From: Burkholderia sp. Nafp2/4-1b
Lineage (GTDB): Bacteria > Pseudomonadota > Gammaproteobacteria > Burkholderiales > Burkholderiaceae
Assembly: GCF_003635165.1 (NCBI RefSeq)
Contig: NZ_ML058601.1
Span: forward strand, 248,001 to 312,000
Reading direction: 5' to 3'
DNA: 64,000 nt
Part shown: positions 1 to 64,000 of the stretch, piece after piece
Numbering within the stretch: the first letter of the stretch is position 1
Layout: every line of letters begins with the position of its first letter
Notes under the pieces: generated by a model
Told to the model about the DNA's origin: nothing
What the model saw: the letters and a program-made list of their open reading frames with translations, nothing else
Databases searched by the model: none
Program-made: the position numbers and the translations under genes

Positions 1-311
1 CCGGCCTACGGCACGCGGACGCTTTACCTACTGGACAGACCACGGCACTGCCCGCCGTGCGCAGCAACGAGTGCAACGCATGGCGGCGCCTCCCTGTGCG
101 GGAGGGCAAACGGACTCGCCCGCGCGCGGCAAACCGGCACGCGGGCGGCAAGGACGTTTTGATTGTAGACGGATTCCCGGCATTCCGGCTTCGACCGGAT
201 GGCCGAGTCCGGCGGCGCCACTGGATCGGCCTGACGGCCAATTCGACCTCAAACGGCGCGCGCCGCCTTACTGTAGGGCCAACCGAATTCCATTCGCCGA
301 ACCTGTGAACT
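1..311. other. Left-edge region without a recognisable gene
   Basis: Short open frames exist on both strands but none has a recognisable domain, a convincing ribosome-binding site or conserved-looking composition. The right end holds the left arm of an inverted repeat that probably belongs to the addiction module downstream. Confidence 0.5.
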
Positions 312-344
312 ATGGTTGACATACTGCAATCCATGCCCTACAGT
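270..344. repeat. 10-bp perfect inverted repeat flanking the addiction-module start
   Basis: ACTGTAGGGC at 270-279 and its exact reverse complement GCCCTACAGT at 335-344 are separated by 55 bp. The right arm overlaps the -10 of a candidate promoter and the first toxin codons. Paired operator half-sites for autoregulation by the downstream XRE antitoxin are one reading; an mRNA hairpin across the start is another. Confidence 0.5.
316..344 (+). promoter_or_regulatory. Candidate sigma70 promoter at the start of the addiction module
   Basis: TTGACA at 316-321, a 17-bp spacer and TACAGT at 339-344. The -35 is perfect and the -10 matches 4 of 6. It overlaps the possible toxin start codons at 312 and 333, so either the real start is further downstream, a second promoter lies upstream, or the match is chance. 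Confidence 0.35.
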
Positions 345-650
345 GCCCCTACATTCAGCATCCGGACCACCGACGTCTTCGACGCGTGGTTTGCCGGCCT
401 TCAGGATCGTGTCGCGCGGCGGCGCATCCAGGCGCGCATCGACCGTCTGTCGATGGGCAACCCGGGCGACTGGAAATCCGCCGGCTCCCCCGTCGTCGAA
501 ATGCGTATCGACCACGGCCCCGGCTATCGCGTCTATTACGTGAGGCGCGGAACGATATGGGTGATCCTGCTCTGCGGCGGCGACAAGTCGACGCAACAGG
601 CGGACATCCGCGCCGCGCATGCGATGCTCGAGCGGCTTGACCTGGAGTGA
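333..650 (+). CDS. RelE/HigB-superfamily toxin (addiction module killer protein)
   Basis: A 105-residue protein of the addiction-module killer type (TIGR02683-like, RelE/ParE/HigB fold). It shows the family blocks FSIRTTDVFDAWF near the N-terminus, GPGYRVYYVRRG in the middle and LLCGGDKSTQ near the C-terminus. Members usually cleave mRNA on the ribosome and are held inactive by the partner antitoxin. The ATG at 333 is chosen because homologues begin close to the TFSIR block; an in-frame ATG at 312 would add seven residues. Neither has a clear ribosome-binding site. The stop overlaps the antitoxin start, giving the toxin-first order of HigBA modules. Family is confident; biochemical activity is inferred. 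Confidence 0.9.
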   Translation: MPYSAPTFSIRTTDVFDAWFAGLQDRVARRRIQARIDRLSMGNPGDWKSAGSPVVEMRIDHGPGYRVYYVRRGTIWVILLCGGDKSTQQADIRAAHAMLERLDLE

Positions 651-952
651 TGATGGACAAGATCAAGACCCGGCCGTGGGATTCGGCCGAACACCTGAAA
701 ACCGACGACGACATGGCCGACTATTTCGAGGCCTGTCTGCAGGAAGCCGGCGACGACCCGACCTTCATCGCGCATGCGCTCGGCGTGATCGCCCGCGCAC
801 GCGGCATGTCGCAGGTCGCGCGCGACGCAGGCCTGTCGCGCGAAGGGCTGTACAAGGCGCTGTCGCACGACGGCAATCCGAGCTTCGGCACGATCCTGAA
901 GGTGATCAAGGCGCTCGGCCTGCAACTGCATGGCGCGAAGGCGCACGCGTGA
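650..952 (+). CDS. XRE-family antitoxin of the addiction module
   Basis: A 100-residue antidote protein (TIGR02684-like). Its second half is a Cro/C1-type helix-turn-helix: ARGMSQVARDAGLSREGLYKAL followed by the family segment NPSFGTILKVIKALGLQL, which fits DNA binding and autorepression. The ATG at 650 overlaps the toxin stop codon in a TGATG arrangement, implying translational coupling; GTG at 647 and ATG at 653 are alternatives. By family behaviour it neutralises the upstream toxin and represses the operon, perhaps through the inverted repeat at 270-344. Confidence 0.9.
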   Translation: MMDKIKTRPWDSAEHLKTDDDMADYFEACLQEAGDDPTFIAHALGVIARARGMSQVARDAGLSREGLYKALSHDGNPSFGTILKVIKALGLQLHGAKAHA

Positions 953-1045
953 CGCAACGGCGCGCAACGGCGAGCGATGTGCGCAACGAGTGCAGGAAGT
1001 GCAATAAACGCAACCGGTGCAACGTGCGCGATGGCCGCGGCCGCG

Positions 1046-2332
1046 TCAATGCAGCCATCCGCTCGCCCAGCGCGGCACCAGCGACACCAGATACAGCCCG
1101 AGCCCGATCAGCCCGCCGACCAGCGTGCCGTTGATGCGGATGTACTGCAGGTCCTTGCCGATGTTCAGCTCGATCTGCCGCGACATTTCACGCGCATCCC
1201 AGTTGCGCACCGTATCGCGAATGTGACGCATCAGGAAATCCGCGAAATCCGGCGCCATCTCGTGCACGGCCTTCTCGATGTGCTCGTTCAGCGACGCCCG
1301 CAACGCCGGGCTCTGGGCGAGCCGCGCACCGAGCCACCCGCCGAGCGTCGCGGCCTGCCGGTGCAGTGCCGAATCGGGTCGCGCAAGATCGGCCTTCAGC
1401 CATGCGCGCAACTGGTCCCACAGATCGCGCACGTACTCGTTGAATGCGTCGCCATCGCGGATGTAGCGCTTGATCTCTTCGCCCTTCTCGATGAACGCCG
1501 GGTCATGCTTCAGCCGCTCGGTGAGCCGCACGACGGTGCGATCGAAACGCTGCCGCAGTTCGTGTTCGGGGTCGGCCGCCACGCCCTCGAGCACGCGGCT
1601 CACCGCGCTCGCCAGCATGCGCGCGCCGTTCTCGCCGAACCACTGCGTCGGCATGATCTTCTCGACCTTCGGGTATTGCGTCTTCAGCCACTCGACGATG
1701 AAGCCCGCGATCACCTCGCGGTTCTCTTCCTTGTCGAGCACGTCGACCACCTGTTCGATCGCATCGTCGAGCAGCGTCTGGTGGCGGCCGTCCTTCGTCA
1801 GCGTATCGAGGATCGCACCGGCCGATTGCGACAGGTCGATCCGGCCGATCACCGCACGAAACGCATCGTGAACGAACGACTGGATCCGCGCGTCGTCGGT
1901 CATGTCGAGCGCGAAGCTCATCAGCTTCGTCACGTAGCTGCCGAGCGCCTCGGTGTTCGCCGGTTCGCCGAGCCACGCGCCGAGCTTCTGCGCGGGGTCG
2001 TGCTGGCGGATCTGCGCGGCGAGCGCGTCGGGGCCGAGGAATTTCTCGCGCACGAACACCGCGAGGTTGTCCGCGATCTTGTCCTTGTTCTTCGGGATGA
2101 TCTCGGTGTGGCGCGACACGAACGGGATCGGCACGCGGCGGAACAGCGCGACGACCGCGAACCAGTCGGCGAGTGCGCCGACCATCGCGGCCTCGGCCAC
2201 CGCCTTGAAACCGTCGACCCACGGGCCGCGCGGCAGCAGGATCGTCGTGACGAATACCGCGACCGCGGCCAGCAGCAGCCAGAGCGCGCGGCGCTTGCTG
2301 TGTTTCAGTTCGAGGGCTTTGTCTGGCGTCAT
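1046..2332 (-). CDS. DUF445 family membrane protein
   Basis: A 428-residue protein of the DUF445 family. A hydrophobic segment (about residues 13-35) is followed by the family signature AMVGALADWFAVVALFR with RVPIPFVSRHTEIIP. A long charged, helical middle region follows, and a second hydrophobic segment (GTLVGGLIGLGLYLVSL) lies at the C-terminus. The ATG at 2332 begins MTPDKALEL, directly before the conserved N-terminal helix; the frame stays open upstream but without family similarity. The molecular function of DUF445 proteins is poorly known. It does not look functionally tied to the neighbouring catabolic operon. Confidence 0.85.
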   Translation of the reverse strand: MTPDKALELKHSKRRALWLLLAAVAVFVTTILLPRGPWVDGFKAVAEAAMVGALADWFAVVALFRRVPIPFVSRHTEIIPKNKDKIADNLAVFVREKFLGPDALAAQIRQHDPAQKLGAWLGEPANTEALGSYVTKLMSFALDMTDDARIQSFVHDAFRAVIGRIDLSQSAGAILDTLTKDGRHQTLLDDAIEQVVDVLDKEENREVIAGFIVEWLKTQYPKVEKIMPTQWFGENGARMLASAVSRVLEGVAADPEHELRQRFDRTVVRLTERLKHDPAFIEKGEEIKRYIRDGDAFNEYVRDLWDQLRAWLKADLARPDSALHRQAATLGGWLGARLAQSPALRASLNEHIEKAVHEMAPDFADFLMRHIRDTVRNWDAREMSRQIELNIGKDLQYIRINGTLVGGLIGLGLYLVSLVPRWASGWLH

Positions 2333-2513
2333 GGGCGACCGGTGAAACGGCAATGCCGCTAATATGCACCGATCGCCGGCCCGCGACAAACCCGCGCGCA
2401 TTGCACGCGCCGGGGATGTTGTCCAGGAAGGGGTTCCGGCATTTCCAGCCATGTTCGCCGTGCGTCGGCCGCCGGCACGAACCCGGCCACGCAGGCCGCG
2501 CTCGCGCACTGCG

Positions 2514-3734
2514 TCAGAGGAATGTCTTCAGGTTCACCGCCGGATCGGCGAGCTTCACCGGATCGGGCACCGCGCCCGCCGCGATCACCCGACGCGACGC
2601 GCCGATGTCGCGCCCCAGGTTCGCCGCGGCCACCGCCACGATCTTCCCGTCGTCGCCCAGACCGAACACCGTGAACGGCCCGCTCGCCGGATCGCCGCGC
2701 ACGACCGTCGTGCGCTCGCTGCCGAACAGCCCGAGCATCTGCAGGTTGCAGTCGTACTGATCGGACCACAGCCACGGCAGCTCGGCATAGGCTTCGTCCG
2801 CGCCGAGCAGGTTCGCGGCCGCGACGGCCGGCTGGTTTTCCGCGACCTGCCACGACTCGATCCGCACGTGACGCCCGAGCAGCGGATTGAAGTGCATCGT
2901 CACCTCGCCCGTCGCGAAGATCGCGCGATCGGACGTGCGGCAGCCCGCATCGACACGGATCCCGTTGTCGACCTCGAGCCCGGCGGCCTGAGCGAGTTCG
3001 ACATTGGGCACGACGCCGATGCCGACCACGACGATATCGGCCTGCACGTCACCACGATCGGTCTCGACGATCGCACCGCCGCCCGGCGCGCGGCGAATCG
3101 CGCGCGGCAGCGTCGCCATCCGAAAGCTCACGCCGCGCGCGTCGTGCAGTTGCCGCGCATACGCACCGACGACTTCCGGCAGCGCACGCTGCAGCAAACG
3201 CGGCGCCGGGTCGATCACCGTCACGTCGCAACCGAGCTGGCGCGCGGACGCCGCCACTTCAAGGCCGATGAAGCCGCCGCCGAGCACCGCCACGCGACAC
3301 CCCGGCGCGAGCCGCGCACGCAACGCGCGCGCATCGGCAACGGTCCGCACGTAATGCGGGACGACGCCTTCGTCGACCGGCCCGCCGAACGTACGCACGC
3401 GCGACCCCGTCGCGAGCACCAGCTTCGCGTACGGCAACGTCGCGCCGTCGTCGAGCCGCACGCGCTGCGCATCGCGCTCGATCGCGTCGACGCGCATGCC
3501 GAGCCGCAACTCGATGCGTTGCGCGTCGTACCACGCGGCATCGCGAATGAAAGCACGCTGCTCGCCGCCCTCGCTCAACAGCGCATCCTTCGACAGCGCG
3601 GGCCGATCGTACGGCAGCTCGCGCTCCTCGCCGATCATCACGATGCGCGCGGCGGCGTCGCGCGCGCGCAGCGCCTCGGCCGTGCGCCGCGCCGCGTGGC
3701 CGGCGCCGACGATCACGAACGGGTCAGTCGACAT
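2514..3734 (-). CDS. andAa: Anthranilate 1,2-dioxygenase, ferredoxin reductase component
   Basis: A 406-residue FAD/NAD(P)H oxidoreductase of the rubredoxin/ferredoxin reductase type. The N-terminal FAD motif is VIVGAGHAARRTAEAL, a second dinucleotide motif VAVLGGGFIGLEVAASA lies near residue 150, and the FAD-contacting segment IFATGEV is present. It passes electrons from NADH to the Rieske ferredoxin AndAb. Its start overlaps the ferredoxin stop by 11 bp, and it is last in the order andAc-andAd-andAb-andAa known from B. cepacia DBO1. The C-terminal reductase domain seems complete. Confidence 0.92.
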   Translation of the reverse strand: MSTDPFVIVGAGHAARRTAEALRARDAAARIVMIGEERELPYDRPALSKDALLSEGGEQRAFIRDAAWYDAQRIELRLGMRVDAIERDAQRVRLDDGATLPYAKLVLATGSRVRTFGGPVDEGVVPHYVRTVADARALRARLAPGCRVAVLGGGFIGLEVAASARQLGCDVTVIDPAPRLLQRALPEVVGAYARQLHDARGVSFRMATLPRAIRRAPGGGAIVETDRGDVQADIVVVGIGVVPNVELAQAAGLEVDNGIRVDAGCRTSDRAIFATGEVTMHFNPLLGRHVRIESWQVAENQPAVAAANLLGADEAYAELPWLWSDQYDCNLQMLGLFGSERTTVVRGDPASGPFTVFGLGDDGKIVAVAAANLGRDIGASRRVIAAGAVPDPVKLADPAVNLKTFL

Positions 3735-4050
3735 TGACTTCCACCTGCCCGTCGACGATCCGGATCGGATAGACCCGCACCGGCTCGGTGATCGGCGCGC
3801 ATTTCGGCGCGCCCGTGCGAATGTCGATCAGCCCCTGGTGCAGCGGGCATTCGACGCAGCCGTCCTCCACATAGCCCTCGGACAAGCGCGCGTGACCGTG
3901 CGAACAGAGGTCGTGCATCGCGAACAGTTCGTCGCCGATCCGGAACACCGCGATCGGCTTCTGGCCAGCGACCCGCGCCGCCGGTTCGTCTTCGGAGAAT
4001 TCGTCGAATGCGCCCAGCGGATGCCATTGCGCGAGCGTAGCTTCAGTCAT
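3724..4050 (-). CDS. andAb: Anthranilate 1,2-dioxygenase, Rieske ferredoxin component
   Basis: A 108-residue Rieske-type [2Fe-2S] ferredoxin. The cluster ligands are visible as C49-S-H51 and C68-P-L-H71 in the usual CxH...CxxH spacing. It shuttles electrons between AndAa and the oxygenase. The ATG at 4050 begins MTEATLAQWHP. It lies 26 bp after the small oxygenase subunit and overlaps andAa. A separate ferredoxin makes this a three-component system, unlike the two-component AntABC enzymes. Confidence 0.93.
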   Translation of the reverse strand: MTEATLAQWHPLGAFDEFSEDEPAARVAGQKPIAVFRIGDELFAMHDLCSHGHARLSEGYVEDGCVECPLHQGLIDIRTGAPKCAPITEPVRVYPIRIVDGQVEVNVD

Positions 4051-4076
4051 GTCGATTCCTTGCTTCGTCAGATCGG

Positions 4077-4562
4077 TCAGATCGGGGTCGCGAGCAGCGT
4101 CTGCACGCGCGACGTGTCGTAGATCACGCGCTTGGTCTTGTAGCGCAGCCCGTCGGGCGTGCGCACGACCGTGTCGTAATACTTGCCGGCCTGGTACACG
4201 TTCGATTCGCCGTTGCTGCGCGTCTGCACGACGACGTAGTTGCTCTCGGTATCGATCTCGCCGTCGCGCTGCGCGACGATCGTGAGGCCCGACGTCATGT
4301 GCCGGTACGTATGTTCCTCGAAGATGTTCGCGTGCCGCAGCGACACCACGCGGTCGCGCAGCATCCGCTGGTTCGTGCAGTGCACGATCCCGACCGGCAG
4401 CCCGAGATCGGCGTTCTCCTTCGGCACGATCTCGTACGTGCAGTCCTCGGTGAACATCTCCGGCCAGTGTTCGAGCCGGTCGTTGTCGAGATGGCCGATG
4501 TAGCGGTTCTGCAGCATGTAAATCTCGAACCACGTCTTCATGTCTTCCGTGAGGTTTTCCAT
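4077..4562 (-). CDS. andAd: Anthranilate 1,2-dioxygenase, small (beta) oxygenase subunit
   Basis: A 161-residue ring-hydroxylating dioxygenase beta subunit (SnoaL-like fold), the usual length for the family. Recognisable segments are NRYIGHLDNDRLEHWPEMFTEDCTYEI, RMLRDRVVSLRHANIFEEH and HMTSGLTIV. The beta subunit is structural and completes the alpha/beta oxygenase with AndAc. The ATG at 4562 is 17 bp after the andAc stop, so the two are co-transcribed. Confidence 0.92.
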   Translation of the reverse strand: MENLTEDMKTWFEIYMLQNRYIGHLDNDRLEHWPEMFTEDCTYEIVPKENADLGLPVGIVHCTNQRMLRDRVVSLRHANIFEEHTYRHMTSGLTIVAQRDGEIDTESNYVVVQTRSNGESNVYQAGKYYDTVVRTPDGLRYKTKRVIYDTSRVQTLLATPI

Positions 4563-4579
4563 CGTTCCGTGCTCCCGCT

Positions 4580-5851
4580 TCAATAGCCCATCAGCTTCTG
4601 ATAACCGACCCAGAACTTGCGGATCAGGCTTTCGGTGATCACCGTGTCCTGCTGGTCCGGATTGCCGCGCGACATCTCGATCACCGACGTCGCATCCGCA
4701 TCGCGCACCGTGCCGCGCTGCACGAGCTCGGTCGCCTCGGTGTCTTCCATCGAGATATAGCCGGCCGGCCCGACCAGGTTCGCCTGCTTGATGCGCAGCG
4801 CGCGCAGCTCGGGCGTGTCGTCCGCGTAGCCGAAGAAGTGAAAGATCAGCTCGAAGTTGTCCGGCCCCTTCGGCAGGATCTGGCGTGCGACCAGCGTGTT
4901 GTGGATCTGCTGGATCACGAGCTGCGGGAAGATCGGCTGGATGTGGTTCGTGCAGTCCTCGTCGTATTCCGACACGAGATCGAGGATCGATTCGTCTTCC
5001 AGATGGAAGCCCTCGTCGAACGAGCGGATGTTCTGCTGCTTGTACGCGGCCGACGTGTCGTCGCCCGTCTTCGTCACCGTGATGATGCTGTGCAGCCCGT
5101 GGTTCGCATCCGGAATCGAGCGCGCCTTCATCCCGACGCGGAAGATGTTGAAGGTCGTATGGAACAGGTGCAGCATGCTCGCGTGATACGGATCCTTCAC
5201 GTTCTCCATGTACAGCTTCCAGTTCGACTTCGAATACTGGCGCGTGCAGCCGAGATACTCGATCGGCTTGTGGAAGATCCGGTCGATCCACGGGCGCATC
5301 TGCTCGCCGAGATAGTCGGGCAGCGGCGCGACTTCATCGCTGAAGGTCGCGAACACGAGCCCGCGATAGCTGTCGACGCGCAGCTTGCGCAGCCCGTGCT
5401 GCTTCGGGTCGAAATCGGCCGGCATCCCGGTCATCCCCTTCTGGCCGCGCCGGAACGGCACGCCGAGCAGGTTGCCCTGGTTGTCGAAGCTCCACTGGTG
5501 ATAGACGCACGTGTGCGAGCTCGCGTTGCCGCGCGACTTGCGGCACACCTGCGCGCCGCGGTGCGCGCAGCGGTTCACCCACGCGGACAGCGCGCCGTCC
5601 TCAGTGCGCGTGACGACGACCGGCGTGTCGCCGACGAACGTGCTCTTGAAGTCGCCGGCGTTCGGGATTTCCGCTTCCAGCGCGACGAAGTTCCACGTCG
5701 GCCCGCGGAAGATGCGTTCCTGCTCGCGATCGTAGACCGCGCGCGAGCTGAACACCTTGTACGGCACGCGCGAGCCGTCGTCGTGCGGAAAGTGCACGTC
5801 GGATGCGTCGTCGCGCGCGGCGAATACGACGGGCGATTCTGTCTGCTCCAT
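4580..5851 (-). CDS. andAc: Anthranilate 1,2-dioxygenase, large (alpha) oxygenase subunit
   Basis: A 423-residue aromatic ring-hydroxylating dioxygenase alpha subunit. Rieske ligands are C95, H97, C115 and H118. The mononuclear iron site is represented by the segment ENVKDPYHASMLH. The enzyme dihydroxylates anthranilate to catechol with loss of ammonia and CO2. The ATG at 5851 is preceded by AAGGAG eight bases upstream, so it is preferred to an in-frame start 36 bases earlier. It is the first gene of the andAcAdAbAa operon, divergent from andR. Orthology to the B. cepacia DBO1 system rests on gene order, the AraC regulator and subunit make-up. Confidence 0.94.
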   Translation of the reverse strand: MEQTESPVVFAARDDASDVHFPHDDGSRVPYKVFSSRAVYDREQERIFRGPTWNFVALEAEIPNAGDFKSTFVGDTPVVVTRTEDGALSAWVNRCAHRGAQVCRKSRGNASSHTCVYHQWSFDNQGNLLGVPFRRGQKGMTGMPADFDPKQHGLRKLRVDSYRGLVFATFSDEVAPLPDYLGEQMRPWIDRIFHKPIEYLGCTRQYSKSNWKLYMENVKDPYHASMLHLFHTTFNIFRVGMKARSIPDANHGLHSIITVTKTGDDTSAAYKQQNIRSFDEGFHLEDESILDLVSEYDEDCTNHIQPIFPQLVIQQIHNTLVARQILPKGPDNFELIFHFFGYADDTPELRALRIKQANLVGPAGYISMEDTEATELVQRGTVRDADATSVIEMSRGNPDQQDTVITESLIRKFWVGYQKLMGY

Positions 5852-5921
5852 GTCGGACTCCTTGTGGTTCCGGTTCGTTGATTGCATGGAGCCGATTTTT
5901 GAAAAGCTAATATTCGGCGTC

Positions 5922-5966
5922 TATCCGGAAAGTGCGATTGCGGCGGTGCAATATCCACTTTCGGCG
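5922..5966 (-). promoter_or_regulatory. Candidate AndR half-sites upstream of andAc
   Basis: On the minus strand two 15-mers fit the XylS/BenR half-site pattern TGCA-N6-GGNTA: CGCC-GAAAGT-GGATA (5966 to 5952) and CGCA-CTTTCC-GGATA (5936 to 5922). They are direct repeats 30 bp apart, about 70-115 bp upstream of andAc. A 7-bp inverted repeat (GAAAGTG 5928-5934, CACTTTC 5956-5962) lies in the same stretch. Binding by AndR is inferred from family and position. Confidence 0.5.
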
Positions 5967-6055
5967 GATTTCTGCGCTAGCATGGCGACACAAGCGACCC
6001 CGCGCACGATCGCGACCCATTCGTCCGATCGAAGCGCGCGTCCACACCAAGGCCG

Positions 6056-7021
6056 ATGCCCATGTCCCCAACGTCGTTCGAGCCGCTCGCGCTGCGCGCG
6101 CACCGGCTGTTCGAATCCCGCGATCTCGACGAGACGCGCGAGCGGATCTCGCGCGTGATGCAGCCGCACGCGCTGCTGCCGAGCGGCCGCGTGCACGGCG
6201 CATCGCACATGGATTTCGTCCGGCTCGGCGGCCTTGGCATCGGCACCATCGCATTCGGCGACGCGATGCGCGTGCAGGTCGACGCCGTCGACGGCTATTA
6301 CCTGCTGATGTTCTGCCTGTCCGGGCAGGCCGAAGTGCACGCGATGGGGCGCCGGCTCGGCGTCGACGGGCAGACGGGCGTGCTGTGCGCGCCCGGCGAG
6401 CGTTTCGACGCGGTGCTGTCCGCCGACTGCGAGCAGTTCGTGCTGCGCATCGACGCGGCGACCGTCGGCTCGCTGACCGGCGACCCGCGCGCGACGCTCG
6501 ACCCCGTGCTGCACATGAGCGACGCCGCGCTCGCCGCGTGGCGCCAGCAGTTGATGCTCGTCGCCCGCTCGCCCGAATTGCTCGAACGCGCGAACGCCAA
6601 TCCGCGCGTCGCGTCGCAGCTCGAGCACCTGCTGATCGACCTGCTGATCGAAGGCCACCCGCCGTCGGTGCTGCAGCGCTCGCGCCACGACCCGGCGCCG
6701 GGCTTCGTGCGCCGCGCACAGGAGTTCATCGCCGCCCACTATGCGCAGCCGCTGCAACTCGCCGATATCGTCCGGGCCGCCAACGTGCCGGAGCGGACGC
6801 TGCGCGACGCGTTCCTGCAGTTCCGCGGGATGAGCCCGATGCAATACCTGCGCGCGACGCGGCTCGAGCATGCGCGGGAATGGCTGCGCGAGCCCGGATC
6901 CGCGCGGCGAATCGCCGACATCGCGCTCGATTGCGGGTTCACGCACCTCGGGCGGTTCGCGCTCGCGTATCGGGAGAAATTCGGGGAGTCGCCGTCGGAG
7001 ACGCTCGACGGGAAGCGGTAG
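6056..7021 (+). CDS. andR: AraC/XylS-family activator of anthranilate catabolism
   Basis: A 321-residue regulator. The N-terminal half (about residues 30-200) is an AraC-binding-like cupin domain, and the C-terminal 100 residues carry two helix-turn-helix units, including [22 protein letters not shown] and [30 protein letters not shown]. It is transcribed divergently from andAc, as in B. cepacia DBO1, and is expected to activate the and operon with anthranilate as inducer. The start at 6056 has an alternative ATG two codons later. Regulation of andA is inferred from position and family. Confidence 0.88.
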
Positions 7022-7119
7022 GCATGTCCCCGGCAAATCGCATCGCGTCGCCCTTTCCGCATTGGGCTGGGCGCGCCGAATCCGACCGTTAGTTGCAGTT
7101 CATCCGCAAGCAATCATCC

Positions 7120-8010
7120 CTACACCACCGGCACGATCATCTCCCGCGCAATCGCGCAGAACGCCGTCGTCGCCGCGCTTTCGCCGTGCAGCCGGCGGCT
7201 CATGATGATCGGCGACGTCGCCGTCGGTTCCGGCAGCCGCCGGTAGACGACGCCCTTCACCCGCACGCCCTCCACGCTTTCCGGCACCAGCGACACGCCC
7301 ACCTGCGCGGCGACGAGCCCGAGCGCCGTCTGCAGTTCGCGCACCTCGTGAACGGCCGCAGGCACGAGCGCGCCGTCGCGCAGCGCGGACAACTGCTGAT
7401 CGGCAAAACTCGGCCGCGGCGTGCTCGGATAGACGATCAGCGTCTCGTTCGCGATGTCCGCGAGCGTCAGCGGCCGGTCCGGATCGGCAAACGGGTGCCC
7501 GGCCGGCAGCGCCGCGATCAGCTTTTCCTCGATCAGCGCCTCGCGCACGAGCTGGTCGTCGTCGAAGCGCAGGCGCCCGAAGCCGACGTCGATCCGCCCG
7601 CCCTTCAGCGCCCCCAGCTGCTCGAGCGTGAACATTTCGATCAGCGACAGCTCGACGGCCGGCTGCGCCTCGCGAAACGCGCGAATCACGTCCGGCAGCG
7701 CGCCATATAGCGTCGACGGCACGAAGCCGATCACGATCCGCTCCGACAACTGCGCGAGCCGCCGCGTCAGCGGGCCGAGCTCGTCGGCCTGCTCAACCAC
7801 GCGCTTGGCCTGCGCATAGAACACCCGGCCCGCGTCGGTCAGTTTCAGCGGCCGCGCGCCGCGCTCGAACAGCGGCAATCCGAGCTCGTCCTCGACCGCC
7901 TGGAGCTGGCGGCTGAGCGGCGGCTGCGTCATGTGCAGCCGCTCCGCCGCCCGCGTGATGTTCATTTCCTCCGCGACGGCGATGAAGTACCGGAGCTGGC
8001 GCAATTCCAT
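7120..8010 (-). CDS. catR: LysR-family regulator, CatR-type
   Basis: A 296-residue LysR regulator. The N-terminal winged helix contains FIAVAEEMNITRAAERLHMTQPPLSRQLQAVE, and the effector domain has the CatM/BenM-like block IVIGFVPSTLYGALPDVIRAF. CatR-type proteins sense cis,cis-muconate and activate cat genes. It is divergent from catB with 91 bp between the starts, the classical catR-catB arrangement. The gene ends 99 bp from the convergent andR stop. Confidence 0.88.
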   Translation of the reverse strand: MELRQLRYFIAVAEEMNITRAAERLHMTQPPLSRQLQAVEDELGLPLFERGARPLKLTDAGRVFYAQAKRVVEQADELGPLTRRLAQLSERIVIGFVPSTLYGALPDVIRAFREAQPAVELSLIEMFTLEQLGALKGGRIDVGFGRLRFDDDQLVREALIEEKLIAALPAGHPFADPDRPLTLADIANETLIVYPSTPRPSFADQQLSALRDGALVPAAVHEVRELQTALGLVAAQVGVSLVPESVEGVRVKGVVYRRLPEPTATSPIIMSRRLHGESAATTAFCAIAREMIVPVV

Positions 8011-8013
8011 TTC

Positions 8014-8028
8014 ATGCCTCAAAGGTAT
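8014..8028. promoter_or_regulatory. Candidate CatR recognition site
   Basis: ATGC-CTCAAAG-GTAT, an imperfect dyad fitting the ATAC-N7-GTAT pattern of CatM/BenM/CatR sites and the LysR T-N11-A rule. It lies between catR (start 8010) and catB (start 8102). Its position suits autorepression plus activation of catB. Confidence 0.55.
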
Positions 8029-8101
8029 GGAAGTAGTCGGAAAGAGTGTTGGACGACGCCGGGCGGGAATTCCTACCATGTGCACCAACAGGAGGAATCG
8101 C

Positions 8102-9235
8102 ATGATAGCAACTGCCGCCACCATCGAACGCATCGAGACATTGCTGGTCGACGTGCCGACGATCAGGCCCCACAAACTGTCGGTCGCCACGATGAATTGC
8201 CAGACCCTGGTGCTGGTCCGCGTTCGATGCACGGACGGTATCGAAGGCGTCGGCGAGGCGACCACGATCGGCGGTCTCGCGTACGGCGAGGAGAGCCCCG
8301 AGAGCATCAAGGTCAACATCGACACCTACTTCGCGCCGCTGCTGCAAGGGATGGACGCGACGCGCCCGGGCGCCGCGATGGCGCGGGCGCGCAAGCTGTT
8401 CCAGGGCAACCGGTTCGCGAAGTGCGCGCTCGAGACCGCGCTGTTCGATGCGCAGGCGCGCCGCGTCGGCGTGCCGCTGTCCGAGCTGTTCGGCGGACGC
8501 ACGACCGACGCGGTCGACGTCGCATGGACGCTCGCGAGCGGCGACACGCAGCGCGACATCGCGGAAGCCGAGGCGATGCTCGAAGCGCGCCGCCATCGCG
8601 CGTTCAAGCTGAAGATCGGCTCGAATGCGGTCGACGACGACGTCGCGCACGTGATCGCGATCAAGCGCGTACTGGGTGATCGTGGCGACGTCCGCGTCGA
8701 CGTGAACCAGGCCTGGAGCGAAACCGATGCGATCCGCGCCGGTGCCCGGCTCGCCGAAGCCGGCGTGAGCCTCGTCGAGCAGCCGATCGCCGCGACCAAC
8801 CGTGCGGGGCTGAAACGCCTCACGCAGCTCGCGCAGATTCCGATCATGGCCGACGAAGCGCTGCACGGCCCCGTCGATGCGTTCGCGCTCGCGCAGGATC
8901 GCGCGGCCGACGTGTTCGCGGTGAAGATCGCGCAATCGGGCGGCCTGCTCGGCGCGGCGAGCGTCGCATCGATCGCGTCGGCAGCCGGCATCGACCTGTA
9001 CGGCGGCACGATGCTCGAAGGCGCGGCCGGCACGATGGCGTCCGCGCAACTGTTCAGCACGTTCGGTTCGCTGAAATGGGGCACCGAACTGTTCGGCCCG
9101 CTGCTGCTCACCGAGGAAATCCTCGTGGAGCCGCTGCGTTACGAGGATTTCAAGCTGCACCTGCCGGCCACGCCCGGCCTCGGCATCACCTTCGACTGGG
9201 CCCGCATCGAACGGATGCGACGCGACGCCCGCTGA
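8102..9235 (+). CDS. catB: Muconate cycloisomerase
   Basis: A 377-residue enolase-superfamily enzyme converting cis,cis-muconate to (+)-muconolactone. The catalytic lysine motif appears as FKLKIGS, and the metal ligands lie in DVNQAW, VEQPIA and MADEAL in the expected order. The start at 8102 is preceded by AGGAGG at 8090-8095, so an upstream in-frame ATG was not used. It is first gene of catBAC, with 36 bp to catA. Confidence 0.93.
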   Translation: MIATAATIERIETLLVDVPTIRPHKLSVATMNCQTLVLVRVRCTDGIEGVGEATTIGGLAYGEESPESIKVNIDTYFAPLLQGMDATRPGAAMARARKLFQGNRFAKCALETALFDAQARRVGVPLSELFGGRTTDAVDVAWTLASGDTQRDIAEAEAMLEARRHRAFKLKIGSNAVDDDVAHVIAIKRVLGDRGDVRVDVNQAWSETDAIRAGARLAEAGVSLVEQPIAATNRAGLKRLTQLAQIPIMADEALHGPVDAFALAQDRAADVFAVKIAQSGGLLGAASVASIASAAGIDLYGGTMLEGAAGTMASAQLFSTFGSLKWGTELFGPLLLTEEILVEPLRYEDFKLHLPATPGLGITFDWARIERMRRDAR

Positions 9236-9271
9236 CCCCACACGACACGACAACCGAAACCGGAGACACAG

Positions 9272-10174
9272 ATGAACAAGCAAGCCATCGATGCCCTGCT
9301 GAAGACCTTCGACGATGCCGCGGAAAAGCCCGGCAACCCGCGCGTGCGCGCGATCGTCAACCGCATCGTGAAGGACATCTGCTACACGATCGAGGACTTC
9401 GACGTGCAGCCGAGCGAATTCTGGACCGCGCTCAACTACCTGAACGAAGCCGGCCGCGAATTCGGGCTGATCGCGGCAGGCCTCGGCCTCGAACGCTTCC
9501 TCGACGTGCGAATGGACGAGGCCGAGGAGAAGGCCGGCTTCCACGGCGGCACGCCGCGCACGATCGAAGGCCCGCTGTATGTCGCGGGCGCGCCGGAATC
9601 GGTCGGCCATGCGCGTCTCGACGACGGCACCGATCCGGGCCAGACGCTGATCATGCGCGGCCAGGTGCTCGGCCAGGACGGCGCGCCGATCGCGAACGCG
9701 CTCGTCGAGGTGTGGCACGCGAACCATCTGGGCAACTACTCGTACTTCGACGCGTCGCAGCCGGCGTTCAATCTGCGCCGCTCGATCCGCACCGATGCCG
9801 AAGGCCGTTACAGCTTCCGCAGCGTGCTGCCGGTCGGCTACAGCGTGCCGCCGGGCAGCAAGACCGAGCAACTGCTCGACCTGCTCGGCCGTCACGGTCA
9901 TCGTCCGGCGCACATCCACTTCTTCGTTTCCGCGGACGGATATCGTAAGCTGACGACGCAGATCAACATCGAAGGCGATCCGCACATCTGGGACGACTTC
10001 GCATTCGCGACGCGCGAAGGGCTGATCCCGAAGGTCAGGCAGGCCGAGGGTGCGGAAGGCAAACCGTATGGCGTCGACGGGCAGTTCGCGCTGATCGACT
10101 TCGATTTCTCGCTGCTCAAGAACAAGCAGGACGTGCCGGCGAGCGAAGTCGAGCGGCCACGCGCGCAGGCCTGA
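9272..10174 (+). CDS. catA: Catechol 1,2-dioxygenase
   Basis: A 300-residue intradiol dioxygenase opening catechol to cis,cis-muconate. An N-terminal helical dimerisation domain (residues 1-100) precedes the beta-sandwich catalytic domain. Iron-ligand regions are visible as EGPLYVAGAP, NYSYFDASQPAFNLRR and HRPAHIHFFVS. Length is normal. It lies between catB and catC, consuming the catechol made by AndA. Confidence 0.95.
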   Translation: MNKQAIDALLKTFDDAAEKPGNPRVRAIVNRIVKDICYTIEDFDVQPSEFWTALNYLNEAGREFGLIAAGLGLERFLDVRMDEAEEKAGFHGGTPRTIEGPLYVAGAPESVGHARLDDGTDPGQTLIMRGQVLGQDGAPIANALVEVWHANHLGNYSYFDASQPAFNLRRSIRTDAEGRYSFRSVLPVGYSVPPGSKTEQLLDLLGRHGHRPAHIHFFVSADGYRKLTTQINIEGDPHIWDDFAFATREGLIPKVRQAEGAEGKPYGVDGQFALIDFDFSLLKNKQDVPASEVERPRAQA

Positions 10175-10217
10175 GCGGCCGCCCGGTTCGACGCATCGAT
10201 AACGCAAGGAGCGCAGG

Positions 10218-10508
10218 ATGCTGTTTCATGTGGAAATGACCGTCCGTCTGCCGACGGACATGGATCCGGTCAAGGCGGCCACGCTGAAGGCCGAAGAGAA
10301 GGCGATGTGCCAGCGGCTGATGAACGAAGGCGTCTGGCGGCATCTGTGGCGAATCGCCGGGCAGTATGCGAACGTCAGCATCTTCGATGTCGACAGCGTG
10401 CAGCAGCTGCATGACATCCTGAGTCAGCTGCCGTTGTTTCCGTATATGGAGATGGAAGTGCGGGCGCTGTGCCGACATCCGTCTTCGGTGCGGGAAGATG
10501 ATCGGTAA
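10218..10508 (+). CDS. catC: Muconolactone delta-isomerase
   Basis: A 96-residue small isomerase with the family start MLFHVEMTVRLPTDMDP and the segment GVWRHLWRIAGQYANVSIFDV. It turns muconolactone into 3-oxoadipate enol-lactone. It is the last gene of catBAC, 43 bp after catA, preceded by AAGGAG. A hairpin terminator follows. Confidence 0.95.
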   Translation: MLFHVEMTVRLPTDMDPVKAATLKAEEKAMCQRLMNEGVWRHLWRIAGQYANVSIFDVDSVQQLHDILSQLPLFPYMEMEVRALCRHPSSVREDDR

Positions 10509-10552
10509 GTGAGTGTGGGACGCGCCGTCATCGAACGGCCGCGAAACACGCG

Positions 10553-10597
10553 ACACGGGCGCCCGGCGATGTTCTCGCCGCGCGCCCGTGTGGTTTT
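10553..10597 (+). terminator. Rho-independent terminator of catBAC
   Basis: A 10-bp perfect stem, ACACGGGCGC (10553-10562) with GCGCCCGTGT (10582-10591), encloses a smaller GGCGA/TCGCC hairpin and is followed by GGTTTT. Confidence 0.7.
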
Positions 10598-10646
10598 ACG
10601 AGGCCTGCTTCAGGCATCGCCGCGCATCACGATGATGCCGTGACGA

Positions 10647-11432
10647 TCATTGCTCCGCGGCCAGATGCGCGGCAAATCCCACCGTGCCGGGCGCGATCAC
10701 CTCCTTGAGCGTCAGCGCCGGGATCTCGTAGTCGCCCGCGTTCTGCCGCCGGAACGGAATCGGCTGCGCGCTCCACAGTTCGTCCAGACGCTTGCCGAGC
10801 GCCGCCCGTATTTCGTCGAAGCGCGCGTCGTCCATCCTTCCCGTGCGGTAGATCACGAACGGCGGCAGCACGTCGAACCCCGGGTAATACAGGATCCCGT
10901 GCTGGATCGGGAACAGCACGTCGTCGATCGGCCCGTTGATGCCGCGCGCGCTGTAGTGCGACTCCCAGCCGCCGGTCGTGACGATCACCATCGCACGCTT
11001 GCCCGCGAGCGAACCTTCGCCGTAGCGGTCGCCCCAATGCCGGTCGGAATGCTCGCCGACACCATACGCGAAACCGTACGCATACACGCGCTCGACCCAG
11101 CCCTTCATGATCGCCGGCATCGAGAACCACCACAGCGGAAACTGCAGGATCACCGCGTCGGCCCACTTCAGTTTTTCCTGTTCGCGCGCGATGTCGTCGC
11201 GCTGCGTGCCCGTCTCGAACGCGCGCTTCGAATCGAGCACGGGATCGAAGCGCGCGTCGGGCGCACGGTCGGTCACGTCATTCGCGTCGAAGGCGGCCTT
11301 CCAGTTCATCGCATACAGATCCGTCACCTGCACGGCATGGCCTGCCGCCTCGAGATGCGCGACCGCGAAATCGCGCAACGCGCCGTTCAGCGAACGCGGT
11401 TCGGGATGGGCATAGACGATCAGTACATTCAT
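10647..11432 (-). CDS. Flavodoxin-fold NAD(P)H dehydrogenase (quinone)
   Basis: A 261-residue NAD(P)H oxidoreductase of the NQO/modulator-of-drug-activity type. It begins MNVLIVYAHPEPRSLNGALRD, has the flavin-contacting WADAVILQFPLWWFSMPAIMKGWVERV and the block VIVTTGGWESHYS. Such enzymes make two-electron reductions of quinones using FMN or FAD. It is divergent from a LysR-type gene, normally its regulator, which is broken here. Confidence 0.85.
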   Translation of the reverse strand: MNVLIVYAHPEPRSLNGALRDFAVAHLEAAGHAVQVTDLYAMNWKAAFDANDVTDRAPDARFDPVLDSKRAFETGTQRDDIAREQEKLKWADAVILQFPLWWFSMPAIMKGWVERVYAYGFAYGVGEHSDRHWGDRYGEGSLAGKRAMVIVTTGGWESHYSARGINGPIDDVLFPIQHGILYYPGFDVLPPFVIYRTGRMDDARFDEIRAALGKRLDELWSAQPIPFRRQNAGDYEIPALTLKEVIAPGTVGFAAHLAAEQ

Positions 11433-11478
11433 TTCACTGCTCCGTGGATTGCATGACTGCAGGATGCCGCCGCCGAAG

Positions 11479-11514
11479 GTATATTGGAAATGAATTCCGG
11501 ATATTCCAGGTATA
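11479..11514. promoter_or_regulatory. Candidate LysR operator between the oxidoreductase and the LysR gene
   Basis: GGTATATTGGAA at 11479 and TTCCAGGTATAG ending 11514 give inverted TGGAA/TTCCA arms and a repeated GGTATA. The stretch lies in the 85-bp divergent gap and may be the operator of the adjacent LysR gene. Confidence 0.3.
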
Positions 11515-11517
11515 GCG

Positions 11518-12412
11518 ATGAACAATCTCAGACGACTGGACCTGAACCTGCTGGTCACGCTCGACGTGCTGCTCGCGGAGCACAACGTCACGCGCGCGGC
11601 GGAAAAACTGAACATGTCACAGCCGTCGGTCAGCGTGCAGTTGCAGAAACTGCGCGACCTGTTCGGCGATCCGCTGCTGCTGCCGGGGCCGCGCGGAATG
11701 CGGCCGACGGCGCGCGCGGAAGCGCTGCGTGAGCCGCTGCGCGATGCACTGGAGGCGGTGGAGCGCGCGGTGCTGACGGCCACGCCGTTCGAGCCGGCGA
11801 CCGCGACGAACACATGGCGGGTCGCCGCGACCGACTATGGCGAATCGACGATCGTGCTGCCCGCGCTGAACACGCTGCGGTCGGCCGCGCCCCGCCACGC
11901 GGCTCGCCATCGTCGAACTGGTGCCGCCGCGCATCGAGCAGGATGCCGAGCGCAACGGCATCGACCTGGCGTTCCATACCACCGACGGATCGCCGGAAGG
12001 GATGCGGCGCCTGCCGTTGTTCGTCGAGCGCTACGTGCTGGTCGGCCGCGCCGGTCATCCGAAGCTGAAGCGGCGGCCCACGCTCGCGCAGTTCGCCGCG
12101 CTGGAACACGTGATCGTCTCGCCCGACGGCGGCGGCTTCTTCGGCGTGACCGACGACGCGCTCGCGAAGGCCGGCGCCACGCGACGCGTGGTGCTGTCGG
12201 TGCCGCATTTCCTGTTCGTGATGACGGCCGTCGCCACGACCGACCTGGTGGCGATGCTGCCCGAGCGACTGGTGCGCGACACACCCGCATTGCGCGTGGT
12301 GGACGCGCCGGTCGAGGTGCCCGGCTACGAGATGTCGATGCTGTGGCACGAACGCGTGCATCGCGATCCCGCGCATCGATGGTTGCGGGAAACGATCGCC
12401 GCTTCCGTCTGA
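11518..12412 (+). pseudogene. LysR-family regulator broken by a single-base frameshift
   Basis: Codons from 11518 give an ordinary LysR N-terminus (MNNLRRLDLNLLVTLDVLLA and a normal HTH) up to LPALNTLRSAAP. The rest of the effector domain (LAIVELVPPRIEQDAERNGIDL through to the stop at 12412) continues in another frame. Removing one C from the CCCC run at 11890-11893 restores a continuous protein of about 297 residues. Family similarity on both sides shows one gene. It could be a true inactivation, a recent or phase-variable change, or a base-call error in a homopolymer. Its likely target is the divergent oxidoreductase. Confidence 0.85.
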
Positions 12413-12490
12413 ATCGCTGGGCCGACGGGTGCGATCGCTCATTGCGACGATCCGAAACCGGTCGCTGCACCCCGCACGTTCATTCAGTAC

Positions 12491-12519
12491 TTGAAACCGC
12501 CTCGAACACTGTATATATT
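12491..12519 (+). promoter_or_regulatory. Sigma70 promoter of the orphan gene at 12588
   Basis: TTGAAA (12491-12496), a 17-bp spacer and TATATT (12514-12519), each hexamer matching 5 of 6 consensus positions. The -10 lies inside the LexA box, the arrangement expected for tight repression. Confidence 0.7.
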
Positions 12520-12526
12520 TACAGTG
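12507..12526. promoter_or_regulatory. LexA (SOS) box
   Basis: The 20-mer CACTGTATATATTTACAGTG has the CTGT-N8-ACAG core with AT-rich centre and perfect 6-bp outer arms, close to the E. coli-type SOS box also used by beta-proteobacteria. It covers the -10 of the promoter and lies 61 bp upstream of the start at 12588. Confidence 0.85.
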
Positions 12527-12587
12527 CTTTTGTACCATTTGACCCGAATTCCGTCACCCATGACGGACGGACTTTTGTGAGGCGACC

Positions 12588-12992
12588 ATGTTTCAGTCAT
12601 CCGCATTCGATCCCGAGCGGCCCGGCTTCAACCCCGTCCACTTCGAGCGTGCCGCGCAGCGAGCGGTGGTCGACCTGCAGCGCGTCGCCGGCGGCCCCGC
12701 GCAGCGCGCGCTCGGCCTGCGACGCCGCACGCATCCGGCGGCCGTCCGCACGATGAGCTGGCAGGCGCTGCTGAACGTCGAGGAGCTCGCATTCTCGAAC
12801 GCAGGTTTCCTGAGCCGCAACGATCCGGCGGTCGTCGACGCGTTCATCCGCCTGCGCGACAGCCGGCTGGTTGCCGCGGACGTCGAGGAGCCGGTCGACT
12901 GGCGTCGCGACGACGACGACCTGCCGGCCATCTATCTGATCGTCAAGGCGATGCTCGAAGCGGAAGAGGAAGAACGGGCCGAAGCGGCCTGA
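12588..12992 (+). CDS. Protein of unknown function, predicted SOS-regulated
   Basis: A 134-residue protein with no family I recognise. It is basic and arginine-rich in the first half (ALGLRRRTHPAAVRTMSWQALLNVEELAF) and acidic at the C-terminus (VKAMLEAEEEERAEAA), with no signal peptide or membrane segment. The ATG at 12588 follows GAGGCGACC. It is not SulA, ImuA or a known SOS polymerase by inspection. The LexA box over its promoter is the only functional clue and suggests a DNA-damage role; the gene stands alone. Confidence 0.75.
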   Translation: MFQSSAFDPERPGFNPVHFERAAQRAVVDLQRVAGGPAQRALGLRRRTHPAAVRTMSWQALLNVEELAFSNAGFLSRNDPAVVDAFIRLRDSRLVAADVEEPVDWRRDDDDLPAIYLIVKAMLEAEEEERAEAA

Positions 12993-13152
12993 CCCACGCC
13001 GGCCGGCGGCAGATCGATATCTGCGAGGATCGCGTCGCCACGTTGCATGGCGACGCGGACCATCCGTTCAGCGCATGGCGGCATGTGCCGGCATCCGGGC
13101 AGCAGCATCGGGACCGGGGATCGCCAGCCACCGTCGCGCGGCCGGCTACCCG

Positions 13153-16348
<3,196 letters not shown>

Positions 16349-16376
16349 GCCGGAAGGGTCGCGCAAGCGCGATGCG

Positions 16377-16826
16377 TCAGCCGCCGACGTAGATCCGTGC
16401 GCCGCCGTCGCCCTCGCCTGCCTCGATCCGCACGTCGCCGGTCGCGGCGACGATCGCGTCATACACGGCGTCCGTCACGCACACCACCGGCACCGCGATC
16501 GCATAGAGTTCGGCGGCGACGATCGCGCCGATCGAGATGATGAGGTCGCGCTCCTTCAGCACGATCCCGACCGGCCCCGTGCCGTTGCGCACCGCTTCCG
16601 CGAGCACGCTGCTGCTCGAGCTCGAGCCCTTCGCGTGCGGCATCACCATGATCCGGCCTGCCAGGCTCGCGCCTGCCTGCGGATGCCCGCGATCGACGAT
16701 GCGCCCCGCGCCCGAGTCGTAGCCGCCCCAGAAACTGAGCGGCTTGTCGAGCACGAGCGTCGTTGCGCACGCGCTGCCCGGCACGAGCGTGTCGCCCGTC
16801 AGTTGCCCGATCGTTGCATCAGTCAT
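16377..16826 (-). CDS. Aconitase X small (swivel) subunit, DUF126
   Basis: A 149-residue swivel-domain protein. It carries the family motifs SFWGGYDSGAGRIVDRGHPQAG and MPHAKGSSSSSSVLAEAVRNGTGP, the latter with the conserved glycine-serine loop that closes the active site. In two-subunit bacterial AcnX it pairs with the DUF521 subunit. Characterised type II members act as cis-3-hydroxy-L-proline dehydratases. Its start overlaps the stop of the large subunit by 8 bp. Confidence 0.88.
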   Translation of the reverse strand: MTDATIGQLTGDTLVPGSACATTLVLDKPLSFWGGYDSGAGRIVDRGHPQAGASLAGRIMVMPHAKGSSSSSSVLAEAVRNGTGPVGIVLKERDLIISIGAIVAAELYAIAVPVVCVTDAVYDAIVAATGDVRIEAGEGDGGARIYVGG

Positions 16827-18066
16827 CGAATCGCACCTTTCCTTCGAACGCGGAGCGCACGCATTCGCGCATGCTGCCGTACGCGACCGTGACGCCGATG
16901 TTCGCGGGCGCATACGACGCCCACTTCCCCGAATTGGTCATCACGAGCCCCGACAGTTGCTTCATCACCGGCGTGATGTACGTGCAGGTGTCGACGACGA
17001 TCTGGATACCGCGCGCGTCGAATTTCGAAGCGAGCCCGAGTTCGCCCAGCTCCCACAGGATGAAGCGGCTCGTGTTTACGTAGAAATCGCACTTCGGGTT
17101 GCCGTCGAACTGATCGAGCAGCGCGTCGAGCGTGCGGAACTCGGCCAGCGAGAAGTGCGGCGTGCCGAGCGCGACGGCGACGAGCGCATCGCCGGCCGCG
17201 CCGTGGTTCAGCGTGCGGCGGATTTCATCCAGATCGGCCATCGTAACGTCGACCGTGCGTTCGGCCGCTCGGCCGTGCAACGCGGCGTCGAGCGTCGGCG
17301 CCTCGGGCGTCACGCCCACCGCATGAAACAGCGCGACCGCGCCGCTCGATGCGGCGGCCGCACCCAGCGCCTTGAGCTCGTCTTCAGTGGTATCCGCGGG
17401 TAGCCCGACGATCGCGGGCACCGTTGCGCCGGCGATCCTGCCGATCAGCAAGCCGAGCGCGGCGAAATAGATGTCGCGCGACGGCCGGTTGCCGAACTCT
17501 GGCGCGTTGAACACGATCCGCGCCGCGCGGTTCGATTCGACGTGCAGGCCCGCATACGGCGCGCGGCCGGTGATCGCGGCAGCCAGGTCGAGAAAATCGC
17601 CGTAGCGGCTGGTGCGCGCGCCGAGTACCGAATTGGCGAACACGATCGCATTGGATTCGGCCCACGCGATCTGCTCGCCGAGCCGCGGACGATTCTTCAG
17701 CTGATACGGCGCGCACGTGAAGCTCGATTCGCAGCCGAGCTGCAGGTGCGCATCCATCAGCCGCTGCGCGTCGCGCTGGATCGCGCGGTCGCCGTGATAC
17801 AGCTCGGGGTGGATCAGGTCGAGCGACCCGACGTTCAGCGTGGTCGGCACCGCGACTCGCGCGCCGGTGTCGACGAAATACTCGACGAAATCGAGGCTCG
17901 TCCGGCCGTGATAAAGACAGCCGTCGATATGCGCGGACGTGATGTCGATCAGGCTCGGCGCCGACATGACTCGGGCCGTGCGCGCGACGATCCGCATCGC
18001 GCGCGCGACGCCGTCGCCGAATGCGCCGCGCAACATCGCGTCGTCGCGCTCGCTCAACTGCAGCAT
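16819..18066 (-). CDS. Aconitase X catalytic (large) subunit, DUF521
   Basis: A 415-residue aconitase X large subunit beginning MLQLSERDDAMLRGAFGDGVARAM. Recognisable segments include LIDITSAHIDGCLYHGRTSLDFVEY, PTTLNVGSLDLIHPELYHG and a late VDTCTYITPVMK block. It is thought to bind an iron-sulfur centre. cis-3-hydroxy-L-proline dehydration is the characterised activity of two-subunit members, giving a proline-derived intermediate. No hydroxyproline transporter or racemase is adjacent, so the substrate is inferred. Confidence 0.88.
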   Translation of the reverse strand: MLQLSERDDAMLRGAFGDGVARAMRIVARTARVMSAPSLIDITSAHIDGCLYHGRTSLDFVEYFVDTGARVAVPTTLNVGSLDLIHPELYHGDRAIQRDAQRLMDAHLQLGCESSFTCAPYQLKNRPRLGEQIAWAESNAIVFANSVLGARTSRYGDFLDLAAAITGRAPYAGLHVESNRAARIVFNAPEFGNRPSRDIYFAALGLLIGRIAGATVPAIVGLPADTTEDELKALGAAAASSGAVALFHAVGVTPEAPTLDAALHGRAAERTVDVTMADLDEIRRTLNHGAAGDALVAVALGTPHFSLAEFRTLDALLDQFDGNPKCDFYVNTSRFILWELGELGLASKFDARGIQIVVDTCTYITPVMKQLSGLVMTNSGKWASYAPANIGVTVAYGSMRECVRSAFEGKVRFDD

Positions 18067-18142
18067 GGGGGTGCTCCTCGTGTCTCGTCCGGTGGATCCG
18101 GATCGCTTTTGTCATACTACCGCGCTGCCGCGCGCGTGGCGC

Positions 18143-18571
18143 CTAGCGTTGCGCCGTCAGGCTGAACAGCTCGTCGCGCAGCGCCTTGGCCCGGCCGCGG
18201 CCGAACTGCGTCTCGAAGTCGTCCTGCGCAGCCTGCCACGCGACTTTTGCCTGCGCGTAGGTGCGCTCGCCGAGCTTCGTCAGGCTCAGCGCATGCGCGC
18301 GCGCATCATGCGCGGATGCGGCCGCGGCAACCAACCCGTCGCGCTGCAGCGGCTTCAGCGCGCGCAGCAGCGTCGTGCGATCCATCACCAGCGTATCGGC
18401 GAGTTCGCTCATCACGAGACCGGGCTGGCGCGACAGGTTCGCCATGATCGAGAACTGCGCGGGCGTGACTCCGACCGGGGCCAGATGCCGCTCGTAGAGT
18501 TGCGTGACGAAGCGCGCCGCCTGACGCAGCGCGAGGCAATTGCAGGCCTGAGCCATCTGGGTATCGTTCAT
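18143..18571 (-). CDS. MarR-family regulator (first of two)
   Basis: A 142-residue winged-helix protein: NCLALRQAARFVTQLYERHLAPVGVTPAQFSIM, then the recognition region LADTLVMDRTTLLRALKPLQRDGLV. It is closely similar to the second MarR protein at 19708, implying duplication. The start at 18571 is chosen; the operator motif at 18585-18600 lies 14 bp upstream, suggesting autorepression. MarR proteins of this sort usually release DNA on binding phenolics and control efflux. Confidence 0.88.
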   Translation of the reverse strand: MNDTQMAQACNCLALRQAARFVTQLYERHLAPVGVTPAQFSIMANLSRQPGLVMSELADTLVMDRTTLLRALKPLQRDGLVAAAASAHDARAHALSLTKLGERTYAQAKVAWQAAQDDFETQFGRGRAKALRDELFSLTAQR

Positions 18572-18584
18572 GATCGGCAATTTA

Positions 18585-18600
18585 TATGTGCATATGCATA
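18585..18600. promoter_or_regulatory. MarR operator motif, copy 1
   Basis: TATGTGCATATGCATA, one of three near-identical 16-mers (others at 19699 and 20182). It lies in the divergent gap between this MarR gene and the LysR gene starting at 18680. Confidence 0.6.
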
Positions 18601-18679
18601 AAGTCATTGTACACTCCGCGGTATCGTGGTGGGCGGACCGTGCGTGCGGCGCGCCCCGCCATCGCCCGAGGAGACGGAC

Positions 18680-19600
18680 ATGGACTACATCGAGAAGTTG
18701 CGGATCTTCCGGTCGGTGGTGGAAATGCGCAGCTTCACGCGCGCCGCCGACATACACGGCCTCGCGCGGCCGGTCGTGTCGCGGGCGGTCGCGGATCTCG
18801 AGGCGCGCTTCGGCAGCCGCCTGCTGCACCGGACCACGCGCCAGGTCTCGCTGACCGAAACCGCCGAGCGCATCTACGAACGCTGCGCGGCCGTGCTCGA
18901 CGAACTCGATTCGCTGGAGGCGCAGGCGCAGTCGCATACGCGCGAGCCGGAGGGGCTGCTGCGCCTCGTCGCGCACACGACGGCCGCGCTCAACCGGCTC
19001 GTGCCGCTGATCGCCGGCTTCAAGGCCGCGCATCCGAAGGTCCGGCTCGACGTCACGCTGACCGAGCGCCCGGTCGATCTCGTCGGCGAAGGCTACGACA
19101 TCGGCATCGTCGTGCCGTACATGCTGACGAGCGAGACGACCGTCGTGCGGCTGGTCGAACGCATTCCGGTGGTGATCGTCGCGACGCCCGCGTATCTGCG
19201 CGCGCATCCGCGCCCCGACACGCCGGCCCAGCTCGCCGAGCATGCGTTCGTGCCGATGTCGCCGTCGCTGCGGCGGCCCGCGCTGTCGTTCCGCGTCGAC
19301 GGCGACACGGTGACCGTGCCGTTGAGCTTCGACATCTCGTCGAACAGCCCCGTCTTCAACCGCGAAATGGTGATGCACGATTTCGGCATCGGCGCCGTGC
19401 CGAGAACGCTCGTCGAAGCCGAGCTCGCATCGGGCGCGCTCGTGCAGGTGCTCGAAGGCGCCGATCTCGTCGACGCGTTCGTCGACATCAAGCTCGCTTA
19501 CGCGAACCGCGCGCTGCTGCCCGCGAAGGTCAAGGCGTTCATCGACTACACGGCCGCCTACTGCGACCGCGAAGGCTCGATTGTTCCCGCCGCGGCCTGA
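18680..19600 (+). CDS. LysR-family regulator
   Basis: A 306-residue LysR protein of the subgroup beginning MDYIEKLRIFRSVVEMRSFTRAAD, with HTH segment GLARPVVSRAVADLEARFGSRLLHRTTR and effector domain to VDIKLAYANRALLPAKVKAF. GAGGAGA precedes the ATG at 18680. It sits between the two MarR genes and upstream of the efflux operon, so it may activate the pump; the inducer is unknown. Confidence 0.87.
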   Translation: MDYIEKLRIFRSVVEMRSFTRAADIHGLARPVVSRAVADLEARFGSRLLHRTTRQVSLTETAERIYERCAAVLDELDSLEAQAQSHTREPEGLLRLVAHTTAALNRLVPLIAGFKAAHPKVRLDVTLTERPVDLVGEGYDIGIVVPYMLTSETTVVRLVERIPVVIVATPAYLRAHPRPDTPAQLAEHAFVPMSPSLRRPALSFRVDGDTVTVPLSFDISSNSPVFNREMVMHDFGIGAVPRTLVEAELASGALVQVLEGADLVDAFVDIKLAYANRALLPAKVKAFIDYTAAYCDREGSIVPAAA

Positions 19601-19698
19601 TCCGGCGCGCCAACGCGTCGTTCCGCCGTCGATTGGTACAGCCACGACACCAATCTGATCCCGCCCTGCCGCTCGCTTCGCGCCCGCTGCCCGCCTAG

Positions 19699-19714
19699 TA
19701 TGTGCACATGCACA
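19699..19714. promoter_or_regulatory. MarR operator motif, copy 2, overlapping a start codon
   Basis: TATGTGCACATGCACA spans the start of the second MarR gene (ATG at 19708), so bound protein would block its expression directly. Confidence 0.55.
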
Positions 19715-20142
19715 CGACCATCCTTACCGACGATGATTGCTTCGCGGTCCGGCAAGCCGCCCGGCGGATCTCGCAGTTCTACGAGCGCTACCTGTCGCGG
19801 GCGGGCGTCACGCCGTCGCAGTACAGCATTCTCGCGTTGCTGCGGGAGCGCCCGGGCCTGACGATGGCGACGCTGTCGGCGGTGCTGGTGATCGAGCGCA
19901 CCGCGCTGCTGCGGGCCCTCAAGCCGCTGATCGGCGCGGCACTGGTGACCGGCCGGCTCGAGCCGCGTTGCCGCCGCCAGACGTTCGCGCTGACCGCGCA
20001 CGGCGAGACGAAGATCGCCGACGCGCACGTGCAATGGCTCGCCGCGCAGGAAGCGTTCGAGCAGCGGTTCGGGTCGGCCCGGGCGGCCCGCCTCAGAGAC
20101 GAATTGTTCCGGATCACGCACCACCTGCCGGAACGCGATTGA
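19708..20142 (+). CDS. MarR-family regulator (second of two)
   Basis: A 144-residue winged-helix protein: CFAVRQAARRISQFYERYLSRAGVTPSQYSIL, then TLSAVLVIERTALLRALKPLIGAALV. It is a paralogue of the protein at 18143. An in-frame GTG at 19702 is an alternative start. It is immediately upstream of and co-oriented with the EmrA-like gene, so it is the probable local repressor of the pump. Confidence 0.87.
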   Translation: MHTTILTDDDCFAVRQAARRISQFYERYLSRAGVTPSQYSILALLRERPGLTMATLSAVLVIERTALLRALKPLIGAALVTGRLEPRCRRQTFALTAHGETKIADAHVQWLAAQEAFEQRFGSARAARLRDELFRITHHLPERD

Positions 20143-20181
20143 CGACTTCCCCGATCGGCGACGTGTCGTCGGTCGTTTCAA

Positions 20182-20197
20182 TAAGTGCATATACATA
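20182..20197. promoter_or_regulatory. MarR operator motif, copy 3, before the efflux operon
   Basis: TAAGTGCATATACATA, differing from copy 1 at two positions, ends 9 bp before the EmrA-like start at 20207. Confidence 0.6.
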
Positions 20198-20206
20198 GGT
20201 GAATCG

Positions 20207-21298
20207 ATGGAAACGACCCAAACCGCTGCCTCGCGCGAGGCAGCCACAAGTGAACGGCCAGCGAAGCAGCAACGCCGCGTGCCGTGGATGCGGATCGCGG
20301 TGGGTGTGGTCGTGGTCGCGGTCGCGGCCGCGACGCTCGACTGGCTGTTGGTGCTGCGCCTCCAGGAGAGCACCGACGATGCGTATGTCGGCGGCGACGT
20401 CACGGTGCTCGCGCCGAAGGTGAACGGCTTCGTCGACAAGATTCTCGTGACCGACAATCAGCGCGTGAAGGCCGGCGACGTGCTCGTGCAGCTCGATGCG
20501 CGCGACTACGATGCGAAGCTCGCGCAGGCCACCGCGGAAGTCGACAGCGCGCGCTCCGCGGTTGCGGAACTCGAAGCGAAGCAACAGCTTCAATACGCGG
20601 TGATCGGTCAGCATGCGGCGGACAAAAACGCGTCGTCGGCCGAGCTCACGCGTGCATCGTCCGACCGCGTGCGCTACCGCGAGCTCGTGAAATCCGATGC
20701 GGTGTCGAACCAGATCGTCGAGCGCGCGGACGCCGACTATTCGAAGGCGGATGCGGCCGTCGCGCGCAGCGATGCCGCGCTGCTCGCGTCGAAGCGCCAG
20801 CTCGACGTGCTCGGCGCGCAGCTCGCCGATGCGCGCGCCCGCGTGAACACGGCGCTCGCCGCGCAACGCGTCGCGGCGCTGAACGTCGAATACACGACGA
20901 TCCGCGCGCCGGTCGACGGCTACGTCGGTAACCGCACGGGCCGCGTCGGGATGCTCGCGAATGTCGGCGTGCCGCTGCTGACCGTGGTGCCCACGTCGGG
21001 GCTGTGGATCGATGCGAACTTCAAGGAAGACCAGCTGCGCAAGATGCGCGCGGGCGATCGCGTCGACGTCGCGCTCGATGCATCGAGCACGCGCCTGCAC
21101 GGCCGCGTCGACAGCCTCGCGCCCGCGACCGGCGCGACCTTCAGCGTGCTGCCGCCCGAGAACGCGACCGGCAACTTCACGAAGATCGTGCAGCGCGTGC
21201 CGGTGCGCGTGCATCTCGATCCGCAGCCGGGCATCGAGCAGGTGCTGCGCCCGGGCCTGTCCGCGGTCGTGACCGTGCACACCGATCACGCGAACTGA
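20207..21298 (+). CDS. EmrA/HlyD-family membrane fusion protein
   Basis: A 363-residue periplasmic adaptor. One N-terminal membrane anchor (about residues 28-50) is followed by the lipoyl half-motif STDDAYVGGDVTVLAPKVNGFV, a coiled-coil hairpin (residues 90-200) and the second half TIRAPVDGYVGNRTGRVGM. It links the inner-membrane exporter to the outer-membrane channel. The start is 64 bp after the MarR gene, with the operator motif between. Confidence 0.92.
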   Translation: METTQTAASREAATSERPAKQQRRVPWMRIAVGVVVVAVAAATLDWLLVLRLQESTDDAYVGGDVTVLAPKVNGFVDKILVTDNQRVKAGDVLVQLDARDYDAKLAQATAEVDSARSAVAELEAKQQLQYAVIGQHAADKNASSAELTRASSDRVRYRELVKSDAVSNQIVERADADYSKADAAVARSDAALLASKRQLDVLGAQLADARARVNTALAAQRVAALNVEYTTIRAPVDGYVGNRTGRVGMLANVGVPLLTVVPTSGLWIDANFKEDQLRKMRAGDRVDVALDASSTRLHGRVDSLAPATGATFSVLPPENATGNFTKIVQRVPVRVHLDPQPGIEQVLRPGLSAVVTVHTDHAN

Positions 21299-21311
21299 GC
21301 GGGAGCCGACG

Positions 21312-22889
21312 ATGACCACCACCTCGTTTTCCGGCGACCCCGCGTCGCAACCGACGAAGCAGCGCGTGTTCGCGTTCGCGCTGATGTGCGTCGGCTTCTT
21401 CATGGCGACGCTCGACATCCAGATCGTCGCGTCGTCGCTGCGCGATATCGGCGGCGGCCTCTCCGCGAGCCAGGACGAGCTGTCGTGGGTGCAAACCGCC
21501 TACCTGATCGCCGAGATCATCGTGATCCCGATGTCGGGCTGGCTGTCGAAAGTGATGTCGACGCGCTGGCTGTTCGTCGCGTCGGCCGTCGGCTTCACGA
21601 TCACGAGCATGCTGTGCGGGCTCGCGTGGGACATCAACTCGATGATTCTGTTCCGCGGGCTGCAGGGCGCGCTCGGCGCCGCGATGATCCCGACCGTGTT
21701 CACGACCGCGTTCGTGCTGTTCCCGGGCAAGCAGCGGCTGATCGCGTCGACGACGATCGGTGCGCTCGCGTCGCTCGCGCCGGCGATCGGGCCGGTGATC
21801 GGCGGCTGGATCACCGATCAATGGTCGTGGCACTGGCTGTTCTACCTGAACCTCGTGCCGGGCATCGCGGTGGCCGCACTGGTGCCGCGCTACGTGCATA
21901 TCGACGAGCCGGACCTGAGCCTCATCAAGCGCGGCGACTATCTCGGGATCGCGCTGATGTCCGGCTTCCTCGGCTGCCTCGAATACGTGCTGGAGGAAGG
22001 CCCGCGCAAGAACTGGTTCAGCGACGACGTGATCCTGATCTGCGCGTGGGTCTCCGCCATCTGCGGCTTCCTGTTCATCGTGCACGCGTTGACCGCCGAC
22101 GATCCGATCGTCGACCTGCGCGCGCTCGTCGTGCGCAACTTCGGGATCGGCAGCCTGCTGTCGTTCGTGACGGGCATCGGGATCTTCGTGACGGTGTTCC
22201 TCACGCCGCTGTTTCTCGCGCAGGTGCGGGCGTTCAGCTCGCTGCAGATCGGCATCGCGCTGCTGTCCGTTGGCGCGTTTCAGTTGATCGCGCTCTGCGC
22301 GTATGCGTTCGCCGCGCGCTACTTCAGCATGCGTGCGCTGCTGGTGTTCGGGCTGATCTGTTTCGGCCTCGGCTGTTACCTGTACACGCCGATCACGCAC
22401 GACTGGGGCTGGCGCGAACTGCTGCTGCCGCAGGCGCTGCGCGGGATCGGCCAGCAGTTCAGCGTGCCGCCGATCGTGACGATGGCGCTCGGCTCGCTGC
22501 CGCAGTCGCGCCTGAAATCGGCAAGCGGCCTGTTCAACCTGATGCGCAACCTCGGCGGCGCGATCGGTATCGCGGTCAGCGCGACGATGCTCAACGACCG
22601 CGTGAACTTCCACTATCTGCGCCTGAACGAGCACGTGAGCGCCGGCGAGCCGCAGGTCGCATCGCTGCTCGATCGCCAGGCCGCGTACTGGACTTCCGTG
22701 GCCGGCAACACGCTCGATACCGCGCAGGCCAGCCTCGCGAATCTGCACCACCTGATCTACCGCGAAGCGCTGACGCTGACCTACGCCGATGCGTACTACG
22801 CGCTGTCGCTGTGCTTCGTCGTCGCGCTGGTCGCCGTCGCGTTTTCGCGCCCCATCACCCTGAACGCGCCGCCGCCGGACGCGCACTGA
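21312..22889 (+). CDS. EmrB-type DHA2 family MFS exporter
   Basis: A 525-residue exporter with about 14 membrane segments. The family motif ATLDIQIVASSLRDIGGGLSASQDE is in helix 1, and GPVIGGWITDQWSWHWLFYLNLVPG is the motif C region of drug-proton antiporters. It lies 13 bp after the adaptor gene. Such pumps expel hydrophobic or phenolic compounds; the substrate is not readable here. Confidence 0.92.
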   Translation: MTTTSFSGDPASQPTKQRVFAFALMCVGFFMATLDIQIVASSLRDIGGGLSASQDELSWVQTAYLIAEIIVIPMSGWLSKVMSTRWLFVASAVGFTITSMLCGLAWDINSMILFRGLQGALGAAMIPTVFTTAFVLFPGKQRLIASTTIGALASLAPAIGPVIGGWITDQWSWHWLFYLNLVPGIAVAALVPRYVHIDEPDLSLIKRGDYLGIALMSGFLGCLEYVLEEGPRKNWFSDDVILICAWVSAICGFLFIVHALTADDPIVDLRALVVRNFGIGSLLSFVTGIGIFVTVFLTPLFLAQVRAFSSLQIGIALLSVGAFQLIALCAYAFAARYFSMRALLVFGLICFGLGCYLYTPITHDWGWRELLLPQALRGIGQQFSVPPIVTMALGSLPQSRLKSASGLFNLMRNLGGAIGIAVSATMLNDRVNFHYLRLNEHVSAGEPQVASLLDRQAAYWTSVAGNTLDTAQASLANLHHLIYREALTLTYADAYYALSLCFVVALVAVAFSRPITLNAPPPDAH

Positions 22890-22899
22890 GATCCTCATC

Positions 22900-24360
22900 A
22901 TGAAAAAGCTCCTCGTCGCCCTCGCCGTCAGCGCACTCGCCGCCGGCTGCGCGGTGCAGCCCGCGCAGCATCCCGCGCTGCCCGACTCCGTTCAATCGCT
23001 CGCTCCCGGCGCGTGGGACACCGACGTGCCGCGCGCGGACATCGACGCCGCCGCGTGGTGGGCCCAGTTCCACGATCCCGTGCTCGACCGGCTGATCGCA
23101 ACCGTGCTCGACGGCAACCTCGATCTGCAGGCCGCCGCCGAACGCGTGAAGCAGGCGCAGGCGCTGACCGTGCAGAAGCGCGCGGTGCTGCTGCCCGAGC
23201 TCGACGCGACCGCGCATGCGGCCGACGCGCGCCAGAACACGCCGCCGCCGCTCGGCTATGTGCGGCAGGCCGGCGCGGGGCTCGCACTGAGTTGGTCGCC
23301 GGACGTGTTCGGCGGCGAACGGCTCGACCTGCTGGCCGCGCAGGCGGAACTGGTCGGGCAGAAGCATGCGGAAGACGCGATGCGGCTCGCACTCGCGGCC
23401 GATGCGGCGTCCGCCTATGTCGACCTGCGCTGGGCGCAGCAGGAACTGAAGATTCTTCAGGACAACGCGGCGATCCGCCAACATGCGCTCGAACTCACGC
23501 GCAAGCGGCAGGCGTTCGGGCTGTCTACGGAACTCGATGTCACGCGCGCGCAGAACCAGCTCGATGCGCTCGAAGCGAGGATTCCGCCGACCAAGGCGCA
23601 GATCGCGCATCAGCTCAACCTGATCGCCGTGTATTCGGGCCGCACGCCGGAGTCGGTCGACCGGCTGGTGCTCGCGCAGGCCGGCGCGATTCCCGCGCCG
23701 CCGGCCGGATCGCCCGCCACGCTGCCTTCGCAGGCGCTGCTGCGCCGGCCGGACGTGCTCACCGCTTATGCGCAAGTCGAGCGGCGCGCGGCGCAGGTCG
23801 GTGTCGCAAAGGCCGAGCGATATCCGAAGTTCTCGCTGAACCTGACGGACGGGATCCTGGCCGCGTCGTATCTCGGCTTGCCGACGCTGACCGACAACCT
23901 GTTCAGCGCGGCGTTGAGCGCGACGAGCCCGATCTTCAACGCCGGGCGCATCACGGCCGACATCACGCAGAGCGAAAGCCGGATGCGCGAGTCGGAACTC
24001 GGGTTGCGGCAGACGATGCTGCAGGCGCTGCGGGAAGTCGAGGATGCGCGGGCGAACCTCGTCAGCAACGATGAGGCGGCGCGGCGGCTCGACAGCGCGC
24101 TCGCGGCGTCCGACAAGGCGCTCGGGCTGGCGAACCAGCTCTACAAGGGCGGCGCGACGGATTTTCTGGACGTGCTGTCCGCGCAGGAGGTGTATCTGCG
24201 GGATTCGGATGCGCTCAATCAGGTCAAGCGCGAGCATGCGCTGGCGGCGGTTGCGCTATATCGGTCGCTTGGCGGCGGGTGGAGCAGGAACGACGCGGCG
24301 AGCGGGACGGAAGCGCAAGCCGCGACCGTCGCGGCGGCAGCCCCTGCCGTGAAGGAGTAA
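22900..24360 (+). CDS. NodT-family outer-membrane efflux lipoprotein
   Basis: A 486-residue RND/MFS-type outer-membrane factor. A signal peptide ends in the lipobox LAAGC (Cys19-20 region), and two outer-membrane efflux repeats follow, with the typical WWAQFHDPVLDRLI near the N-terminus. It completes the tripartite pump, 10 bp after EmrB. The C-terminal tail after LYRSLGGGW is alanine-rich. Confidence 0.92.
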   Translation: MKKLLVALAVSALAAGCAVQPAQHPALPDSVQSLAPGAWDTDVPRADIDAAAWWAQFHDPVLDRLIATVLDGNLDLQAAAERVKQAQALTVQKRAVLLPELDATAHAADARQNTPPPLGYVRQAGAGLALSWSPDVFGGERLDLLAAQAELVGQKHAEDAMRLALAADAASAYVDLRWAQQELKILQDNAAIRQHALELTRKRQAFGLSTELDVTRAQNQLDALEARIPPTKAQIAHQLNLIAVYSGRTPESVDRLVLAQAGAIPAPPAGSPATLPSQALLRRPDVLTAYAQVERRAAQVGVAKAERYPKFSLNLTDGILAASYLGLPTLTDNLFSAALSATSPIFNAGRITADITQSESRMRESELGLRQTMLQALREVEDARANLVSNDEAARRLDSALAASDKALGLANQLYKGGATDFLDVLSAQEVYLRDSDALNQVKREHALAAVALYRSLGGGWSRNDAASGTEAQAATVAAAAPAVKE

Positions 24361-24582
24361 CGGCGGCCACCCTCCGATATCGAACACCCGGTTGTGCGCT
24401 TATGAAGCATACCGTGCGAGCGGTGCCTGTTGGCGGCGATGCAGGCGGCCGCCCAGCCGGCCGGCCGTAATGGGCGTAGTGGCCGCAACGGGCGCATTGT
24501 CGCGTCGGACGCGTGCCAGCGCGGACCCCGGGCAGCGCGGGTGGGCGTCCCGGCATTCGCTGCGGAGATCGATACGACACGC

Positions 24583-25044
24583 TCACCCGACGTCGGGCCA
24601 CCGATATCCGATCACTTCACCCACCGGATACGCGAGCTCGCGCACCGCTTCGAGCTGATTGCCGCCGAACAGGTGCACGTGCTCGTCGTCGTGACGCAGG
24701 TAGAAGCCGACATGGCCCTTCCAGCTCACGGGATCGTCGCGCGTCAGGATCGCGATGCAGCCGTACACCGGCCGCTCCAGCGGCCGCCCCCATTCGAGCC
24801 ACGAACGCGCGAGCGCGGAACCGGTGCCGCGGATGCCCGCACGCGTCATGCACCAGTTGACGAACGACGAGCACCACGAAATCTTGTCGTCGTAGCCGAC
24901 GAGATTCGTGTGGTTGTTGTATTCGACGATGCGCGGATTGATGCTGCCGGGCGGGAAACGGCGAATGCCCAGCTCGGCCAGCGCAACGGGCATCCACGGC
25001 GGATGGGCGGCGTGCGGGTTGCGCTCGGAGTTCGATCGGGTCAC
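24583..25044 (-). CDS. TIGR02594-family protein (NlpC/P60-like fold)
   Basis: A 153-residue protein matching the TIGR02594 family: WMPVALAELGIRRFPPG, NNPRIVEY-like INPRIVEYNNHTNL, DDKISWCSSFVNWCM with the probable catalytic cysteine, and GHVGFYLRHDDEHVHLFGGNQ with the histidine. Papain-like folds of this sort are usually cell-wall amidases or peptidases, often phage or secretion associated. GTG 25044 is preferred because the family starts just before the PPWM block; ATG 24993 would remove it. No signal peptide is seen. Confidence 0.75.
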   Translation of the reverse strand: MTRSNSERNPHAAHPPWMPVALAELGIRRFPPGSINPRIVEYNNHTNLVGYDDKISWCSSFVNWCMTRAGIRGTGSALARSWLEWGRPLERPVYGCIAILTRDDPVSWKGHVGFYLRHDDEHVHLFGGNQLEAVRELAYPVGEVIGYRWPDVG

Positions 25045-25223
25045 GGCGGTCTCGGGTTCGGGTATCGGAACGTCGTTAATCTTCGCACGAATGCGGCGGC
25101 GTGACTGTGCCGTTTCGAGCCCGGCGCGCCCGGTCATGCCGGGCCACCGGCCGCCTTTCCGATTCCCGGCAAAGGCCGCCCCGCATTGCGCGGAAGCGGT
25201 CTCCCGACGTCGCGCCCTTCCCG

Positions 25224-27041
25224 TCACTCGACCGTCACCGATTTCGCCAGGTTCCTCGGCTTGTCGATATCCGCGCCGCGCAGGCACGCCGCGTGATACG
25301 CAAGCAACTGCAGCGGCACGACGTGCAGGATCGGCGACAGCAGCCCGTAGTAATCCGGCATCCGCAGCACCGACACGCCCTCGCCGTTGTCGATCTGCGT
25401 GTCCGCATCGGCGAACACGTAAAGCTGTCCGCCGCGCGCCCGCACTTCCTGCATGTTCGACTTGAGCTTCTCGAGCAGCGCGTCGTTCGGCGCGATCGTC
25501 GCGACCGGCATCGCGTGCGTCACGAGCGCGAGCGGCCCGTGCTTCAGCTCGCCTGCCGGATACGCTTCCGCGTGGATATACGAAATCTCCTTCAGCTTCA
25601 GCGCGCCTTCGAGCGCGATCGGGTAATGCAGCCCGCGCCCGAGGAACAGCGCGTTCTCGTGCCGCGAGAATTCCGCTGCCCAGCGCTCGATCTGCGGCTC
25701 CAGCGCGAGCACGTCCTCGAGCGCGCGCGGCAGTCGTCGCAGCTGCGTCGTATAGCGGGAGAGCTGCGCGTCGTCGACGTAACCGCGCAACCGGCCGAGC
25801 GTCACCGCGAGAATGAACAGCGCGACGAGTTGCGTGGTGAATGCCTTGGTCGACGCGACGCCGATTTCCGGGCCGGCGCGCGTGAGGAACCGCATGCCGG
25901 TCTGGCGCATCATCGCGCTGGTCGGCACGTTGCAGATCGCGAGCGTGTCCATATGACCAAGCGCCTGTGCGTACTTGAGCGCGGCGAGCGTGTCGGCGGT
26001 CTCGCCCGATTGCGACACGCTGACCACCAGCGTGTTCGGCAGCGCGAGCGCATCGCTGTAGCGGTATTCGCTCGCGATCTCGACCTGCGCGGGCAGCCGC
26101 GCGATGGTCTCGAGCCAGCGGCGGGCGGTCAGGCCTGAATAGTGACTCGTGCCGCACGCGAGAATCAGCACGTTGTCGATCTGCTGGAACGCGCGCGGCG
26201 CATCCGGGCCGAACGCCGCGGGATCGAACAGCCCCGCATCGGGAATGGTCGCGGCGACAGCCTCCGGCTGCTCGAAGATTTCCTTCTGCATGAAATGGCG
26301 GTACGGCCCCAGCTCGACCACGCCCTGCGTCGACGTGACCGTCTGGATCGGGCGATCGACCGGCGTGCCGCCGCGCGCGAGCACCCGCACGCCGCCCGGC
26401 GTCAGTTCGACGATGTCGCCTTCCTCGAGAAAGATGAAGCGATCGGTGATGCCGGCCAGCGCAAGCGCGTCGGAGGCGAGAAAGAACTCGTCGTCCGTCA
26501 GGCCGACCACCAGCGGCGAGCCGGCACGCGCGCCGATCAGCCGGTGCGGCTCGTGCTTGCTGAATGCCGCGATCGCATACGCACCGTGCAGCTGCGACGT
26601 CGCATCGCGCACGGCGGTGAGCAGGTCGCCGCGATACTTGCTGTGGATCAGGTGCGCGACGACCTCGGTATCGGTCTGGCCGTCGAACTCGTAATGCTCG
26701 TTCGATAGTTGCCTACGCAACGACTCGTGATTCTCGATGATGCCGTTGTGCACGAGCGCGATCTCGTCGCGTGAAAAGATCGGGTGCGCGTTGCAGGTCG
26801 CGGGTGCGCCGTGCGTCGCCCAGCGCGTATGCGCGATGCCGGTGCTGCCGGACAGCCCTGCACTGCGCACGTGCGCGTCGAGATCGGCGACGCGCGACAC
26901 GCTGCGCTCGCGGCGCGCCTGGCCGTCGACGACGGTCGCCACGCCGCATGAATCGTAGCCGCGATATTCGAGGCGGCGCAAACCTTCAATCAGAATCGGA
27001 ACGATGTTCCGTTGCGCGACCGCGCCGACGATGCCACACAT
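25224..27041 (-). CDS. glmS: Glutamine-fructose-6-phosphate aminotransferase (isomerizing)
   Basis: A 605-residue enzyme of normal length making glucosamine-6-phosphate. Cys2 of [10 protein letters not shown] is the glutaminase nucleophile, the glutaminase domain spans roughly residues 1-220, and two SIS domains follow ([17 protein letters not shown]). The C-terminus [13 protein letters not shown] is canonical. It is separated from wecB by a 1.3-kb gap but could supply amino-sugar precursor for the polysaccharide genes. Whether it is the only copy in the genome cannot be told. Confidence 0.93.
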
Positions 27042-27156
27042 GACCCATCTCCCCTATTGTCTGCTCATGGAACGTATGCCGCAGTGCCAGCACGATCCGG
27101 TCACCGCACTCTCCGCCGTCGTGAAACGGCATTGGGCGGGCGTGGGCGTGTCGCTT

Positions 27157-27188
27157 CGGCGTATCGGCGTATCGGCGTATCGGCGTAT
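27157..27188. repeat. Tandem repeat, four copies of CGGCGTAT
   Basis: Four head-to-tail identical 8-mers followed by a partial CGGC. It lies 116 bp upstream of the glmS start and may vary in copy number; no function can be read from it. Confidence 0.8.
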
Positions 27189-28008
27189 CGGCCCGCACAC
27201 TCGAACGAGTCGGCAACCGGCCGCGACGTGCGCTCAGGCACGGCACGCACGCTGACGAGCCCGGCGCCTGTCGCCGCATTCCGGATTCGTTGATGCCGGT
27301 ATCCGCTCCTTCCGTCGTCGTTCAAACGCGCCGAGACGCGCCTGCCTCCCTGAAACAAGCAAGGGGTGAGCCATGAATCGCCTCGCCCCGTTCTGAAAGG
27401 ACCGGCGCGTGCACGGCCAACCCGATACGGGCACGGAGCGCATGTTTTTGATTCACCGGCGAATCAACGCTCGCCCCCAGAGCGGGGGATCTCCCGCCCA
27501 CGCAGCGCGGACGTCTTGCACGACATCATTTCGGGAATCCACCCGCTGCGGACGGCCGTTGCACGTCCCCCGTCAGCCATGACGCATGCGCATCGCGACG
27601 CGCATGGACCGTTGCCGTGCGAATGTGGCCGGCTCGCTCCGGGATTGCGTTACAGATGCGCAACATTTCACACCTGCCGAACCGCACGATGCGCGATTCG
27701 GTAGGGAAATCCTCCGTGCTGGATTCGGGCCGGAAATGCGATGACGTCTCGCTCATTTCCCGCAAACGATTCGCATGGGGAGACGACTGACGATGCCTGA
27801 ATACGCTCATGCAATGCACCTGGCACCAGGGCATCCGGCGCGCAACACGATTCGCGATTCCTCGAATGACGCGACCGGATCGACCGCGCGAACGGTCGAG
27901 GGTATGTCGGCATCACGGCAATCCGCCGACGTAGCACGCGTAGCAATTGTGAAACATTCCGCAGCAATTCGCGTGTTCGGCGCGAACCGGGCTCGGCCAC
28001 ATCGCTGT

Positions 28009-28024
28009 TGGTTTGAATATTGCT
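28009..28024 (+). promoter_or_regulatory. Candidate sigma54 promoter for wecB
   Basis: TGGTTTG-AATA-TTGCT matches 8 of 11 fixed positions of TGGCACG-N4-TTGCW, with both GG and GC dinucleotides at correct spacing. Predicted transcript start is near 28036, leaving a leader of about 290 nt before wecB. Confidence 0.45.
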
Positions 28025-28328
28025 CTATCGAGAGCAGGAACAACTGCGAGGTGCGTCGCGATGCGGCAACGTACGCGTTCAACCGCCAGACGTAGCGACC
28101 GACATCGATAGGAACGCTCATGACGTCGTGACGAGGTTCAAGGTGACGACGGTAGTCCGACGATTGCGTGGCGAAGACCACGCGGACAACGACGCGCGCT
28201 CGCCCTGCATCGCCACTGCATGTCGCTCGGCAGGCGTGACCGCATGTGGCAACGGGACGAGTGATGCATACAGGCTTGGCGCCAGGTGCCGGATCTTCCG
28301 GCGCAAAGAAGTTCAACGAGGAACAACG

Positions 28329-29546
28329 ATGAAAAAGATCTTGCTTGTGTTCGGGACTCGGCCGGAAGCCATCAAGATGGCCCCGCTCGTCCGCGCGCTG
28401 AAGGCGCGCAAGGATGTCGATGCCCGCGTATGCGTGACTGCCCAGCATCGGGAAATGCTGGATCAGGTCCTCACGTTGTTCGACATCAAGCCCGAGTACG
28501 ACCTCAATCTGATGCGCCAGAGCCAGACGCTGACCGACGTGACGACCGGCATTCTCCAGGCGATCGGAATCGTCTTCGACGACTTCCATCCGGACGTCGT
28601 CCTGGTGCACGGCGATACGACGACGACACTCGCCGTGAGTCTCGCCGCGTTCTATCGTTATCTGCCCGTCGGGCACGTGGAAGCGGGTTTGCGCAGCGGC
28701 GACATCTGGTCGCCGTGGCCGGAGGAATTGAACCGCCGCGTGACCGACGCGGTGTCGTCATGGCATTTCGCGCCGACCGGCCAGGCGCGCGACAACCTGT
28801 TCAGCGAAGGCGTGCCGGTCGGCGCGGTCGTGATGACCGGCAACACCGTGATCGATGCGCTGCACGATGTCAAACGTATGCTCGATCACAATACCGCGCT
28901 CAACGACAAGGTCGCCGCGCACTTTCCGTTTCTCGAACCGTCGCGCCGCATCGTGCTGATCACCGGTCACCGCCGCGAGAGTTTCGGCGAGCCGTTCCGG
29001 CATTTCTGCGAGGCGCTCTGCACGCTCGCGAAACGCTATCCCGATGCGCAGTTCGTCTATCCGTTGCACATGAATCCGAACGTGCGCGAACCGGCGCGCG
29101 CGCTGCTCGGCAGCGTACCGAACATTTACCTGATCGAGCCCCAGGAATATCTTTCGTTCGTATTCCTGATGTCACGCGCGCACTTCATCATCACCGACTC
29201 GGGCGGCATCCAGGAGGAAGGACCGGCGCTCGGCAAGCCGGTGCTTGTCACGCGCGAGACGACCGAACGCCCCGAAGCGATCGAGGCCGGTACCGCGCGG
29301 CTCGTCGGCACGGACCACGAGCGGATCGTCTGGGAAGCGTCGCGGCTGTTCGACAGCGACAGCGCGTATGAGGAAATGGCGCACGCGAGCAATCCGTATG
29401 GCGACGGCCACGCGAGCGAGCGGATCGTTCACACACTGATGCATACGCCTGGTGCGAGCGCGAATGCGGCGAGCTTTTCGATGGGCGCCGCGGAGATGCC
29501 GTTCAACCCGCTCGCACTGGGGTTGCAGGCGTTGCGCTCGCGCTGA
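28329..29546 (+). CDS. wecB: UDP-N-acetylglucosamine 2-epimerase (non-hydrolysing)
   Basis: A 405-residue epimerase making UDP-ManNAc from UDP-GlcNAc. Family motifs are [36 protein letters not shown] and [21 protein letters not shown] precedes the ATG at 28329. The C-terminal 25 or so residues (after ERIVHTLMH) extend beyond the usual E. coli length of 376. In E. coli WecB is needed for the NfrA/NfrB-dependent N4-receptor glycan; the nfrAB-like genes 10 kb away suggest the same job here. Confidence 0.93.
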
Positions 29547-29684
29547 AGTCGATCCGTGGGATCGGTATGCCGACGGGCGGCGACGCGCGATGTCGCTGCC
29601 CGTCATTCTTCGGACGCGCTTCGCCATCCATCGCCGTCGGATCGCGCCGGGCGATCGACGGCCGCTACCGCCCTCTGCCATCCG

Positions 29685-30473
29685 CTATCGGACCACGGCA
29701 TCGGCCATCGATTGCGCCTGCGCGACCAGCCGCGGGTAGCTCCGCTGGGACACCACCTGTCTGGCGAAACACGCCTGCCGCGCGTCCGCGGGCACGCGCG
29801 CCGTGCCGCACGCCGCGATCGGGCGCAGCGTCACGCTCTTCCACAGGATATAAACGCGTTGGCCCTGCCGGACCGACACGGCCAGCGTGTTCGGCCCGTC
29901 CGGCACGCCGTCCTGGCTTTCACCGAGCAGCCACGCCTTCACCACGCCGTCGGCCGGCTGCCGCTTGACGGGCAACGCCGCGAAGCGAAACGCCGCGGCG
30001 TCGTCGCTGAATACGTTCGTGTAAAGCGTTTCGTTGTCGAACATCGCGGCGACGTCGTCGGTCGGCTTGATGCCCGCATCCGCCGTGCTTGCCCAAGCCT
30101 TCAGCAGCGGAACCGTGGTCACGACGAGATTCGTCTTGCCGTCGTCCGACTTGAAGGACAATCCGTCCGGCCCCGGCGGCATCCCGTCGACGGGGCCGAC
30201 GCTCTGCACCGTGCCCGTCGCCTTCGCGGCAAACCCTCTCGCCCTGACCGTGCCGATCAGCTTCGCGAGCCGCGCATTCAGGTCGGACGTATACCGCTGG
30301 TCGAGGCCCGTCCGATCTTCCAGCCGGGCCGCCGCCACGGCGGCCGCGGCCTGCTTCCGATAGGCGAGATACGAATCCGCCGGCGATGCGATCACCTTCG
30401 CCCCGACCGCGGCGAGCACCGCCGCGACCACCACCGCCCCCACCCCGATCTTCAGTCTTGATTTGCGCTTCAT
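29685..30473 (-). CDS. Membrane-anchored or secreted protein of unknown function
   Basis: A 262-residue protein beginning MKRKSRLKIGVGAVVVAAVL with a single N-terminal hydrophobic segment (residues 8-28) and an otherwise periplasmic-looking body with two cysteines (AACGTARVPADARQACFARQ). No family recognised. It is downstream of the chemoreceptor on the same strand but separated from it by a strong terminator, so it is probably its own unit. Confidence 0.65.
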   Translation of the reverse strand: MKRKSRLKIGVGAVVVAAVLAAVGAKVIASPADSYLAYRKQAAAAVAAARLEDRTGLDQRYTSDLNARLAKLIGTVRARGFAAKATGTVQSVGPVDGMPPGPDGLSFKSDDGKTNLVVTTVPLLKAWASTADAGIKPTDDVAAMFDNETLYTNVFSDDAAAFRFAALPVKRQPADGVVKAWLLGESQDGVPDGPNTLAVSVRQGQRVYILWKSVTLRPIAACGTARVPADARQACFARQVVSQRSYPRLVAQAQSMADAVVR

Positions 30474-30503
30474 TTTTATGACGTCACCGATCACGCGCCG
30501 ACA

Positions 30504-30537
30504 GCGAAAACGGCTGCCGTGGTCTCACGGCAGCCGT
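30504..30537 (-). terminator. Rho-independent terminator after the chemoreceptor gene
   Basis: Perfect 12-bp stem: ACGGCTGCCGTG (30510-30521) with CACGGCAGCCGT (30526-30537), loop GTCT. On the minus strand it is followed by TTTTCGC. It lies 36 bp after the chemoreceptor stop. Confidence 0.8.
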
Positions 30538-30573
30538 CCCTCAGAAACGCATCATTCTAACGTCGCGCAGACG

Positions 30574-32436
30574 TTATTCATCGACCTTGAACGCCGATAC
30601 CAGTCGCGTCAGTTCCGTCGCCTGCTGCTTCAGGCTTTCCGCGGCCGCCGCGCTTTCCTCGACCAGCGCCGCGTTCTGCTGCGTCATCTGGTCGAGCGAC
30701 TGCACCGCGTCGCCGATCTGGTCAATGCCCGCGCTCTGCTCCAGGCTCGCCTCGGCGATCTCGCTCATCATCGCGCTGACGCCCCGCACCTGCGACACGA
30801 CATCGCGCATCACCGTCCCCGCCTCGCTGACGAGCCGCGACCCGGTGTCGACCGTCCCCGCACTGTGCTCGATGAGCGCCTTGATCTCCTTCGCCGCCTG
30901 CGCGCTGCGCTGCGCGAGATTCCGCACTTCCGACGCAACGACCGCGAACCCGCGTCCCTGCTCGCCGGCGCGTGCCGCCTCGACTGCCGCATTCAGGGCG
31001 AGAATGTTGGTCTGGAACGAGATGCTGTCGATCATCACGATGATCTCGGAGATCCGTTGCGACGCGTCGCTGATCTGCTCCATCGTGGTCACGACTTCGC
31101 CCACCACCTGGCCGCCGCGCGTCGCGGTATCCGCTGCGCCGGTAATCAGCTTCGCGGCCGTCGTCGCGGTTTCGGTGTTGTTGCGCACGACCGCCGTGAT
31201 TTCCTCCATCGACGACGCCGTGCGCTCGAGGTTGCTCGATTGCCCTTCGGTCCGCTCGCTCAAGTCCGCATTGCCCGACGCGATCTGCGCGGAGCCGGTC
31301 GCGATCGACGCGGATGCCGCGCGAATCCGGTGCACGAGCGTCGACAGCGACGACACGAAGCGGTTGAACGCGTCAGACAATTGGCCGATCTCGTCCTGGC
31401 TCTCGACGGTCATTCGGCGCGTCAGGTCGCCCTGGCCGCTCGCGATCTCCGACAGCAGCATCGCCGCGCGGCGGATCGGCGCGGCGATCGCGCGCCCGAC
31501 CAGCCAGATCACGACCAGCGCGACGCCGAGGCCGACGACCGCGGCGACCAGCGCCGCGCTGCGAATTGCGCGCGTGACCGGGCCGAGCAGCTCGGCCTGC
31601 GGCACTTCAACGACCACGTACGCGTTCAGTTCCGGGATGAACGACGTCGCGATGAAACGCGCGCCGCCGTCGCCCGTGTAGCTCAGGTACGCATACGGCT
31701 TGCCGGCCAGCAGCGTCGACGATGCGTCGCCCGGCAGGCCCGGCGCGTCCTTCAGGAAATGCTTGCCGTCGATCAGCGACGTATCGCGATGCATCATGAT
31801 CGCGCCGTCCGGCCGCACGAGGTACGCGAAGCCGGTGTCGCCGATCCGGTACGCGGCAATCCCCTTCGCGAGCGCATCGACGGACAGGCTCATGCCCGCC
31901 GCGCCGACCGGCGCGCCGTCGAGTTCCACGCGGCTGTTGATGAACATCATGTAGCCGCCGAGCGTGACCTCGCGATCCATGTTCACGTCGTAGGTGTTGC
32001 CCGACGCGAGGAAGCTCGTCAGCCACTGGTCCTTGTCGGTGACCTTGCGCTGCAGGCCGCCTTCGTTGTAGTAGTTGCCGCTCTTCACCGACACCCACTG
32101 CACGGACGCGGCCTTCTGCTCGTCCTTCACGTTCTTCGCGAGCTGGATCCAGTTGCGCGTGCCGGCGTCGGGCTCGCCGGCGGCTTCCCATTGCAGCAGG
32201 AACGCATCGCGCGCGAGGATGCGCGACGCGGCGATCGGCCCGGCCATCTGCCGCTGCACGTCGGCGCGGATGCCGCTCACGGCCGTCGGAAGTTCTTCGC
32301 GAACGACGCGATCGCGCACGGCGTCGCCGATCAGACGAATGCTCAACCCGCTCGAAATCGCGACGAACACGAGCAGGCAGCTCGTCATGCTGAGAATCAG
32401 CTTGTTCTGAATGGACAGCTTGCGCCAGAAATGCAT
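30574..32436 (-). CDS. Methyl-accepting chemotaxis protein with periplasmic Cache-type sensor
   Basis: A 620-residue chemoreceptor. Membrane segments lie at about residues 11-31 and 280-305, enclosing a periplasmic Cache-type domain with [22 protein letters not shown] follows ([27 protein letters not shown]), then a long signalling coiled coil with hairpin tip near residues 469-525 ([23 protein letters not shown]). There is no C-terminal CheR-binding pentapeptide. It follows the MotB-like gene by 149 bp on the same strand, so it may belong to the motor module or have its own promoter. No CheA or CheW gene is nearby. Confidence 0.92.
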
Positions 32437-32585
32437 GGGGAACCCTCGATAACCGCTCGGTCTGAGCCAGCTTGAGTTATCGGCAGGCACGCGCGGAATC
32501 GCATCGCCGGGTTCACATGGTCGTCATGCGAGATCCGATATGTCGGTGACGGGCGGCCGTCGCGCGCCCGTCGCGGTTCGCACGC

Positions 32586-33266
32586 TCAATACGCGACGAA
32601 GATCGTCACGCGCCGGTTGCGCGCCCGCGCGGACGCATCGTCGCCCGCGACGAGCGGTTGCGTATCGGCGCGGCCGATCGCGGCGAGCCGGTGCGGCGCG
32701 ACGCCGCGCTCGGTCAGGTAGCGCACGACGCTGCCCGCGCGCGCGGACGACAGCTCCCAGTTCGATTCGTATTTCGCGTTCGCGATCGGCACGCTGTCGG
32801 TATGCCCTTCGACGAGGATGTCGCCGGTCGCATGCTCGCTCAGCGCCTGCGCGATCTGGCTCAGCACGGGCGCCGCATCGGGCAGCAGCCGCGCATCGCC
32901 GACGTTGAACAGGATCTTCGCGTCGATGCCGATCTCGATCCCGTGCGGCGCGCGCACGAGCGAAATGCGGCCGTTCGCCTTGAGCGCATCGAGCGATGCG
33001 AGCCACGCCGGCGCGCGCTCGGGGGTCGCGGGTGCCGTTGCGCTGGCCGCGCCGCCGTCGTGCCGCGCAAGCGTCTGGTACCGCGCATCGAGTGCGTTGT
33101 ATTTCGCTAGCTGCAGCACGTACAGCGCGAGAAACAGCACCATCAGCGTCGTGATGAGATCCGCGTACGAGATCAGCCAGCGGCCCGATTGCGTGCCCTC
33201 GGCTTCATCGTCGTCGCGGTCGCCGGCAGCCGAGCCCGCGCGTGCCGCATCAGTTCGAGCCGTCAT
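32586..33266 (-). CDS. MotB-like OmpA-domain protein
   Basis: A 226-residue protein. The single membrane helix contains the MotB signature SYADLITTLMVLFLALYVL, with the proton-carrying aspartate. A short linker leads to an OmpA peptidoglycan-binding domain with VEGHTDSVPI, NWELSSARAGSVVRYL and ARNRRVTI. This is the anchor half of a stator unit. It is shorter than flagellar MotB (about 300) because the linker and plug region are reduced. It is 18 bp after the MotA-like gene. Confidence 0.88.
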   Translation of the reverse strand: MTARTDAARAGSAAGDRDDDEAEGTQSGRWLISYADLITTLMVLFLALYVLQLAKYNALDARYQTLARHDGGAASATAPATPERAPAWLASLDALKANGRISLVRAPHGIEIGIDAKILFNVGDARLLPDAAPVLSQIAQALSEHATGDILVEGHTDSVPIANAKYESNWELSSARAGSVVRYLTERGVAPHRLAAIGRADTQPLVAGDDASARARNRRVTIFVAY

Positions 33267-33284
33267 GTCGAAGCCCCCGGTGCG

Positions 33285-34049
33285 TCATGCGAGCGACTCG
33301 GCCGCGCGGCCGCGCACGTCGCCCGTCAGCCGCGTTTCGATCGTATGCGGCGATTCCTTGCGCGAGATCGCGAGCAGGCCGTCGAGATACAGCTTGCGAA
33401 AGCGCAGTTCGCTGTCGACCTGCGCACGCAGCTTGCCGTAGAGCGGCAGAAACACGAGGTTCGCGAACGCGAGGCCGTACAGCGTCGCGATGAACGCGAC
33501 CGCGATGCCCGGCCCGAGCTGCGCCGGTTCGAGGATATGGCTCGTCACCTGCACGAGCCCGAGCACCGAGCCGAGAATGCCGAACGTCGGCGCGTAGCCG
33601 CCGGCCTGCTGCCACACGCGCGCGGCCGCGAGCCGGCTGCGCTCGTAGGCGTCGAGCTCGCGATGCAGCGCGTCCTCGAGCACGGCGGTCGACACGCCGT
33701 TCGCGAGCAATTCGAGCCCGCGCCGCGCGAACGGATGAATGCCGGTCACGTCCATCGATTCGAAGGCGAGCAACCCGTCGAGCTTCGCGCGATCGCCCCA
33801 CTCCAGCAGGTCGGTCAGGTGCTTGCGATCGACTTCCTGCGCGCGCACGAACGCGAGCCGCAACTGCTTCACCGCGTCGAAGAAGCGCGCCCACGTGTTC
33901 TGGATCATCACCGCGCCGAGCGTGCCGCCGAGCACGATCACGAGCGCCTCGAACTGGAACAGCATCGAGAAATGTCCGCCTTCCAGCGCGAAGCCGAACA
34001 CGATGGCCGCGCCGCCGAGCAGCACGCCGGCCAGGGTCAACAGGTCCAT
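33285..34049 (-). CDS. MotA-like stator/proton-channel protein
   Basis: A 254-residue MotA/PomA-type protein with four predicted membrane helices: LTLAGVLLGGAAIVFGFAL, then FEALVIVLGGTLGAVMI, the long cytoplasmic loop, and the last pair GGYAPTFGILGSVLGLVQV and GIAVAFIATLYGLAFANLVFLPLYG. The conserved proline in APTFGILG is present. The C-terminal tail (LLAISRKESPHTIETRL) resembles MotA. With the downstream MotB-like protein it should form an ion-driven stator. No flagellar gene is near. Confidence 0.9.
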   Translation of the reverse strand: MDLLTLAGVLLGGAAIVFGFALEGGHFSMLFQFEALVIVLGGTLGAVMIQNTWARFFDAVKQLRLAFVRAQEVDRKHLTDLLEWGDRAKLDGLLAFESMDVTGIHPFARRGLELLANGVSTAVLEDALHRELDAYERSRLAAARVWQQAGGYAPTFGILGSVLGLVQVTSHILEPAQLGPGIAVAFIATLYGLAFANLVFLPLYGKLRAQVDSELRFRKLYLDGLLAISRKESPHTIETRLTGDVRGRAAESLA

Positions 34050-34072
34050 ATGCGTCTCCTTCGGGTCGTACG

Positions 34073-35311
34073 TTACGCGTCAGAGGAAGCCAGCGGCGCG
34101 GCCGCGGCCGGTGCCTTGGCCGCGCGCACGGCATCCAGCACACGTCGCTCGATCTCTTCGACCTCGATCGGATCGAGCTTCAACTCACGGCGCATCACCC
34201 ACGACACTTCGTTGCGCCGCGCTTCCGTCATCACGGAGAACAGCTTGTCGGCCACCGCGCGATCGTCGAGGCTCGCGATCAGCTTCGCGAGATCGTACGT
34301 ATCGAATGCGCTGATCACGTCGAACAGCGTGCGCTGGTCGACCCCCACGATATCCTCGAGCGCGTGCACGTCGCCGCCGGCGCGCGGGGCGCGCCGCGAG
34401 AAATACGCGACGCCCTTCTGCTCGACGTAACCGAGCACTTTCGACTTGCGGAACGCGAACACCTCGTCCGCGATCTCGCCGTGCGACAGCTTGTTGAGCA
34501 GCAGCTTCCGGTCGACGCCGATCAGCGCTTCGAGATCGGCCAGCTCGATCAGCTCGAGCTCGCTGTTGATCGACAGATCGAGGTCGTGATCGGCGACCTG
34601 CTGCGCGCGATCGATCACGCGCGCGGCGTCGAACGTGACGACCTGGCGCGCATCCGACGATGCCGCGTAATCGGCCGCGCCGCCGGCATGGTCGGCCTGC
34701 GCGGCTTCGATCGTGACGAGATTGAGTTTTTCCATGCGGCGCAGCATCGCCAGCACGTGCGGCCGCGAATGGCCGGCGATCGCGCGGCAGCGGCGGATCA
34801 CGTCCGCGAGCGGCACCGATGCCTCCGCCGCGTGCGCCTGCATCGGCCGCCGCGACCATGCATCGTCCGAGCCGCGCGTATCGGCGCCCGCCATCAGCGA
34901 CAGCACATGCGCATACGACAGCACGCCCGGCATGAAGTCCGCATGCGTATAGGTCGCGAGCTGGTCGTCCTTGCGCTTCACGCGGCGAACCATCGTGCGC
35001 ACGATGTGGCGAAGCAGCGCGGACACATGTTCGATTTCCTCGTCGAGCATCGCCGCCGGCACGACCGTGAGCTGGCAGAAAGACAGCGCCTTCGCGGTAT
35101 GCGCGCGCGGCTCGGCCGCGAGCAGCGCCGATTCGCCGAAGAACTCGCCGCGCCCGAGCGTCGCAACGACGACGCGCTTGTCCTCGCAGCGCGTCGACAG
35201 CTCGACCTTGCCTTCGGCGATCAGGAAGATGACGGGCTCGCCGGCGAAGCCCTCCGAGTAGACGATCTCTCCGGGCGCGGCCGTACGCGTCCACGATTGC
35301 TGACGATTCAA
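34073..35311 (-). CDS. Cyclic-nucleotide-binding domain fused to a FliG-like C-terminal region
   Basis: A 412-residue protein. Residues about 10-105 are a cyclic-nucleotide-binding domain with a phosphate-binding cassette (GEFFGESALLAAEPRAHTA, keeping glutamate and arginine). Residues about 165-205 look like a Crp-type helix-turn-helix (AIAGHSRPHVLAMLRRMEKLNLV). Residues 317-399 resemble the FliG torque domain: ALEDIVGVDQRTLFDVISAF, DLAKLIASLDDRAVADKLF, then MTEARRNEVSWVMRRE. An earlier block DLEALIGVDRKLLLNKLS looks like a related repeat. TTG at 35311 with AGGGGA upstream is preferred over ATG 35356. It is first in an operon with MotA/MotB-like genes. The FliG relation is by eye, not computed. 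Confidence 0.75.
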   Translation of the reverse strand: MNRQQSWTRTAAPGEIVYSEGFAGEPVIFLIAEGKVELSTRCEDKRVVVATLGRGEFFGESALLAAEPRAHTAKALSFCQLTVVPAAMLDEEIEHVSALLRHIVRTMVRRVKRKDDQLATYTHADFMPGVLSYAHVLSLMAGADTRGSDDAWSRRPMQAHAAEASVPLADVIRRCRAIAGHSRPHVLAMLRRMEKLNLVTIEAAQADHAGGAADYAASSDARQVVTFDAARVIDRAQQVADHDLDLSINSELELIELADLEALIGVDRKLLLNKLSHGEIADEVFAFRKSKVLGYVEQKGVAYFSRRAPRAGGDVHALEDIVGVDQRTLFDVISAFDTYDLAKLIASLDDRAVADKLFSVMTEARRNEVSWVMRRELKLDPIEVEEIERRVLDAVRAAKAPAAAAPLASSDA

Positions 35312-35594
35312 GTTGGTTCCCCTGCTGCGCTGGTTGTTGCGGACTGCGCGTCGCATGTCGCATGCATGCGATCGGCAGCCATCCCCGTGCCCGTTTTAAC
35401 GTCACCGGCAACGGCATCCTTTAGCGAAATCCTGCTCGTAACTGAGGAAAATCAACGTGAAACGTTTGCGGGTTGCCGCATCGTCAGCAGATTGTTCAAC
35501 GCGTGTGCATCCGTGCGTGCGCCCCCGCCCGCAAGCGGCGCACGACACGGCCATCGCGAACGATGCGGCCTTGATCGTGAGCACGGCAGTGTCG

Positions 35595-35716
35595 GCGAAG
35601 CCGAAGCCGAAGCCGAAGGCAAAGTCGAAGTCGTCGAAGCCAAAGCCGAAGTCGAAGTCGGAGTCGAAGTCGGAGTCGAAGTCGAAGTCGAAGTCGAAGC
35701 CAAAGTCAAAGCCGAA
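35595..35716. repeat. Degenerate hexanucleotide tandem repeat (GAAGTC/GAAGCC type)
   Basis: About twenty imperfect 6-bp units of the form AAGTCG or AAGCCG. Plus-strand frames read Lys-Pro/Lys-Ser or Glu-Val/Glu-Ala dipeptides; the minus strand reads Ser-Thr/Pro-Thr. A length change would keep frame. A surface or linker protein is possible but not shown. Confidence 0.75.
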
Positions 35717-35797
35717 TCGCAGCGCGTATACCCGGATGCACCGCCCACGCCGGTCGCTAGGTGATTCGCCGTCGCGCCGACGGAACCAATGCCCGCG

Positions 35798-35811
35798 CCG
35801 AAACGTTTCGG
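35798..35811. promoter_or_regulatory. Perfect 14-bp palindrome upstream of the glycosidase gene
   Basis: CCGAAACGTTTCGG, about 146 bp upstream of the start at 35957. Its core GAAACGTTT also occurs at 35459 and 41249. Confidence 0.35.
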
Positions 35812-35884
35812 GATGCTGCCTTTTTGATCACGAACCGGCCGCGCAGCAATTTCCATTCCGCGTCATCCGCCCCCTTATTGCGCG

Positions 35885-35902
35885 TATCGTACGATAATTA
35901 TC
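35885..35902. promoter_or_regulatory. Overlapping palindromes in the AT-rich glycosidase promoter region
   Basis: TATCGTACGATA (35885-35896, perfect) overlaps GATAATTATC (35893-35902, perfect). A possible -10, TAAAAT, is at 35916-35921. The position 55-72 bp before the start suits an operator. Confidence 0.4.
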
Positions 35903-35956
35903 TTTTATTTTCGTCTAAAATCGCGCTTCTTCTTACCTTAGGATGGAAACGAAGTT

Positions 35957-36925
35957 TTGATTAAGCTGACGAAAACACTCTCGCGCACGGCCATTGCCGC
36001 ATGCGTTGCCTTTGCCGGGCTGATGCCCTTGTCCCAATCCGCCAATGCCCAGGTCGAACCGCTGAAGAATCCCGTCTACGGGGTCACGCTCGACGATCTG
36101 ACGAAACTGGATGCGATCGTCGCGTCGCTGCAGAACCTGCCGTACCGGCCGACCGTGCGTGTCGTGTTCGATCCGGGCACGCCGGCCACCGACTACTACG
36201 CACCGCTGCTGCGCCTGCACGCAGTCGCGTACGTGATGGGCGAAGTCTACGATTCCTACTATTTCCCGACGGATCTCACGACCTACAAGGCGCGCACGCA
36301 GGAACTGGTGTCGCAGCTGAAGAACACCGTCGACGTGTGGGAGATCGCCAACGAAATCAACGGCGAATGGCTGCGCACCGATCCGAGCGGCACGAACACC
36401 GTGGTCAATGCGGAAGAGCAGCAGATCGGCCAGATGGTCGCCGCGGCCAACACGATCGTTAAGGCGAACGGCGGCAAGACGGCGATCACGCTGTACTACA
36501 ACGACGACAGCAAGGGCACCAACTGCTGGGAGAAGCCTCAGGATTACTGGAAGACCTGGCCGACGAGCTTCCTCTCGTCGACGGTTCGCCAGCAGGCCGA
36601 CTATGCGCTGTTCAGCTACTACCCGTATCAGGATTGCCCGGGGCTGAATCCGTCGTGGAACAACGACTTCGCGGCGCTCGAAAGCATCTTCCCGAACGCG
36701 AAGGTCGGCTTCGGCGAAATCGGTACGTCGGACATCGCCGCGCCGGCGTCGGTGCAGCAGAACCTGATCAAGACCTACTACCCGATGGTCAACAGCATGA
36801 CCGATCCGCGTTTCATCGGCGGATTCTTCTGGTGGAACTACGCCGAGCAGATGGTCCCGTATTCGACGAGCACCTACTTCCAGTTGTTGCGTCAGACGAT
36901 CATCCCGCTCAAGTCGCCCAACTGA
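35957..36925 (+). CDS. Secreted clan GH-A-like glycoside hydrolase
   Basis: A 322-residue exported protein. The signal peptide ends near SANA-Q (residues 29-32). The mature part looks like a TIM-barrel glycosidase: VWEIANEINGEW places the acid/base Glu133 after Asn132, and VGFGEIGTS places the nucleophile Glu254; FFWWNYAEQM resembles the last barrel strand. The start is TTG at 35957 with AGGATGG upstream; the ATG at 35943 is followed by an early stop. It is convergent with nfrA (40 bp apart). A natural guess is that it trims or releases the NfrB-made glycan in the periplasm; substrate unknown. Confidence 0.75.
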   Translation: MIKLTKTLSRTAIAACVAFAGLMPLSQSANAQVEPLKNPVYGVTLDDLTKLDAIVASLQNLPYRPTVRVVFDPGTPATDYYAPLLRLHAVAYVMGEVYDSYYFPTDLTTYKARTQELVSQLKNTVDVWEIANEINGEWLRTDPSGTNTVVNAEEQQIGQMVAAANTIVKANGGKTAITLYYNDDSKGTNCWEKPQDYWKTWPTSFLSSTVRQQADYALFSYYPYQDCPGLNPSWNNDFAALESIFPNAKVGFGEIGTSDIAAPASVQQNLIKTYYPMVNSMTDPRFIGGFFWWNYAEQMVPYSTSTYFQLLRQTIIPLKSPN

Positions 36926-36965
36926 TCGCTTCATCAGCCGGTCGCTCCAGCGTCAGCGCAGCCGC

Positions 36966-38660
36966 TCAGAACCACAATGTCGCGCGCACCACGAGACCAC
37001 GTGCGCGGGCCGCTGACGTCAACCCGAACCGGTATTGCACCGTCACGTCGAGATAGCTTGCCGGCGCGGTATACCTGCCTTCACGAAACCAGTACCTGAA
37101 CTGGACCCCCGGCCCCGCGCCGATTGCCGTCTTGTCCGGCTGACGGTTGTCATGATCGCCGGCCACCGCGGCGTGCGGATACACGGTCAGCCGATCGCTG
37201 ATCATCGGCAAACGCCACGTGTGCCCGTAACGCAACTCCGAATAGATGATGTATCGGCCTGCCCGGATGAAATACGCCCCTTCGACATACGCCTGCCAGC
37301 TCCGCCAGCTCGGTTCGGTGACCCGCAGGTCGGTGCCCGCTTCCGACGAATAGCCCAGGCGCATCAGCCAGTCCGTCGTCGACAGGCTACCGATGTGGAA
37401 CAGCCGCTCGGCGGTCATCACCACGTTCTGGTCGGGTATCGGCTTGTAACGTACACCCACCGAACCTTGTACGGTCGGCATGCCGGTCACGTTGCCCGTG
37501 CCGTCGTAGGCCGTGCCGTATCCGCGCACGAAGAACTGGAGGATCCGGCCGTTCCGATAGCCGATCTTCGGGGGCTGCCAGTACGCCTCGACACCCGGCT
37601 GGAGCACGCTGATGGTGCCTTGCGGGCCGAATGCGGCCGACTGGTACGGCGCGCTCAGCACGAACCCCCAGGTACGCTCCAGTTGTTCGACTTCCCGCCG
37701 ATAGCCGAACTTGCGCTGCGCGTCGAACGCGTGTTCGTCTTCGTCCGCGTCGAGACTGTGCTCGAACATCTGGACGGACTGCTCGTTCAGTCCGATCCGC
37801 TTGGCGGCGTAGCCCGCGTCCGCGTAGTTCATCGCGTTGCCGGCGCCGCCTGCAAAACCGTCCCGGAATGCGTCGAGCGCCTCGCGATCCTTGTGTTCGC
37901 GCAGGAGGTCGTAGGCCTGCTGCAACTTCTGTTGCGCGGTATCGTCCACCGGCGCCTGGGGCGGCACATCGGCTTGCCGCGCCTGCGCCAGGATCGACGC
38001 GGCCATGTTCCGCTCGGCATCGGTCGACGCGTCGCCGGCCGCAAGCTCGGCCACGCGGATGGCGCTGTCGCGGTCGCCCGCCTGCAAGCTCATCTGCGCG
38101 ATACGCAACTGGATCACGGCCGATTTTTCATCGGCCAGCGGCGCAAGTGCGACGCCAGCCTCGTGCGGACGATTCGCCGCGAGCGCACTGTCCGACCACG
38201 CGAGGCGCAAGTTGCGCTGCTGCTCCTTGCTCCAGTTTCCAGTCGCGACGGCCGCCGAGAAATTGCTGCACGCGACGTCGTAGTGCATCTGCCGCTGCGC
38301 CAGATAGCCATGCTGCGCCAGTACCGGCGCGCTTTTCGGAAAACGAACGCTCAGCGACTCCAGCAGCGCGTCCGCTTCGTCGACTTTCCCTTCGCGCCGG
38401 TACACATCGACGAGCAACAGCCCGAGTTGTTCGCTTCCCGGCTGAATCTTGAGGGCGCGCAACGTATACGCTTCCGCGCGGGGCAGGTCGCCTGCGTTGA
38501 TCGCCTTGTAGGCGCCATCGGCGAGCCGGTAAGCCTTGGGGTTGAGCTGTTGGGCGGCGGAGGCCGGAGCCTGCCAGGCGAGCGACATGGCGATCGCCAG
38601 GGCGCTCAACCGTGCGCAGCGCTTGAAGCCGACAGCAATCGGACGTGTTGAGCACTTCAT
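36966..38660 (-). CDS. nfrA: NfrA-like outer-membrane TPR/beta-barrel protein
   Basis: A 564-residue exported protein. The signal peptide ends at PASAA-Q (residues 30-36). Residues about 40-330 are TPR-like helical repeats (LPRAEAYTLRALKIQPGSEQLG, then RPHEAGVALAPLADEKSAV). The C-terminal 230 residues are strand-rich, ending in VVRATLWF, and fit the NfrA C-terminal (phage N4 adsorption protein A) domain. E. coli NfrA is longer (about 990). It overlaps the nfrB stop by 4 bp (ATGA), so the pair is coupled. Predicted to carry the glycan across the outer membrane. Confidence 0.82.
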   Translation of the reverse strand: MKCSTRPIAVGFKRCARLSALAIAMSLAWQAPASAAQQLNPKAYRLADGAYKAINAGDLPRAEAYTLRALKIQPGSEQLGLLLVDVYRREGKVDEADALLESLSVRFPKSAPVLAQHGYLAQRQMHYDVACSNFSAAVATGNWSKEQQRNLRLAWSDSALAANRPHEAGVALAPLADEKSAVIQLRIAQMSLQAGDRDSAIRVAELAAGDASTDAERNMAASILAQARQADVPPQAPVDDTAQQKLQQAYDLLREHKDREALDAFRDGFAGGAGNAMNYADAGYAAKRIGLNEQSVQMFEHSLDADEDEHAFDAQRKFGYRREVEQLERTWGFVLSAPYQSAAFGPQGTISVLQPGVEAYWQPPKIGYRNGRILQFFVRGYGTAYDGTGNVTGMPTVQGSVGVRYKPIPDQNVVMTAERLFHIGSLSTTDWLMRLGYSSEAGTDLRVTEPSWRSWQAYVEGAYFIRAGRYIIYSELRYGHTWRLPMISDRLTVYPHAAVAGDHDNRQPDKTAIGAGPGVQFRYWFREGRYTAPASYLDVTVQYRFGLTSAARARGLVVRATLWF

Positions 38661-40615
38661 GCCTGTTCTCCGGACGGCTTTTTCACCGCAAATGCCTGCA
38701 GCTTCGCATCGTCGCCGTCGCGCAGCCGCGCGATTTCGACGAAACGGGAGTGCCGGGCGAGTTCGGCGGTGATCTCTGCATCGCAGGCAATGAAATAGGC
38801 CACGTTCGATCTGGCGCCGCGCCGCACGACGTCCTGTTCGTCCTGCGTGAGCGGTCGCCCGACCGCGACGTTCAGCGTCCCGTCGTCCGCGGTCGAAAAC
38901 GGCACGGCGCGATACGCGTACTGCAGCTCGAATGCCAGCGAGTCCGCGAAGTGGCCCACCGCGACGTTGCCCAGGCTCACCCGCGGCAGCTCCGCCTGCT
39001 CGGCGATCGCGTCGGCCAGCGATTCGGTCGACAGCGCGCCGCCTTCGAGCAACAGCTCGCCCAGCCGCTTGCCGCATGTCAGTTGTTTCTCGAGGCTGAC
39101 CTGCAATTGCGCCAGTGAGACCACACCCCAGCCGACCAGGATCTCGCCGATCTTGAGGCGCACTTTCCCGAGCTGTTCGTTCGACAGGTAGGTGTGACTG
39201 GTCTTGTCCCACGCGATGGGCTTGCCGCTCGCCAGGTGGCCGACATAGATGCGCCACGCGCGACTCACCGCGCAGAAATTGATCAGGTTGTTGACGAACA
39301 TCCTCGGGATCGAAAGCAGCCCCTGGAGCGGACCGTTCAGCCTGCTGACAAAGTGGACGCGCTGTGCGACGCGGGCGAACAGCATGACGGTGTTCACCCA
39401 CATCAGCGGCGCGACCCATGCACTGGCCGCGACGAGGCGAGTGTCGACCGGGATGACGTGCCCGACTCGCTGAAGGGCGGCCAGCGACACGAAGTTGAGC
39501 AGCACGCCATAGGCAATCACCGAAAACAGCGACGTCACGATGCCCTTGCGATCGCGGAAGAACATATAGCGGGTGCGGAGGTCGCCCTTCCAGCCGAGTT
39601 GCTCCCACCCTTGAAACGCGATGCCGAGAATCCAGCGCGCGCGCTGCCGGTACGCAGTGCGGAATGTCTTCGGAAAATACTCGCGCGTGGCCAGCAGGTT
39701 TCGATTGGCGGCTCTCTCCTTTGCGCGCGGGCCGCCGGTGTCGTGCGCGACGTCCGAAAGCGGAAAGCGGGCGAAGGTTTCCCTCATGCCGAGGTCTCTC
39801 AAGCGGAAGCTGAAGTCATAGTCCTCGGTCAACGAACTCGTGTTGAACGGGCACCCGTCGCGCTCCTTCATCGCCGCTTCGATCGAACGCCGGCTGTAGC
39901 ACGATGCAACCCCTGCGCCCGGGACGACACCGGTCAGACGAGCTCGCGCCGGCACGTCCTTCTGGTGCGTTTCGCTGAAATCGTCGAGATAGCAGCCGGC
40001 GACGAACTCGTTCCATTTCCGCGGCAACGACAGGACGGGCAACTGGACCAGGTCGCTCTCCGCCACCGCATGGTTGAGGTACTTGAGTTCAATCGGATGA
40101 ATGACATCTTCGCAGTCGTGCATGACCACGCCCGCGAATTGAATATGATGGACGCCTTCGTAGCGCAGGATGGCTTCGAGAATCCAGTTCAGGCAGTCTG
40201 CCTTGCAGGTCGGCCCGTCGTTCATGACCGTGGCACGCGTCACCCTGCCCGGATACCGGCGGACCATCCGTTCGACTTCCGCCGTGGTTTCGGCGTCGTT
40301 GTGATAGGTGCCGACGAAGATGACATACCGCTCGTACTCGATGGTCGCCAAGGTGTTTTCAATCATCTTGGCGATCACGTCATACTCTTTCCAGGCTGGC
40401 ACCATGAGCGCCAGGTGGCGCTCTTCCTGCGCGCGCAGCATGGCGATATCGATGGTCTGCGATTTCTCGCGACGCCAAATTCGCCCGATTTCGAATGACC
40501 AGTAAAAGGCATCCAGCGTAAGGTCATCCAGTGTGCTGATGAAGATAACGATGGCGGTAACAATGGCGACAATGTTGAGCGCATATAAATACGCACTCCA
40601 TATCATATTATCCAT
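38657..40615 (-). CDS. nfrB: NfrB-like glycosyltransferase with C-terminal MshEN-type domain
   Basis: A 652-residue inner-membrane GT2 synthase. An N-terminal helix (residues 6-28) precedes the GT domain: metal-binding DCED (167-170), the TED block at 263-265 and QRARW (324-328), matching processive synthases. Three or so membrane helices follow (about 361-385, 393-418, 430-450). Residues 484-640 carry paired MshEN-like motifs (KIGEILVGWGVVSLAQL; KRLGELLLEGGALSTESLADAI), the c-di-GMP-binding type in MshE and E. coli NfrB. ATG 40615 is chosen because it starts just before the first helix; the frame is open upstream. Slightly shorter than E. coli NfrB (745). Confidence 0.85.
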   Translation of the reverse strand: MDNMIWSAYLYALNIVAIVTAIVIFISTLDDLTLDAFYWSFEIGRIWRREKSQTIDIAMLRAQEERHLALMVPAWKEYDVIAKMIENTLATIEYERYVIFVGTYHNDAETTAEVERMVRRYPGRVTRATVMNDGPTCKADCLNWILEAILRYEGVHHIQFAGVVMHDCEDVIHPIELKYLNHAVAESDLVQLPVLSLPRKWNEFVAGCYLDDFSETHQKDVPARARLTGVVPGAGVASCYSRRSIEAAMKERDGCPFNTSSLTEDYDFSFRLRDLGMRETFARFPLSDVAHDTGGPRAKERAANRNLLATREYFPKTFRTAYRQRARWILGIAFQGWEQLGWKGDLRTRYMFFRDRKGIVTSLFSVIAYGVLLNFVSLAALQRVGHVIPVDTRLVAASAWVAPLMWVNTVMLFARVAQRVHFVSRLNGPLQGLLSIPRMFVNNLINFCAVSRAWRIYVGHLASGKPIAWDKTSHTYLSNEQLGKVRLKIGEILVGWGVVSLAQLQVSLEKQLTCGKRLGELLLEGGALSTESLADAIAEQAELPRVSLGNVAVGHFADSLAFELQYAYRAVPFSTADDGTLNVAVGRPLTQDEQDVVRRGARSNVAYFIACDAEITAELARHSRFVEIARLRDGDDAKLQAFAVKKPSGEQA

Positions 40616-40947
40616 ATTTTTTCGCGCTCTCTTGTTGCCTGAATCTCTTCCGCTCGAACCAACGCGAGACGAAACGCTCCCCGTCCCCGTCGCCCCCGTC
40701 ACGCCCACTCTTTGGCTAGCGCCACACCAATACCCGTCGCGCTCAAAAGACTCGATCACGCGTCGAGCGCTATTGATACGACCACGTAGCATCACCAAAA
40801 ATGCAACGTGTTCAGTGGATGACTTTCGACAGCTGCTTCCCCGCCTGCTTGCCTCCGTCCGTGCATTCGCCAAGTGCTTTCAGCCGTTTCCGATCCAACG
40901 CCTCGCGGTGCGCCCCGTGCACCGTCTTCTCGACGCAAAACTCTTCT

Positions 40948-40963
40948 AGCAAGTGGCACGCCA
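40948..40963 (-). promoter_or_regulatory. Candidate sigma54 promoter for nfrB-nfrA
   Basis: On the minus strand TGGCGTG-CCAC-TTGCT matches 9 of 11 fixed positions of TGGCACG-N4-TTGCW. Predicted transcript start near 40937 gives a leader of about 320 nt before nfrB. Confidence 0.5.
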
Positions 40964-41036
40964 TCGCCGCGCAACCCTTGAACCGTAGGGGAACCGCGGT
41001 GTGTCGTACGCGATCGTAGAAGCGAATCCTGGCCAA

Positions 41037-41056
41037 ATGTTTCAGTGCTGAAACAT
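41037..41056. promoter_or_regulatory. Perfect 20-bp dyad, candidate activator site
   Basis: ATGTTTCAG-TG-CTGAAACAT, 9-bp perfect arms. It lies between the two divergent sigma54-like promoters, centred about 110 bp and 65 bp upstream of their predicted starts, where enhancer-binding proteins act. Confidence 0.55.
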
Positions 41057-41084
41057 GCGCTCGCGCGATTCGATGGAAGGGGTT

Positions 41085-41100
41085 TGGCAGGTCCGCTGCC
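41085..41100 (+). promoter_or_regulatory. Candidate sigma54 promoter for the secreted-protein operon
   Basis: TGGCAGG-TCCG-CTGCC matches 8 of 11 fixed positions, with GG and GC at correct spacing. Predicted start near 41111 gives a leader of about 380 nt before 41490. Confidence 0.4.
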
Positions 41101-41489
41101 CGGTCGCGGTCGCGCGTGCGTCCCAACCGACTCGATTGCTGCGTTGACGTGTGCGGAGCGCGGCGCATGACTGGCTTTCCCCGCCCGTCCCAACAGGCTT
41201 TACCTGTTTGTCGGATCAAATTCGGGACATGAGCGGCGTTGCATCCGTGAAACGTTTATCGAAACAATTTTTGACCGCCGAGACGCACCAATTTCGATGC
41301 CTCGGCCCGGCGCCCATTTGCGACCGATGGTACGGATCTAGCTTGAAAGCCAAGCTATCCGGTTTCGTTTCGTTAACCGGTATCAAGCGCAAAAAAAATC
41401 ACGACATAACACAAGGGTTTAATTGGTATTGGGGCGTGCTCGTTTCGTTAACGAGATGAATTTAATTTTCATATCAGAGGATGAAAATC

Positions 41490-41786
41490 ATGCCCACGCA
41501 ACGCAACCGATCTTTTCGAAACGGGTTAAGCACCGTTGGACTTCTCCTTGCATTGAGTTCCGCGCTCGTCGTCACCGGCGCGGTTCAGCATGCGGGTGCG
41601 CAGCAGACGAACAAGTCGTCCGGCGGCAAGGTCACGCCCCCGCCATTGCCGAACGGCTCCGCACAGGTCCACGTGAAGCCCGGCATGTCCGAAGAGGAGT
41701 GGGAAAAGGCATACAAGGAGACCGGGCGCCCGAAGTTCAGCCAGCGTTCCGTCAAGAGAAGCGGCGGCAACGTGGAACGCGACTAG
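41490..41786 (+). CDS. Small secreted protein of unknown function
   Basis: A 98-residue protein with a signal peptide ending near AGA-QQ (about residues 35-37). The mature part is short and charged (KVTPPPLPNGSAQVHVKPGMSEEEWEKAYKETGRPKF). ATG 41490 is favoured since AGAGG lies nine bases upstream; ATG 41481 directly abuts that sequence. It is 12 bp upstream of the deacetylase-like gene, so likely cotranscribed and a partner in the polysaccharide pathway. No family recognised. Confidence 0.7.
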   Translation: MPTQRNRSFRNGLSTVGLLLALSSALVVTGAVQHAGAQQTNKSSGGKVTPPPLPNGSAQVHVKPGMSEEEWEKAYKETGRPKFSQRSVKRSGGNVERD

Positions 41787-41798
41787 GGAGAAACGGCC

Positions 41799-43442
41799 AT
41801 GAAAAAGATCTTGATCGTCATAGCCCTGCTCGCCGGACTCGCGCAAATGACCTTGCCGGGCACGGCGCACGCGCAGACCACCACCGCACATACGCTCGTG
41901 CTGTACGACAATCCGGCCAACGACCCGTATTCGAAGCTCGGCCTGATGTACAGCATCATGTTGAGGAACCTGCTCGGCCACTTCAATACGACCGTCGATC
42001 TGGTTCCGATACAGAACTACACGCCCGGCATGATCGGGAGCCACGACGCCACGTTCTATATCGGCGACTACTACAACAATCCGATTCCGGCGGCATTCAT
42101 GAGTGACGTGATGACCGCCACGAAAACCGTGGTCTGGTTCAAGTACAACTTGTGGCAGCTCGCATGGAACACGGCCTACACGTTCAACCAGACGTTCGGG
42201 TTCAGCTTTCTGGGCATTGCCGGGATGAACGCGCCGCCTTCGTCGAGCAATCCGAATCCCGGCTTCTACGACACGGTCACGTACAAGAACCTGTCGATGG
42301 TCAAGTACTACGCGTACAACGCATCAACCGGTGCCATCAACGCCGACCCGGAAGTCGGACTGACGCAAGTCGTAGATGGCACCAAGGCACAAGTGCTCGT
42401 CACCATGACGAACAGCAAGAGCGGGGCCACCACGCCGTACGTGATGCGCTCGGGCAAGTTCTGGTACTTCGCCGACATGCCGTTTTCCTACATCGGCCCG
42501 ACGGATCGCTACCTCGTGATATGCGACATGCTGCACGACATCCTGCAGACGAATGCACCGGTGAATCATCGTGCGCTCGTTCGTCTCGAGGATCTCGACG
42601 TGTATACGACGACGAGTTCGATGAGACAGCTGACGGATTACCTGTACTCGAAGCGGATCAAGTTCACGATGGCAACGATTCCGTTGTATGCCGATCCGAA
42701 CGGGTATTACAACGGCGGTGTACCGCAGACGATTCACCTCGCGCAGGCAACGGGCCTCAAGAGCGCGTTGAACTATGCACTCTTGCGCGGCGGCTCGATC
42801 GTGATGCACGGCTATACGCACCAGTACGACTCGACGCCTAACCTTCTGAATGCGGTCAGCGGCAGCGACTACGAGTTCTGGTATGCGGTCCAGAACCGCC
42901 CGGTCGATGAGGATTCCGTACAATGGGCGAAAGGCAGAATGGCCGATGGCCTGCTCGAGTTCACGCTAAACGGGTACAAGGTCGTCGGCTGGGCTGCGCC
43001 GCAGTACCAGATGTCGCCGAATGCAGCAACGGCCACGGCGCAGACGTTCCCGACCACGTTCCAGCGGGCCGTCTATTACACGTCGACCAATCCGCAAATC
43101 GGAACGGGGGCGCCCAACCAGGACTTTTCGGCCGGGCAGTTTTTCCCGTACATCATCAATTCCGATTACTACGGGCAGCGGATCATTCCGGAGAATCTGG
43201 GCAGCCTTCAGTACAACATCTGCAAGGTCGACCCGTTCTCGTGCATCACGTATACGTGGCAGCAAATGGTCACCAATGCGCAATACGGTCTGGCGGTGCG
43301 GGACGGCTTCGCGTCGTTCTTCTTCCATCCGTACTGGCTTGAGCCCGATCTCGGATTGCCCGCCTTGCAGGACTTCCAGAGTCTCGTGACCGGCATTACG
43401 AATCTCGGCTATACATGGGTGGACGGCACGACGGCCAAGTGA
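41799..43442 (+). CDS. Secreted DUF2334 polysaccharide deacetylase-like protein
   Basis: A 547-residue exported protein with signal peptide ending at AHA-Q (residue 25-26). An N-terminal domain (30-250) precedes a NodB-like region: VRLEDLDVYT (262-270) supplies the aspartate pair and MHGYTHQYD supplies H337 and H341 of a metal site. Late FFFHPYWLEP may provide a further histidine. This resembles DUF2334 proteins of polysaccharide loci. It would deacetylate or otherwise act on the NfrB glycan in the periplasm. A strong terminator follows. Confidence 0.78.
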   Translation: MKKILIVIALLAGLAQMTLPGTAHAQTTTAHTLVLYDNPANDPYSKLGLMYSIMLRNLLGHFNTTVDLVPIQNYTPGMIGSHDATFYIGDYYNNPIPAAFMSDVMTATKTVVWFKYNLWQLAWNTAYTFNQTFGFSFLGIAGMNAPPSSSNPNPGFYDTVTYKNLSMVKYYAYNASTGAINADPEVGLTQVVDGTKAQVLVTMTNSKSGATTPYVMRSGKFWYFADMPFSYIGPTDRYLVICDMLHDILQTNAPVNHRALVRLEDLDVYTTTSSMRQLTDYLYSKRIKFTMATIPLYADPNGYYNGGVPQTIHLAQATGLKSALNYALLRGGSIVMHGYTHQYDSTPNLLNAVSGSDYEFWYAVQNRPVDEDSVQWAKGRMADGLLEFTLNGYKVVGWAAPQYQMSPNAATATAQTFPTTFQRAVYYTSTNPQIGTGAPNQDFSAGQFFPYIINSDYYGQRIIPENLGSLQYNICKVDPFSCITYTWQQMVTNAQYGLAVRDGFASFFFHPYWLEPDLGLPALQDFQSLVTGITNLGYTWVDGTTAK

Positions 43443-43462
43443 CGCGAGCTGGCAGCAGCCTC

Positions 43463-43505
43463 GTGCGACCCGCATCGGCAATGCGGGTCGCACGTTTGCG
43501 TTTGA
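43463..43505 (+). terminator. Rho-independent terminator after the deacetylase-like gene
   Basis: Perfect 13-bp stem: GTGCGACCCGCAT (43463-43475) with ATGCGGGTCGCAC (43481-43493), loop CGGCA, followed by GTTTGCGTTTG. Confidence 0.85.
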
Positions 43506-43547
43506 TCGGCTACGATGACGCGCGGGAATGTTTCCCGGGAGGCAGCG

Positions 43548-44516
43548 ATGACCACCTACGCCATCCCGGCCTTGCGCAGGCTTCAACAGCGTATCGGCCG
43601 GTTCCGACGGGCCGTCCGGCCGCGCCGGCGCACGCACGCGGCGCGTTCGTCCCGCGCGGCGACGCTGGCGGCCATCGGCGCATCGCTCGCCATGGCCGCC
43701 TGTAGCTGGACGGCTCACGACGTGCATGCTGACGGGATCGTGTGGCAGGTGGACAACACCACAATCAATCCCGTCGGCAACTGGCACCAGCTCGGCGTGC
43801 ACGATCTGCTGATCCAGTGGACGGTCGTCGACGACACCGCGTACCTTGCCAACACCCGCATCCGTCCCGCGGCGCACCTTCCCGATTGGGACCGCATCGG
43901 TCGCGAGCCCTGGGCCAGAAACGTCATCCTGGGTCTGGCCGGCTACCAGGACGAGAAGCGTGCGCGCAGCCATCTGTCGACGCTCGCCGACCAATCCGCG
44001 GAGATCGCGCGCGCACCGGTTCCGATGCATGTCACCGGTTACTACTTCCCGGTCGAAATCGATCCGACCTGGCAGGACGCACCGAAACTTGCCGAGATTC
44101 TGAAGCGCTTGCCGCGCCCGCTGTGGGTGAGCGTGTACGACCAGACCAATATCGGCGGAAAGGCGCTGGCGGACTGGCTCGCATTGTGGCTGCCGTCCGA
44201 TGTCGGTGTGTTCTTCCAGGACGGGTGCGGCGTCTATGCGCGCGAACCCCACGTCGCGCGCACCTACGTCGACGAGTTGGCCTCGCGCCTGGGAAAACAA
44301 CGTGTGCAGATGATCGCGGAAGCTTTCCGGCCCGCCGAGCATGGTGGCTTCCGTGCGGCCAGCGCCGAAGAACTGAGCAGGCAGCTGGCGACCTACCGCG
44401 GCTATCCAGTCTATCTGTTCGATGGTCCGCACTATGTGTCGGACAATCTCACACGTGAGCTGCTGACTCGACCGGCCAAGCCGCCCGCGGCGGGGCTCGC
44501 CGGAACGAGTCCGTGA
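43548..44516 (+). CDS. Lipoprotein with DUF4434-like glycosidase fold
   Basis: A 322-residue protein. A long basic N-terminus leads to a hydrophobic segment ending in LAMAAC, a plausible lipobox near residue 50. The mature part (GVHDLLIQWTVVDDTAYL, HVTGYYFPVEIDPTWQD, DVGVFFQDGCGVYA) resembles DUF4434-type TIM-barrel proteins linked to polysaccharide loci. GGGAGG precedes ATG 43548. It lies beyond a terminator, so it has its own transcript. Function inferred from position and fold resemblance. Confidence 0.65.
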   Translation: MTTYAIPALRRLQQRIGRFRRAVRPRRRTHAARSSRAATLAAIGASLAMAACSWTAHDVHADGIVWQVDNTTINPVGNWHQLGVHDLLIQWTVVDDTAYLANTRIRPAAHLPDWDRIGREPWARNVILGLAGYQDEKRARSHLSTLADQSAEIARAPVPMHVTGYYFPVEIDPTWQDAPKLAEILKRLPRPLWVSVYDQTNIGGKALADWLALWLPSDVGVFFQDGCGVYAREPHVARTYVDELASRLGKQRVQMIAEAFRPAEHGGFRAASAEELSRQLATYRGYPVYLFDGPHYVSDNLTRELLTRPAKPPAAGLAGTSP

Positions 44517-44650
44517 GCCTGACGCGGCGGGCCGTGATGCCCGACGGATCGTGCGTGAGCTGAACGCGCGTAGCCGCAGCGGCAGTTCGTTTCGCTGAGC
44601 GTGCCTGTCATCCGACTGAAAGCGGCGCTGCGGCGCTGCGGCGCAGCGGG

Positions 44651-45301
44651 TCAGAATTCCATATCGAGTTCGTCGATGTCCTCGTGCTCCGCTTTCGCCG
44701 CGTCGATCCACTCCGCGACGAACGGATGCGCGAGCATGCGCATGCAGTAGTCGGCGATATCGGGGGGAAGCTTCACGTCGTAGGTCAGGAATCGTGTGAC
44801 GACCGGCGCGTACATCGCATCCGCGATACCGATCTGCGCCCCGAACAGCCAGGGGCCGCCGTACGCGGACAGACATTCGCGCCAGATCGTCAAGATGCGC
44901 TCGATGTCGTGCTGCGCACGCGACCAGATCCGGAAACCGGGAAAATGCGCACGCAGGTTCATCGGCAGCGCGGAGCGCAAGGCGCTGAAACCGGAGTGCA
45001 TCTCGCCGCAGATCGAACGGCAATGCGCACGCGCATGCCGATCGTCGGGTAACAGCCGCGCCTGCGGCCGGATCTCGTTCAGGTATTCGGCAATCGCGAG
45101 CGTGTCCCACACCGTGCTGCCGTCGTGCGTCAGGCACGGCACGAGAATCGATGGCGAGAGCAGCAGCAACTCCGCGCGCGATGTCGCATCGATCGGCACG
45201 CTGACCGTCTCGAATGCGATTCCGCTCAGCTTCGCGAGCAGCCAGCCGCGCATCGACCACGACGAATAATTGCGGCTGCTGATGGTCAACGTCGATTCCA
45301 T
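44651..45301 (-). CDS. Glutathione S-transferase family protein
   Basis: A 216-residue GST. The N-terminal thioredoxin-like half starts MESTLTISSRNYSSWSMRGWLL, with probable catalytic serine in SSWS and the glutathione-contact segment LVPCLTHDGSTVWDTLAIAEYL. The C-terminal half is helical. Starts at the ATG at 45301. No obvious functional link to neighbours. Confidence 0.88.
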   Translation of the reverse strand: MESTLTISSRNYSSWSMRGWLLAKLSGIAFETVSVPIDATSRAELLLLSPSILVPCLTHDGSTVWDTLAIAEYLNEIRPQARLLPDDRHARAHCRSICGEMHSGFSALRSALPMNLRAHFPGFRIWSRAQHDIERILTIWRECLSAYGGPWLFGAQIGIADAMYAPVVTRFLTYDVKLPPDIADYCMRMLAHPFVAEWIDAAKAEHEDIDELDMEF

Positions 45302-45537
45302 GTCGCTCCCCTGCTGATTACCGTTCGCGCCCCTGCACCGGAAGCGCACGCCGCGCCGTGCGAACCGCACCACGCCTGTGCGGCGCATTCGCCGAAGTGG
45401 CGCAGCGCCGCACCGTGCAGCGGCCGGATCGGCACGCGCGCCCCGCTGCCGCCGTGTTCGGCGTGCGCGCATCCGGGTGGACGGGCTGCATGAACCGCCA
45501 CGGTTCACGCCGCATTCAGGAACTGCGTGCAACGCGC

Positions 45538-45557
45538 GTGCCAGCGCATGCTGGCAC
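45538..45557. repeat. 8-bp palindrome overlapping the phaZ promoter
   Basis: GTGCCAGC (45538-45545) and GCTGGCAC (45550-45557), loop GCAT. It overlaps the -24 element, so it may be an operator or simply reflects a shared TGGCAC. Confidence 0.4.
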
Positions 45558-45567
45558 ACCGCTTGCC
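45552..45567 (+). promoter_or_regulatory. Sigma54 promoter of phaZ
   Basis: TGGCAC-ACCGC-TTGCC matches 9 of 11 fixed positions, including the complete TGGCAC and TTGC blocks. Predicted start near 45579, 24 bp before the phaZ ATG. Confidence 0.7.
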
Positions 45568-45602
45568 TCGCTAAACGCAACGTGACGCACTGAGCGACGG
45601 CC

Positions 45603-46961
45603 ATGAACCTGCTTGCCTATCCGCTTTACCAATGGTCTGCGGAATGCCTGCGCCCGGCGCGCGCGTTCGCGGCCGCCACGCGCGCGACGATGGCGCTGTG
45701 GCCGCCCGCCACGTCGACACCCACGGGCCGCATGATCGACGCACTGTGCGAACTGCTCGAATGCTGCGCGTTCTCGCACCGGCGTCCGCCGTTCGGAATC
45801 GCGTCGATCGTCGTCGACGGCAAGTCGATGCCCATCCTCGAGGAAGCCGCGGCCGCGACGCCGTTCGGCACGCTGCTGCATTTCCGCAAGCCGCGAACGG
45901 TTGCACGCCAGCCGCGCGTGCTGATCGTCGCGCCGATGTCCGGGCACTTCGCGACGCTGTTGCGCGGCACGGTCAGCACGATGCTGGCCGATCACGACGT
46001 GTACATCACCGACTGGCACAACCCGCGCGACATCCCGCTGTCGGCCGGGCGCTTCGGCTTCGACGAATACGTCACGCACGTGATCGATTTCATTCGGCAC
46101 ATCGGCCCGGACGCGCACGTGCTTGCGATCTGCCAACCGACCGTCGCCGCGCTTTCGGCGGTCGCGCTGATGGCCGCCGCCGGCGATCCGGCACAGCCCG
46201 CGAGCCTGACGCTGATGGCGGGGCCGATCGACTGCCGCGTGAATCCGACGAAGGTCAACGCGCTCGCGACAAGCCGGCCGATCGAGTGGTTCGCGCGCAA
46301 CCTGATTAGCGTGGTGCCATCGGGCTTCGTCGGGGCGCAGCGTTGCGTGTATCCGGGCTTCGTGCAGGTCGGTGCTTTCATGTCGATGAATCCCGACCGC
46401 CATGCGGCGTCGTTTGCCGATCTCTACTTCGAGCGTGCGAAAGGCGATCCGGCGAAAGCCGACACGCTGCGCCGCTTCTACGACGAATACTTCGCGACGA
46501 CCGATCTCACCGCGGAGTTCTATCTGGAGACGGTCGAGAAAGTGTTCCAGCAATACGCGCTCGCGCGCGGCGAACTGACGGTCGGCGACCGGCTGGTGGA
46601 GCCTGCCGCGATCCACCGCACCGCGCTGCTGACGGTCGAGGGCGAGAAGGACGATATCTGCGCGGTGGGCCAGACCGTGGCCGCGCAGGAGCTGTGTTCG
46701 GGGTTGCCGTCGTACCTGAAAACGCACCACGTGCAGACGGGCGCGGGCCACTACGGCGTGTTCAACGGCAGCCGCTGGGAAACGCAGATCTATCCGATCG
46801 TGCGTGCGACGATCCACGACAACGAGCCGTACGACCGCACCGCCGGCCCCGATGGCGACGTGAGCGGCGCGCACTACGTGACGCTGCGGGCGTTGCTCGA
46901 TGCGCGCTCAACCGTGCGCGACGCGGCGACGCCCGTCATGCAATCCGATCACGTGCGCTGA
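45603..46961 (+). CDS. phaZ: Intracellular polyhydroxyalkanoate depolymerase
   Basis: A 452-residue intracellular PHB depolymerase. The nucleophile Cys177 lies in VLAICQPTVAAL, matching the cysteine of Ralstonia-type PhaZ in place of the serine of lipase boxes. Other family segments are VLIVAPMSGHFATLLRGTV, VYITDWHNPRDIPL and HYGVFNGSRWE near the C-terminus. It mobilises stored PHB. The sigma54 promoter fits nitrogen-linked control of carbon storage. Confidence 0.93.
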   Translation: MNLLAYPLYQWSAECLRPARAFAAATRATMALWPPATSTPTGRMIDALCELLECCAFSHRRPPFGIASIVVDGKSMPILEEAAAATPFGTLLHFRKPRTVARQPRVLIVAPMSGHFATLLRGTVSTMLADHDVYITDWHNPRDIPLSAGRFGFDEYVTHVIDFIRHIGPDAHVLAICQPTVAALSAVALMAAAGDPAQPASLTLMAGPIDCRVNPTKVNALATSRPIEWFARNLISVVPSGFVGAQRCVYPGFVQVGAFMSMNPDRHAASFADLYFERAKGDPAKADTLRRFYDEYFATTDLTAEFYLETVEKVFQQYALARGELTVGDRLVEPAAIHRTALLTVEGEKDDICAVGQTVAAQELCSGLPSYLKTHHVQTGAGHYGVFNGSRWETQIYPIVRATIHDNEPYDRTAGPDGDVSGAHYVTLRALLDARSTVRDAATPVMQSDHVR

Positions 46962-47044
46962 ACCCGCGCTGTCGCGCCGAGCGGCGCGGCACCCGGCATC
47001 GCGGCGAATCGCCCGGCCCGGGGCGCGGGGCACCATGCCGGGCC

Positions 47045-47069
47045 ACGCGCGGGCGCCCGGCCCGCGCGT
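47045..47069. terminator. GC hairpin between convergent phaZ and DUF3761 genes
   Basis: 10-bp perfect stem ACGCGCGGGC (47045-47054) with GCCCGCGCGT (47060-47069). No T-run on either side, so termination is uncertain. Confidence 0.3.
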
Positions 47070-47079
47070 GCCGCCTGCG

Positions 47080-47553
47080 TTACGAACAGGCCTTGCCGTG
47101 CGACGCGTGATAGCCCTTGGCCTTCGCATCGGCTTCCGACATGTAGCTGCCGTGCTTGGCCTTGCCGTAGTACTTGTCGGTCGAGCAGTGGTAGACCTTC
47201 GTGCTGTCGTTGGCCCATACCTTGCCCGCTCCGCCGCCCGGCGCCGCCGCAGCCGCAGCCGCCGTCGCGGGCGCGTTCTTCACCGGTGCGGCGCCGGACG
47301 CCGCGGAAGCGGACGCCGCAACCGCGGGCGCCGCGGCCGGCGCGCTGGCCGCAACGGCCGACGACGCGCCGTACCACGTCTTCACGCCCTTGTGGCCCGC
47401 GCATGCGCCCTTCTTCGACGCGCCCGAGTAGAACGAGCCGTCCTTGCACAAGCCCGTCGTGCCGGCCGGCGCGCTCGCCGGAACCTGCGCGAACGCACCG
47501 ATCGACACACCCATGCCGGCGACGAGCGCGGCCATCAACATCGTCTTTTTCAT
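47080..47553 (-). CDS. DUF3761-type secreted protein
   Basis: A 157-residue protein with a clear signal peptide (MKKTMLMAALVAGMGVSIGAFA). A short block GLCKDGSFYSGASKKGACAGHKGVKTWYG is followed by an Ala/Pro-rich linker (about residues 65-110) and a C-terminal segment SDEPARTKVYHCSTDKYYGKAKHGSYM-like region ending HASHGKACS. DUF3761 proteins are secreted and of unknown role. The upstream HHHH-motif gene is 68 bp away on the same strand. Confidence 0.8.
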   Translation of the reverse strand: MKKTMLMAALVAGMGVSIGAFAQVPASAPAGTTGLCKDGSFYSGASKKGACAGHKGVKTWYGASSAVAASAPAAAPAVAASASAASGAAPVKNAPATAAAAAAAPGGGAGKVWANDSTKVYHCSTDKYYGKAKHGSYMSEADAKAKGYHASHGKACS

Positions 47554-47621
47554 GATCCTCTCCTGATTTGCCTGAATGCTGGAAGCGCCGCGACGCCATG
47601 TCGGGCGTACCGCGTCGCGGG

Positions 47622-47759
47622 TCAATGTACCCAGCGGCAGATGCGGTGATGGTGGTGATCGAAATGGCACACGCGGTGCGAATGGGCTTCGGCCAGCGCC
47701 GGTGTAAGGACGGCGCAGGCGACGGCCGCCACGGTCAGAATCTTCGCGATGCGGGTCAT
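47622..47759 (-). CDS. HHHH-motif small secreted protein
   Basis: A 45-residue peptide: a signal peptide (MTRIAKILTVAAVACAVL, cleavage near ALA-EA) and a short mature part with a run of four histidines between two cysteines (CHFDHHHHRIC). AGGAGA precedes the ATG at 47759. It matches the small HHHH-motif proteins annotated in Burkholderia. Metal binding in the periplasm is an obvious guess from composition, not shown. Confidence 0.75.
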   Translation of the reverse strand: MTRIAKILTVAAVACAVLTPALAEAHSHRVCHFDHHHHRICRWVH

Positions 47760-48017
47760 GACATTCTCCTGGATAGGTCAGCCGGTGGCCCGGCTGTCCT
47801 TCCTTAACGCCCGTCGCGGGGACGCCGTGCACGGCATGGCGTCGAATTGACCATCTTTGACACGGTGTAACGAAACGTCACGCGAAGCTGACGATCGGCT
47901 GTCTGTTTTTTGTTCTGATGAACGCGCCGAACGCATGGGATCCCGAAGAGGGCGAAAGCGGCCCGAAGGCTGCCTGCCGTGGCCATGCGGATGCCTACCG
48001 TCCGAAGCGACGGGGCT

Positions 48018-48452
48018 TCACGCGCCCGCGTCGCCCCACGGCGTCGGCGCAGGTACAGCGCACGGCCCTTCGACGTCGATTGACTTGAAATCGGCCGGCC
48101 CGACGATCTCCAGGTACTCCATGTCCGGCGAGTAATCGAACAGGTAATGGACGATCCCCGGCGCCTGGTGCACGCAGTCTCCGGCGTTCACCAGCGTCTC
48201 TTGCTCGCCGTACATGAAGCGGGCCCAGCCTTTCAACATGATCACGATATGGAACTCGGCCTCGTGACGGTGCCAGCCGGTGCCCGCCACCGGTGCATGA
48301 TTCGCCCTGACGAGTTGCGCGACGACCTTGCCGTTCGTCGCGGCGGCGATGCCGAGGTCGCGGTACAGGAAAAAGTCGCGCAGGCCCTCGCCTTGATAGG
48401 CGGTGTCCTGCGGCTTCACGTGGGAGAAAGCGGTGGTGGTCGGTGTGCTCAT
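48018..48452 (-). CDS. Cupin-domain protein
   Basis: A 144-residue single-domain cupin. The metal-binding histidines lie in GWHRHEAEFHIVIMLKGWARFMYG and the second motif in GDCVHQAPGIVHYLFDYSPD. It is a small non-heme metal-binding protein; substrate or regulatory role cannot be told. It stands alone. Confidence 0.82.
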   Translation of the reverse strand: MSTPTTTAFSHVKPQDTAYQGEGLRDFFLYRDLGIAAATNGKVVAQLVRANHAPVAGTGWHRHEAEFHIVIMLKGWARFMYGEQETLVNAGDCVHQAPGIVHYLFDYSPDMEYLEIVGPADFKSIDVEGPCAVPAPTPWGDAGA

Positions 48453-48636
48453 CGCGGCGCTCCTTCATCGAAAGGATCACGCGAGACAAGCATTTAGCGT
48501 TCCAGTTTTGCGACGGCACGAAACCGTGCGCGTCACCGCTTGCGCCGACATTCATGGCGCGTTTCCCAAACTCGGTTGCGGTCTGATCGGATGGATTACC
48601 CTTCGGTATGCAGAGCAGTCTTTCCGAAACCGTCTC

Positions 48637-49536
48637 TTAGCGTAGCCATTCGCCCACCCGGCCGCGATTCGATGCAATCCATCGCGCGACACCCTTCTGC
48701 GGATCGGATTCACCGGCGGCACGGATATCGTTCATCAGCGAGCCGAGCGTCTGGTCGTCCATCTTCCATGCACCGAGCCAGCGCGCGACATCCGGATGCG
48801 TCTGACTGAATCCGGCCTTCGAGATCGCATAGATCGCATCGGGTTGACCGTACACCTGCTTCGGGTCTTTCAGGTAGTGCATCGGATACTTCGCCCACAC
48901 CCAGTGCGGATTCCACAGCGTGACAACGATCGGCTGGCGACGCTTTGCCGCGCGATCCAGCGCGAGCAACATCGCAGCCTCCGACGACGGCAGCACGGTC
49001 GCGTCGAGCGCATACGCGGTGCGCGCCTCGCCCGTCAGTTTCATCAAGCCGCTGCCGGGTTCGATGCCGAAAATCGTCGACTTGCCGTCGTGGCTGAACT
49101 CTGCGGCATGTGCGTTCAACTGGTCGATGCTGTCGATCGCGACGTAATCGGGTACCGCGAGGCCCAGCTGTGCGCGGGGAAACCACGGGCCGATCTTCTC
49201 GACACGTGATTTGATCGCATCGTACGGCGGGCCGTCCGCGGATGGCAGCCAGACTTCGAACGTCAGATCGAGCTTGCCTTGTGCGACGCCGTTATAGACG
49301 ATCGCCTTGTCGCCGGACTGCAGCGTGACGTCGTAGCCTTTTTCCGCAAGCAGCGCCTTCCACAGATTCGCGACCGCGATATTCTCGGCCCAGTTGTTCA
49401 CTCCGATCACAACCGTTCCATTGCCGGCGGCGTGTGCCGACACCGAAACCGATAGCGCGAAGAGAAGCATGAGCCGGCCGAGTACCGGGCGGCGCATGGC
49501 GACAATAAACAGGCGGGCAAGCAACGACGGGATCAT
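48637..49536 (-). CDS. Glycine betaine/proline-type ABC transporter substrate-binding protein
   Basis: A 299-residue ProX/OpuAC-type binding protein with a signal peptide (cleavage near VSAHA-A). Family segments are TVVIGVNNWAENIAVANLWKALL, FEVWLPSADGPPYD and VTLWNPHWVWAKYPMHYLKDP, giving the aromatic residues that bind quaternary amines. No permease or ATPase gene is adjacent, so it is an orphan binding protein here. ATG 49536 is chosen; an ATG 13 codons later is possible. Confidence 0.87.
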   Translation of the reverse strand: MIPSLLARLFIVAMRRPVLGRLMLLFALSVSVSAHAAGNGTVVIGVNNWAENIAVANLWKALLAEKGYDVTLQSGDKAIVYNGVAQGKLDLTFEVWLPSADGPPYDAIKSRVEKIGPWFPRAQLGLAVPDYVAIDSIDQLNAHAAEFSHDGKSTIFGIEPGSGLMKLTGEARTAYALDATVLPSSEAAMLLALDRAAKRRQPIVVTLWNPHWVWAKYPMHYLKDPKQVYGQPDAIYAISKAGFSQTHPDVARWLGAWKMDDQTLGSLMNDIRAAGESDPQKGVARWIASNRGRVGEWLR

Positions 49537-49787
49537 GGGAAGGGCTCCTATTGAATAGGGAAGGAACTTGGGCAGGTATAACGCGGCCGATGGAACCGGG
49601 CGGGAGCGAAACGCGCGGATACCGGCATCCGTGGCAGCGGTCATCCGTTCGCTCACCGATATATTTATTGCGCCAATTTCCTTTTGACAGCGAGGAATTC
49701 CGATCGCGACCATCGGAGAGGCCGAACGATCGCGTCGTTGCGTTTGGCCCCGATCGCCCGAGGCTACCGGATGTGATTCGCGATCAT

Positions 49788-50705
49788 TCAGGCGGGCGAC
49801 GGCGCACTCGCCGCGCGGCGGCGTTCCTCGACCATCGTCTCGATCAGCAGAGCCAGATCGTCGGCGGCAGGATTGCAATTGCCGGGTGAGCGGAGCAGCT
49901 CGAGATCCGCGGGCGGTAGCGCCGGCAAGCCGTCTTCCATGTTCAGCACGCGCCAGTTCGCGGGCAGCGTGCAGCGGTCGATGATCGTCACCGCCGCACC
50001 GTGATTGACGGCGACCTTGATGCCGGTCGGGCTCTGGCTCGTGTAGATCACGTGATACGGCCGCCCGAGTGCCGCAAGTGCCGCGAGTCCGCGCTGACGG
50101 TAGCAGCATGTTTCCGGAAACAGCGCGAGCGGCACGGAGGCGCCCTCCGGTAACACGAAATCGCGATGCGCGGCCCACACCACGTCCTCGCGGCCGAGAT
50201 GACGACCGCCGCTTTGCGCGTTGTGCCTGACGACCAGTGCCAGGTCGAGTTCGCCCGCCTGCAGGCGCTCGATCAGCTCCAGCGACATCCTGCAATCGAT
50301 ATGCGGGCGCGCATCCGGCCGCAGGCGATAGAACTTTTCGAGCAGATCAGGCAACCAGAGCTCCGCGTAATCCTCAGGCAAGCCGAAGCGGATCACGCCA
50401 TGACTGCTCGTGCGTTTGAGTGCGGCTATCGCTTCGTTCTGCACCTGGATGATGCGGCGCGCATGAATCAGGAAGTTTTCCCCGTCTCGTGACAATGCCA
50501 GACGGCGACTGTCGCGCAGAAACAGGTGCGTTTCCAGCCGCTCTTCGAGCGTACGGATGCGAAGGCTGATCGTCGATTGCGTCCGGTGCATCTGCCTGGC
50601 AGCGGCGGTCACGCCGCCGCTGTCGACCACCGTGATGAACGCGCGCACGAGTTCTCCGTCGAGCGAGCTAAGTTGAGACCAATCGGGTTCGCTGATGTGA
50701 GTCAT
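49788..50705 (-). CDS. LysR-family regulator
   Basis: A 305-residue LysR protein: LDGELVRAFITVVDSGGVTAAARQMHRTQSTISLRIRTLEERL at the N-terminus and an effector domain to about residue 290. ATG 50705 is chosen over ATG 50747. Divergent from the 2OG-oxygenase gene, which it probably controls; it could also control the binding protein downstream. Confidence 0.86.
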   Translation of the reverse strand: MTHISEPDWSQLSSLDGELVRAFITVVDSGGVTAAARQMHRTQSTISLRIRTLEERLETHLFLRDSRRLALSRDGENFLIHARRIIQVQNEAIAALKRTSSHGVIRFGLPEDYAELWLPDLLEKFYRLRPDARPHIDCRMSLELIERLQAGELDLALVVRHNAQSGGRHLGREDVVWAAHRDFVLPEGASVPLALFPETCCYRQRGLAALAALGRPYHVIYTSQSPTGIKVAVNHGAAVTIIDRCTLPANWRVLNMEDGLPALPPADLELLRSPGNCNPAADDLALLIETMVEERRRAASAPSPA

Positions 50706-50765
50706 CGAAATTACTCGCTTTGCAAGGGAATTTGTCGATCGAATCATGGGCGCATCGATAGGCCG

Positions 50766-50783
50766 ATTGTTGTCGAAAACAAT
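50766..50783. promoter_or_regulatory. Candidate LysR operator upstream of the oxygenase gene
   Basis: ATTGTT-GTCGAA-AACAAT, 6-bp perfect arms with 6-bp spacer, in the 119-bp divergent gap. Confidence 0.4.
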
Positions 50784-50824
50784 TCAGGCCACAAACCCCT
50801 CATCCCTCGAAACCGGAGCCAACC

Positions 50825-51712
50825 GTGCAAGCAAGCCTGCCTCTCGCCGATGCAGAATGTACCGATCTGAGCGATATCGTCGATACCGACCGCTATCCGT
50901 TGCATGAACCCGGACACGCCCGAATGCGCGACCTGCTCGCAACTTGCCGGGCCCAGCTGACCGGCAGCGGCAGCGCGGTCCTGCGCGGCTTCCTGCGCCC
51001 CGCCGCACTGGAACAGGCGCGCGTCGAAGGGCTCGGTTTCGCAAAGAAAACCTATTTCTCGAGCCGCAAGGTCAATGCGTATTTCACCGCCGACGATCCG
51101 TCGTTGCCCGCCACGGACCCGCGCCGGATCTTCATGGATCGCACGAGCGGCTTCGTCACGCGCGACGTGATCCCGGCCGATGCAATCGTTCACCGGATTT
51201 ACGTCGCACGTGCGATGAAGCAATTCGTCGCCGCGTGTCTCGGCGAAACGCAGATCTGGGAATACGCGGATCCGTACGCCGGGCTGGTTCAGAACGTCAT
51301 GCCGCCCGGCACCGAACAGCCGTGGCACTACGACACCAACGAATTCATCGTGTCGATGATGACGCAGCAGCCCACGGCAGGCGGCGATTTCGAGTACTGC
51401 CCGAACATCCGGTCGCCCGAGGGTGAAAACTACGATGCGGTCGGCGCCGTGGTGCGCGGGGAGACGCGCACGCCGATCAGCGTGATTACGCTGCAGCCGG
51501 GCGATCTGCAACTGTTCAAGGGCCGTTTCTCGCTGCACCGCGTGACCCGGGTGCGCGGCGACATTGATCGTCACACCACGATCTTCGCCTATTCGAAAAA
51601 GCCCGGCGTGGTCGGCCGACTCGAGCGAACGCGGCAGCTGTACGGCCGCGTATCCGAAATGCACCTCGAAGCCGAACGGGCACTGGTCCGTGCGGACAAC
51701 CTGGTCGACTGA
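50825..51712 (+). CDS. HalD/ArpA-family Fe(II)/2-oxoglutarate-dependent oxygenase
   Basis: A 295-residue 2OG-dependent oxygenase. The iron site reads H168-x-D170 (PWHYDTNEFIVSMM) and H238 (RFSLHRVTRV), with R249 a candidate for 2-oxoglutarate binding. The block GGDFEYCPNIRSPEGENYDAV is typical of the HalD/ArpA family. The lysine halogenases in this family have glycine in place of the aspartate, so an intact aspartate predicts hydroxylation. GTG 50825 with GGAGCC upstream. It precedes an M24 peptidase gene by 75 bp. Confidence 0.8.
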   Translation: MQASLPLADAECTDLSDIVDTDRYPLHEPGHARMRDLLATCRAQLTGSGSAVLRGFLRPAALEQARVEGLGFAKKTYFSSRKVNAYFTADDPSLPATDPRRIFMDRTSGFVTRDVIPADAIVHRIYVARAMKQFVAACLGETQIWEYADPYAGLVQNVMPPGTEQPWHYDTNEFIVSMMTQQPTAGGDFEYCPNIRSPEGENYDAVGAVVRGETRTPISVITLQPGDLQLFKGRFSLHRVTRVRGDIDRHTTIFAYSKKPGVVGRLERTRQLYGRVSEMHLEAERALVRADNLVD

Positions 51713-51787
51713 CGATGTGAATTCGCGGTGGGCCGACCCATCACACTATTTCGTTGTACTTACGCCAACAACATTCACCCTACCATC

Positions 51788-53014
51788 ATGACGATGCTTC
51801 GACCGACTCACCGCCCGGAAGATTGCGAGCCCACCGCCGACGAAATCGCCCACATCCGGCGCGACCGGCTTGCCGCGGTTCGCCGCGAACTGAAGAAGCG
51901 CGACCTGACCGCCGCGATCCTGTTCGACCCTACCCACATGCGATACGCAACCGGCTCGCGCAACATGCAGGTGTATTCGATGCGTAATCCCGCACGCTAT
52001 CTATTCGTGCCGGCCGAGGGAAAGGTGGTGCTGTTCGAATACGCGGGATGCGAATTCCTCGCCGACGGACTCGATACGGTGGATGAAGTCCGGCCGGCCA
52101 CTGCGATCTCGTACTACTTCTGTGACGACATGCTGCGCCAGGTCACCGAGCGCTGGGCGGACGAGATTGACGATCTGGTTCGTGCGTGCGGTGGCGGCAA
52201 GCGGATCGCGATCGAAAGTGCGACATCGGCCGCCGCATTTGCGTTGCAAGCGCGCGGCTACGAGATTTCGGACGCCCAGGAGCCGCTCGAACGCGCCCGT
52301 GCAATCAAGGTGAAGAACGAGATCAAGATGATCCGTGCGTCACTGCGCGCGGCGGAAGCGGGCGTGCACAAGCTCGAGGCCGCCCTCGTGCCCGGCATCA
52401 GCGAGAACGAGCTGTGGTCGTACCTGCATCAGCATGTGATCGAGACCGACGGCGACTACGTCGAGACCCGCCTGATAAGCTCGGGCCCGCGCACGAATCC
52501 ATGGTTCCAGGAAAGCAGCCCGCGCAAGATCCAGGCGGGAGAACTGGTGGGGCTCGATACCGATGTGGTGGGCCGCTTCGGCTACTACGCGGATTTCTCG
52601 CGCACTTTTCTATGCGGCGACGGCCCCGCGTCCACCGCGCAAAAGACGCTGTACCGCCTTGCCTACGATCAGATCCACGCGAACATGGAGAACGTAAAGG
52701 CCGGCACCACGTTCCAGGAATTCATCGCGAAGGCGTGGCAGATTCCGCAGCCGTACCGCGCACGCCGCTATTTCGCGCTGGCCCACGGCGTCGGGATGAC
52801 AGGCGAATACCCGTACATCTGCCATCGCGAGGACAACGATGCAAAGGGCTATGACGGCGTGATCGAACCCGGCATGACGCTGTGCATCGAGAGCTACATC
52901 GGCCACGAAGACGGCGGCGAGGGCGTGAAGCTCGAGGAACAGGTGTACGTTCGCGACGACGGCCAGCTCGAACTGCTGTCCGACTACCCGTTCGAGCCCC
53001 GTCTGCTCGCCTGA
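51788..53014 (+). CDS. M24-family metallopeptidase (Xaa-Pro peptidase/creatinase fold)
   Basis: A 408-residue pita-bread-fold protein. The N-terminal creatinase domain (about 20-180) precedes the catalytic domain with metal-ligand regions GLDTDVVGRFGYYADFSRTF, HGVGMTGEYPY, CIESYIGHED and KLEEQVYV. Members include Xaa-Pro peptidases, creatinase, ectoine hydrolase and DddP-type lyases; the substrate is not readable here. ATG 51788 chosen, ATG 51794 possible. Probably cotranscribed with the oxygenase upstream. Confidence 0.85.
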   Translation: MTMLRPTHRPEDCEPTADEIAHIRRDRLAAVRRELKKRDLTAAILFDPTHMRYATGSRNMQVYSMRNPARYLFVPAEGKVVLFEYAGCEFLADGLDTVDEVRPATAISYYFCDDMLRQVTERWADEIDDLVRACGGGKRIAIESATSAAAFALQARGYEISDAQEPLERARAIKVKNEIKMIRASLRAAEAGVHKLEAALVPGISENELWSYLHQHVIETDGDYVETRLISSGPRTNPWFQESSPRKIQAGELVGLDTDVVGRFGYYADFSRTFLCGDGPASTAQKTLYRLAYDQIHANMENVKAGTTFQEFIAKAWQIPQPYRARRYFALAHGVGMTGEYPYICHREDNDAKGYDGVIEPGMTLCIESYIGHEDGGEGVKLEEQVYVRDDGQLELLSDYPFEPRLLA

Positions 53015-53058
53015 ACGCGTCGCAACACCGATCCCACGGGGCTTTTTGAAACCGCGTC

Positions 53059-53826
53059 TTACTTCAACCGCCCCGACAGGAACTGTCCGAGCCGCTCGCT
53101 CTTCGGGTTGACGAGGATTTCCTGCGGATCGCCCTCTTCCTCGATCTTCCCCTGATGCAGGAAGATCACATGATTCGACACGTTGCGCGCGAAGCCCATC
53201 TCGTGCGTGACGACGACCATCGTGCGGCCTTCCTCGGCGAGCTTCTGCATCACCTTCAGCACTTCGCCGACGAGTTCCGGATCGAGCGCCGACGTCGGCT
53301 CGTCGAACAGCATCACCTCCGGCTCCATCGCCAGCGCACGCGCAATTGCGACACGCTGCTGCTGGCCGCCCGACAGATGCGACGGATACATCCCCTCGAC
53401 GCGCGGCGCGAGCCCGACCTTCTCCAGGTACTTGCGTGCACGTGCAACGGCCTCGTCTTTCCCGATCCCGAGCACGGCCATCGGCGCCTCGATCACGTTC
53501 TCGAGCACCGTCATGTGCGACCACAGGTTGAAGTGCTGGAACACCATCGACAGCTTCGTGCGCATGCGCTGCAGCTGCTTCTGGTCGGCCACGCGCAGCG
53601 AGCCGTTGCGGTCGCGCGCCGTTTGAATCGGCTCGCTGCCGATCGTGATCTGCCCCGAGCACGGCTGCTCGAGGAAGTTGATGCAGCGCAGGAACGTGCT
53701 CTTGCCGGAGCCGCTCGAGCCGATGATGCTGATCACGTCGCCGGCCTTCGCCTTCATCGACACGCCCTTCAACACCTCGTTGTCGCCGAACTTCTTGTGC
53801 AGGTTGTCAACGGTGAGCTTGTACAT
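53059..53826 (-). CDS. hisP: Histidine/basic amino-acid ABC transporter ATPase
   Basis: A 255-residue polar amino-acid ABC ATPase of HisP type. Walker [10 protein letters not shown], signature [15 protein letters not shown], Walker [14 protein letters not shown] and the switch histidine in VVVTHEM are all intact. It follows hisM by 33 bp. With HisQ, HisM and HisJ it forms an importer. Confidence 0.9.
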
Positions 53827-53859
53827 GCTTGGTCCTTCCTTGCGAATCTTGCGAATGCG

Positions 53860-54573
53860 TTAATGGCTGCGCGGCGAGAGATACGCGAGCCAGCGCGTCT
53901 CGAGCTTGCGGAACGCCCAGATGAGCGTGAACACGACGACGGCATACAGCACGGCTGCGATGCCGTACGCCTGGAACGACATGTACGTCGCGGAATTGAC
54001 GTCGCGCGTGACCTTCAGGATGTCGGGCACGGTCGCGGTGAACGCGAGCGTCGTCGCGTGCAGCATCAGGATCACTTCGTTGCTGTAGCTCGGCAGCGAG
54101 CGGCGCAGCGCGGACGGCAGGATGATGCGCGTATAGAGCTTGAAGCGCGACATCCCGTACGCCATCCCGGCCTCGATCTCGCCGGCCGACGTCGCCTTGA
54201 TCGCGCCCGCGAAGATCTCGGTCGCATACGCACACTCGTTCAGCACGAACGCGAGCAGCGTGCAGTTCATCGCGTTGCGGAAGAACGTGTCGAGCAGCAC
54301 GTGGTTGTGCACGACCTGCAGGCTGTAGATGCCGGTGTAGCACATCAGCAGTTGCACGTAGAGCGGCGTGCCGCGGAACACGTACGTATAGAGCCACACC
54401 GGGCCGGAGATCCAGCGGTTCGACGACGCGCGTGCGATTGCAAGCGGCACGGCCAGCGCGAACCCGAGCGCGATCGACACGACCAGCAGCCACAGCGTGA
54501 TCGCGAGGCCGCTCAAGCGGTAGCCGTCGCTGTAGAGATAGCTTTGCCAGTACTGGCTGACGAGTTCGATCAC
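53860..54573 (-). CDS. hisM: Histidine/basic amino-acid ABC permease, HisM-like
   Basis: A 237-residue permease of the polar amino-acid family with about five helices. The EAA loop is EAGMAYGMSRFKLYTRIILPSALRRSLPS. The GTG start at 54573 overlaps the hisQ stop by 4 bp. Length matches E. coli HisM. Confidence 0.88.
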   Translation of the reverse strand: MIELVSQYWQSYLYSDGYRLSGLAITLWLLVVSIALGFALAVPLAIARASSNRWISGPVWLYTYVFRGTPLYVQLLMCYTGIYSLQVVHNHVLLDTFFRNAMNCTLLAFVLNECAYATEIFAGAIKATSAGEIEAGMAYGMSRFKLYTRIILPSALRRSLPSYSNEVILMLHATTLAFTATVPDILKVTRDVNSATYMSFQAYGIAAVLYAVVVFTLIWAFRKLETRWLAYLSPRSH

Positions 54574-55259
54574 AGTGCAAGCCTCCGGACGCCGACGGAA
54601 TAACGCTTCTCGAGGTGGTGCAGCACGACGTTCGACACCGTCGTGATCGCGAGGTAGATCGCGCCTGCCGCAAGCGTGAAGAAGAAGAAATCGAGCGTGC
54701 TCTTGCCGGCGTCCTGCGATGCCTTCACGACATCGGCCAGGCCGATGATCGACACGAGCGCGGTGGCCTTCACGAGCACCTGCCAGTTGTTGCCGATGCC
54801 CGGCAGCGCGAAGCGCATCATCTGCGGAAACAGGATCCGGTGGAACACGCGCCAGCCGCTCATCCCGTATGCGAAGCCGGCTTCGAGCTGGCCGCGCGGC
54901 ACCGCGAGGAATGCGCCGCGAAACGTCTCGGTGAAGTACGCGCCGTAGATGAAGCCGAGCGTCAAGACGCCGGCCACGAACGGGTCGATGTCGATCTGGT
55001 CCCAGCCGATCAGGTCGGTCACGTCGTTCAGCAGGATCTGGATCCCGTAGAACAGCAGCAGCATCAGCACGAGATCGGGCACCGCGCGGATCAGCGTCGT
55101 ATAGAACGTGCCGACCGACTTCAGCACGCGATTGGTCGACAGTTTCGCGGCCGCGCCCGCGAGGCCCAGTATGAGCGACGCGGCAAGCGACAGCACCGCG
55201 AGCTTCACGGTCTCGACCGTGCCGGCCCACAGCAGCGGGCCAAATCCTTGGAAAATCAT
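54570..55259 (-). CDS. hisQ: Histidine/basic amino-acid ABC permease, HisQ-like
   Basis: A permease of 229 residues from the chosen ATG at 55259 (MIFQGFGPLLWAGTVET), matching where HisQ proteins begin; ATG 55301 would add 14 residues. The EAA loop is EAGFAYGMSGWRVFHRILFPQMM. Paired with HisM, it is separated from hisJ by a hairpin-bearing gap. Confidence 0.87.
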   Translation of the reverse strand: MIFQGFGPLLWAGTVETVKLAVLSLAASLILGLAGAAAKLSTNRVLKSVGTFYTTLIRAVPDLVLMLLLFYGIQILLNDVTDLIGWDQIDIDPFVAGVLTLGFIYGAYFTETFRGAFLAVPRGQLEAGFAYGMSGWRVFHRILFPQMMRFALPGIGNNWQVLVKATALVSIIGLADVVKASQDAGKSTLDFFFFTLAAGAIYLAITTVSNVVLHHLEKRYSVGVRRLAL

Positions 55260-55402
55260 ATGAGGGATCCAGAACGATGTGGCTGGATTGTCAATAGCCA
55301 TTAACCGCGCATCAAACGAGTTCTGCGCACGACGTGATGCAGCCTGCTCATCAAGCCGCGCGCATCACGCGAAGCGATCGGCATCCGGCGACGAACGCGA
55401 CG

Positions 55403-55420
55403 CGCACCGCAACCGGTGCG
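55403..55420 (-). other. Stem-loop between hisJ and hisQ
   Basis: CGCACCG (55403-55409), loop CAAC, CGGTGCG (55414-55420). Such hairpins between binding-protein and permease genes often cause differential expression by protecting upstream mRNA. Confidence 0.4.
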
Positions 55421-55434
55421 GGCCGCATGGGCGG

Positions 55435-56208
55435 TCAACTGCCGTAGACGTCGAACGCGAAGTACTTCTTCTCGAGCTTCTTGTACGTGCCGTCCTTGAT
55501 GATGTCGGCGATCGCGTGGTCGATCTTCGTCTTCAGTTCGGCGTCGTCCTTGCGCAGCCCGATGCCGGCGCCGTTGCCGAGCGTCTTCGGATCGTCGATG
55601 TCCTTGCCGGCGAATTCGAAGCTGGCGCCGCGCGGCGTCTTCAGGAAGCCGAGCTCGGCCTGCACGGCGTCCTGCAGCGCGGCGTCGAGACGGCCGGACA
55701 TCAGGTCCTGGTACACGCCGTCCTGGTTCTGGTAAGGCACGACCTGCACGCCCTTCGGCGCCCAGTAGGCCTTCGCGTAGGTTTCCTGGATCGTGCCCTG
55801 CTCGACGCCGACCGACTTGCCCTTCAGCGAGTCGGCCGTCGGCTGCAGATTCGAGCCCTTCTTCGCGACGAGGCGCGTCGGCGTGTTGAACAGCTTGTCG
55901 GAGAACGCGATCTGCTCGGCGCGCGCCGACGTCATCGACATCGACGACAGCACGCCGTCGAACTTCTTCGCCTTCAGCGCCGGGATCATCCCGTCGAAGT
56001 CGTTTTCGATCCACACGCATTTCGCCTTCAGGCGCGCGCAGATCTCGTTGCCGAGATCGACGTCGAAGCCGACGACCTTGCCGCTTGCGTCCTTCGATTC
56101 GAACGGCGGATAGCTGGCGTCGACGCCGAACCGGATCGTCGACCAATCCTTGGCGTGGGCACCGACCGCGAGGCAGGCAAGGGCAATACTGAGCGCGAGT
56201 TTCTTCAT
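55435..56208 (-). CDS. hisJ: Histidine/basic amino-acid ABC periplasmic binding protein
   Basis: A 257-residue binding protein with signal peptide ending AHA-K (residue 19-20). Family segments are IRFGVDASYPPFESKDASGKVVGFDVDLG, LSSMSMTSARAEQIAFSDKLF and VGVEQGTIQETYAKAYW. First gene of the transporter operon; a HutC-type operator lies upstream. Substrate could be histidine, arginine, lysine or ornithine. Confidence 0.9.
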   Translation of the reverse strand: MKKLALSIALACLAVGAHAKDWSTIRFGVDASYPPFESKDASGKVVGFDVDLGNEICARLKAKCVWIENDFDGMIPALKAKKFDGVLSSMSMTSARAEQIAFSDKLFNTPTRLVAKKGSNLQPTADSLKGKSVGVEQGTIQETYAKAYWAPKGVQVVPYQNQDGVYQDLMSGRLDAALQDAVQAELGFLKTPRGASFEFAGKDIDDPKTLGNGAGIGLRKDDAELKTKIDHAIADIIKDGTYKKLEKKYFAFDVYGS

Positions 56209-56715
56209 GGCGTTCCTGTCATAGGCGAACTGGGCACGGGTCCCGTCGGGCGTCGCCGCCGCGAACCCTTCCAACCCGGATGCCGCCCGTCTAGGCGACA
56301 CTCCAAGTTGTACATACAACTTTGCCTTTTGCAGGTCACCGCCAGCAATCCGTGTTTATCTCTAATTGTCGGATGATTGTCTCCCTGAGCGAATTACCCT
56401 TATATTTCAATTCGATACTGATTACATTCAGCTGAAATCGAGCTTTCGCCCAAGGGTTCGGCGAGCCGTCGGGGCACACGCATTTGTCTATACTTCTGCG
56501 TTTGCCGCGTGCGCCGGCGCGGCGGCCGAGGTCCGTGCGCTGCTGCCGGCCCGCGCGCCGCACGCCGGAGTCAGGCCGGATGCAGGCGGGAATAACCCGA
56601 ATCACCGGCCCCCGGGCGGGCCCGCTCGGCGTCGAACCCGGTACACTCCGCCCGGACACCGCACGATGGCAGGCCCGCGACGGCACGCGGCCGCCGTCTC
56701 TTGAACAGCAATGCA
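56209..56715. other. Divergent intergenic region between hisJ and hutC
   Basis: Half a kilobase with no supportable gene. It holds the HutC-type operator at 56305-56322; the stretch just upstream of hutC is GC-rich. Confidence 0.55.
56305..56322. promoter_or_regulatory. HutC operator
   Basis: AAGTTGTA-CA-TACAACTT, an 18-bp dyad with 8-bp perfect arms containing the TGTA-N2-TACA HutC pattern. It is about 100 bp upstream of hisJ. Confidence 0.7.
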
Positions 56716-57411
56716 ATGACCACACCGATCTATCAGGAAATCAAGGATTTCATCCTCGCGCGCATTCATGCGGGCGAGTGGGCGGAAGGCGACCAGGTGC
56801 CGTCGGAGAACGAGCTCGCACGCGAATTCAACGTCGCCCGGATGACGGTCAACCGTGCGCTGCGCGAGCTGACGGCCGAGCAGGTGCTCACGCGCACGCG
56901 CGGCTCCGGCACGTACGTCGCATCGCCGAAATACGAATCGACGCTGGTCGCGATTCGCAGCATCTCGGATGAAGTCGCCGCGCGCGGCCATGGGTATCGC
57001 GCGCAGGTGCTGGAGGTGGGCGCGGCCGTCGCCGATGCGAAGCTCGCCGACGAGCTGCAGCTCGACACCGGCAGCCCGATCTTCCATTCGCGCGTGCTGC
57101 ACTTCGAGAACGACACGCCCGTGCAGCTCGAGGAGCGCTGGGTCAATCCGGCCTGCGCGCCCGAATATGCATTGCAGGACTTCACGACGACGACGCCGAA
57201 CCAGTACCTGACGCGTGTCGCGCCGCTACAGCGGGTCGAGTACCGGATCGAGGCAGCGATGCCCGATGCGCAAACGCGCCGCCACCTGACGATGGACGAA
57301 CGCGAGCCGTGCCTGCTGCTGCATCGGCGCACGTGGTCGCAGGGAATGGTCGCGTCGGTCGCGAACCTGTGGCATCCGGGAAGCCGCTACCGGTTCACCG
57401 GGCATTTCTGA
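56716..57411 (+). CDS. hutC: HutC-type GntR-family repressor
   Basis: A 231-residue GntR/HutC protein: IYQEIKDFILARIHAGEWAEGDQVPSENELAREFNVARMTVNRAL (winged helix) and a UTRA effector domain from about residue 95 to the end (PCLLLHRRTWSQGMVASVANLWHPGSRYRFTGHF). It normally senses urocanate and represses hut genes. The hut enzymes are not in this window; the linked transporter and operator indicate control of histidine uptake. An in-frame TTG at 56701 precedes ATG 56716. Confidence 0.85.
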   Translation: MTTPIYQEIKDFILARIHAGEWAEGDQVPSENELAREFNVARMTVNRALRELTAEQVLTRTRGSGTYVASPKYESTLVAIRSISDEVAARGHGYRAQVLEVGAAVADAKLADELQLDTGSPIFHSRVLHFENDTPVQLEERWVNPACAPEYALQDFTTTTPNQYLTRVAPLQRVEYRIEAAMPDAQTRRHLTMDEREPCLLLHRRTWSQGMVASVANLWHPGSRYRFTGHF

Positions 57412-57427
57412 CGCACGGGCCGCGCGT

Positions 57428-58669
57428 TCAGCGCGTGCTGCGGCGCGCCCAGCGCTCGATCGCGTCGACCGCCTGCCGCACGCCATCCTCGCGCGCGATG
57501 CGCGACCCGAGTTCGACGGCACGCGCTTGCGTATCGACACGCGATGCGAACGTAATCGCGCGGGCGAGCGCGGCGCCATCCACGCGACGCCCGGCCACCG
57601 GCGTGTCCGCAACCCCGAGCCGCCGCAGCCGGTCGGCCCAGAAAAACTGATCGCCCACGAACGGCACGACGACCGACGGGATCCCCGCCCGCGCGGCCGA
57701 ATGCGTGGTGCCCGAGCCACCGTGATGGATCGCCATTGCGACATGCGGAAACAACCGGTCGTGCGGCGTGTCGCCGATCACGTGCACGTGCGCCGGCAGC
57801 ATCGATGCATCGATGCCGCTCCAGCCCGGATAGAACAGTGCGCGCCGGCCGTCGAGCGCCTGCACCAGCGCGTCGGCCATCGCGGCCCGATCGAAGCCGG
57901 CCATGCTGCCGAAACCGATGTACACGGGCGGCTCGCCGGCTTCGAGAAAGGCCGACAGCGCGGGCGGCGGCGTCCATGCCGGCGCGTCGATGCGCCACTG
58001 TCCGCATGCCAGCGCGTTCGACGGCCAGTCGGCCGGATCGGACAGCAACGCGGGCGACACGCCGTACAACATCGGATGACCGGTCCACACGCGCCCGCGC
58101 GGCGGCAGTCCGCACACGCTTGCGCGCGCCGCGTTGGTCGCGTTGCGGAACGCCTGCCACAGCAGCGCATTCACGAACCGGTGGCTCGCACGACGCAGCC
58201 AGCGCGGCACCTTGCCGGGCGGCAGGAACGGCGACGCGAATGCCGCGGTGGGTGTGATCGGAATCATGCCCGTGCCGATCGCCGGCACGCCGCGATACTC
58301 GGCAACCGACAGCCCGGCGAACGACGCGAGCCCCGACACGAGGATCGCATCGCAACCGGCCGAAGCCTCCACGATCTCGCGCGTCCATGCTGCCGTATTC
58401 CCATTCGCGATCGCCACGAGCGCCTTCGACGTGTCGTTGAAGCCGCCGCGCCCGCGCACCGCACCGGACAACGCACCGTTCGGCGCGATCACCGCGCGGA
58501 TATCGCCGGACAGCGGTGCGCACGGCACGCCGAGCGCGGCGGGGGAGCCGAGCGTCGCCGCGTCGGCCAGCAACCGGACTTCATGGCCCGCATTCAGCAG
58601 CGCGCGGCCGAGCGCCGCGAGCGGGCGCGTGTCACCTTCGGTGCCGTAGGTGGCGATGACGAACTTCAT
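57428..58669 (-). CDS. UGT-type (MGT family) glycosyltransferase
   Basis: A 413-residue GT1-like transferase. It begins MKFVIATYGTEGDTRPLAALGRALLNAGHEV and ends in the UDP-sugar-binding region IHHGGSGTTHSAARAGIPSVVVPFVGDQFFWADR. Such enzymes glycosylate lipids, antibiotics or other small acceptors. GAGGAG precedes ATG 58669. It is divergent from a TetR gene that probably represses it. The hutC stop is 16 bp away. Confidence 0.87.
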   Translation of the reverse strand: MKFVIATYGTEGDTRPLAALGRALLNAGHEVRLLADAATLGSPAALGVPCAPLSGDIRAVIAPNGALSGAVRGRGGFNDTSKALVAIANGNTAAWTREIVEASAGCDAILVSGLASFAGLSVAEYRGVPAIGTGMIPITPTAAFASPFLPPGKVPRWLRRASHRFVNALLWQAFRNATNAARASVCGLPPRGRVWTGHPMLYGVSPALLSDPADWPSNALACGQWRIDAPAWTPPPALSAFLEAGEPPVYIGFGSMAGFDRAAMADALVQALDGRRALFYPGWSGIDASMLPAHVHVIGDTPHDRLFPHVAMAIHHGGSGTTHSAARAGIPSVVVPFVGDQFFWADRLRRLGVADTPVAGRRVDGAALARAITFASRVDTQARAVELGSRIAREDGVRQAVDAIERWARRSTR

Positions 58670-58709
58670 GCAGGACTCCTCTTGCCCGACGCAAACGGGT
58701 GGATTCATA

Positions 58710-58748
58710 AAAGTGCACGTCGTATACTAATGCAATTCGTACACCTTT
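58710..58748. promoter_or_regulatory. Imperfect dyad between the glycosyltransferase and TetR genes
   Basis: AAAGTGCACG (58710-58719) and CGTACACCTTT (58738-58748) are approximate reverse complements in the divergent gap; TATACT at 58723-58728 may be a -10. Candidate TetR operator. Confidence 0.35.
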
Positions 58749-58772
58749 CGTAAGCCCCCGCGCCATGGAGCC

Positions 58773-59393
58773 ATGCCGATGACGCCCGACGATCCGGGCC
58801 GCCGCGCGCGCAAGCGCATCCAGATGCTCGCGCATCTCGCCGATACCGGCGCACGCCTGTTCGACGCATACGGTTACGACGCCGTCACGATGGAGCAGAT
58901 CGCCGCGCAGGCAGACGTCGCGAAGCGGACGCTGTACAACCACTTCGCGACGAAGGAAGCCGTGCTCGCGCACTGGCTGGAAGGCGAACTCGCGCGCGAT
59001 CTCGCGCATCTGCAGCGCGACGTCGCGCGACGCAAGACGTTCGCATCGCGGCTCGCGTGCGTGCTCGATGCGTCGGCCGCGTGGTGCGAACAGCATCCGG
59101 TGTACTTGCTCGCATACCTGCGGCATCGGTTCCTGAGCATCGGCGTGGCGCAGGCCGAAGGCGTAAACGAGAACGGCAGCGACATCGCGCTCGTGTGGCA
59201 GCGACTGATCGCGGCCGGCCAGCAGTCGGGCGAACTGAATCCGGCGCTGGCGGCCGACCAGCTCGCCACGTGGTTCCACCACCTGTATCTCGCGGCGATG
59301 CTGCGCTGGCTGACGGTGCCGCGGTTGTCGCTGAAGCGGGAATTCCAGGCGGTGGCGAAGCTGTTCGTGGAAGGCGCTCAGGCGAAGCCGTAA
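58773..59393 (+). CDS. TetR-family regulator
   Basis: A 206-residue TetR protein with HTH VTMEQIAAQADVAKRTLYNHFATKEAVLAHWL and a helical ligand domain. ATG 58773 chosen; ATG 58779 is possible. Divergent from the glycosyltransferase gene, which is its probable target. Confidence 0.87.
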   Translation: MPMTPDDPGRRARKRIQMLAHLADTGARLFDAYGYDAVTMEQIAAQADVAKRTLYNHFATKEAVLAHWLEGELARDLAHLQRDVARRKTFASRLACVLDASAAWCEQHPVYLLAYLRHRFLSIGVAQAEGVNENGSDIALVWQRLIAAGQQSGELNPALAADQLATWFHHLYLAAMLRWLTVPRLSLKREFQAVAKLFVEGAQAKP

Positions 59394-59535
59394 GCGGCGC
59401 CCGCGTGTGGCGGCAGGCGGGCGGCATCGGCCTGCGGCTCGATGCGGCAGGCACGCTGCTCGGCACGCCGTCGCTCGCCGCGATGCTCGCCGGCGGACGC
59501 GCGTTCGCGGCACCGGCCGGCCGCGTGCCGCGAGA
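59394..59535 (+). pseudogene. Fragment of an MCE/PqiB-like gene
   Basis: Directly after the TetR stop, one plus-strand frame reads RVWRQAGGIGLRLDAAGTLL followed by GTPSLAAMLAGGRAFAAPAG. This resembles the repeated block of MCE-domain PqiB proteins (FWxASGIDVxLxASGLxVxTxSLxSLLxGG). Only about 45 codons are preserved, with no start or stop, and the rest of the gap to 59726 is non-coding. Recognised by eye. Confidence 0.45.
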
Positions 59536-59726
59536 GAGAACCGCTGATTTCGTCGCGCGCCGTGAGGGGATTTTTACAACGCACGCGCGCACGGGATGCC
59601 AAATTTCGCGAGCAGCAGTATGCTGGTGTCGTACGGCAGCGCACGAGGTATCGGGCAATCCCTTAGTCCGCACGTCGCCGCGCCGCCGTCGCGACCGCAA
59701 TCATGCGTTGCAAGGAGGGCTTCGTG

Positions 59727-60080
59727 ATGGCTACCACGCATCAGCACTTCCACCTCGAACTACGGCACGCCACCGCGCCGACGTATTTCATCAGCTACCT
59801 GTTTCCCGCCCTGTTGTTCGTCTACGAACTGCTGCGCGTCGGTCAATGGATCCGCGATCACGGGATGCAATTCGCCGCGTTCAAGCAGATGGGTTACGAG
59901 TATCTGCTGATGCTGCTGTTCGTCGGGCTGCAGATCGTCGTCGAGGCGATCTTCCTGCTCGGCGCCGCGATGCGCCGCGATAATCGCGATTTCGAGCACC
60001 GCCTGCCGAACGTGATTCTCGGCATTGGCTGCTCGATCGTGCTGCTCGCCGTCGATCTCGCGATCCAGCTGTCGTTCTGA
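59727..60080 (+). CDS. Small membrane protein of unknown function
   Basis: A 117-residue protein with three predicted helices (PTYFISYLFPALLFVYEL, YLLMLLFVGLQIVVEAIFLL and VILGIGCSIVLLAVDLAI). AAGGAGG (59712-59718) precedes ATG 59727, with GTG 59724 just before. No family recognised. Confidence 0.7.
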   Translation: MATTHQHFHLELRHATAPTYFISYLFPALLFVYELLRVGQWIRDHGMQFAAFKQMGYEYLLMLLFVGLQIVVEAIFLLGAAMRRDNRDFEHRLPNVILGIGCSIVLLAVDLAIQLSF

Positions 60081-60083
60081 GCG

Positions 60084-60104
60084 CCGGCGGGTTCGGCCCG
60101 CCGG
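60084..60104. terminator. GC hairpin between convergent genes
   Basis: CCGGCGGG (60084-60091), loop TTCGG, CCCGCCGG (60097-60104). No T-run; may act as a bidirectional barrier. Confidence 0.35.
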
Positions 60105-60131
60105 TCGCCTCGCGCTCAAGCGCTGGTTCGC

Positions 60132-60944
60132 TCAGGCGAGCGCGTCGCGCACGAACGTCGCGACGGCTGCCAGCACGTCGTCGGTCCGCTCGCGATGCGG
60201 CATGTGCCCGCATCCGGCGAGCAGCAGGAACGACGACGGCCCCGCGACGCGCGCGGCGATCCGCTTCGCATGCACGTCCGATCCGTATTCGTCCTGCTCG
60301 CCGTGAATCGCGAGCGTCGCGCAGCGCACGCGCGGCAGCGCGTCGTCGAGATTCCAGTCGCGAAACGCCGGCGACAGCCACGTGTCGACCCACGCACGCA
60401 GCACCCACTTAGCCTTGTCGCCGTGATAGCGTGCGAGCCGGTCGAGCTGGCCGGGCGCGTCGAATTGCTGCCCCGCGTCGCGAATGCCTTCGCGCGTACG
60501 ATCCTCGACGAACGCCTGTGCAGCAACCGTCACCAGTGCGCGGCACCGTTCGGGATACACGGCCGCGCATCCGACCGCCATGCCGCCGCCGACGCTGTGT
60601 CCGAACGCGACGAACGCATCGATGCCGAACCGTTCGAGCAGCGCGCGGAAGCCATGCTCGGCTTCGTCGTGCACGAACGTCGTGGCGAGTTGCCCCGGAT
60701 GGCGATCGGAGCGGCCGAAACCGAGCCGGTCGTACGCGATCACGTCGCGGCGGGTGGCGCGTGCGAGTTTCTCGGGGAAGTCGCGCCATAGTTCGACGCA
60801 GCCGAGCGAATCGTGCAGCAGTATGATCGGCGCGGCCTGCATAGGCGCGGCCGGCTCGGATGCCCGCGCACCGCGCCAGCGCTTCGCGAAGAGACGCCCT
60901 TGCGGCGTCTCGACCCAGGTCTCCTCGGTCTCGATGTCGATCAT
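60132..60944 (-). CDS. Alpha/beta-fold hydrolase
   Basis: A 270-residue alpha/beta hydrolase. The oxyanion region is HDSLGCVELW, the nucleophile serine lies in FGHSVGGGMAVG, and the catalytic histidine in AGCGHMPHRE. Probably an esterase or enol-lactone hydrolase-like enzyme; the substrate is unknown. ATG 60944 chosen. Confidence 0.83.
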   Translation of the reverse strand: MIDIETEETWVETPQGRLFAKRWRGARASEPAAPMQAAPIILLHDSLGCVELWRDFPEKLARATRRDVIAYDRLGFGRSDRHPGQLATTFVHDEAEHGFRALLERFGIDAFVAFGHSVGGGMAVGCAAVYPERCRALVTVAAQAFVEDRTREGIRDAGQQFDAPGQLDRLARYHGDKAKWVLRAWVDTWLSPAFRDWNLDDALPRVRCATLAIHGEQDEYGSDVHAKRIAARVAGPSSFLLLAGCGHMPHRERTDDVLAAVATFVRDALA

Positions 60945-61057
60945 GTGTGTGTGTGTCGTCCGTATGAACGCGGCCGCACGCGGGCGGACCGCAGAATGCC
61001 GACGATGGTGGCCCGGCGACACGCGCAGCGTCAAGCAAGCCCCCACCGCCCGCACGC

Positions 61058-61975
61058 TCATTCGGGCTGCGGCGGCAGATAGTCCATCTGCGCTTCGTCG
61101 TACAGCCGGTAGATCAGCGCCTGCATCGCGCGGATGTCCTCCGATTCGTCGAGCATCCGCATGCTCATGATGATCGGCGACACGAGGTTCGGATCGTCGA
61201 GCGGCTTGTAGCTGATATCGTCGCGCTTCAGGCCGTACACGCTTTGCGGCACGACCGACACGCCCTCGCCCATCGCGACGAGCCCGAGCGCGATCTGCAG
61301 TTCGCGCGTCTCGTAGATGCGCCGCGGCTGCAGCGCGCGATCGTGGAACGCAGCCAGCACCTGATCCGCATAGCTTGGCCGCGGCGCCTTCGGGAAGATG
61401 ATCAGCGTGTCGTTCACGAGATCGTGCAGCGACAGCACCGGCTTCGCGCCGTCTAGCACGTGGCCGACCGGCAGTGCGACGATCATCCGCTCCTCGCGCA
61501 GCACGACGCGCCGCACGCTCGGATCCTCGTGACGGATGCGGCCGAACCCGACGTCGATGCGCCCTTCCTTCAGCGCCTTGATCTGGTCCATCGTCGACAT
61601 CTCGTGCAGGCTCAGCTCGACGGCAGGAAACTCGCTGCGAAAGCGCCGGATGATCTTCGGCAGCATCCCGTACAGCGTCGAGCCGACGAAACCGACCGAC
61701 ATGCTGCGCTCGATCTTGCCGACCCGCTTCGTCATCGATTCGAGCTCGGTCGTCTGCGCGAGCAGTTGCACCGCGTGCGAATAGAAGAAGCGCCCCGCGT
61801 CGGTCAGTTTCAGCGGCCGCGCGTTGCGCTCGAACAGCGGCACGCCGAGCGCTTCCTCGAGCTGCTGGATCTGCCGGCTGAGCGGCGGCTGCGCGATGTG
61901 CAGGCGCTCGGCCGCGCGTGTGAAATTCCGCTCCTCGGCAACCGCGACGAAGTAGCGGAGGTGTCTCAACTCCAT
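61058..61975 (-). CDS. LysR-family regulator, CatR/BenM-like
   Basis: A 305-residue LysR protein closely resembling the CatR-type regulator at 7120-8010: MELRHLRYFVAVAEERNFTRAAERLHIAQPPLSRQIQQLEEAL and MSVGFVGSTLYGMLPKIIRRF. It likely senses an aromatic catabolite such as muconate or benzoate. Its target is not apparent in the window; the hydrolase downstream is 113 bp away on the same strand. Confidence 0.87.
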   Translation of the reverse strand: MELRHLRYFVAVAEERNFTRAAERLHIAQPPLSRQIQQLEEALGVPLFERNARPLKLTDAGRFFYSHAVQLLAQTTELESMTKRVGKIERSMSVGFVGSTLYGMLPKIIRRFRSEFPAVELSLHEMSTMDQIKALKEGRIDVGFGRIRHEDPSVRRVVLREERMIVALPVGHVLDGAKPVLSLHDLVNDTLIIFPKAPRPSYADQVLAAFHDRALQPRRIYETRELQIALGLVAMGEGVSVVPQSVYGLKRDDISYKPLDDPNLVSPIIMSMRMLDESEDIRAMQALIYRLYDEAQMDYLPPQPE

Positions 61976-62150
61976 GTTCGAATCCTCCCGGCAGGCAACG
62001 GACGTTCATTCGGCCCGGTGTGGACGGGCCAGCGCCGGTCACCCGCGCCGGTCGCCCCGATCGCCTGCTCCTGTCCCATCACGATACCTCAGCGCGTACC
62101 AATCCCGGCGTGAGCCGCATCGCGCGCGCGGCCGCGCACGGCGCCGCGCA

Positions 62151-62181
62151 AAGCAAAACGGGAAGCCGCGAGGCCTCCCGT
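62151..62181 (-). terminator. Terminator after the DUF3717 gene
   Basis: Stem ACGGGAAGCC (62158-62167) with GGCCTCCCGT (62172-62181), one mismatch, followed on the minus strand by TTTTGCTT. Confidence 0.6.
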
Positions 62182-62223
62182 TCGTTCATCGGCGCCGCGT
62201 CGCGGCACCGTTTCGGCCGCGCG

Positions 62224-62469
62224 TCACGCCTCGGTAGCGTACAGCGCATCGCGCTGCGCGTCGCTCAGCGAATCGAGCGGCACGTCCGGCAGCCGATAGC
62301 AGATCATCGCGCCGTACAGCTCGGCGAGGCAGTTGCTGCCCGCGTCGAGCGCATAGCCGTCCTCGCCGTCCGGTGCCGGCGGATACACTTCGCGCCACGC
62401 GTTGATCGCGGCTTCGATTCGCACGATGGAAACGGGTCCGGCCTTCCGCTCGGCGGGTGATGCGCTCAT
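62224..62469 (-). CDS. DUF3717 domain protein
   Basis: An 81-residue protein of the DUF3717 family found mainly in Burkholderiales: IVRIEAAINAWREVYPPAPDGED, then ALDAGSNCLAELYGAMICYRLPDVPL. Function unknown. ATG 62469 chosen. Confidence 0.8.
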   Translation of the reverse strand: MSASPAERKAGPVSIVRIEAAINAWREVYPPAPDGEDGYALDAGSNCLAELYGAMICYRLPDVPLDSLSDAQRDALYATEA

Positions 62470-62774
62470 GGATTCCTCTGGATTGCGCGCTCCGCGGGCC
62501 GTGCCGGCCGCGGCGGAACGATGAAAACGCCGGGCGCCGGCGGCCGCCGCAACAGGCGCGCGCCGGATGCCCGATCCGCGCCGCGCTCGTCGCGCCGGCC
62601 GGGCCGTGGCCCGGTAGGGTCGGGAAATATAACCGGCTTTGACCCCGTGCAGGGGAAAGCCGACAAAAAAAGCGGATTCGGCGGCAATTGGAACGGTATG
62701 TTCCGATGCGCCGCGTCGCCGTGCTGGCGGTCACGGCCGGAATGCCGCGTCGCTGTCGACACCCCCAGCGCTCC

Positions 62775-62813
62775 AACGAAAATCGGGAAGCCCGCAAGCT
62801 TCCCGTTTTCGTT
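62775..62813. terminator. Bidirectional terminator between the permease and DUF3717 genes
   Basis: Stem CGGGAAGC (62784-62791) with GCTTCCCG (62798-62805), flanked by AACGAAAA and TTTTCGTT, so it has U-tracts on both strands. Confidence 0.75.
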
Positions 62814-62844
62814 GCACGTCACGCGGCGGCTGGCCGCCTCGGCA

Positions 62845-64000
62845 TCAACCCGCGGTTTCGCGGTTCGTCACGCGCTGCTCCTGCGCGCTGCGGCTCGCGG
62901 CGACCCACGGCGCGATCTCCATGTCCTCGTAGCGCACGAAGCGGCTCTTGTTCAGGAACCGGTAGCCGAGCCACACGACGAGGAACAGCGGAATGCCGAC
63001 ATAGGTCGCGGCCACGCCTGCCCAGTCGATCCGGTTCGCGAGGAACGCCTGATAGTCCTGCCCGAGCGCGATCACGAGACACAGCACGAACGCGAACAGC
63101 GGGCCGAACGGGAACCACTTCGACTGGTACGGCAGTTGGTCAAGCCGGTAACCCTGCGTCACGTAACCCTTGCGGAACCGGTAGTGGCTGATCGCGATGC
63201 CGAGCCAGGCGATGAAGCCGGTCATGCCGGACGTGTTCAGCAGCCACAGGTACACCGTCTTGTCGCCGTACAGCGACGTGAAGAAACACAGCGCGCCCAC
63301 GGCGGTCGTCGCATACAGCGCATTGCGCGGCACGCCGCCCGGTGACAGCTTCGCGAACAGCTTCGGCGCGCGGCCTTCGGTTGCGAGGTTGTAGAGCATC
63401 CGCGTCGACGCGTACATGCCCGAGTTGCCGGCCGACAGCACGGCGGTCAGGATCACCGCGTTCATCACACCGGCCGCGAACGCAAGGCCCGCGTGGCGGA
63501 ACACGAGCGTGAACGGGCTCACGCCGATGTCGGTCACGTCGCTCTTCAGCAGGTTGGGGTCGGTATACGGAATCAGCACGCCGATCACGAAGATCGCCAG
63601 CACGTAGAACAGCAGGATCCGCCAGAACACCTGACGCACCGCGCGCGGGATCGTCGTGCGCGGGTTCTCCGATTCGCCGGCCGCGACGCCGATCAGCTCG
63701 GTGCCCTGGAACGAGAAGCCGGCGATCATCGCGACGCCCATCAGCGCCGGCAGGCCGCCCGCGAACGGCGCGTCGCCGATCGTCAGGTTGCCCCAGCCGT
63801 TGCCCGGCGCACCCTTCAGAATGCCGAAGATCATCAGCAGGCCGACGCCGATGAACGCGACCACGGTCACGACCTTGATCAGCGCGAACCAGTATTCGGC
63901 TTCGCCAAAGCCGCGCACGGTCAGCGCATTCAGCAGGAACATCACGGCGAGGAACGCGGCGCTCCACCAGACGCCCGGCACGTCCGGGAACCAGTAGTGC
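62845..64000 (-). CDS. Amino-acid permease (APC/AAT family, LysP-like), C-terminal part
   Basis: The 3' portion of an APC transporter, cut by the right edge; the frame runs off the window with HYWFPDVPGVWW. At least nine helices remain, with the AAT family segments FSFQGTELIGVAAGESENPRTTIP and SAGNSGMYASTRMLYNLA. The C-terminus ends in a short charged tail. Substrate group (lysine or aromatic amino acids) is inferred from resemblance to LysP. Confidence 0.88.
   Translation of the reverse strand, partial: HYWFPDVPGVWWSAAFLAVMFLLNALTVRGFGEAEYWFALIKVVTVVAFIGVGLLMIFGILKGAPGNGWGNLTIGDAPFAGGLPALMGVAMIAGFSFQGTELIGVAAGESENPRTTIPRAVRQVFWRILLFYVLAIFVIGVLIPYTDPNLLKSDVTDIGVSPFTLVFRHAGLAFAAGVMNAVILTAVLSAGNSGMYASTRMLYNLATEGRAPKLFAKLSPGGVPRNALYATTAVGALCFFTSLYGDKTVYLWLLNTSGMTGFIAWLGIAISHYRFRKGYVTQGYRLDQLPYQSKWFPFGPLFAFVLCLVIALGQDYQAFLANRIDWAGVAATYVGIPLFLVVWLGYRFLNKSRFVRYEDMEIAPWVAASRSAQEQRVTNRETAG

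Follow-up and report, generated by a model that had tools for sequence, protein, structure and literature searches.

A MotC/MotD-type stator operon of Burkholderia encodes a cyclic-nucleotide-binding, winged-helix protein with a FliG-like torque domain

Three adjacent genes of Burkholderia sp. Nafp2/4-1b (hereafter the trio) encode a flagellar-type stator of the MotC/MotD type together with a protein in which a cyclic-nucleotide-binding (CNB) domain, a winged helix and a predicted copy of the C-terminal torque domain of FliG (FliG_C) are fused. We give an even chance to the reading that the trio is a second stator for the ordinary flagellum, with its own Crp-like regulator that docks its FliG_C on the MotA ring. 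Among the open-access matches listed, no title or abstract described a CNB-FliG fusion, the trio operon or a MotC/MotD-type second stator with such a regulator; the subscription literature lay mostly outside the scope of this search.

Results

Organization of the locus

The analysed stretch of DNA (the window, 64,000 nucleotides) covers positions 248001-312000 of contig C5 in a genome of 7.79 Mb (G000), and its nearest named relatives are Burkholderia strains, with gene 1 identity up to 95%. Gene 1 (34073..35356, minus strand) encodes 427 aa from an ATG at 35356, or 412 aa from a TTG at 35311, and the later start is plausible because the invariant alignment columns begin only at residue 17. 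Next on this strand are gene 2 (33285..34049, 254 aa), a MotA-like stator subunit of MotC type, and gene 3 (32586..33266, 226 aa), a MotB-like subunit nearest to MotD with a conserved aspartate, D36, and an OmpA-type domain. The gaps are 23 bp between genes 1 and 2 and 18 bp between genes 2 and 3; ORF coordinates and Pfam domains thus agree with the original prediction of three head-to-tail genes with gaps of 18-23 bp. Directly downstream on the minus strand lies a chemoreceptor gene (30574..32490) with HAMP and MCPsignal domains and a Cache match below cut-off. No promoter-like sites were found near the trio, and terminator-like sites were no more frequent there than in shuffled sequence. Upstream of gene 1 we observed inverted repeats and a simple-sequence stretch of repeated GACTTC-like units (about 35590-35710).

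Further upstream is an NfrA/NfrB-type pair (36966-40873, minus strand), consisting of an NfrA_C protein and a glycosyltransferase that weakly matches MshEN, and the opposite flank of the trio holds ORFs for a UDP-GlcNAc 2-epimerase (28020-29546, plus strand) and a GlmS-like enzyme (25224-27041, minus strand). These genes are perhaps a surface glycan locus. A role of the trio in polysaccharide export was considered and dropped, as NfrA/NfrB occurred in the examined flanks, some of them incomplete, of only 3 of 70 trio loci (L034, L036 and L045).

Gene 1 joins a CNB domain and a winged helix to a FliG_C fold

The CNB domain of gene 1 spans residues 24-108 (35033..35287), the Crp-like linker helix and winged helix residues 137-265 (34562..34948) and the FliG_C fold residues 331-417 (34106..34366), all on the minus strand. 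Pfam recognised cNMP_binding (1.1e-16) and FliG_C (1.3e-5; 25.9 bits against a cut-off of 23.3), and all 58 members of alignment A2 matched both at E<=1. Thirteen further loci are absent from A2 because their tblastn matches start upstream of an in-frame stop, probably before the true start. The phosphate-binding signature of the CNB domain is present, with F73 G74 E75, P83 R84 and T87 A88 (FGE and PR..TA) invariant in 58/58 members, and we take this signature to be of the cAMP type.

The predicted structure of the C-terminal region matched FliG_C in the fold search, with 14-21% identity to FliG_C structures in the 14 top rows. In profile comparisons, a canonical FliG_C profile gave only 0.4-7.0 bits against 26 fusion C-termini, profile-profile comparison of A2 with canonical FliG gave no match (both profiles are perhaps too shallow, Neff 1.6 and 1.7), and PDB profile searches with alignments A1 (window plus 24 chosen loci) and A5 (window plus 25, like A4) did not recover FliG. 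Folding of gene 1 from its single sequence was poor (pLDDT 40.4), and a family missing from the fold rows is not thereby excluded. Neither FliG_N nor FliG_M was matched by Pfam in gene 1 of the window or among the 58 A2 members, nor was PilZ. Whether the torque-helix charges (R281 and D288/D289 in E. coli FliG) are kept depends on the alignment. In a weak profile alignment, R281 and D289 of FliG correspond to R380 and E/D391 of gene 1, both kept in 58/58; when the nearly gapless structural ranges are read literally, they correspond to A379 and V387.

The middle region matched winged helices of Crp type (fold rows 3dv8 and 4ev0_D). Other winged helices scored similarly in the fold search, so that 'winged helix' is the firmer assignment and 'Crp type' the less firm one. 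The top Foldseek row for gene 1 was the cyclic-nucleotide transcription factor Bd2879 (9sfa_A, E 1.3e-3), and the protein falls far under the cut-offs set by NCBI for the Crp-type models that it matched (CRP, 28.1 vs 266 bits). A search of 17 upstream stretches with a Crp consensus found no Crp-type operator in 15 and one weak match each in L056 and L084, and DNA binding is putative. Between the winged helix and FliG_C, residues 267-318 (window about 34403-34558) form a strand-helix-helix-strand-helix segment that resembles, by eye, a second excisionase-type helix-turn-helix, in a part where the structure model is poor.

Hence the CNB-HTH-FliG_C architecture proposed from the sequence was upheld by Pfam, by the fold of the helix-turn-helix and FliG-like regions, and by the invariant residues of the cyclic-nucleotide signature; a C-terminal region unlike FliG, which would have spoken against the proposal, was not what the fold showed. 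The pairing of CNB and FliG_C is not a chance one, since both domains occur in all 58 A2 members and MotA and MotB are next to gene 1 in 70/70 loci.

Genes 2 and 3 encode a MotC/MotD-type stator

Gene 2 matched MotA_ExbB (2e-24) and MotA_N (1.6e-9), and gene 3 matched OmpA (3.6e-20) and MotB_plug (4.4e-10). Gene 2 lies above the equivalog cut-off of NF006583/PRK09109 'flagellar motor protein' (249.6 vs 237 bits), a family that we take to be MotC. Gene 3 is below the MotD equivalog cut-off (NF006541/PRK09038; 170.8 vs 283 bits), with MotD still its best family. A second stator of MotC/MotD type is linked to Pseudomonas. The nearest PDB entries to gene 2 were a MotA (9lu9_A, 3e-51) and PomA (6.4e-38). 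At E<=0.001 in PADLOC, genes 1 and 2 gave no match, and thus none to the ZorA-type A subunit of Zorya defence (ZorAB), and gene 3 matched ZorB models (best 2.5e-22).

When 274 genomes of the class were searched for relatives of gene 2, 29 of the 30 loci fetched were 39-46% identical (the 30th was the window's own), and 28 of these 29 have a MotB-like neighbour. K89 and E97 of the trio MotA are kept in 71/71 sequences, and the class relatives carry R and E at these positions (29/29). In E. coli MotA, R90 and E98 contact FliG according to PMC12505986, and K89 and E97 correspond to these sites. A charge swap between the FliG mimic and MotA was also considered; it is unsupported, as MotA keeps K89/E97 and the FliG side depends on the alignment. 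D36 of MotB, the ion-path aspartate, and the two transmembrane prolines P154 and P202 are each constant in 71/71 sequences. Set in the scheme of PMC12505986, the trio stator resembles the PomA-like flagellar ion transporters. PMC5462819 reports three motA/motB pairs and no MotCD homolog in B. terrae, which speaks against the MotC/MotD typing if the third B. terrae pair is the trio stator.

The trio is inherited as a unit

A contig scan for gene 1 yielded 73 loci. Two were cut by contig ends (L103, L104) and one had a CNB match only (L105); in all 70 loci kept (L033-L102), gene 1, MotA and MotB lie in this order on one strand, so that the three-gene neighbourhood, which the original prediction had proposed to look for across genomes, recurs throughout. 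Gene 1 was found at strong E-values in 29 of 37 genomes of the genus searched and, at E<=1e-10, in 58 of the 249 genomes of the family sample (own genome included). A close trio MotA (66-100% identity) was present in 57 of these 249, and the same 57 genomes carry gene 1. Two extra MotA matches came without gene 1 (G555 and G635; 38 and 33% identity). The extra gene 1 match, in G472 of another genus, is a divergent 384 aa homolog with about 30% identity (L175, 9428-10582, minus strand). Its neighbour is a sigma-54 regulator that carries a VpsR domain; neither a MotA-like nor a MotB-like match occurs within its 20 kb, and Pfam FliG_C does not recognise it. This homolog is possibly an older form of the fusion. 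Searched with an alignment of the gene 1 C-terminus, the order gave matches in 2 of 399 genomes and the family in 58 of 249.

Clustering of the neighbouring ORFs gave, the trio aside, no family common to all loci, the largest being in 22 and 21 of the 70. In 29/70 loci an MCP gene is found on the trio strand no more than 6 kb downstream, so the chemoreceptor is not an invariant part of the trio. Ten Burkholderia genomes (6.5-8.6 Mb) have 15-22 MCPs, which gives an expectation of about 0.05 for 21 kb. Downstream MCPs are found in 22 of the 26 loci of the Burkholderia group (L033-L055, L071, L078 and L098) and in 7 of 44 elsewhere, including Burkholderia sp. lig30; since the Burkholderia group has one common ortholog, the adjacency represents few independent events.

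Trio genes also occur on replicons filed as plasmids. Eight of nine matching records in the plasmid collection cover most of gene 1, and the record of Caballeronia sp. SBC2 has all three trio genes by tblastn. An 853 kb plasmid of Paraburkholderia sp. PGU19 is annotated with an MCP, a CNB protein, a flagellar motor protein and an OmpA protein in a row, and we observed MCP, gene 1, MotA and MotB there (L179, 6910-11842). This plasmid is typed as mobilizable, and the module may therefore move between strains.

Nearly all sampled carriers of the trio have FliG

The stator had been proposed to be non-flagellar, and flagellar genes to be absent. The latter holds for the scanned surroundings of the trio and fails for the genome, which has a normal fliG on contig C20, a second motAB pair on C12 and its observed flagellar genes on contigs other than that of the trio. 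Of the 70 loci, 69 gave no match near the trio to FliG, a FliF end, FliH or FlhC. In G469 and G581 the trio and FliG share a contig but stand more than 1 Mb apart. By these four proteins, the other outcome that would have counted against the earlier proposal, a set merely shared beside a flagellar locus in relatives, does not hold either.

A canonical-strength FliG_C match was nonetheless present in 56 of the 57 trio genomes of the family sample, as it was in all 43 carrier genomes of a separate search. Taken alone this co-occurrence is weak, because FliG is also in 135 of 192 sampled family genomes outside the trio set. The exception, G645 (5.2 Mb), gave no FliG match and no rod-domain match, vs 5-6 in three comparison genomes, and keeps one flagellin. 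Its trio is damaged (L174, 9300-12200): genes 1 and 3 are split between frames, and gene 2 has an intact frame of 253 aa that lacks one residue. Gene 1 is open in its relative L084 (96% identical). This decay of the trio without FliG is a single case. In lig30, the only locus of 70 with a FliG match nearby, a full-length FliG (L102, 13521-14549, plus strand) and an MCP come next after the trio, in the trio's orientation. This FliG has FliG_N, M and C by Pfam, is 68% identical to FliG of the window genome and is the sole flagellar ORF among 10 scanned of 37 picked around the trio. Together with the PRK09109 assignment of gene 2, these data leave the non-flagellar label unsupported.

Discussion

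The stator type, the domains and FliG_C fold of gene 1, the conserved operon, its strict co-occurrence and the tie to FliG genomes are computed results. The trio shares with the MotC/MotD stator an A subunit over the PRK09109 cut-off, the key stator residues, the two-gene order and a genome with a separate motAB; it differs in lying away from the flagellar cluster, in the regulator-like gene that precedes it and in a short B subunit (226 aa) under the MotD cut-off. Gene 1 shares with FliG the C-terminal fold and the Pfam FliG_C match; unlike FliG, its FliG_C sits behind a CNB domain and a winged helix, at low identity and without FliG_N or FliG_M matches. With Crp/Fnr factors including Bd2879 it has in common the CNB domain, linker helix and winged helix, whereas the additional FliG_C and the low CRP score set it apart. 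Bd2879 (9SFA) has a CNB domain and two winged helices, as described in PMC12750041, and the main text of PMC3584217 on the c-di-GMP regulator Bcam1349 (BerA), a Burkholderia Crp/Fnr protein, mentions neither FliG nor MotA.

YcgR, FlgZ, MotI and EpsE are nucleotide-responsive motor clutches and brakes, of which YcgR and FlgZ carry a PilZ domain. Gene 1 would resemble YcgR, FlgZ, MotI and EpsE as a soluble protein acting at stator or rotor, but YcgR and FlgZ are c-di-GMP proteins, and gene 1 combines a Crp-type CNB domain with a FliG copy and has no PilZ match. FlgZ is described as acting with MotCD (PMC6855561); a MotC-SadC contact was looked for in PMC12288467, and the search met no passage on it.

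A second stator with a soluble partner that copies the surface pushed by the stator is the simplest reading that uses every part. The cassette would be an extra stator, probably proton-driven, for the ordinary flagellum of the cell, and its regulator a Crp-like protein with an extra copy of the FliG torque domain. We infer the docking on MotA, as well as the ligand, the ion, DNA binding and the direction of control. On its own, a FliG_C domain would be expected to bind MotA rings that are idle, and that of gene 1 would most likely dock on the cytoplasmic face of its partner MotA ring like FliG, as a decoy rotor. The CNB domain would serve for control and the winged helix for output: a cyclic nucleotide, probably cAMP, on the N-terminal domain would change the partner to which the protein is bound and thereby tie together stator engagement, nucleotide level and transcription. 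By analogy with YcgR and c-di-GMP, gene 1 may act as a clutch on the stator; alternatively, the stator may keep gene 1 off DNA as long as no loaded motor recruits stators. A rather doubtful form of the latter is a transcription factor tethered to the stator, in which the FliG mimic would keep the Crp-like protein on idle stators and let it go once load draws them into the flagellar motor.

That the stator turns gene 1 or its attachment in a nucleotide-gated, flagellum-independent machine is unlikely in our judgement. The variable flanks, the near absence of the four tested flagellar proteins around the trio, the plasmid location and the fact that the sole obvious rotor domain of the operon is in gene 1 are in its favour, but the A subunit is of flagellar type, carriers have FliG, the trio is damaged in the one carrier that lacks FliG and rod matches, and a FliG paralog adjoins it in lig30. 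Moreover, gene 1 is without the FliG_N and FliG_M that would build a ring. By Pfam it hence has no known route to FliF or FliM, and it seems very improbable that gene 1 joins the C-ring as another type of rotor subunit, one that goes with the second stator; the FliG_C fold and the second full-length FliG beside the lig30 trio would suit this idea, but in lig30 that FliG is already available for the role.

It is unlikely that gene 1 is a conventional transcription factor of the Crp family for the stator operon and other genes, whose FliG-like part is an oligomerisation or protein-contact module that never meets the stator. The Crp-like winged helix, Bd2879 as top Foldseek row and the G472 homolog, stator-less in its 20 kb and next to a sigma-54 regulator, are what this would lead one to expect. 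The strict pairing with one particular stator is not, nor is an extra domain that is specifically the FliG torque domain, and the G472 homolog is itself unrecognised by Pfam FliG_C.

The trio bears on how flagellar load and surface contact are converted into signals. Here one gene unites a cyclic-nucleotide domain, a winged helix and a motor torque domain, and it is inherited together with a particular stator. If the preferred reading of a second stator with a docked regulator is true, a rotor domain has been reused outside the rotor; if the regulator is tethered to idle stators, load and cyclic-nucleotide level would act on transcription directly, and this one-protein surface sensor would be a new kind of sensor. 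On the strength of its sequence, the cassette could link motor state to signalling in some Burkholderia-type bacteria.
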